A stretch of DNA of 27,151 bases, from the IMG/VR virus record IMGVR_UViG_3300044684_000125, positions 1-27,151 of that record; one strand, 5' to 3'. Positions within the stretch are counted from its first letter, which is position 1. Each line of letters begins with the position of its first letter. Positions 1-27,151 of this stretch are shown in pieces. The notes under the pieces are model-generated. The model was given only the letters and a program-made list of their open reading frames with translations. It had not been told where the DNA came from and did not search any database. The translations under genes and the position numbers were made by a program. Source of the stretch: a virus.

Positions 1-189
1 GGATATGACAAGCTTTCTGAAAAAGATAACTCATCCGATGTTCCTGTCGCGCGCGCGAAATTGGAGATGCCTACTGCGAAGGAAGTAAGAGTTTTTTATG
101 AAGATTTTGCATGTTTTGCAGGGGGCGACCGTGAAAGCATTGAGCGTGCATTAAAATTTTTCATTGCTAGGCGGAACGAGAAGCTATGA
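1..189 (+). CDS. Unknown protein, C-terminal fragment (5' end outside window)
   Basis: Frame 1 is open from the first base to a TGA at 187-189, giving 62 residues of a C-terminus that ends in RRNEKL. The stop overlaps the ATG of the RusA-like gene in an ATGA arrangement, so the two are probably co-translated. The fragment is charged and helical-looking, with several acidic-aromatic positions, and I do not recognise a family. Its place directly before a Holliday-junction resolvase suggests a replication or recombination-stage gene, but that is inference from position only. Confidence 0.6.
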   Translation, partial: GYDKLSEKDNSSDVPVARAKLEMPTAKEVRVFYEDFACFAGGDRESIERALKFFIARRNEKL

Positions 190-599
190 AGCCAATTACT
201 TTAACGATCTTGGGCGAGCCAGCCTCTAAGGCCAATAGCCGTAAGATGGTTGTGATTGGCGGTAAACCGAGATTGGTTAAGAGCGAGAAAGCCTTGGCGT
301 ATGAGAAGGACGCTCTTGCTCAGATTCCGCCTATCTGCCGACAGCGCGTGTCTGATGATGTCTCCGTGACTCTGCATATCTTTTACGCGAGCGAACGGCC
401 AGATCTAGATGAATCATTGATTCTGGATATCTTGCAGGACCGGTATAAAGGCGCTGGCGAAGCGAGACATCTCGTTCAGAAGGGCGTGTATCAGAACGAT
501 CGTCAAGTGCGCGAGAAGCATGTGTACTGGGGAAAAGACAAGCACAATCCCCGTGCAGTTATCGAGGTGCGTGCTTTGAATCAAAAATCTCTACTATGA
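186..599 (+). CDS. rusA: RusA-like Holliday junction resolvase
   Basis: The 137-residue product looks like the RusA family (E. coli RusA is 120 residues). These dimeric endonucleases cut Holliday junctions and branched DNA with Mg2+. Visible features are the N-terminal strand with GEPASKANSRK (10-20), an acidic RPDLDE motif (Asp73, Asp75), and NDRQV with Asp105 near the C-terminal strand. These correspond to the three catalytic aspartates known in E. coli RusA. In phages such enzymes resolve recombination intermediates or debranch DNA before packaging, which fits a gene just ahead of the packaging genes. The start overlaps the preceding stop by 4 bases. The assignment rests on motif pattern. 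Confidence 0.85.
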   Translation: MKPITLTILGEPASKANSRKMVVIGGKPRLVKSEKALAYEKDALAQIPPICRQRVSDDVSVTLHIFYASERPDLDESLILDILQDRYKGAGEARHLVQKGVYQNDRQVREKHVYWGKDKHNPRAVIEVRALNQKSLL

Positions 600-609
600 G
601 AGGTGATTT

Positions 610-960
610 ATGCCGTGGGGTTTAGCCGCAGTTTGTGCATCTATCGCAGCAGGATTGACATCAATCGATACAGCATCATCCATCGATCAAGCCAAAGCTG
701 CCAGGGATGCCCAGGAACAACTTAGGAGAGAGGGTGGCCATGTCAGGAATCCATCTCCAACGCCATTTCCTCGTAGTTCCTATAATCCTTCTCCATGCCC
801 AACTCCTTCACCTGACTATGTGACGCCCATGATTACTGGAATGCTTATTGGCGAAGCTTTAAGAAGTCCCTCACCATCATCGGATTTTTCATCTTCGTCT
901 ACTGATTTCTCAGGTGGCGGTGGCGATTTTGGAGGCGGCGGTTGTTCTGGCTCGTGGTGA
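610..960 (+). CDS. Hypothetical protein, Ser/Pro-rich with Gly-rich C-terminus
   Basis: The product is 116 residues, preceded by a good ribosome site (AGAGGTGA at 599-606). The N-terminus MPWGLAAVCASIAAGLTS is small and hydrophobic. The middle is a low-complexity Ser/Pro linker. The end is a run of Gly-rich blocks finishing GGGGCSGSW, a tail type seen at the C-termini of several unrelated small bacterial membrane or secreted proteins. No enzymatic domain is visible. The first codons and leader resemble those of the ejection-type gene at 14650, which could mean a shared virion-associated N-terminus or a partial duplication. Function is unknown. Confidence 0.7.
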   Translation: MPWGLAAVCASIAAGLTSIDTASSIDQAKAARDAQEQLRREGGHVRNPSPTPFPRSSYNPSPCPTPSPDYVTPMITGMLIGEALRSPSPSSDFSSSSTDFSGGGGDFGGGGCSGSW

Positions 961-964
961 AATT

Positions 965-1162
965 ATGGCCTGGCATACCGAACCACCTAAGGCCCAAGGC
1001 AGTTATTTGGCGATTGAGAAGCCATGGCGTCATCACGTTGTGGCCTATTACTGCCCGATCATGGCAAGAGCATGGTCCATCCATGGAAGGTGGTATGACG
1101 AAGAGGCGGTGGAGGCGTGGGATTACTTGCCCGATTTGCCATCTACGCCAGTTGACAAATGA
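965..1162 (+). CDS. Hypothetical small Trp-rich protein
   Basis: A 65-residue product starts at the ATG 5 bases after the previous stop. An in-frame ATG at 914 lies inside the Gly-rich end of the previous gene and is less likely. The ribosome site is weak. The C-terminal half (WYDEEAVEAWDYLPDLPS) distantly resembles the end of DUF551-like phage proteins, in which a Trp-x-x-Leu-Pro-x-Leu/Pro motif closes the chain, but the usual N-terminal half is not evident. No function can be assigned. It is the last gene before the terminator at 1234. Confidence 0.55.
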   Translation: MAWHTEPPKAQGSYLAIEKPWRHHVVAYYCPIMARAWSIHGRWYDEEAVEAWDYLPDLPSTPVDK

Positions 1163-1233
1163 TTATCCATTGCTATCCTTATTCCACGCCTCAGGATCTA
1201 CATGGTTTCCCCCTGTGTCTGAAACTTGAGCCG

Positions 1234-1272
1234 ACCCCTGCCCATCGGGAGATGCGCGGGGGTTATTTTTTG
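1234..1272 (+). terminator. Strong rho-independent terminator
   Basis: An 8-bp GC-rich stem (ACCCCTGC paired with GCGCGGGGGT, one G-T pair) is topped, after a C-C mismatch, by a 4-bp CATC/GATG stem with a GGGA tetraloop. It is followed by TTATTTTTTG. It lies about 70 bases after the gene ending at 1162 and separates the resolvase group from the packaging genes. Confidence 0.85.
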
Positions 1273-1327
1273 TGTAAAGTCTGTCTAGAGCATTCCGCTC
1301 GACCCAATATCTCGCGAGGATAGGTCC

Positions 1328-1501
1328 ATGAAGAAGGCAGCAAAGGCGTACGGCAAGCATGGCAATCAGAAGTCATCGATGCCGCAGAACACTGCCACCG
1401 GATCCGGCAGTCGTCCGATGGCCAGCAAGGTCAAGATTCAGACCACGGAGCCGAAGCACGATCACACGATGGAGAGGGCTCCGAAGGGTTGGCTGAAGTA
1501 A
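1328..1501 (+). CDS. Small basic hypothetical protein (57 residues)
   Basis: An ATG at 1328 preceded by GAGGATAGG opens a 57-codon frame ending TAA at 1499-1501. The product starts MKKAAKAYGKHGNQK and ends APKGWLK. It is rich in Lys, His, Ser and Met, with no hydrophobic segment, and is probably unstructured. It sits alone between the terminator and the structured region before the tRNA. The good ribosome site and position support it as a real gene. A nucleic-acid-binding or virion-packaged role is conceivable but not shown. Confidence 0.6.
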   Translation: MKKAAKAYGKHGNQKSSMPQNTATGSGSRPMASKVKIQTTEPKHDHTMERAPKGWLK

Positions 1502-1667
1502 TCGAATTTGGGTGAATGCGCAGGCTGATGCGCTAAAAACCTGCTCGTATAGCGGATTGTTTTATGGGCACCGCAAGCCAGAGTTCAGCACTGGCCACCC
1601 AATTGAATAGCCATTGTTGACGCAGTGGCACAGGCCTAGCCCCTCCTGAAACTGGGGCTAACAATTC
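1502..1667 (+). other. Non-coding stretch with three hairpins upstream of the tRNA
   Basis: No convincing coding frame is seen. Three local hairpins lie in tandem: GCGCA/TGCGC at 1518-1533, GCCAG/CTGGC at 1577-1595, and TAGCCCC/GGGGCTA at 1637-1660. None is followed by a U-run, so they are not obvious terminators. The last ends 7 bases before the tRNA and might help 5' processing. A structured RNA or a packaging recognition site are alternatives. I found no convincing promoter. Confidence 0.4.
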
Positions 1668-1741
1668 GCGAGCTTGGCCGATCGGTTAGGCAATAGCCTT
1701 CCAAGCTATCCAGGAGGGTTCGATTCCCTCAGTTCGCTCCA
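1668..1741 (+). tRNA. tRNA-Gly (anticodon UCC), CCA encoded
   Basis: The 74-base cloverleaf folds fully. The acceptor is GCGAGCT/AGTTCGC with one G-T pair. The D-arm is GCC/GGC with loop GATCGGTTA. The anticodon stem is ATAGC/GCTAT with loop CTTCCAA, giving anticodon TCC, which reads GGA (Gly). The variable region is 4 bases and the T-arm is GAGGG/CCCTC with loop TTCGATT. The discriminator is T and the 3' CCA is encoded at 1739-1741. It lies 44 bases upstream of the small terminase gene on the same strand. Phage tRNAs usually supplement codons rare in the host. Confidence 0.93.
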
Positions 1742-1785
1742 CCCGTTGAGTGGTTACCAACAAACCAAAGTAGAACCTGAACAGT

Positions 1786-2169
1786 ATGAGGCCCAAAGGT
1801 TCACCTAAAATAGGCGGTAGAGCCAAGGGGACGCCCAACAAGGCGTCTACGGAGTTTCGCCAGACCGTTACAGCCCTTTTGGAGGGTAACGCTCAGAACG
1901 TCTCCCAGTGGCTCTCAGAGGTGGCTATCGGGAAGCAGGCGATAGACAAGGATGGCAATCCTCGGTTTGATGCCCATGGCGAACCTGTCATGCTTCTTAA
2001 ACCCGATCCGGGCAGGGCACTGGACCTGATGGCTAAGCTCGCCGAATTTGCCGCTCCAAAGCTGGCCCGCGTGGAACATACTGGGGATCCGAACGCCCCC
2101 ATCCAGACCCTAAACCGCATTGAGCTGGTAGCCCTCGATGGCAACCCTACAGATAGCTCTACCCCCTAA
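1786..2169 (+). CDS. Terminase small subunit-like protein
   Basis: The 127-residue product begins with a basic segment (GGRAKGTPNK, residues 10-19), followed by a helical region. This layout is common in phage small terminases and related proteins encoded directly before the large subunit. The small subunit recognises the packaging site and regulates the large-subunit ATPase. The C-terminus is Pro/Thr-rich and overlaps the large subunit start by 32 bases. No strong ribosome site precedes the ATG, and an in-frame stop at 1771 rules out a much longer version. The identification rests on position plus the N-terminal pattern. Confidence 0.7.
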   Translation: MRPKGSPKIGGRAKGTPNKASTEFRQTVTALLEGNAQNVSQWLSEVAIGKQAIDKDGNPRFDAHGEPVMLLKPDPGRALDLMAKLAEFAAPKLARVEHTGDPNAPIQTLNRIELVALDGNPTDSSTP

Positions 2170-3439
2170 GCTCATCCCCGTCTTTACGGGTGAGGCGGAC
2201 TATCGGGGAGCCTATGGTGGGCGTGGATCAGCCAAGACCCGCAGTTTCGCCAAGATGTCGGCTGTTCGAGCTTTGATGTGGGCCCAGGCTGGCGTGCAAG
2301 GCGTGATCGTGTGTGGCCGTGCCTATCAAAACTCGTTGAAGGAATCCTCGCTGAGCGAGGTGAAGATGGCGATTCAGGAAGAACCCTGGCTATCGGAGCA
2401 TTTCGATATCGGCGAAGAGTACGTACGCACCAAGGACCGTCGCGTGTCCTATGACTTTGTCGGCGTCAATGTAAAGCCCAAGAACATCAAGTCCAAGGCG
2501 CGCATCCTCCTGTTTTGGGGCGATGAGGCGGAGGACATCATTGAGAACGCTTGGGAAGCTATCGTCAACACGGTGCGCGAGGACGGTTCGGAGATTTGGG
2601 TGACATGGAATCCCGAGCTTATGAACTCGGCGACCGACTTACGCTTTCGGGTCAACCCACCTGCCCGCGCCAAGATCATCCCACTCAACTGGAAGGACAA
2701 TCCAGCTTTCCCAGCCACCCTTAATCGAAAGCGCCTGGAAGACCTTGAGAAGCGTCCGGATGACTATCCGCACATATGGGATGGAGCCTATCGCCTAGCT
2801 GTCAAAGGCGCGGTTTATGGCAAAGAGATCCGGGCGCTGCATGCCAATAACCAAATTTGCAAGGTCCCTTATGAGGCTATCAAGCCAGTTCATATGGCCT
2901 GGGACTTGGGATGGGGGGATGCTATGGCCATCGTCCTATGGCAGCAGGTTGGCTATGAGTACCGTATCCTGAACTACATTGAGGGTACGCACCGAACAGT
3001 GGCCAGCTATGCGCAGGAAGACCTGATGAAGCTGCCTTATACCTATGGTCACATCTACCTGCCGCATGACGGCCGGAACCGAAACATCATCAGCGGTACA
3101 AGTGCGGAAGAAGTCCTAAAGAGCTTATTCCCCAACTGCCAAGTGCATATTGTGGATGCTGTTGACGACGATACCCAGCATGCAGCAGTGCGCAATGTGT
3201 TCCCTAAGGCGGTATTCGATGAGGCGGGAACCCGCTCTCTGATTGAGCGACTTAGCCGCTATCGATACCCCGTACATACCGATGGAAGCACTGGCCAATC
3301 CCCAGTGCACGACGCTTCTAGCCATGGCGCTAAGGCCTTCGCTTACATGGCTATGGGCTACGATAGGGCTCATGATCGGCCTAAAATCAAAGTAGGCAAC
3401 ACTTCCGCCCCTTCCTCCTCTTCCTGGATGGCGTCATGA
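2138..3439 (+). CDS. terL: Terminase large subunit (packaging ATPase-nuclease)
   Basis: The 433-residue product is the packaging motor and headful/end nuclease, of the PBSX/Terminase_3 type. The ATPase half has Walker A GGRGSAKT (27-34), Walker B ILLFWGDEAE (123-132, with Asp129 and Glu130), and the TWNP coupling-type motif (156-159). The nuclease half carries the expected acidic positions: WDLG (Asp256), LPHD (Asp311) and VHDASSHGAKAF (Asp392). The start must lie at or before residue 27 to keep Walker A, and 2138 is the only suitable ATG, so the overlap with the small subunit is real. It is expected to dock on the portal encoded at 5057. Confidence 0.95.
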   Translation: MATLQIALPPKLIPVFTGEADYRGAYGGRGSAKTRSFAKMSAVRALMWAQAGVQGVIVCGRAYQNSLKESSLSEVKMAIQEEPWLSEHFDIGEEYVRTKDRRVSYDFVGVNVKPKNIKSKARILLFWGDEAEDIIENAWEAIVNTVREDGSEIWVTWNPELMNSATDLRFRVNPPARAKIIPLNWKDNPAFPATLNRKRLEDLEKRPDDYPHIWDGAYRLAVKGAVYGKEIRALHANNQICKVPYEAIKPVHMAWDLGWGDAMAIVLWQQVGYEYRILNYIEGTHRTVASYAQEDLMKLPYTYGHIYLPHDGRNRNIISGTSAEEVLKSLFPNCQVHIVDAVDDDTQHAAVRNVFPKAVFDEAGTRSLIERLSRYRYPVHTDGSTGQSPVHDASSHGAKAFAYMAMGYDRAHDRPKIKVGNTSAPSSSSWMAS

Positions 3440-3621
3440 GCGATCTAGACCGCATTAAGCCTCTTATTCGACATAATTCAAGCTGTCTAGGCACTCAATG
3501 GCCATGGCTATGTACGGGCCAGATGGCATGGGGATTTGGCGATACCGTTGAAGAAGCCTATGCAGAATGGCTGAGTGTCATAAATGCGAGACCGGAAAAT
3601 GAGCGAATCATCACCCATTAA
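3436..3621 (+). CDS. Hypothetical protein (61 residues)
   Basis: The start overlaps the large terminase stop in ATGA, which supports translation by coupling. The product contains a His/Cys/Trp-rich centre (LGTQWPWLCTGQMAWGFG) and then an acidic helix (TVEEAYAEWLSVI). The helix with its preceding turn resembles small phage proteins in which a Trp/Gly strand is followed by an EAY-W helix. I do not recognise a family. It is the first of a run of small genes between terminase and portal. Confidence 0.65.
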   Translation: MSDLDRIKPLIRHNSSCLGTQWPWLCTGQMAWGFGDTVEEAYAEWLSVINARPENERIITH

Positions 3622-3940
3622 AACCTTCGGCCACATGTCCTACGTGATGAGCTACAACGCACGCACAGATATGGTCTGCTTTATTGGCTGGATCACGACA
3701 CGAAGCCTGCTTACCGAACTGCCGGCAGAGCTGTACAGCCAGGACGACAATCCGAAGCGGCTGCGAGCCGAGTCCTTGGCCCTAAGCCGCATGGAGTCCT
3801 ACCTGAATGGCGATCCGTATCCAACTCTTCTAAGCATGGGCAAGACGGAGGAGGCCATGAAGCATAAGACGGATATCTGGTCCGATGAGAACACCCAATT
3901 CCTACGGAGCCTTCTGCATGAACCTGAAGCCCATCTATAA
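3599..3940 (+). CDS. Hypothetical protein (113 residues)
   Basis: I choose the ATG at 3599 (MSESSPIK); an in-frame ATG at 3584 would add MRDRK. Either start overlaps the previous gene. The product has an N-terminal part with aromatic residues (YVMSYNARTDMVCFIGWITT) and a charged helical C-terminal half. No motif, signal peptide or clear membrane span is seen. Its end overlaps the co-chaperonin gene start by 23 bases, consistent with a compact late operon. Function is unknown. Confidence 0.65.
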   Translation: MSESSPIKTFGHMSYVMSYNARTDMVCFIGWITTRSLLTELPAELYSQDDNPKRLRAESLALSRMESYLNGDPYPTLLSMGKTEEAMKHKTDIWSDENTQFLRSLLHEPEAHL

Positions 3941-4190
3941 CCGGTTGGTAGTAAAGCGGGACGATCGACTGACGAAGACCGAGAGTGGCATCCTCTTGGC
4001 TCTGAAGGAGACCAACGACCGCAATGAGCTGAAGCCGGAGGGCACGGTTCTAGCTATCGGTCACGACGTCCATGATGTGGCAGTGGGAAACCGGGTGATT
4101 TTCCGTAAGATGTCCGGTACGGAGGTAAAGGTGGATGGCCAGGATCTTCTGGTGATGACAGAAGACGACGTGATTGCGGTGATGTCATGA
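3918..4190 (+). CDS. GroES-like co-chaperonin (copy 1)
   Basis: The 90-residue product has the GroES (Cpn10) layout. An N-terminal strand LKPIYNRLVVKRDD is followed by a mobile-loop equivalent (TKTESGILLALKET) with a hydrophobic GILL in place of the GroEL-binding GIVL. Then come EGTVLAIG, VAVGNRVIF and a C-terminal DDVIAVMS strand. E. coli GroES is 97 residues. I start at the ATG of MNLKPIY because the in-frame extension upstream reads through the previous gene. Phage co-chaperonins such as T4 gp31 replace GroES during coat folding. A second GroES-like gene lies at 10906, which makes this copy unusual. Confidence 0.85.
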   Translation: MNLKPIYNRLVVKRDDRLTKTESGILLALKETNDRNELKPEGTVLAIGHDVHDVAVGNRVIFRKMSGTEVKVDGQDLLVMTEDDVIAVMS

Positions 4191-4405
4191 GCTACATCAA
4201 ATGCATGAATGGCCAAGCCAAAGGGTTCGAGGCCAATATTGATGGCGAGCTGAAGATCGGCGACACGGTATCCATTCCGGTCGATAGTCTCTGCCATTCC
4301 AATGGTCAGAAATACGTGCATTACTCCATCAAGGGCTTCGTAGGGGAGAAATACCTATTGTTCGAGGCTAATATGGAATCCGAAACAGCTAGCAATGAAG
4401 GATGA
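4187..4405 (+). CDS. Hypothetical small beta-rich protein, paralogue of next gene
   Basis: The 72-residue product starts by ATGA overlap with the co-chaperonin gene. It begins with a strand plus Gly turn (YIKCMNGQAKGFEANI) and has a later YVHYSIKG strand. The gene at 4409 shows the same order (VRFIDGPLKGSSGEV, then YVHYVISG), so the two are probably tandem duplicates that have diverged. The opening pattern is reminiscent of a small beta-barrel, but no function can be assigned. Cys at positions 6 and 36 could pair or bind metal; this is not established. Confidence 0.65.
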   Translation: MSYIKCMNGQAKGFEANIDGELKIGDTVSIPVDSLCHSNGQKYVHYSIKGFVGEKYLLFEANMESETASNEG

Positions 4406-4408
4406 GTC

Positions 4409-4615
4409 ATGGCAAAGGTACGGTTTATCGATGGTCCACTGAAGGGTTCGAGCGGGGAAGTATCTGATGAGCACTATAGGCTGGTGACGGGCACGTCGCT
4501 TAATGCCCCGGTGGAGTATCCAGGACAGTTCCCGGTTTACGTGCATTACGTGATATCGGGTCGGATCAATGACATCCATTTGGCCAAGCTAGCGCCTGAG
4601 GAAAAGGCTGCTTGA
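4409..4615 (+). CDS. Hypothetical small beta-rich protein, paralogue of previous gene
   Basis: The 68-residue product starts MAKVRFIDGPLKG and follows the previous stop by 3 bases. A ribosome-site-like GAAGGATGAG precedes the ATG. It shares the strand-Gly-strand opening and the YVHY motif with the product of 4187-4405. It lacks that protein's cysteines and carries a longer middle loop with Pro. The C-terminus is charged (APEEKAA). Function is unknown; in context it is part of the small-gene block between terminase and portal. Confidence 0.7.
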   Translation: MAKVRFIDGPLKGSSGEVSDEHYRLVTGTSLNAPVEYPGQFPVYVHYVISGRINDIHLAKLAPEEKAA

Positions 4616-4833
4616 GCGAAGTCACCATCCGCCTGCAGGAATACCGGTTCTGGTCGCCTCTTCTCGGCCAGGAAGCATTGCGCATCTCGTATTACAACGA
4701 ACGCGGGCATGAGTACTTCTGCATCGTTCCCGCTGAGGATGGTAAGGGTTTGAGGGAGCTTCGCCAGCGAGCCGCCGAACGGTTCTACGATGCCGTATCA
4801 TCCGGTCATGATCCAGGCGAGTTCAGAATATGA
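4612..4833 (+). CDS. Hypothetical protein (73 residues, TTG start)
   Basis: The start is a TTG whose last two bases form part of the previous TGA stop. A strong purine-rich site (GAGGAAAAGG) sits at the right spacing upstream, which supports this unusual start. The protein opens with a beta-rich stretch (VTIRLQEYRFWSP, then LRISYYNERG, EYFCIVPAE) and closes with an amphipathic helix (LRELRQRAAERFYDAV). No family is recognised. The end overlaps the next gene in ATGA. Confidence 0.6.
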   Translation: MSEVTIRLQEYRFWSPLLGQEALRISYYNERGHEYFCIVPAEDGKGLRELRQRAAERFYDAVSSGHDPGEFRI

Positions 4834-5057
4834 ATGTCATTCCTCTTACCACTATTGAAAACCAATGCAACCGTCATGCGGTCGATCTCCTTCGAGAGAT
4901 GTTGGCTCGGGCTGAAAAGGGAGAAATTGTGTCTTTTAGTGGTGTTTTCTGGCTGCGCGGTGGCAATTATGAAACAGTTGGTTCTGGGGAAGAAAATCGC
5001 TTGAAGATCGTCGGCGCATTGATGCAGATCATCATTGATCGTCTTGGAGCAGACTAA
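4830..5057 (+). CDS. Hypothetical protein (75 residues)
   Basis: The gene overlaps its upstream neighbour (ATGA) and its downstream neighbour (TAATG with the portal gene). The product has a helix (LLREMLARAEKGEIVSFSG), a WLRGGNYE turn, and a second helix ending MQIIIDRLGAD. The EKGEIVSFSGVFWLRGG segment looks like a two-strand hairpin, so an alpha-beta-beta-alpha fold is plausible. Similar small phage proteins are usually annotated as hypothetical. Direct coupling to the portal gene suggests late expression. Confidence 0.65.
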   Translation: MNVIPLTTIENQCNRHAVDLLREMLARAEKGEIVSFSGVFWLRGGNYETVGSGEENRLKIVGALMQIIIDRLGAD

Positions 5058-7246
5058 TGGCAAACAGTCCTGACGCGCCGAAAGATGATGGCAAGATCGG
5101 TCTACCCAGAATCGATAACGGCATGAACAAGCTTCCACCCAAGAAGAAATCGGGTGGTAAAGGCGTCAAGGAAGATGGATCGTTCGGCAACGACAATGAT
5201 CCGGATCAGAAGATCCTTCTCACGGCTCGCAAGCGCTTTGAGCGCTGCATTTCAGCCGAAGGCGATAACCGAAAGGCCGCACTGGAAGACACAAAGTTCT
5301 TGAAAGGTGACCAGTGGCCGGCGGACGTCGCCGCTCAGCGCAATACGGATAAACGCCCCTGCCTTACCTTCAACAAGCTCCTGACCTTCGTCCACCAGGT
5401 CACCAACCCGCAGCGCGAGAACCGGCCAGCCATCAATCTAAGCCCTGTCGGCGATCAAGTGGACAAGAAGGCAGCCGCCATGTTCGGTGGCATCTTTCGG
5501 TACATCCAGTACGAATGCCAGGCCGACATTGCCTATGACACGGCTTTTCAACAGGCTGCTGCCGCCGGGTATGGCTATTGGCGCGTGGATACCGAATACG
5601 AGTCTCCGGATAGCTTCAATCAACGCATTATCGTGCGTCGAATCCGCAATCAGTTCACGGTGTACATCGATCCAGACTCGCAGATGCCGACCGGTCAGGA
5701 TGCCAAATTCGGCTTCATCAGTGAGATGGTGCCGAGCGATGAGTACAAGGAACAGTGGCCCGATTCTCAGATGGTCAGTTTCAACCCCTCAGGGGCTGGC
5801 GATACGTACAAAGAATGGGTGAGCAAGGACTCCATTCGTGTAGCCGAGTACTACAGCATCGAGCATGAGATGCGCGATTTGGTTCAGCTCGATAACGGCC
5901 ACACCGGCTGGAAGGACGAGCTATCCGCCGACATTCAAGCGCAGATCGCCAGTGGCGCTATTTCCATCATCAATGAACGCAAGTCCGAGCACAAAAAGTG
6001 CATGTGGTACAAGATGAATGCGCTTGAGATTTTGGAGCGTACCGAGGTCAAGACCGACGGCTTCGTGCCGATTGTTCGGGTAGTCGGTGACGAGATCGAC
6101 GAACAGGGCAAGGTGACCTATTCCGGGATCGTTCGCCATGCCAAAGACCCTCAGCGCATGTACAACTATTGGCGTACGACTGAAGCGGAGATTGTTGCCC
6201 TGCAGCCGAAGGCGCCCTGGGTAATGGAAGAGGGCCAAGTGGAGGGCCATGAGAGTGCATGGAAACAAGCCAATACGAAGTCCAACCCTTATTTGCTCTA
6301 CAAAGGCACCAATATCGGTGGTAAGCCCGCACCGCCTCCGCAGCGTCAGCCCATGGTGCAAGCGCCGTCCGGTGTACTCCAAGCCATTCAAGGCGCCGCT
6401 CAGGATATGCAGGCTGTCACGGGCATACGCTTCGATGCCACGATTGCCGAGCGCATGCATGATGAGTCGGGCAAGGCAGTACATGAGATTCGCCGGTCCG
6501 ATGACATAGGGTCATTCCACTACTCGGACAATCTAGCTCGTGCCCTGCATTACACCGGCCTGCTATTCCTGAAGATGTTCCCGCATTACTACGATACCAA
6601 GCGGGTCCTTACGATCATCCGGGAAGACGGTAAAGAGCAGTCGATCCTGCTTGATCCGAACGCTGCCAAAGCCCTTAAGAATGGAAAGGGCGCAGATGGT
6701 AAGTCACTGTCCGTCTTCAATCCGACTATCGGAAAATACGGGGTACGGGTCACTGTTGGGCCGAGCTATGCCACCAAGCGCATTGAGGCTTCGGACCAGA
6801 TGCTGAAATTCGTCGGTTCCATGCCGCCTGAGCTGGCCATGAAGGTCGCTGACCTGATCGCCAAGAACATGGATTGGCCGGATGCCGATCAGTTCGCTGC
6901 CCGTCTCGCCAAGGGCCTGCCGCCTAACCTGTTGGTACCGGATATGGCGGATGTCGATCCACAAATCCAGGCGCTCATTCAGGCGTTGCAGATGCAATTG
7001 CAGCAGCAGACGGTCCAAATGCAGCAGATGGCTAAGCAGCTTCAGGATCAGACCGCTGATCGCCTATTGTTGGCCGACAAGAACGAAAAGGACTTCGAGG
7101 CCAAGGTCATGGCCGTCATTCAGCGCGCGCTTGCGGCAGACCAGAAGAACGCAACTGGCATGACTGATCAGCTTATGCGCGCCTATGACATGCTCCATCG
7201 TCATCAGTCCGATGACAACAATTCCGGGGAGAATCCCCAGCAATGA
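5057..7246 (+). CDS. Portal protein, P22 gp1-like
   Basis: The 729-residue product is almost the same length as the P22 portal (725). Portals form the dodecameric DNA channel at one capsid vertex and nucleate procapsid assembly. The early core includes ARKRFERCISAEGDNRKAAL and FLKGDQWP, then TFNKLLTFVHQVTNPQREN, typical of P22-like portals. Later come a beta-rich wing and clip region (SGIVRHAKDPQRMYNYWRTT) and the stem-type segment TGIRFDATIAERMHDESG. The C-terminal part from about residue 633 is Gln-rich and helical (LIQALQMQLQQQTVQMQQMA). It matches the long barrel helices known for the P22 portal, which suggests a barrel here too. It follows the small-gene block and precedes the scaffold. 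Confidence 0.92.
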   Translation: MANSPDAPKDDGKIGLPRIDNGMNKLPPKKKSGGKGVKEDGSFGNDNDPDQKILLTARKRFERCISAEGDNRKAALEDTKFLKGDQWPADVAAQRNTDKRPCLTFNKLLTFVHQVTNPQRENRPAINLSPVGDQVDKKAAAMFGGIFRYIQYECQADIAYDTAFQQAAAAGYGYWRVDTEYESPDSFNQRIIVRRIRNQFTVYIDPDSQMPTGQDAKFGFISEMVPSDEYKEQWPDSQMVSFNPSGAGDTYKEWVSKDSIRVAEYYSIEHEMRDLVQLDNGHTGWKDELSADIQAQIASGAISIINERKSEHKKCMWYKMNALEILERTEVKTDGFVPIVRVVGDEIDEQGKVTYSGIVRHAKDPQRMYNYWRTTEAEIVALQPKAPWVMEEGQVEGHESAWKQANTKSNPYLLYKGTNIGGKPAPPPQRQPMVQAPSGVLQAIQGAAQDMQAVTGIRFDATIAERMHDESGKAVHEIRRSDDIGSFHYSDNLARALHYTGLLFLKMFPHYYDTKRVLTIIREDGKEQSILLDPNAAKALKNGKGADGKSLSVFNPTIGKYGVRVTVGPSYATKRIEASDQMLKFVGSMPPELAMKVADLIAKNMDWPDADQFAARLAKGLPPNLLVPDMADVDPQIQALIQALQMQLQQQTVQMQQMAKQLQDQTADRLLLADKNEKDFEAKVMAVIQRALAADQKNATGMTDQLMRAYDMLHRHQSDDNNSGENPQQ

Positions 7247-7248
7247 CC

Positions 7249-7268
7249 GTACCCGTGCGGTACACGGG
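7249..7268 (+). promoter_or_regulatory. Overlapping alternative hairpins in the scaffold-gene leader
   Basis: In the 43-base gap between portal and scaffold, two stems share bases and cannot coexist: GTACC/GGTAC (7249-7253 with 7259-7263) and CCCGTG/CACGGG (7252-7257 with 7263-7268). No U-run follows, so this is not a terminator. It sits just upstream of the scaffold ribosome site AGGTGAT. A role in translation control is inference; P22 scaffold synthesis is known to be autoregulated. Confidence 0.35.
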
Positions 7269-7289
7269 GTCCTAATCCATAGGTGATCT

Positions 7290-8234
7290 ATGCCCGACCA
7301 AGCCGCCCTCGATATGGGCACCAAAAGCCGATTCCAGCCTGCTCTTTCGGCGACATCTGATGCGCCCCAAGCACCCGCTCCCACGCCAACCCCTAACACC
7401 GAAGCCACTGGCACAGTTGAAAACGACGGCAAGACGGGTGTAGATTCCGCCTCAGCCGCTCCCACGCCCAGTGGAGAACCTACCGAGGCAACGGCTACCT
7501 CGGACGATGCCGGCGAAGGTTCCGCCGCGAAACCGCAACACAAAGGCGGCTTTCAGAAACGAATCGACGAACTCACCAAGCAGCGTGAGGAATTTCGGCG
7601 CGAGAAGGAAGAATACGCTCGCCGGCTGGATGAAACCCTGAAGATCCTTCAGGAGCGGAAAGTCCCCGAACGTACCGAACTGCGTACCGAAAACACGGAC
7701 GACCCCAAGCCTTCGCGTGATCAGTTCGATGATCCGGATCAGTACATCGAGGCAGTGACCCAGTGGTCTACCCGCGACGCACTCCGGAAACATGAGGCTG
7801 AGGTGGCGCGTAAGGCGCAGGAAACCCAAGCTGCCGGCGAGTTCCAAAAGGTGCTGACGAATTGGCACGAGAGCCGCACCAAGGCCGTCGAGAAGTATCC
7901 CGATTATGAGTCCGTGGCGGAAAACCCGGATATTCAAGTCGCCCAGCATGTCGGCATGGCCCTGCTCCACGTCCCCAATGGTCACGACGTCCTGTACTGG
8001 CTAGGCCAGAACCCCACAGAAGCCGCGCGTATCTCTGCGCTTGGTGCTCCGCATGCAGCCATCGAGATTGGCAAATTGTCGGAGCGTCTTAACAAGCCCG
8101 TTGCTACGTCCAAGGCTCCTGCGCCGGTAAATCCTATTGCTGGTGCGCGTAGCGAAGCCGCTGGTGTCAGCCCTGAAGACGATCCGAATTACATGGAGCG
8201 CAGGCTCGAAGAGATGCGCAAGAAACGAACCTGA
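7290..8234 (+). CDS. Capsid scaffolding protein, P22 gp8-like
   Basis: The 314-residue product is close to P22 scaffold (303). It has a disordered Ala/Pro/Thr-rich N-terminus (about 1-85) and a long charged coiled coil (KRIDELTKQREEFRREKEEY, from about residue 90). A second helical region follows (ESRTKAVEKYPDYESVAENP), then a C-terminus ending in a short basic, helix-prone segment (YMERRLEEMRKKR). In P22 a basic C-terminal helix-turn-helix binds the coat protein. The gene lies between portal and coat, the canonical position. The ribosome site AGGTGAT supports the ATG at 7290. Confidence 0.88.
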   Translation: MPDQAALDMGTKSRFQPALSATSDAPQAPAPTPTPNTEATGTVENDGKTGVDSASAAPTPSGEPTEATATSDDAGEGSAAKPQHKGGFQKRIDELTKQREEFRREKEEYARRLDETLKILQERKVPERTELRTENTDDPKPSRDQFDDPDQYIEAVTQWSTRDALRKHEAEVARKAQETQAAGEFQKVLTNWHESRTKAVEKYPDYESVAENPDIQVAQHVGMALLHVPNGHDVLYWLGQNPTEAARISALGAPHAAIEIGKLSERLNKPVATSKAPAPVNPIAGARSEAAGVSPEDDPNYMERRLEEMRKKRT

Positions 8235-8236
8235 TC

Positions 8237-8279
8237 GCCATGGCTAACCGATGCCATGGCCGGAGACACAAGCCATGGC
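8237..8279 (+). promoter_or_regulatory. Triple palindrome in coat-gene leader (possible RNA switch)
   Basis: The palindrome GCCATGGC occurs at 8237-8244, 8253-8260 and 8272-8279. The third copy contains the coat start codon (8275-8277), and the ribosome site GGAG (8262-8265) lies between copies two and three. Each copy is self-complementary, so any two can form an 8-bp stem. Pairing one with two leaves the start free; pairing two with three places the start in a stem and the ribosome site in its loop. Function is inferred. Confidence 0.5.
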
Positions 8280-9459
8280 ATCGAATGCCCTTCTTACCCC
8301 GAGTTTGATTACCAAGGAAACGTTGCCGATCCTGGTCAATAACGGGGTCGCCGCCAACAAGGTCAATCGTCAGTTTGAGAACCAGTTCGTAAAGATCGGT
8401 TCCTCGCTGACTGTCCGTAAACCCAACCAATTCGTCGTAACCAATGGTCCCGGCTTGTCGGTCCAGCAGATTTCCGAGCCTTCGACCAGCATTACGATCT
8501 CCTACCAGCAGCACGTGGACTTCCAGTTCAACTCGCAGGAGTTGACGCTGACCATCGAAGAGTTCCGTGAGCGCTATCTGCTGCCGGCTGGCGAACAGCT
8601 TGCCAACTCGCTCGATCAGACTGTCCTGGCCAATACCCCTCAGGTCTTCAATGAGGTGGGTACGCCTGGTACGCTGCCCAACAGCTTCGCCAGCATTGCC
8701 GCAGTCGGTCAGCGTATGGACGAAGGCGCTGTACCGCAGGCCAATCGCACGCTTATCCTCAATCCGGCGGCGTACTGGTCAATGGCCAATGGCCTTGTGA
8801 ACCTGTACGTGCAGTCTGTGGCAGAACCGGCGTTGAAAGGCTTCCTGGCCAACATCGCCAATTTCGAAATCTACATGGACCAGAACACCTACACGCAGAC
8901 GGTGGGTGCTTATGGCGGTACGCCGGTCGTGAACGGTGCTGGCCAGACGGGTAGCTCGCTGGTAACCGGCGGTTGGACGGCGTCGGTCAATGGACTGTTG
9001 AACGTGGGCGACGTCTTTACCATCGCTGGCGTGTTCGCTGTGAACCCGCGCAGCAAGGTTTCCACGCAGCAGCTTCAGAACTTCGTGGTTACCGCGACGG
9101 CCAACTCCAGCGCAGGCGGTGCATCGACGATCTCGATCTATCCGGCTATTACCACCAGTGGCGCGTATCAGACCGTCACCAACTCGCCGGCCAACAACGC
9201 GCCCATCACCGTCAAAGGTACGGCCTCCACTCAGTACGCCCAGAACATCGGCTTTACGAAAGACTGTTTTGGTCTGGTCTGCGTGCCGCTGGAATTGCCG
9301 GAAGGCGTGGACTTCAAGGCGCGCGAGACGTTCCGGAATATCTCGATGCGGATCATCCGTGCCTATGACATCAATAATGATGTCTTCCCGACTCGCATGG
9401 ATATCTTATACGGAACAACCACCTACTATCCGGAACTTGGCGTCCGTCTGACCAACTAA
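8275..9459 (+). CDS. Major capsid (coat) protein, P22 gp5-like
   Basis: The 394-residue product matches the P22 coat family (P22 gp5 is 430 residues, HK97 fold). The N-terminus is MASNALLTPSLITKETLPIL, followed by a strand-rich region and an E-loop-like segment. The helix EFRERYLLPAGEQLANSLDQ corresponds to the spine. A central beta-rich insertion (about residues 205-300, with GLLNVGDVFTIAGVFAVNP) matches the telokin-like I-domain of P22-type coats. I choose ATG 8275 because GGAG lies 9 bases upstream; an in-frame ATG at 8251 would add eight residues but lacks a site. Folding may use the phage co-chaperonins. Confidence 0.92.
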   Translation: MASNALLTPSLITKETLPILVNNGVAANKVNRQFENQFVKIGSSLTVRKPNQFVVTNGPGLSVQQISEPSTSITISYQQHVDFQFNSQELTLTIEEFRERYLLPAGEQLANSLDQTVLANTPQVFNEVGTPGTLPNSFASIAAVGQRMDEGAVPQANRTLILNPAAYWSMANGLVNLYVQSVAEPALKGFLANIANFEIYMDQNTYTQTVGAYGGTPVVNGAGQTGSSLVTGGWTASVNGLLNVGDVFTIAGVFAVNPRSKVSTQQLQNFVVTATANSSAGGASTISIYPAITTSGAYQTVTNSPANNAPITVKGTASTQYAQNIGFTKDCFGLVCVPLELPEGVDFKARETFRNISMRIIRAYDINNDVFPTRMDILYGTTTYYPELGVRLTN

Positions 9460-9474
9460 TCGGAGATCGCATAC

Positions 9475-9762
9475 ATGGGCATCGTAACCACTTCTACCAT
9501 CGCAGCGGCTACCCGCCAGCTCTCCGACCAGAACTCGCTTGGCACCGTCTTGGGTGCCAGCGCAACGGACAACATCGGGTTCTATGGTCTGTCGCAGGGT
9601 GTACCGCAGGCTACGCCGTCGGGTGTAACGGCAGGCTTTACGGCAGGAACCGGCACTGCTGTGCAGTCCGGTTCTACGTTTACTGGAAATGTCGGCACTA
9701 CGGCCTATACGGTTGGCGACCTTGTCGCCATCCTGAAGGGCCTGAACCTCATCAAGCCGTGA
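9475..9762 (+). CDS. Probable head decoration or head fibre protein
   Basis: The 95-residue product directly follows the coat gene, with ribosome site GGAGATCG. It has the form of small capsid-associated proteins: an N-terminal helix ([22 protein letters not shown]), the segment [17 protein letters not shown], a Gly/Thr/Ser-rich middle suited to an extended or beta structure, and a C-terminal [18 protein letters not shown] helix. Proteins with this ending are commonly annotated as head fibre or decoration proteins next to coat genes. The terminator at 9778 follows, so the head genes form a unit. The assignment is by position and pattern. Confidence 0.6.
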
Positions 9763-9777
9763 AATTGACGTAGACTT

Positions 9778-9818
9778 AAAGGGCCGCTTCTCGCAGTGGG
9801 GAAGTGGCCCTTTTTCTT
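9778..9818 (+). terminator. Rho-independent terminator after the head genes
   Basis: AAAGGGCC pairs with GGCCCTTT, then a G-T pair, then CTTCTC pairs with GGGAAG-type bases around a GCAGTG loop, and the stem is followed by TTTTTC. It is a long stable stem immediately after the coat and decoration genes. It probably trims or attenuates transcripts so that head proteins are made in excess over the downstream tail genes. Confidence 0.85.
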
Positions 9819-9830
9819 TGAGGATCAGCC

Positions 9831-10025
9831 ATGCAGAAACAGCAGCTCTACCATGTTCGTGTCTTGGCAAGGAATCCGAAGACGGGCAGTGAGACCTCAA
9901 TTGACGTTGGCCCAGCCATGATCGAGGAACAAGCCCAGCGGTTGCGCGATGCGATCGCCATGAAGATTCGCGAAGGCAAGGAACGCGACTGGTCCGATCC
10001 CATCATCTATCCCGTATACGCCTGA
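9831..10025 (+). CDS. Hypothetical protein (64 residues)
   Basis: The ATG is preceded by TTGAGGATC. The product begins YHVRVLARNPKTGSE, a strand plus turn, and continues into a helix (EEQAQRLRDAIAMKIREGKE), ending SDPIIYPVYA. Small proteins of this shape occur in head-tail regions of other phages without known function. It is the first gene after the head terminator, so its expression would depend on readthrough or an unseen promoter. Confidence 0.65.
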   Translation: MQKQQLYHVRVLARNPKTGSETSIDVGPAMIEEQAQRLRDAIAMKIREGKERDWSDPIIYPVYA

Positions 10026-10037
10026 GAGGTAACTACC

Positions 10038-10262
10038 GTGGAAAATCTCTGGAAACTCATTGAAGCGACCGTGGAAACGGAATTTCATGACCTGGCTGTC
10101 GAGGCCAAAAAGGAATGGGGCGAGATCAAGGACAAGCTGGAAGGCTACGAAAAGGAACTTTCGGGCGATGCCTATGTACCCCAGGAATATCCGAAGATGG
10201 TCGACGATAAGGTCGTGCATAACGCCGAGGAAGAATCTGCTATTTCGGGTAACAAAGAATGA
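10038..10262 (+). CDS. Hypothetical acidic protein (74 residues, GTG start)
   Basis: The start is GTG at 10038 with GAGAGGT upstream at suitable spacing. The product is very acidic and helical (LWKLIEATVETEFHDLAVEA, then a Lys/Glu-rich stretch). No motif is seen. Its stop overlaps the next gene (ATGA). The length, composition and coupling suggest a small accessory or chaperone-like factor, but nothing in the sequence proves this. Confidence 0.6.
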   Translation: MENLWKLIEATVETEFHDLAVEAKKEWGEIKDKLEGYEKELSGDAYVPQEYPKMVDDKVVHNAEEESAISGNKE

Positions 10263-10450
10263 GCCGCATCAACATCGTGGCAAATATCGCGATGGACTTG
10301 GCGGTCAACCTGTTTGGGTACAAACCGCCTATCCATTACGGTCAAGAACGATCGATGCAATCACCGACCACGCAATATCACAAGATGAAAGCTGCTCGTG
10401 AGAAGCGTGAGCGTCGCATGCAGCGCAATCTTCGCCTGAAGGAGGGTTAG
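10259..10450 (+). CDS. Hypothetical small protein with basic C-terminus
   Basis: The 63-residue product overlaps the previous stop (ATGA). The first 20 residues (INIVANIAMDLAVNLFGY) are hydrophobic enough to associate with a membrane or pack as a helix. The second half is strongly basic (KMKAAREKRERRMQRNLRLK), like RNA- or DNA-contacting tails. No family is recognised. Confidence 0.6.
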   Translation: MSRINIVANIAMDLAVNLFGYKPPIHYGQERSMQSPTTQYHKMKAAREKRERRMQRNLRLKEG

Positions 10451-10453
10451 ATC

Positions 10454-10906
10454 ATGCAAGCCGGTTACCCGAAAGTGATGAAGCATCCGGCCTTCGTCAA
10501 AGGTTTAGCGCAAGAGGTTTGGCCACGAAATTACAAGCCTCAACCGGGAGAAGTGGAATTTCCTGGTACATCCGATCGATTCCCTGATGTGACGGTAGTC
10601 GATCCGGATCAGCAGGAGTGGTATGAATCAAGGGGGTATTACCCAGCGGACGGCACGCCTTCCCTTCTCGGATTTACGGGTCCGAATGCGGAGTTTCAGG
10701 AGTATCCGAAGTTCATTCGCACACCGGACGGCGAAGAACTTCTAGTGAATTCGGTTGAGGAAGAATCCAAGGCCATGGGTCATGGCGAAGTACCTTGTAT
10801 GCCGTTGGTCCAGACGCAGTCTGATAAGCCACCGCGCAAGAAACCCGGACCTCCCAAAGGCTACAAACGAAAGCCTAAAACAGATCATATGAAGGTGACT
10901 GACTGA
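10454..10906 (+). CDS. Hypothetical protein with AT-hook-like C-terminus
   Basis: The 150-residue product has a strong ribosome site (AAGGAGGG at 10439-10446). The middle is rich in Pro, Asp and Glu (PDVTVVDPDQQEWYESRGYY), with a repeated EYPKF/PDGEE character. The end is basic and Pro/Gly-rich (RKKPGPPKGYKRKPK), resembling AT-hook or other minor-groove binding tails. Position between head and tail genes suggests a virion or assembly role, but no homologous function is recognised. The stop overlaps the next start (TGATG). Confidence 0.65.
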   Translation: MQAGYPKVMKHPAFVKGLAQEVWPRNYKPQPGEVEFPGTSDRFPDVTVVDPDQQEWYESRGYYPADGTPSLLGFTGPNAEFQEYPKFIRTPDGEELLVNSVEEESKAMGHGEVPCMPLVQTQSDKPPRKKPGPPKGYKRKPKTDHMKVTD

Positions 10907-11196
10907 TGGGCATCCAGCCGCTCGATAACCGCATCATCGTCAAGCCCTTCCCTACCGAAGCATTGACGTCCTGGGGATTGGTACTGGTCCAGCTCGAAGA
11001 AGAGAAGCCGATGGCCGGTACGGTCGTTTCCATTGGTCCTGGACGCAAGAATGACGATGGATCTCGCCAACCGATGCAGGTCAAGGAAGGCGATAAGATC
11101 ATGTTCGGTAAGTACGCACAGCAACCGTTTCAGCATAACGGCGAGACACTTCTCGCGATGTGCGAAATGGATGTTCTCTTCATCATGGAGAAATAG
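10906..11196 (+). CDS. GroES-like co-chaperonin (copy 2)
   Basis: The 96-residue product is full GroES length and aligns in order. IQPLDNRIIVKPFP is the N-terminal strand. TEALTSWGLVLVQLEEEKP is the mobile loop, with hydrophobic GLVLV where GroES has GIVL. GTVVSIGPG is a highly typical core motif, VKEGDKIMFGKYAQQPF follows, and MDVLFIMEK is the final strand. It is closer to bacterial GroES than the copy at 3918, and the two differ at most positions. It would cap a chaperonin during folding of a phage protein. It is coupled to the gene before it and is followed by the gp4-like gene. Confidence 0.88.
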   Translation: MGIQPLDNRIIVKPFPTEALTSWGLVLVQLEEEKPMAGTVVSIGPGRKNDDGSRQPMQVKEGDKIMFGKYAQQPFQHNGETLLAMCEMDVLFIMEK

Positions 11197-11199
11197 GCT

Positions 11200-11931
11200 A
11201 TGGCCACCGCTCAGAGTCTTATCCAGACAGCGCTTGAACAGCTTGGTGTATATGCGCCAGGCGAAACCATGACGGATGCGGACGCTGAGCGTGGCCTGCA
11301 GCTTTTGAATGCGATGATGGATTCGTGGTCGAATGAATCGCTCATCTGCTATGCCATTCAGGAGCAGAATTACCCGCTACAAGTAGGCGTGAATCAGTAC
11401 ACCATCGGCCCGGGTGGTACATGGAATGGAACACGTCCGCTGAAGATCATTGAGGGTCCGGTGGCGGCATACATCATGGATCAGAACCAGAATCGCTATC
11501 CGGTGGAAGTGATACCACGCGATCGATGGAACATGATCGGGTTGCTGACGAATACGTCGAATATCCCGGATACGATCTTCTACGACCCCCAATTCCCCCT
11601 TGGCATCATCAACGTCTTTCCCACTCCCAATCAGGGCAATACGCTGTACTTCGATGCCTACCTACAGCTCACCGACTTCGCTAATTTGACGGCGACGCTC
11701 AATCTTCCGCCTGGCTATGAGGCTGCGATCTTCAGCAACCTTGCGGTGTGGATGAAGCCGTTCTTCCGCGATGCGCAGCTTGATCCGGATGTGCGCGAGA
11801 TGGCCTCTAAGACGCTTGGCAACATAAAGCGCACCAATATTCGCGAGAACATAGCCAATTACGATCCGGAAATCGTCAGCCGAGCGACGCCTACCTACAA
11901 CATCTATCGCGATTCCACTGCGGGACGCTAA
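11200..11931 (+). CDS. Head-tail connector / DNA stabilisation protein, P22 gp4-like
   Basis: The 243-residue product begins ATAQSLIQTALEQLGVYAPG, followed by DADAERGLQLLNAMMDSWSN. This helical opening is typical of the P22 gp4-type adaptor family that binds the portal after packaging. Later YPVEVIPRDRWNMI, FPTPNQGNTLYFDAYLQL and LNLPPGYEAAIFSNLAVWM are also family-like. P22 gp4 is 166 residues, so this is a longer member. It is followed directly by the gp10-like gene, as in P22. The protein is expected to form a dodecameric ring under the portal and help retain DNA. Confidence 0.88.
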   Translation: MATAQSLIQTALEQLGVYAPGETMTDADAERGLQLLNAMMDSWSNESLICYAIQEQNYPLQVGVNQYTIGPGGTWNGTRPLKIIEGPVAAYIMDQNQNRYPVEVIPRDRWNMIGLLTNTSNIPDTIFYDPQFPLGIINVFPTPNQGNTLYFDAYLQLTDFANLTATLNLPPGYEAAIFSNLAVWMKPFFRDAQLDPDVREMASKTLGNIKRTNIRENIANYDPEIVSRATPTYNIYRDSTAGR

Positions 11932-11933
11932 GC

Positions 11934-13889
11934 ATGGAAACGCCTTTTCTCGGCGGTACCTACCAATCCTTCTCATCGAATCTCGCTGATGATCGATGCA
12001 TGAACCTGTACCCTGAAGTCGTCGAGACGAAACAGGGTAAGCAAGTCGGAGGTTTCTACTCCACGCCGGGCCAGAAGCTTCTACAAGTCCTCACCAATAG
12101 CGGTTCCGGTGCAGTATCGGGCCCTATGCGCGGCATCCATAAAACTGCCAATAACAAACTTGTCGCGGTTTTCGGCAATCAAGTCGTCCAAATCGACATC
12201 AATGGTGTTGTAACACCCCTTGGTCACTTGAATACTGCATCGGGACCTGTCTCGATCATCGACAATGGAAGACAGTATGCCGTGTTCGATGGCTTCCAGG
12301 GATGGTCATGGAGCGGGAGTACTTGGGCACAGATCACGACCATTCCTAACTTTCCGTTGATCGCCTGCGAACAGGATGGTTTCGGCATAGTAGGCATCGC
12401 TGGCACGAACCAGTTCTACCAGTCGAATCTCAATGATTTGACGACTTGGGATCCACTCAACTTTTCCAGTGCTGATTCGAATGCAACCAACATTCAAGCG
12501 ATCTTTACGCTGTTTCGTCAGCTTTGGGTGCTGAAAGAAAACGCCATTGAGATTTGGAATAACGCTGGCCTCAATGGTTTTGCCTTTCAGCGCATGGAGG
12601 GGGCGTATGTGAATGTGGGCTGCGTCGCCCCCTTCTCGGTGGCTACCAGTGAAGATCACATCTTTTGGCTAGGTCAGTCTGATGAGGGATCTCTTCAGGC
12701 TTACGTCAATAATGGCTACTCGGAACAACGCATTTCGACGCATGCCATTGAGTATCAGATTCAAAGCTATCTAGCGATGAGTTCCATTGGTATCGCCGAT
12801 GCCATTGGTTTCTGCTACACGCAAGCCGGACATGTGTTCTACGTACTCACTTTCCCTTCCGGCAATGCCACCTGGGTCTATGACATGACCATTGGGCTAT
12901 GGCATGAGCGAGGCGAATTCATCAATGGGTCTTACAACCGCTGGGACCCATCCTGTTATGCCTTCTTCAATAAACAGCATGTGGTCGGTTCTTCGACGAA
13001 TCAGCGCCTTTCTGTGCTTGACCTTACGTATCCCACGAACGATCTGGCGACGACACCGCCGTCGAATCCTAAGCGGTGGATGCGGAGGTGGAGGGCATTG
13101 AAGAAGCCCATGCAGGAACCTGTACGCCTGCAATCACTCAAGGTAGATATGCAAACCGGAGTGGCGGTAGGAACGGCTACCAAGATCACTAATCAAGCCG
13201 ATCCCTTTGCCCTAGGTACATGCAATGTGGTGATCACGCTAGGTTCTAATGTCTATCGGTATGCGATGGGATATAACAGTTCTCAAAGTTTCACCGGCAC
13301 CTATGGTGCCAACACATTCTCGCTTCAGATTACCGTAGACAATACGGGCTTCATCAGCCTGAATTACACGGGTTCAGCGACTACGAATGCGTTTGGTGCC
13401 TTTGTCGAGGTAGAGCCTCAATACGGCTTCAATGGCGCACAGCTTAAGCAATTCATCACCAAGTCATCGGCAGTAACCTTCGGCGCATACATGTCATCGG
13501 ACAGCGTGCAAGGCGGCGGCGTGTACTACAACGCTCCTTACTCGCCGGTACCGATCCATCGCTATGGCATCACCGGATACAACACCGGTGGCGTAACCCT
13601 CAATCCGGGTACTTGGCTAGGATTTTCCTCCCTAGCGACCCAAGCACTACTTGTGGTGGCCTTGCCAACTTCCAGCCCGGTCATCCTGAAATGGTCGGAC
13701 GATGGCGGTCATAGCTGGTCGAATGAAATGCAGTCTTCTTCCGGGGCTACCGGTGAAACGGCCTACCGCGTCATGTGGCGACGTATTGGATCTACTCGCC
13801 GGAATCGTGGATTGGATCGCATCTTCGAGATTTCGAGCGAAATGATGATCCAGACCTGCCTAGTCGGAGCATCCATCGGTGATGGCTGA
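11934..13889 (+). CDS. Packaged DNA stabilisation / tail hub protein, P22 gp10-like, with insertion
   Basis: The 651-residue product is longer than P22 gp10 (472). Family features: the N-terminal CMNLYPEVVET and GGFYSTPGQK region, IFTLFRQLWVLKENAIEIW with FAFQRMEGAYVNVGC, and a C-terminus with VILKWSDDGGHSWSNEMQ followed by RRIGSTRRNRGLDRIFEIS. gp10 forms a hexameric ring that closes the portal vertex. The usual continuous stretch from DMQTGV to LKWSDDGGH is interrupted: residues about 412-580 are extra, Gly/Ser/Thr-rich and beta-like. That length accounts for nearly all the excess over P22. The stop overlaps the oxygenase start by 8 bases. Confidence 0.88.
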   Translation: METPFLGGTYQSFSSNLADDRCMNLYPEVVETKQGKQVGGFYSTPGQKLLQVLTNSGSGAVSGPMRGIHKTANNKLVAVFGNQVVQIDINGVVTPLGHLNTASGPVSIIDNGRQYAVFDGFQGWSWSGSTWAQITTIPNFPLIACEQDGFGIVGIAGTNQFYQSNLNDLTTWDPLNFSSADSNATNIQAIFTLFRQLWVLKENAIEIWNNAGLNGFAFQRMEGAYVNVGCVAPFSVATSEDHIFWLGQSDEGSLQAYVNNGYSEQRISTHAIEYQIQSYLAMSSIGIADAIGFCYTQAGHVFYVLTFPSGNATWVYDMTIGLWHERGEFINGSYNRWDPSCYAFFNKQHVVGSSTNQRLSVLDLTYPTNDLATTPPSNPKRWMRRWRALKKPMQEPVRLQSLKVDMQTGVAVGTATKITNQADPFALGTCNVVITLGSNVYRYAMGYNSSQSFTGTYGANTFSLQITVDNTGFISLNYTGSATTNAFGAFVEVEPQYGFNGAQLKQFITKSSAVTFGAYMSSDSVQGGGVYYNAPYSPVPIHRYGITGYNTGGVTLNPGTWLGFSSLATQALLVVALPTSSPVILKWSDDGGHSWSNEMQSSSGATGETAYRVMWRRIGSTRRNRGLDRIFEISSEMMIQTCLVGASIGDG

Positions 13890-14460
13890 ACATCCTCCTA
13901 TCCGTATGCTCAAAGCCACGTTCCACGTGGAGCATGCTTTGGCGCAATTGGCCGCTCACCCTGAGCTATGGAATCAGCACACCCATCGTACCCACGGTTA
14001 CGGAACGCCCCATCGGACCATCGACGATATTTGGGTCCGCTATAACGACTTCTCGAAGTACATCGGAGATCGGTCGTTTTTCGCCGACGAACATGACTCT
14101 GTATGGTATCCGGGAGCTGAAATGATCCCGGCAGTCGTGGAGTTGGCCATGGATCTGATGGGCGAGGTACGCGGCGAACGCCTGGGGGGCGTCCTCATCA
14201 CCCGAATACCGGCCGGGGGACAGGTTGATCCCCATATCGATCAAGGCTGGCATGCTCGCTACTACGACAAATTCTGTATTCAGTTGATGGGCAATCCTGA
14301 ACAAGCCTTCTGCTTTCGCGGCTATAGCCTTTCTGCCCTTCCAGGTCAGGTTTATACCTTCGATAACTCCCGTGAACACTGGGTGACAAATTCGTCGAAA
14401 GAGGACAGAATGTCGCTCATCGTGTGCATAAAAGGTGCTCATCGTGTCCAATTCGAGTGA
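13882..14460 (+). CDS. 2-oxoglutarate/Fe(II)-dependent oxygenase, Asp/Asn hydroxylase-like
   Basis: The 192-residue product has a double-stranded beta-helix signature: HxD at His118-Ile-Asp120, distal His166 (REHWVTN), and Arg176 (EDRMSLIV), which would hold 2-oxoglutarate. GGVLITRIPAGGQVDPHID and FCFRGYSLSALPGQVYTFDN are in the order expected for aspartyl/asparaginyl-hydroxylase-like phage enzymes. The reaction would couple 2-oxoglutarate decarboxylation to hydroxylation; the substrate (protein, nucleotide or small molecule) is unknown. I start at ATG 13882; a GTG three bases earlier is possible. The gene is embedded between gp10-like and ejection genes, so it is expressed late, and its upstream neighbour is translationally coupled. 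Confidence 0.85.
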   Translation: MAEHPPIRMLKATFHVEHALAQLAAHPELWNQHTHRTHGYGTPHRTIDDIWVRYNDFSKYIGDRSFFADEHDSVWYPGAEMIPAVVELAMDLMGEVRGERLGGVLITRIPAGGQVDPHIDQGWHARYYDKFCIQLMGNPEQAFCFRGYSLSALPGQVYTFDNSREHWVTNSSKEDRMSLIVCIKGAHRVQFE

Positions 14461-14641
14461 CTCTATCCGTCCCGAGGAACTGATCACCTTTGACATGTAT
14501 TTCGCGTCCGTTCGATCCATGCAATTTCACCCTGGCGCGGGGACCAAAGAACACACGATTTTGACGCGGGAGCAGTGTGCGCAAGAAGCGCTTGAGATGA
14601 TCAAGCTCCGGCGAATCATGGCTGGGGCCGATGCCGGATGA
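14444..14641 (+). CDS. Hypothetical protein (65 residues, GTG start)
   Basis: I choose GTG at 14444 (MSNSSDSIRPEE), with AAAGGTG at suitable distance upstream. An alternative GTG at 14435 adds three residues. The product has a FDMYFASVRSMQFHPGAGTK core and ends in a helix (EQCAQEALEMIKLRRIMAG). The final helix resembles the small phage proteins made next to tail genes. Function is unknown. It occupies the slot between the oxygenase and the ejection proteins where P22 has gp26 and gp14, but no similarity to those is seen. Confidence 0.6.
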   Translation: MSNSSDSIRPEELITFDMYFASVRSMQFHPGAGTKEHTILTREQCAQEALEMIKLRRIMAGADAG

Positions 14642-14649
14642 GGTGAGTT

Positions 14650-15396
14650 ATGCCCTGGGGCTTTGCAGCAGCAGCAGTCGGTTCCATTGTTGGCGGGGTG
14701 ATGTCCGGCCAAGGCGCTCAAGACGCCGCTCAAACGCAGGCCAATGCGGCCAATGCGGCCACTCAAGCCCAACTGGACATGTACAACCAGAACGTCCAGC
14801 GTCTATCGCCATGGACCAATGCGGGCGGATCGGCATTAAGTACCCTTCAGGGCATGATGCCGACGCTGACCCAGCAATTCGGAGCGCAGCAATTCCAGCA
14901 ATCGCCTGGGTATCAATGGCAGCTTGGCCAAGGCATCAATGCTATCCAGAATTCGGCAGCCGCCACCGGCGGTGTCAATTCCGGCAATACCATGAAAGCT
15001 CTGATGAGCTATGGCCAGGGCCTCGCCAATCAGGATTACTACAACGCCCTGAATGCCTATACTAACTGGCAAAACCAGGTCTACAACATGTATTCGGGCA
15101 TCTCGAATACGGGGGCGAATGCGGCAGGTCAAGTGGCTGGAATCGGTGCCAATACCGCCAATGCCATCGGCAATAACATCACTGGCGCGGGCAATGCTCG
15201 GGCCGCTGGCCAAGTGGCCGCTGGCAATACCATGGGCAACACACTGGGTAGCCTTGGCAATCTCGGTTTGATGTATCAGATGCAGGGTGGCTTTGGCGGT
15301 GGTGGTGGTGGCGGAGGGATGCCAAACATCCCCAGTAGCGCCTATACGCCCGATTACACCCAAAGCTTTGCACCATCCGGCATCACGGGGGTCTAG
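14650..15396 (+). CDS. DNA transfer/ejection protein, P22 gp7-like
   Basis: The 248-residue product is close to P22 gp7 (229). It has a hydrophobic N-terminus (MPWGFAAAAVGSIVGGVMSG) and then Ala/Gln-rich helices. The core is characteristic: RLSPWTNAGGSALSTLQ, SPGYQWQLGQGINAIQNSAA and GVNSGNTMKALMSYGQGLAN, a pattern common in phage ejection or internal virion proteins. The end is Gly-rich (GGFGGGGGGGGMPNIP). Such proteins are packaged in the head and exit with DNA to form a conduit through the host envelope. Ribosome site GAGGTGAG precedes the ATG. P22 order (gp7, gp20, gp16) matches the next two genes. Confidence 0.85.
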   Translation: MPWGFAAAAVGSIVGGVMSGQGAQDAAQTQANAANAATQAQLDMYNQNVQRLSPWTNAGGSALSTLQGMMPTLTQQFGAQQFQQSPGYQWQLGQGINAIQNSAAATGGVNSGNTMKALMSYGQGLANQDYYNALNAYTNWQNQVYNMYSGISNTGANAAGQVAGIGANTANAIGNNITGAGNARAAGQVAAGNTMGNTLGSLGNLGLMYQMQGGFGGGGGGGGMPNIPSSAYTPDYTQSFAPSGITGV

Positions 15397-15398
15397 CG

Positions 15399-16781
15399 AT
15401 GCCCATCGATCCGTCCATTGTGCTTTCAGGGGTTCAGGGACCGCCGCAACCGATTACTCTGAACTCTATTGCGCAGATGATGCAGATGCGTCAGCAAGCG
15501 CAACAGATGCAGCAGCAGCGTGCCGTCCAGAACTCACTCGCCGCGATCTACAGCGATCCGTCCAATCTTGGGCCTGATGGCATGCCTAATGCTCAGGCCA
15601 TGCTCAAAATCGCCCGTGTTTCGCCTCAGGCAGCACAGAGTATGACCGCACAAAAAGCGGCCATCGATGAAAAACTGGCGATCACCAGCAAAGACCAAGC
15701 AGAAGCTGGTCTTCAGGCGCAAAAGTACATCCAAACGATCGTGCGCGATCCGGCTTTGAATGCCTATGACGAAGCCTTGGCATCCGGTAAAAGCCCCCAA
15801 CAGGCGCGAGATATCGCCCAGAAAATCTACTCCGAGGGCCTGGATAGCCTTTTTGCGGGCGGCTATGTTTCGGACACCATGAAGTCGCAAGTGCCGCAGA
15901 ACTTCGATCCGGTACGGGTCCGGGCGAATAGCCTGTCTTATAAGGATGCACAGAACCTTGCTGGTAAGAAGGAAGATCGTGCCGAGAAGGAGGCCTACCA
16001 GAGCGCACAGCTAAAGCTAGGTGAAGCACGCCTTGGTCTAGAAGAGCAGCGCGTTGGCATTGAAGGAGCTAGGGAGCGTCGAGAGGCTGGCAAGGATCAG
16101 GCGGGTGGCGGCCAAGATCTTTCGGATGACGCCATCAATAATGCTGCGGCGCGTTATAACCTGGACGGGACCCTTCCTCCGATGGGGATGGGTAAAGCCG
16201 GGATGAATCTTCGTACTGAGATTCTTAACCGCGCCGCCAAGATGGCGTCCGGAAAAGATCCAACCGAACAGCGCGTTCAACAAATCGCCAATAAAGCGGA
16301 TGCATCGGCCTTGCTTCAGCTCCGCAAACAACAAACGGCCGGCGAGAATTTCGAGAAGACCGCACTCAAGAATGCCGATTTGGCGCTTGCTGCCTCTGAG
16401 AAGATGGATCGCACGGGGGTTCCGGTCTTCAACAAATGGCTTCAGGCAGGTCGTCGTGGTACTGGATCGGTGGAAGCAGCCAATTTCGATGCGGCCAACA
16501 ATTCCTTTGTGGAGGAATATGCCAAGGTCATGACGGGATCTACGGGGGGTGCGGCGGCGACGGATTCAGCGCGGCAGCGTGCTCATGAGCTTCTGGATAC
16601 CTCCATGACACCGGAACAATACCGATCCAATGTGGACATCCTGAAGAAGGAAATGGCTAACCGTGTTCAATCCTTCCGCGAGCAGGCCGAGGAAACGGAA
16701 GGTCGCATTCGAGATACAGGCAAGAAGTCTGATTCGGGTACTTCGCAAGCCAAAACCGTACATTGGGATGACCTGCAATGA
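15399..16781 (+). CDS. Ejection / internal virion protein, P22 gp20 position
   Basis: The 460-residue product is near P22 gp20 in length (471). It is mostly helical, with a Gln/Met-rich N-terminus (SIAQMMQMRQQAQQMQQQRA), a coiled-coil region in the middle (DRAEKEAYQSAQLKLGEARL, then EEQRVGIEGARERREAG), and further helices to the end. No enzyme domain or membrane span is seen. Assignment as an ejection protein comes from composition, coiled coils and its place between the gp7-like and next genes. Direct sequence similarity to gp20 was not demonstrable by eye. It overlaps the next start (ATGA). Confidence 0.65.
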   Translation: MPIDPSIVLSGVQGPPQPITLNSIAQMMQMRQQAQQMQQQRAVQNSLAAIYSDPSNLGPDGMPNAQAMLKIARVSPQAAQSMTAQKAAIDEKLAITSKDQAEAGLQAQKYIQTIVRDPALNAYDEALASGKSPQQARDIAQKIYSEGLDSLFAGGYVSDTMKSQVPQNFDPVRVRANSLSYKDAQNLAGKKEDRAEKEAYQSAQLKLGEARLGLEEQRVGIEGARERREAGKDQAGGGQDLSDDAINNAAARYNLDGTLPPMGMGKAGMNLRTEILNRAAKMASGKDPTEQRVQQIANKADASALLQLRKQQTAGENFEKTALKNADLALAASEKMDRTGVPVFNKWLQAGRRGTGSVEAANFDAANNSFVEEYAKVMTGSTGGAAATDSARQRAHELLDTSMTPEQYRSNVDILKKEMANRVQSFREQAEETEGRIRDTGKKSDSGTSQAKTVHWDDLQ

Positions 16782-18472
16782 GCATGGACGTCACTCTTCC
16801 GGATGGTACGGTCATCAAGGGCGTCCCGGATGGGACGACGCGGGAACAACTCGCGCAGAAATTGGTGGCCAAAGGCTTCAAAGTTCCCGATTCCTGGCTG
16901 GCTAAGAAGCGTTTTGCACCCGGGACACCGGAATTCGAGGCGGCTTATCAGAAGAAACAGGATGAAATGGTCGCCGGCATGTCGATGGGTGAGCGTTTGG
17001 CCGCTGGCGCGGGCAAAGCCGTCTATGACACTGGCCGAGGCTTGGGCCAAATTCTCGGCAAGGTTTCGAAGGAAGATGTAGCGAAGGCGCGTGAGCAAGA
17101 TCAAGCCTTGATGCGCACCAAAGCGGGGATAACCGGCAATGTCCTGGGTTATGTGGGAGAGGCGGTACCTGCCGCATTGCTTGCACCGGAGGCGACAGGC
17201 GCGGCTGGCACGGTAGGTACCGCTCTTCTTCCTAGGCTCATCGCTGGCGGTCTTTCTGGTGGCGCCCAGGGCTATGCCGCCCCTTATGCTTCGCAGGGGG
17301 AGCACATCACTAATACGCTGGTAGGTGCCGGCCTCGGAACGGCCATTCCGGGCGCTGGCGCTGCCACCTCGAATGTCATGCGGGGACTAGCTTCTCCTGA
17401 AGCCAAGACGCTCCTGGAGGCCGGAGTGCGCCTCACCCCTGGTCAGATGCTTGGCGGCATGGCGCGACGCGCTGAAGACGCTGCTATGAGCCTTCCGGTG
17501 GTGGGTTCGGCCATCCGCAATGCCCAACGGCGCGCGATCGAGGATTTCAATCTAGCCAGTGTGGAGAAAGCCCTGCAACCGATTGGGATTAAGCTAGGAA
17601 AAGGTGTCGAGGCAGGCTATGACGCCATCGAGCAGGGTCGTAAAGCGATTACCTCAGCCTATGACAAGGTGCTTGGCAAGATGAAAGGCCGGGTGGATAG
17701 CACCTTGACCAACAAGATTGCCGGCACATTGACCAGTCATGTCAACACGCTGCCGGACAATCTGGCCCGCAAGTTGATGCAGACGGTCGATGAGGATGTT
17801 CTACAGAAGCTTGGAAAAGGCCAATGGGTCGGCGGCAAGGAAGTTAAGGAAGTTATATCGAATCTCGGCAATGAAGTTCGTGCCGCTCAGCAATCGATCG
17901 ATCCGGCCTATCGACAGCTTGGTAAGGCGTTTCAGTCCATCCAGAACGATGTGAAGGATATGCTGAAGCGTAGTAATCCTAAGGAAATGGGCGAGGAATT
18001 GGCGAATGCCGATGCGGCGCATGCCCGCATGCTTCGCGTGGAAAACGCGGCGGCGCGTGTGGGTGCGGACGAAGGGAAATTCACTGCGGCGCAACTCCGT
18101 TCGGCTGTTCGAGCCGAGGATTCCAGCTACAAAAAGCGTGGTTTCAGCCAGGGCAATGCTCTGCTACAGGATTGGGCCGATGCTGGCAAGAATGTCTTGC
18201 CACAGAAGGTTCCAGATAGCGGCACTGCGGAACGTCTACGCCTCCTAGATACTGCCGCCATGCTTGTACCTGGCTTGGCCGCGCATGCTGCCTATAGCGC
18301 CCCCAGCCGTTTTCTGATGGAAAGGGCGCTGGCTCCCCGCCCTAATCCAGTATCGAACTATCTGGCTAATTTGGCTCAGCAGCGTCTAGGGAATCCGGCG
18401 AATGCTCTGGTGGGTCGTGCATTTGCTCCTCAGCCAATGCCACAACCAGCGCCGCAAGTCCAGCAGCAATAA
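16778..18472 (+). CDS. Ejection / internal virion protein, P22 gp16 position
   Basis: The 564-residue product (P22 gp16 is 609) begins with MDVTLPDGTVIKGVPDGTTR, a short motif that recurs at the start of many large phage internal and tail proteins. Hydrophobic Gly/Ala-rich stretches follow (NVLGYVGEAVPAALLAPEAT; LLPRLIAGGLSGGAQGYAAP; TLVGAGLGTAIPGAGAATSN), able to insert in a membrane. Then come long helices (IKLGKGVEAGYDAIEQGRKA), and the end is Pro/Gln-rich. This combination fits a protein ejected with DNA to breach the inner membrane. It is the third ejection gene in the P22-like order. The specific role is inferred. Confidence 0.68.
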   Translation: MSMDVTLPDGTVIKGVPDGTTREQLAQKLVAKGFKVPDSWLAKKRFAPGTPEFEAAYQKKQDEMVAGMSMGERLAAGAGKAVYDTGRGLGQILGKVSKEDVAKAREQDQALMRTKAGITGNVLGYVGEAVPAALLAPEATGAAGTVGTALLPRLIAGGLSGGAQGYAAPYASQGEHITNTLVGAGLGTAIPGAGAATSNVMRGLASPEAKTLLEAGVRLTPGQMLGGMARRAEDAAMSLPVVGSAIRNAQRRAIEDFNLASVEKALQPIGIKLGKGVEAGYDAIEQGRKAITSAYDKVLGKMKGRVDSTLTNKIAGTLTSHVNTLPDNLARKLMQTVDEDVLQKLGKGQWVGGKEVKEVISNLGNEVRAAQQSIDPAYRQLGKAFQSIQNDVKDMLKRSNPKEMGEELANADAAHARMLRVENAAARVGADEGKFTAAQLRSAVRAEDSSYKKRGFSQGNALLQDWADAGKNVLPQKVPDSGTAERLRLLDTAAMLVPGLAAHAAYSAPSRFLMERALAPRPNPVSNYLANLAQQRLGNPANALVGRAFAPQPMPQPAPQVQQQ

Positions 18473-18592
18473 GCGTTTCAGAAAGGATTCGCGCATGTGG
18501 GTCCATGCATAGATGTGCAATGCCTGGATGCCATGCAGCACCAGCAATACGATGATGTAAGCAATGCACCGTTCCAGCATGGAGATCAGTAT

Positions 18593-18766
18593 ATGCCATC
18601 TAAATCGAAAGCTCAGAACCGCATGATGCATGCGGTAGCCCATGACAAGAAACTTGGGCAACGTCTCGGTGTTCCTCAAAAGGTCGCTAAGGAGTATGTG
18701 AAGGCTGATGCAGCCCGTAAAATCAAGAAACTACCGCTTCACGTCAAAAAGGCGAAGAAACACTAA
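18593..18766 (+). CDS. Small basic protein (57 residues)
   Basis: The ATG at 18593 follows GGAGATC. In-frame upstream codons to 18497 are of unlike composition, so the short version is preferred. The product begins MPSKSKAQNRMMHAVAHDKK and contains GVPQKVAKEYVKADAARK, then a Lys-rich end. Small proteins with this MPxKSKAQ opening are widespread in phages, often beside virion genes, with no established function. Strong positive charge suggests nucleic-acid contact. The stop overlaps the ATP-grasp start (TAATG). The preceding 120 bases (18473-18592) hold no gene I can support. Confidence 0.72.
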   Translation: MPSKSKAQNRMMHAVAHDKKLGQRLGVPQKVAKEYVKADAARKIKKLPLHVKKAKKH

Positions 18767-20100
18767 TGCGCGTCCTCCTGATCGATACAGACCGTTGCGG
18801 CCTGGATTTCGCGTGGCGCTGTGTCGAGGCGGGTCATGACGTGCGCTGGTATAACCGGGACAAAGAGGGGAATAGATTCAAGGATGGCAAAGGATTCCCG
18901 GGCATTCAGCATATCGATGATTGGAAGCCTTCCATGAAATGGGCCAAGGATGGCGTCATCTGGCTATCGTCCAACGCGATGTTCATCAAGGATATGGACG
19001 AGTGGAAAAAGCATGGATATCCCATCTTCGCGCCTTCACAAGCCGCTGCAGATCTAGAGATCAAGCGCGCAAAAGGCATGCGCTTGCTTGAAAAGATGGG
19101 GCTTCTCGTACCTGCTTATCACACCTTCAATTCTCTCAAAGAGGCTGAGAATTTTGCGCGTAAATCCGATCAAGCCTATGTGTTCAAAACCATGGGCGAT
19201 AACGAAGACAAGAGCCTTTCGTATGTGGCTAAAACGCCAGCTGATCTGGTTGGCCGCATCCAAAGATGGATCAAGCTCGGTTTGAACCCGAAAGGACAGG
19301 TGATGCTGCAGGAGAAAATTGATGGCTATGAAATGGGTGTTTCTTGCTGGTTTGGCCCGGTGGGTCCGTTGCCGAATAAGTGGAACATTAATTTCGAGCA
19401 CAAGAAGCTCATGCCCGGAAATTACGGACCCAACACCGGAGAGATGGGTACGGTCATCCAGTATTGCCGCGATGAAAAGATGGCCGATGAATTGTTCACG
19501 CCTGAACTTGTCAAACACTTGATCGAGATCGGCCATATCGGCGATATCGACCTCAATTGCATCATCGAAAAAGGAAGTGGAAAGATCTACCCCCTTGAAT
19601 TCACCTGCCGTCCCGGATGGCCTTACGACTGGATTGCCTCCGACCTGCATAAGGGCGATCCCGTAGAATGGATGCGGGATCTCTTAGAAGGTCATGACAC
19701 CCTACAGGTTTCTTACGACGTTGGTATTGGTGAAGTCGTAGCGATTCCACCCTTTCCGCGTGACGATTGCGACGAAGCCGAATGCATGGACTTGCCCATT
19801 GAGATACCGCACCGGTGGGACCGTATCCATCCTGTCTGTATGCAGATCGAGAAAGGACCTTCCATGAAGGATGGCAAGGTCGTAGACGCCGATATTTTCA
19901 CTACATCTGGCAATTATGTGCTTGTCGCGACGGGTACGGGTGAAACCGTCAAGCAGGCCAAGGAAGCGGTAGACAAAGTGATCAAGAAAGTGAACGTCTC
20001 TAACATGATGGTTCGCAATGACATCGGCAACGATTTGGAAGAATGCTTACCGGAACTCCATAAAATGGGGTTCGCAACCTCAATGGAGTATGACCTATGA
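18766..20100 (+). CDS. PurD-like ATP-grasp ligase
   Basis: The 444-residue product has the layout of phosphoribosylamine-glycine ligase (PurD, E. coli 429 residues). It has an N-terminal Rossmann-like part (MRVLLIDTDRCGLDFAWRC) and an ATP-grasp core with KRAKGMRLLEKMGLLVPAY (100-118), VMLQEKIDGYEMGVS (179-193) and HKKLMPGNYGPNTGEMGTV (212-230). LEFTCRPGWP (277-286) carries Glu278 and Arg282, and a C-terminal part has SGNYVLVATGTGETVKQAKE (381-400). GPNTGEMG closely matches PurD GPNTGGMG. The PurD GGREHA motif is replaced by TDRCGLD and the GDPE end by GWPY, so the substrate may differ. It would join an amine to a carboxylate using ATP. It is coupled to the genes on both sides, both late. Confidence 0.85.
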   Translation: MRVLLIDTDRCGLDFAWRCVEAGHDVRWYNRDKEGNRFKDGKGFPGIQHIDDWKPSMKWAKDGVIWLSSNAMFIKDMDEWKKHGYPIFAPSQAAADLEIKRAKGMRLLEKMGLLVPAYHTFNSLKEAENFARKSDQAYVFKTMGDNEDKSLSYVAKTPADLVGRIQRWIKLGLNPKGQVMLQEKIDGYEMGVSCWFGPVGPLPNKWNINFEHKKLMPGNYGPNTGEMGTVIQYCRDEKMADELFTPELVKHLIEIGHIGDIDLNCIIEKGSGKIYPLEFTCRPGWPYDWIASDLHKGDPVEWMRDLLEGHDTLQVSYDVGIGEVVAIPPFPRDDCDEAECMDLPIEIPHRWDRIHPVCMQIEKGPSMKDGKVVDADIFTTSGNYVLVATGTGETVKQAKEAVDKVIKKVNVSNMMVRNDIGNDLEECLPELHKMGFATSMEYDL

Positions 20101-21170
20101 CTGGCCCCCTCACCCCCAGCGTACCTCCTAAGCTCAAGTTCTTTATTCCCGGCACGACCAATGTAGCATCGGGTGCAAAGCTCTTTACCTATGCAGCAGG
20201 CACTACGACCAAGCAGGCTACATATTCGACCTCCACTGGCACGCCCAACACCAATCCCATTGTCTTGGATGCGAATGGAGAGTGTGTGTGCTATCTGGAT
20301 TCGAATCTGGAATACGATTTCTGGTACTGCCCATCGACCGATACCGATCCTCCCACTAATCCGTATTGGACGGTTGGAAGCATTGGCTTCGGAAACATGA
20401 TCAATGGCCTTGCGCCATTGAACAGTCCGGCTTTTACGGGAACGCCAACCGCACCTACTGCAACGGTTGGTGATAGCAGCACGGATATTGCCAATACACA
20501 GTTTGTGCAAACAGCTATCACCAACGCTTTTGCAAGCAATCCCACCGTTCCTACACAAGCCGCTGGCGACTACAGCACGAAAGTTGCAACAACTGCTTTC
20601 GTAGGAAATGAAATCAATCGCGCTTGGCAAATGGTGGTTTTCACCAATTCAGGCACATGGAATGTGCCTACAAATGTGAAATTCGCCAAAATTCGGATTT
20701 GGGGAGGAGGTGGTGGTGCCGGGGGTGGATCTTCCGGAAATGTAGGTTCTGGCGGCGGTGGTGCCGGTTATGCAGAAGGTGTTATTTCTCTGGGATCCAA
20801 TACTTCTTTGGCAATTGTTATTGGAGCTGCTGGAACAGGCGGTTCGCCTGGTAATTCAGGAACATCCGGCGGTGCATCGACCATTGCTGCATTAGGAATT
20901 ACTGCGAATGGTGGTGGCGCAGGTGCTGGGAATAGTGGAACGCCAGGTGCAGGAGGTGGCGCTTCGGGGTTGACGTTAACTTATACGGGCTCCGGGGGTG
21001 GCATTTCTGTCTTACCTGGATCGGGTATTCCTGCTCCAGGAGGCGGTGCGTGGGGTAATGCAGCTTCATTTATTCCCTTCGGCCCTGGATGTGGCGGCAC
21101 CGGTTTTGGCAATGCCTCAGGATCGGCTGGCATTGCGGGCATGTGCATCATTGAGTACCTACAGCCGTGA
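20097..21170 (+). CDS. Tail fibre with Gly-rich adhesin-like C-terminus
   Basis: The 357-residue product has three parts. Residues 1-95 (PKLKFFIPGTTNVASGAKLF, then TYAAGTTTKQATYSTSTGTP) match the N-terminal domain shared by many podovirus fibres. Residues 105-172 hold two phage tail repeats (SPAFTGTPTAPTATVGDSST and DYSTKVATTAFVGNEI). From about 180 there is FTNSGTWNVPTNVKFAKIRI, then a long run of Gly blocks to residue 350 and a closing IIEYLQP strand. The last part resembles Gly-rich domains that can pack as polyglycine-II layers in phage adhesins and probably contacts the receptor. It overlaps its neighbours by 4 bases on both sides. Confidence 0.85.
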   Translation: MTGPLTPSVPPKLKFFIPGTTNVASGAKLFTYAAGTTTKQATYSTSTGTPNTNPIVLDANGECVCYLDSNLEYDFWYCPSTDTDPPTNPYWTVGSIGFGNMINGLAPLNSPAFTGTPTAPTATVGDSSTDIANTQFVQTAITNAFASNPTVPTQAAGDYSTKVATTAFVGNEINRAWQMVVFTNSGTWNVPTNVKFAKIRIWGGGGGAGGGSSGNVGSGGGGAGYAEGVISLGSNTSLAIVIGAAGTGGSPGNSGTSGGASTIAALGITANGGGAGAGNSGTPGAGGGASGLTLTYTGSGGGISVLPGSGIPAPGGGAWGNAASFIPFGPGCGGTGFGNASGSAGIAGMCIIEYLQP

Positions 21171-23398
21171 CCGTGAATCTCACCATCCCTGTACAACAGC
21201 AACCCGTTTCAGATGCATCGGGTCGCATGACGTTGCCTTGGTATCGTTATTTACATGACTTTAAGCAGGCATCTTCGAATTTCATATCTATTCCCGGTAA
21301 CACCCTTTTAGGCAACAGTGGTACGTCAGAAGCGTCACCTGGACCTATCTCCATAGGAAATGGATTGTCCCTATCCAATGGGGTTCTTAGCGCCAATTTG
21401 ACAGGAGGCACTGTTACCTCCGTTGGCATTGCTCTTCCCAATATCTTTTCGGTGAGCAATTCTCCGGTTACGACGTCAGGCACGATATCGGTATCGCTTG
21501 TTTCTGAACCCGCTAATCAAGTCTTTGCTGGACCGTCTAGCGGAGGGTCTTCGACGCCATCGTTTAGGTCTTTGGTAGTTGCGGACATTCCACCGCTTCC
21601 CTATGTGACATCGGTGGGTTTGTCTGCACCATCCATCTTTACGGTATCAGGATCGCCTGTAACCAGTTCTGGCACACTCACTTTTTCACTCAATACGCAA
21701 GGTGCCAATTTAGTGTGGGCCGGTCCTTCTTCAGGGGCATCCGCAGCTCCTACCTTTAGGACTATGGTACTGGCCGATTTACCTTCAATCGCTACAACTA
21801 CTCTTTTAGGCAATCCATCAGCTTCTACTTCAACGCCTACCACTATCACCATTGGCACCGGATTAAACCTTTCGACCGGAGGTGTTCTTTCGGCCACCAT
21901 TTTCAGCAATCAAAGTGCGAACTTGATATTCGCAGGACCCTCATCAGGAGCGGCATCATCTCCAACTTTCAGATCGATGGTTCTGGCGGATCTTCCTTCA
22001 ATTGCCAGCCAGACCCTTTTAGGGAATCCTGCGACAACGTCAGGAACACCTACGACCATTACCATCGGTGCAAACTTAAACCTTTCGACCGGAGGTGTTC
22101 TAAGCGCTACGGGAGGGGGAGGGGGTGGCGTTACTTCTGTTGGACTATCTCTACCATCACAATTCACTGTCACCGGATCACCTGTCACAGGCTCCGGAAC
22201 GCTTACCGGGGCATGGAATAATCAGAACGCTAACGTTGTGCTTGCCGGTCCTTCTTCGGGATCCTCGGCATCTCCTACATTCCGATCACTTGTAGCTAGT
22301 GATATTCCATCGCTTAGTTACCTTCCATTATCCGGAGGTACGATAACTGGCGATTTGACGATTTCCGAAACACAAGCCCAACTTCACTTAACAAGTACAG
22401 GAACAAGCGGCGATTCTTGGGCCATTGTCTCTGCATATTCCGGAAGTATTGAGCCTGCAGGAAGTCTCTTCTTCTACAACGCCACTACTGGTCTTCCAGC
22501 GCTGATACTTGGACCAACTGGCATAGCAACAGTCACTAACAAAAACCAAAATGGACAGGGATTCATTGTCCAGGATACCGGTAATGCTGCATCCAGCTTT
22601 GCCGGTATTGGCCTTAAATCCACTAATGGCTCTACTTCTCCTAACAAGTGGATTCGGTCGGATGGTTCAACCGGAAGAGGCCAATTCATAAATAGTGGTT
22701 ACAGTGCTGTTATTACAGACTGGGACGATTCCGGAAATTGGAATATGTCTGGAAGTGTCACATGCGGCGCTCTTTCTGCTACGACAGGAACATTCTCCGG
22801 TGCAGTAAGCGGAACAACCGGAACATTCAGCAACAATATAAATTTGAGTATTAGCGGATCTTCAGCATCCATCACTGCTACCAATACAGGAAACTTAAAG
22901 TTAACTACAACTGCCACTAGTGGAGGTCAGATACAGCTATACCCACAAACCAACTCGTCAAATGGACTTAGCATCATAACGACTGGTGTAAATCCATTCA
23001 CTGATAACACGATGAATTTGGGTATTTCTGGTAGTAGGTTTATAGCTGTTTGGGCTGTTAATGGGACAATCCAGACATCTGATGGTAGAGAGAAATCTAG
23101 TCTTCAAAAACTCATTGAAGCAGAGATACGTGCTGCCAATAGGATTTTAGAAACCATCGGCATCTATCGCTGGAAAAAGGATTTAGATGCGCTTGGCGAT
23201 GATGCCTCATGGCACATAGGTGTCATTGCGCAGACGGTATGCCACATCTTCGAAGAAGAAGGCTTGCGCTGGCAGCGTTACGGCATGATCACCTATGAAG
23301 ATGATCGCTATGGCATTAACTATGCCGAGTTAAACGCGTTCTTGAGCGCTGGCCTACACTCTCGCCTAAAGCGTATCGAAGCCGCTATGGGACTATGA
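21167..23398 (+). CDS. Tail fibre with C-terminal S74 intramolecular chaperone
   Basis: The 743-residue product is a trimeric-type fibre. The N-terminus includes RMTLPWYRYLHDFKQASSNF, a segment common to fibres linked to the tail. Residues about 75-400 hold repeated beta units (VTSVG..., SPVT.SGT, AGPSSG..PTFR) and two 71-residue copies. Then LPLSGGTITGDLTISE and a mixed beta region follow. From residue 637, TSDGREKSSLQ gives Ser638 and Lys643, the Ser-Lys spacing of S74 chaperone domains. The remaining 106 residues contain WHIGVIAQTV and YGINYAELNAFLSAGLHSRL. By analogy the domain folds the trimer and cleaves itself off before Ser638. Confidence 0.9.
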   Translation: MTVNLTIPVQQQPVSDASGRMTLPWYRYLHDFKQASSNFISIPGNTLLGNSGTSEASPGPISIGNGLSLSNGVLSANLTGGTVTSVGIALPNIFSVSNSPVTTSGTISVSLVSEPANQVFAGPSSGGSSTPSFRSLVVADIPPLPYVTSVGLSAPSIFTVSGSPVTSSGTLTFSLNTQGANLVWAGPSSGASAAPTFRTMVLADLPSIATTTLLGNPSASTSTPTTITIGTGLNLSTGGVLSATIFSNQSANLIFAGPSSGAASSPTFRSMVLADLPSIASQTLLGNPATTSGTPTTITIGANLNLSTGGVLSATGGGGGGVTSVGLSLPSQFTVTGSPVTGSGTLTGAWNNQNANVVLAGPSSGSSASPTFRSLVASDIPSLSYLPLSGGTITGDLTISETQAQLHLTSTGTSGDSWAIVSAYSGSIEPAGSLFFYNATTGLPALILGPTGIATVTNKNQNGQGFIVQDTGNAASSFAGIGLKSTNGSTSPNKWIRSDGSTGRGQFINSGYSAVITDWDDSGNWNMSGSVTCGALSATTGTFSGAVSGTTGTFSNNINLSISGSSASITATNTGNLKLTTTATSGGQIQLYPQTNSSNGLSIITTGVNPFTDNTMNLGISGSRFIAVWAVNGTIQTSDGREKSSLQKLIEAEIRAANRILETIGIYRWKKDLDALGDDASWHIGVIAQTVCHIFEEEGLRWQRYGMITYEDDRYGINYAELNAFLSAGLHSRLKRIEAAMGL
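21863..22101 (+). repeat. Direct repeat within the tail fibre gene, 213-base period
   Basis: A 26-base word occurs exactly at 21863-21888 and 22076-22101, 213 bases (71 codons) apart and in frame. Surrounding codons are also alike (the LADLPSIA and LLGNP segments), so two 71-residue units run in tandem from about residue 181. It is consistent with recent duplication or recombination within the shaft. Confidence 0.85.
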
Positions 23399-23661
23399 GC
23401 ATGGATTACCTACAGCATCTTGCCGAATGGGCCACAGAGGGTGTTCTAGCTCTCGTCGTAATTGGTCAAATCCGTCTCTGGCTTGCGCACTTCAAATTGC
23501 GCGAGGAAATGGCAAAAGAATACGTAAAAAAAGATGAGGTTGTTAAGAGTTTCGAAAAGGTCGATGTTCAAATGGACGAGTTGCGCAAGACAACGACGCG
23601 CATCCTCGAACTCGTAGCCGAAATCAGGGGTAGATCCAATGTCCACGGAATCAGCGGCTGA
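23395..23661 (+). CDS. Small membrane protein with coiled coil
   Basis: The 88-residue product has an N-terminal hydrophobic span (EGVLALVVIGQIRLWLA, about 15-31), then a charged helix of coiled-coil character (REEMAKEYVKKDEVVKSFEK, continuing to MDELRKTTTRILELVAEIRG). One span followed by a long helix is the shape of inner-membrane spanins and of some holins or anti-holins. With no lipoprotein partner visible, I leave it as a lysis-region membrane protein. The start ATGA overlaps the fibre stop; a second in-frame ATG lies two codons on. It overlaps the next gene by 23 bases. Confidence 0.68.
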   Translation: MSMDYLQHLAEWATEGVLALVVIGQIRLWLAHFKLREEMAKEYVKKDEVVKSFEKVDVQMDELRKTTTRILELVAEIRGRSNVHGISG

Positions 23662-23950
23662 AACGAATCTTCAGGATGAGTTGCGCTCTGAGCTTGACCG
23701 TCTTGAAAAGCTATTGCCACCGCGTAGGCAGAGCAGTGGAAACGCCACTATCAATGTCCAGGCAGGAGGTATTGGAATGTGGATTTCAACGACATGCTGT
23801 GCGGTGATGTTTGCTCTTTGCATTGCCATGGCGGTCATTGGTGGCATTGCTTACACCAGCACACAGCAACGTCTAGACCGAATGCAAGACTACATCTCGG
23901 CTATCTACATGATGGCTCCTAATCTCAAGCCAAAGGAACAGAAACCATGA
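23639..23950 (+). CDS. Single-span membrane protein
   Basis: The 103-residue product has an acidic N-terminal helix (NLQDELRSELDRLEKLLPPR), a linker with NATINVQAGG, one strong membrane span (MWISTTCCAVMFALCIAMAVIGGIAY, about 47-72) and a C-terminal helix (QRLDRMQDYISAIYMM). No signal cleavage site is evident. It sits between the first membrane protein and the lysozyme with overlaps on both sides, so a part in lysis timing is plausible. Other phages have similar unclassified proteins here. Confidence 0.68.
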   Translation: MSTESAAETNLQDELRSELDRLEKLLPPRRQSSGNATINVQAGGIGMWISTTCCAVMFALCIAMAVIGGIAYTSTQQRLDRMQDYISAIYMMAPNLKPKEQKP

Positions 23951-24438
23951 GCGCCACACCCGACACGATCATCATCATCACACCGCCGCCGCATGCGGTC
24001 ACTGCTCTTCGTAACAAGCAGAATGATTGGGAAGGTGTTCGAACGCTTCCTTATGACGATGCCACTGGGCAGCAGATCAAACAGAGCAGCTTTGTAAAGG
24101 GCAATCCATCTATCGGTGTGGGGCGAAACCTCAACAAACCTCTCTCGTCAGCCGCCGTCGATTTCCTGTGGAATGAAGACTTCCAGGAAGCACTTGCCGG
24201 AGCCAACAGATTCGTATGGTTCAAAGGACTGGATGAAGCGCGTCAGCTCGCGATCATAGACATGACGTTCAACCTTGGCTACGAAAAGCTGAGCACGTTC
24301 CAGCAGTTTCTTAGCCTTATGGAGCAGGGCAACTACAACGCTGCTGCCGACGATCTTGAAACTACGCTTTGGTACAAGCAGGTCGGCAGGCGTGCGGTAT
24401 ATCTCACCAATGTCATTCGAACGGGGGTATGGATGTAA
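23947..24438 (+). CDS. Phage lysozyme (endolysin), GH24-like
   Basis: The 163-residue product resembles T4/lambdoid-type lysozymes that hydrolyse the MurNAc-GlcNAc bond of peptidoglycan. NDWEGVRTLPYDDATG carries the catalytic Glu29 and an Asp (37 or 38). PSIGVGRNL supplies the strand where T4 has TIGIGH; the Thr is Ser55 and the His is Arg here. LAIIDMTFNLGYEKLSTFQQF and a closing RRAVYLTNVIRTG helix follow. No signal peptide or SAR domain is seen at the N-terminus (DTIIIITPPPHAVTALRN), so release to the wall would rely on the adjacent holin. It starts by ATGA overlap. Confidence 0.88.
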   Translation: MSATPDTIIIITPPPHAVTALRNKQNDWEGVRTLPYDDATGQQIKQSSFVKGNPSIGVGRNLNKPLSSAAVDFLWNEDFQEALAGANRFVWFKGLDEARQLAIIDMTFNLGYEKLSTFQQFLSLMEQGNYNAAADDLETTLWYKQVGRRAVYLTNVIRTGVWM

Positions 24439-24815
24439 TGGACATCACAGGTATTGGCGAAGTGGCCACGGCGGCCAAGGGCATCCTGGGAATGATCTTC
24501 CCGGATAAGACAGAGCAGGAAAAGGCACAACTAGCGGCATCGCTTGCGCTTATCCAAGCACAGACGGATATCGACAAGGCTGAAGCGCAATCAACTGATC
24601 CGCTGCAACATTGGCGAGGTGGGCTTGGTTGGGTGTGCGCGTTCGGCTATGCGTACAACTTTGTTTTACAGCCGCTCATGGTGAACGTGGGTGACATCTT
24701 CGGTCATCCTATTCCACTGCATCCGCTTAACATCGCGGAACTTTCCACCATCACACTCGGTATGCTTGGCCTTGGCGCCATGCATGTAACCGAGCGCATC
24801 AAGGGAGCTTCCTAA
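24438..24815 (+). CDS. Holin, 3-TM GTA-type
   Basis: The 125-residue product matches the 3-TM holin family named after gene transfer agents. It has an N-terminal helix (MDITGIGEVATAAKGILGMI), Gln/Ala-rich helices, the segment KAEAQSTDPLQHWRGGLGWV leading into a hydrophobic span (about 64-83), QPLMVNVGDIFG, then a second strong span (LSTITLGMLGLGAM). ATG 24438 overlaps the lysozyme TAA by one base; the ATG at 24429 is an alternative. Holins accumulate in the inner membrane and open at a set time to release the lysozyme. Confidence 0.85.
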   Translation: MDITGIGEVATAAKGILGMIFPDKTEQEKAQLAASLALIQAQTDIDKAEAQSTDPLQHWRGGLGWVCAFGYAYNFVLQPLMVNVGDIFGHPIPLHPLNIAELSTITLGMLGLGAMHVTERIKGAS

Positions 24816-25336
24816 TGCATCCGTTACGTCGATTACTTCATTCCACACTCGTATGCGTCCTTGTCGTCGTACTTGGGTTGGTCTGTCATTCCGCTTATGC
24901 GCAGAACAACAACAATGTCACCTATGCGAGGCCTTATACCGGAGGTGGGCCTACGCCTTATAACGTTACCGGTCCTTATGGAAATGCGCTGCCAGCGGTG
25001 TACTTGGTAGATCCAGTAACCGGTAATCCCATTACGCCGGCCGGTACGCCTACAGGAGGAGGTAGTTCTAATCCTGCAGGTCTGACCAATAATGGTTCCG
25101 TAGGAACGACATCAGCCATCATCGCCGCAGCCGGCACTTATCCGCACTGGTTCACCATCCAGAACACATCGATCAATGGCAACACGTTGTATGTTCGCTT
25201 GGATGGTGCAACAGCAACCGGAACAGGCTTCCCGATTGCGCCTGGAGGAGCGTTGACCGTTCCATCTGGACTGAGCACAGCGGTGACTGCCGTGGGATCA
25301 GCGGCAACTACCCTCTACACCATCGTGGGGTACTGA
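24815..25336 (+). CDS. Exported beta-rich protein with signal peptide
   Basis: The 173-residue product begins with a clear signal peptide: MHPLRRLL, then STLVCVLVVVLGLVCHSAYA with an AYA cleavage site before QNNNN. There is no lipobox, since the Cys is flanked by Val and His and lies before the cleavage site. The mature chain has a Gly/Pro/Asn-rich linker, then a beta domain (YPHWFTIQNTSINGNTLYVR, FPIAPGGALTVPSG, LYTIVGY) resembling small domains in phage decoration or tail proteins. It follows the holin by TAATG overlap. Export to the periplasm at lysis time is unusual for a virion-like domain. Function unknown. Confidence 0.75.
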   Translation: MHPLRRLLHSTLVCVLVVVLGLVCHSAYAQNNNNVTYARPYTGGGPTPYNVTGPYGNALPAVYLVDPVTGNPITPAGTPTGGGSSNPAGLTNNGSVGTTSAIIAAAGTYPHWFTIQNTSINGNTLYVRLDGATATGTGFPIAPGGALTVPSGLSTAVTAVGSAATTLYTIVGY

Positions 25337-25337
25337 T

Positions 25338-25793
25338 ATGCGCAAGCTACTTCTAGTCTTTCTCTTGCTTGTTCCAGTGGTGGCATGGGGCCAGTACCTT
25401 CCGCCGCCCTTCCAGCTTGTTACGGCACGTGTCACGACCAGCACGGCGGTCAACGCGAACATTTCCAGCACCACGGTTTATGCAGTCCCATCCGGCCAAG
25501 GTGGCATCTATCGCGTGTCGATCTATGCCGTGGAGACAGCCGCAGATGCCGCCTCATCGACGCTTCCGAACGTCGGCATAGGATGGACTGACAACGACAC
25601 CAGCACCGCGCTACAGGCCAATACGGTCACATCCACAAACACTGCCAATGCCGTTGGAGCATTCGCCCAAGGTGTTCAAATAATCAACGCCAAAGCAGGC
25701 ACAAACATCACCTATCTGACATCCAATTACGCGAGCGGAACGGCCGGTGCAATGACCTACGCTGTCCGAATACGGGTGGAGTACTTGCAATGA
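25338..25793 (+). CDS. Exported beta-rich protein with signal peptide
   Basis: The 151-residue product starts MRKLLLVFLLLVPVVAWG with likely cleavage near AWG before QYLPPP. The rest is Ser/Thr/Ala-rich and beta-like (STAVNANISSTTVYAVPSG, GIYRVSIYAVETAADA, VGIGWTDND, YAVRIRVEYLQ). No Cys for a lipoprotein is present. It directly follows another exported protein and is the last gene before the strong terminator. The C-terminal strand resembles the ending of many phage structural domains. Both may act in the periplasm or be carried on particles after lysis; neither can be shown. Confidence 0.72.
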   Translation: MRKLLLVFLLLVPVVAWGQYLPPPFQLVTARVTTSTAVNANISSTTVYAVPSGQGGIYRVSIYAVETAADAASSTLPNVGIGWTDNDTSTALQANTVTSTNTANAVGAFAQGVQIINAKAGTNITYLTSNYASGTAGAMTYAVRIRVEYLQ

Positions 25794-25798
25794 CGAAG

Positions 25799-25824
25799 AA
25801 GCCGGCGCAATGCCGGCTTTTTTT
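25799..25824 (+). terminator. Rho-independent terminator closing the late genes
   Basis: An 8-bp stem AAGCCGGC/GCCGGCTT with loop GCAAT runs into a T-tract (25818-25824). It lies 5 bases after the last plus-strand stop. The stop codon of the convergent minus-strand gene (25823-25825) overlaps the end of the T-tract. In the minus direction the stem is followed by few T, so termination there would be weaker. Confidence 0.93.
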
Positions 25825-26050
25825 ATTGGGTGTCTTCATTCATCATAAGGCAATGCGCATGCATTGCTTGTTGATACTTCAAAGGTGATGCACGGCGAAG
25901 GAAATAGTGTGCTTCCCCAATGGAAAGACTGGTTCTACCGTCCCATCCGTGCAAGTAGATGTCATCAATAAAGCGTTTTCTTTCGCAATCATCAAATGAG
26001 AGCTCGCAATAGCGAAATGCGGCTATCAGGTTTATATCACCGAAGGTCAT
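25823..26050 (-). CDS. Hypothetical protein, last gene of the minus-strand set
   Basis: The 75-residue product begins MTFGDINLIAAFRYCELSFD and contains RKRFIDDIYLHGWDGRTSLS, then a helical Ala/His-rich end. The start overlaps the previous minus-strand gene (ATGA), the spacing pattern shared by all genes in this set. Composition is ordinary for a soluble protein. No family is recognised. It ends against the terminator of the plus-strand late genes, which marks a convergent junction. Confidence 0.62.
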   Translation of the reverse strand: MTFGDINLIAAFRYCELSFDDCERKRFIDDIYLHGWDGRTSLSIGEAHYFLRRASPLKYQQAMHAHCLMMNEDTQ

Positions 26051-26283
26051 GGCATAACTCCAAGCTCCTGCAACTCCACCGCATCCACGCGCTCCAACAG
26101 CGTCTTTCGCATGGCCCTAAGCTTCACTGCACGTTCCTTCCTAGACTCACGCTCAAACGTCCACCATTCGCAGTACACGCGGCGGTTGAAGTCGCGACGG
26201 AACAGGCGATAGGTGACGCCACCTTCTGTTGGAATGCGCGTCCAGGAGAAGCATGAGTGAGGATTGGGGCCTTTGCGCTTCAT
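26047..26283 (-). CDS. Hypothetical basic protein (78 residues)
   Basis: The product starts MKRKGPNPHSCFSWTRIPTE, continues GVTYRLFRRDFNRRVYCEWW, and ends in a long basic helix (RESRKERAVKLRAMRKTLLE). The aromatic/Arg-rich strand and helix suggest a small nucleic-acid or protein binding factor, but no motif identifies it. It overlaps genes on both sides by 4 bases. Small genes of this kind are typical of an early or accessory region. Confidence 0.62.
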   Translation of the reverse strand: MKRKGPNPHSCFSWTRIPTEGGVTYRLFRRDFNRRVYCEWWTFERESRKERAVKLRAMRKTLLERVDAVELQELGVMP

Positions 26284-26582
26284 ACATCCCCCTTCGGCGA
26301 CGGCGCGGCGGCGAGCATTCTGGAATAGGCAGCGATTTCCTCAGCCATTTTGCTCGGATTTAGATTTCGGAAATTAGTACCGCTGAAATGATTGAGCATT
26401 TCATCGGTTGGCTCAATCGGGACCAACTTCCAACCTTCCGGAATTTCCGGATAGTTCGTTGCCTCCATCTCATTTGCAATATCGCGGAGCACGTTAGCGG
26501 CTTCGTCTTTATAACGACCGCCGATGGAGTACTGAAGTCTCCAAGCAATGTCCTTCAGTGCTTCGGGGGTGTGCTTGGTCAT
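26280..26582 (-). CDS. Hypothetical protein with a PEGWKLVPIEPTDEM motif
   Basis: I start at MTKHTPEALK (100 residues) because the longer in-frame extension has an unlike composition and this ATG overlaps the upstream stop (ATGA). The product has an N-terminal helix (LKDIAWRLQYSIGG and following), then PEIPEGWKLVPIEPTDEMLN, and ends YSRMLAAAPSPKGD. The 'PEGWxLVPxEPTxEM' motif recurs across many small phage proteins of unknown function. The upstream neighbour at 26754 also carries a TDEM segment, so the two may be related modules. Confidence 0.7.
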   Translation of the reverse strand: MTKHTPEALKDIAWRLQYSIGGRYKDEAANVLRDIANEMEATNYPEIPEGWKLVPIEPTDEMLNHFSGTNFRNLNPSKMAEEIAAYSRMLAAAPSPKGDV

Positions 26583-26761
26583 AGAAGCCCTCTTGTGCCT
26601 GCGTAAGTGACTAAGAAAGTCATACCTGAAAATAAGCAACCAATTACTGCGAAGAAGCCACAACCATCGCTACCCCAATGTGCGCCATAAGCACATGCAC
26701 AGAACCAAGTCATGAGCGCGACTACAACTGATACTAAAAATGGAGCTAGCGACCTACCCAT
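26579..26761 (-). CDS. Small membrane protein (two spans)
   Basis: I start at the ATG giving MGRSLAPFLV (60 residues), with GAGAAAGG upstream. Its beginning overlaps the upstream stop by 8 bases. Residues 5-25 (LAPFLVSVVVALMTWFCACAYG) and 33-54 (FFAVIGCLFSGMTFLVTYAG) are hydrophobic spans joined by a short loop with WGSDGCG. Four Cys lie in or near the membrane. A two-span protein of this size could be a holin-like or superinfection-related factor, but there is no direct evidence. Confidence 0.62.
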   Translation of the reverse strand: MGRSLAPFLVSVVVALMTWFCACAYGAHWGSDGCGFFAVIGCLFSGMTFLVTYAGTRGLL

Positions 26762-27151
26762 GACCTTTCTCCGATAGGACGGCTTCGAGGGCTTTTTGTA
26801 TTCCTTCATAGTCGGCCTCTTGTCCGGTAAATTCCTCATATGCCGTGAGTGCAGCATCAATCATTTCATCTGATACTGTCGGAAGCGTGATGTTTGCAGA
26901 CTCAAGAACTCGCCGTACAAAATATTCTGCATCGCCATAATGCGGAGAGTTACTATCGCTCCATGGCTGATAGCGCGAGTTGTTGTATCGGCATACCTTG
27001 TTAGCTATTTCCTTTACCATCTCATCCGTCACCTCCAAGTTGGGATGGGGTGGTGAGATGTAGAGAGGAACGTTTCGATGTGCCGTCGCGCGAGAATTTA
27101 CCTCGACACGTCCAATGCCGCCGCCGTCATCGTGCAGCCGTTCCAGATCGT
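26754..27151 (-). CDS. Hypothetical protein, 5' end outside window
   Basis: The frame stays open from the right edge of the window (first whole codon at 27149) through EVTDEMVKEIANK to TAG at 26754-26756, at least 131 residues. A TTG at 27038 could start a 94-residue version, but it lacks a ribosome site. The upstream codons read naturally (ending VPLYISPPHPNLEVTDEM), a segment seen in many phage proteins of unknown function. So I treat the gene as truncated by the window. Later it has VSDEMIDAALTAYEEFTG and a helical end. Function is unknown. Confidence 0.65.
   Translation of the reverse strand, partial: DLERLHDDGGGIGRVEVNSRATAHRNVPLYISPPHPNLEVTDEMVKEIANKVCRYNNSRYQPWSDSNSPHYGDAEYFVRRVLESANITLPTVSDEMIDAALTAYEEFTGQEADYEGIQKALEAVLSEKGHG

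Follow-up and report, generated by a model that had tools for sequence, protein, structure and literature searches.

A PurD-like ATP-grasp ligase family, set apart from PurD and carried as an optional cassette in a phage virion operon

The window, by which we mean the whole stretch of DNA that was analyzed, is a virus record from IMG/VR, 27,151 bases long and representing a partial genome. It encodes a P22-type portal (PF16510, E = 8e-172), a P22 coat protein (PF11651, 7e-44) and a scaffold. Two separate GroES-like co-chaperonins (3921–4190 and 10906–11196; Cpn10, 66 and 76 bits) flank the portal–coat region, and one GroES-like co-chaperonin is annotated in the same region of MW202796, a complete relative. 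The genes that concern us here all lie on the + strand. A head-closure/stabilisation protein (Hc3, 11934–13889; phrog_578, 3.7e-80) is followed by an Asp/Asn beta-hydroxylase-like 2OG oxygenase in an interchangeable enzyme slot (13879–14460; PF05118, Asp_Arg_Hydrox, 29.6 bits, cut-off 22.6) and by a P22 gp7-like DNA ejection protein (14650–15396; phrog_598, 1.7e-45, with PF25688 at 0.0014, below its cut-off). A second (15399–16781) and a third (16778–18472) ejection-type protein were assigned by synteny, the third, for which Pfam gave no significant match, occupying the position of P22 gp16. Then come a small basic protein, the PurD-like gene, a tail fibre (20097–21170; phrog_863 and tail fibre families) and a second tail fibre (21167–23398), recognised by its Peptidase_S74 intramolecular chaperone domain and by PHROG matches. 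With its P22-type portal, coat, scaffold, Hc3, gp7-like protein and tail fibres, this is a phage of the P22-coat type, probably short-tailed.

The PurD-like gene occupies positions 18766–20100, starts with ATG and encodes 444 residues. The original prediction had described an ORF of this length with GPNTGEMG at residues 221–228, a glutamate at 278 and an arginine at 282, coupled to both neighbours, and all of this was found in the sequence. On the 5' side, TAATG is the overlap of the small basic ORF's stop codon with the PurD-like start, and on the 3' side, ATGA is the overlap of the PurD-like stop with the start of the tail fibre. The small basic protein (18593–18766; phrog_16759, 2.5e-15; also phrog_25121 and phrog_22033) is similar over a short segment to structural proteins of phage virions; it most likely starts at the ATG at 18593, giving 57 residues, rather than at the GTG at 18497, since the PHROG matches begin at residue 33. 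Compared with near relatives, the PurD-like gene had a dN/dS of 0.025–0.052, which shows that the protein is under constraint, and this selection, together with hundreds of homologues, led us to reject an artefact or chance ORF. Judging from the position of the gene, its expression would be late.

In sequence searches the protein returned essentially PurD alone. Pfam gave GARS_A at 36 bits (cut-off 27, E = 8e-9) and GARS_C at 33.6 bits, against a cut-off of 34.8, and a sequence search of the PDB returned GAR synthetases (E = 3e-15). An AF2 model built from 91 family sequences had a pLDDT of 95.4 and a pTM of 0.93, and the top 15 PDB structures matching it were all GAR synthetases (E from 6e-30 to 7e-27, TM ≈0.7), followed by biotin carboxylases and PurK from E = 3e-18. 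The model thus has the GAR synthetase fold, with the GARS N, A/B and C domains present by structure match; at the sequence level, GARS_C was detected in 91 of 91 family members, GARS_A in 90 and GARS_N in only 3. The kinship to PurD is far beyond chance. PurD was the best named homologue. The TIGR00877 (PurD) score was 74.4 bits (E = 7e-21), far below the curated cut-off of 288 bits, and sites characteristic of PurD were changed. Among viral structures in BFVD there was no close relative (best E = 6e-11, TM 0.46), PHROGs matched none of 92 PurD-like members, and a PADLOC run left the protein unmatched.

We then compared motifs between 12 true PurDs (from Salmonella, Acinetobacter, Pseudomonas, carrier genomes and others) and 51 viral plus 40 cellular members of the family, using Salmonella PurD numbering for PurD residues. 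Residue roles were presumed from general knowledge of ATP-grasp enzymes, apart from the PROSITE pattern cited below. K145, G148, E194, E286, R290 and R416 were retained in all 91 members, and H215 and K216 in almost every one. K145 corresponds to K141 of the window protein (19186–19188), which we take to be the ATP-grasp lysine, as established for such enzymes; this lysine and the Mg-binding glutamate, E278, are both invariant and, with the fold, place the protein in the ATP-grasp superfamily. A non-enzymatic structural protein is unlikely, as K141, H212, K213, E278 and R282 are invariant or nearly so in the family. Set against these retained residues are five fixed changes, K105R, E187Q, D214E, G229E and N288T. 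D214 and G229 have become E211 and E226 in residues 211–228 (EHKK...GPNTGEMG, 19396–19449), where the histidine and lysine are kept. Residues 278–286 (19597–19623) read EFTCRPGWP for EFN-R-GDP in PurD, with E278 and R282 kept and N288 replaced by T280. D214E, G229E and N288T each occurred in 91 of 91 members. E286 and N288 of PurD form a metal site, and of this pair the family has kept the glutamate and lost the asparagine throughout. At the D293 position there was a tryptophan in 49 of 51 viral members and a tyrosine in all 40 cellular ones, and E295 was lost.

The original prediction that the substrate-side motifs of PurD had been replaced was borne out by the same alignment. G9-G10-R11-E12-H13 was invariant in all 12 true PurDs; the 91 members have lost the motif, and none of the five residues is retained in the window protein, where the GGREHA loop site (residues 7–15, TDRCGLDFA, 18784–18810) has DRCGLD at residues 9–14. 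Likewise, R-P-G-W-P-Y stands in place of R[LF]GDPE, and the protein does not match PROSITE pattern PS00184, which PMC3261824 writes as R[LF]GDPEx[EQIM]. From the retained and changed residues, the ATP and acyl-phosphate machinery looks to have been kept and the amine-substrate side rebuilt. In another virus record, IMGVR_UViG_3300005435_000016, the same gene (locus L005, 8001–10274) contains an apparent in-frame intein of ≈310 residues (LAGLIDADG_3, 1.9e-6), starting with CFTPDAEV and ending with SFIGQ before a threonine, inserted inside the loop as GPN^TGEMG.

The protein is therefore like PurD (TIGR00877; PF02844/PF01071/PF02843; PDB 2yw2, 2xcl, 1gso) in fold and domain order, in the ATP-grasp lysine, the Mg-binding glutamate, the HK motif, the R290 equivalent and the C-terminal GARS_C domain, but differs in lacking the GGREHA phosphate loop and GDPE, in the five fixed substitutions and in having no purine genes alongside. 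A separate true PurD, scoring 530–582 bits, was present besides the paralogue in 8 of 10 carrier genomes searched. The complete chromosome of the archaeon GW2011_AR15 has the paralogue, with no PurD over the cut-off and no PurL; the tenth carrier genome, a Rhodanobacteraceae assembly, also had no PurD over the cut-off. In 24 viral records of 34–63 kb with the PurD-like gene there was no PurF and no PurM, and neither is annotated in MW202796, whose PurD-like protein is 36% identical to that of the window. We rejected purine supply on these grounds (the score below the cut-off, the lost motifs, the coexisting PurD and the lack of viral PurF and PurM), in line with the original prediction. The window protein is almost certainly not a purine-supply PurD, and a ligase working outside purine synthesis is nearly certain.

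Scanned with a profile, IMG/VR yielded 411 PurD-like stretches and the GTDB genome contigs 279, both counted before dereplication; the 80 best from each set were retrieved. Among the best 80 of the 279 genome loci, five were nearer to the viral branch and 43–77% identical; they came from Rhodanobacteraceae (one, 77% identical), Paraburkholderia (two), Nevskia (one) and an uncultured betaproteobacterium (one), and the three that were mapped lay in the same phage operon. The 77% identity suggests Rhodanobacteraceae as the host group of the window phage. The remaining 75 of these 80 loci were ≈30% identical and occurred in DPANN archaea, Patescibacteria, Omnitrophota, Balneolaceae, Acidobacteria, Gammaproteobacteria and others. 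In a Burkholderiaceae sample, members were present in 2 of 249 genomes. A tree of 58 sequences recovered the viral, cellular and PurD groups as one clade each (SH-aLRT 99, 98 and 100), with a support of 100 for the split between viral plus cellular proteins and PurD. The viral and cellular PurD-like proteins are thus sister clades, both apart from true PurD; the long branches caution against reading the tree further.

Brown et al. (2011, PMC3261824) had already concluded that two haloarchaeal "extra" PurD-like proteins, rrnAC0307 and Hlac_1553, are not GAR synthetases. As described there, they also have no GARS_N match, lack the Mg site and the conserved aspartate of R[LF]GDPE, and have a divergent N-terminal loop. 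They differ in being cellular and in being two examples for which no function or wider family was proposed, and the likeness is one of description only.

Some neighbours of the family members recur. A protein of ≈120 residues with conserved HExxE (HELxx) and EPGD-PY-H motifs adjoins the PurD-like gene in several viruses (eight loci) and two cellular genomes, and is 41% identical between one of the cellular loci (L199) and one of the viral loci (L115). Its AF2 model had a pLDDT of 93, and a fold search of the PDB gave no significant match, the best being PprI at E = 0.13. It was not found in the window. A functional partnership with the PurD-like ligase is possible.

The original prediction had placed the gene in a virion operon, and the gene does sit at a near-fixed site among virion, ejection and tail genes in the 63 viral or prophage loci left after dereplication. 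In nearly every case it comes after the third ejection-type gene, in a conserved position just behind it or sometimes with one small gene between, and a recognised tail fibre often lies on its 3' side where the contig reaches that far. Upstream gaps, overlaps included, were at most 15 bases in 49 of 61 loci, and downstream gaps at most 60 bases in 50 of 60. We also collected 48 relatives independently of the PurD-like gene, through Hc3 and gp7, requiring at least 8 kb downstream. The gene was present in 10 and absent from 38 of them. Of these 38, 24 were mapped and read by eye; the third ejection-type gene was usually followed directly by a fibre-type gene, and in some by other genes. The PurD-like gene is thus an optional cassette whose place in the late operon is nearly fixed.

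The slot between Hc3 and gp7 (13879–14649 in the window) holds a 2OG hydroxylase, a GNAT, a cupin-like protein or other small proteins, alone or paired, and its contents are interchangeable among carriers and non-carriers of the PurD-like gene alike. The 2OG-type protein that the original prediction had noted in the same late region is indeed present, but the two-step pathway of hydroxylation followed by ligation proposed with it is weakly supported: 2OG proteins were found in 23 of 55 loci with the PurD-like gene and also in 4 of 30 without it, in an interchangeable slot. An obligate two-step pathway found no support, because 32 of the 55 carriers had no detected 2OG protein in the slot. These and other associations with carriers (the HELxx protein, a cluster-16 protein and a methyltransferase–GT9 fusion) are ascertainment-biased, since the profiles were built from carriers, and were not relied on. 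The fusion, which joins a SAM methyltransferase to a GT9-type glycosyltransferase domain of weak score, lies upstream in the late operon at 895–2421 of one viral locus (L104) and in 18 other viral loci. Two labels are provisional, "sulfotransferase" for the cluster-16 protein, taken from N-terminal sequence alone, and "cupin" for cluster 11, made by eye alone; Pfam gave no match for either.

On balance, we lean slightly towards reading the gene product as a GARS-fold ATP-grasp carboxylate–amine ligase that shares ancestry with PurD, made late and tailoring a virion or host component without producing GAR. The chemistry, carboxylate plus amine plus ATP giving an amide, is the firmer part and quite probable by analogy with PurD; amide-bond formation, late timing and the class of target are what we infer here, whereas the fold, the homology to PurD, the altered motifs, the conservation, the place in the genome and the separation from purine synthesis genes were shown directly. 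The enzyme would bind Mg-ATP through K141 and E278 and, with the retained H212/K213 and the R282 region, activate a small carboxylate as its acyl-phosphate. This acyl-phosphate would then be attacked by an amine other than phosphoribosylamine, because the phosphate loop and GDPE motif of PurD are gone. Its target would most likely be something made or needed late, either a virion protein (ejection protein or fibre), or a host-envelope component or metabolite. Given where the gene lies in the operon, a virion protein or a host target late in infection is favoured. What counts against this explanation is that most of the related phages found lack the gene. Moreover, the ancestral reaction need not concern virions, as the cellular sister branch, at ≈30% identity, lies outside phage operons.

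Of the candidate targets in the original prediction (a virion protein, a nucleotide or a sugar), the first is a tentative possibility: the ligase may join an amino acid or amine to one of the ejection proteins or tail fibres encoded in the same operon. The near-fixed site beside the third ejection protein and the fibre, held over 63 loci with identities down to ≈40%, and the short gaps or overlaps with both neighbours in most loci speak for such a target, as does the recurrence of tailoring-type enzymes in the operon (the 2OG hydroxylase, GNAT and methyltransferase–glycosyltransferase fusion). However, 38 of 48 relatives have the same ejection and fibre genes without the PurD-like gene, cellular homologues exist outside phage operons, and operon position alone is no proof of a virion-protein target. 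Modification of a protein or peptide is plausible from the cellular relatives, which in 5 of 71 mapped loci, from Woesearchaeota, Kaiserbacteria and Gammaproteobacteria, adjoin a GNAT PF13480-type gene and in two adjoin SET-domain genes, one locus having both. R2K (CDC123-like) ATP-grasp peptide ligases of jumbo phages are likewise viral ATP-grasp enzymes predicted to modify proteins, but belong to a separate ATP-grasp family, set apart by its description (PMC7824862).

Somewhat more doubtful is a late role in small-molecule synthesis or in modification of the host envelope, for example to block superinfection. PMC10580990, citing Iyer et al. 2009, proposes that phage amidoligase and glutamine amidotransferase genes alter the cell wall against superinfection, and LUZ24-like phages have a set of ATP-grasp, amidoligase and GATase genes (PMC3890496); such phage ATP-grasp ligases likewise have no known substrate. 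The methyltransferase–GT9 fusion occurred in 27 of 55 loci with the PurD-like gene and in 1 of 30 without it, a difference subject to the ascertainment bias described above. Against this role, no amidoligase (PF12224) or GATase (PF13522) was found among the window proteins scanned, which cover a partial genome and not every small ORF, or in the annotation of MW202796. In the LUZ24-like phage UFV-P2, the ATP-grasp protein has 291 residues and its gene lies in an early module with the amidoligase and GATase, not beside ejection genes (PMC3890496), whereas the window enzyme is GARS-type, has 444 residues and belongs to a virion module in which neither partner was found among the proteins scanned.

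It is unlikely that the enzyme travels inside the particle and enters the next host along with the DNA, to work there early in infection; the gene does follow three ejection-type genes, and P22 injects gp7, gp16 and gp20 (PMC8402733), but no sequence sign of packaging was found and position is the sole basis for the idea. A genuine PurD boosting purine supply during infection is highly improbable, for although PurD is the best named homologue by both sequence and structure, and viral purD has been counted as purine metabolism in surveys of snow and hydrothermal vents (PMC11097641, PMC12043954), the score, the lost motifs, the three substitutions found in every member, the separate PurD of most carriers, the paralogue kept by GW2011_AR15 without PurD and PurL, and the viral records without PurF or PurM all weigh against it.

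Returning to the ligase that tailors a virion or host component, it could belong to an undescribed system, although we regard the following version as speculative: made with the ejection proteins and fibre, the ligase would covalently attach an amino acid or amine to a protein of the particle, a step that infection of particular hosts would require or profit from, and the sister family, known from CPR bacteria, DPANN archaea and further phyla, would carry out a related ligation of proteins or small molecules. We found no paper describing the viral PurD-like family in the open-access literature. What the results establish is a GARS-type ATP-grasp family that lies outside PurD. Its genes are easily mislabelled "purD", and viral "purD" genes in published work may in part belong to it; for these, homology-based calls read as purine supply (e.g., PMC11097641, PMC12043954) may be wrong. 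E211, E226, T280 and W/Y285 provide a simple residue test that separates the family from PurD, and the prophages of cultured Paraburkholderia, among them sp. C35 and P. rhynchosiae WSM 3937, offer a setting in which to seek the substrate of the ligase. The window gene represents a broad, uncharacterised ligase family that environmental phages share with many microbes, one of them an archaeon lacking both PurD and PurL.
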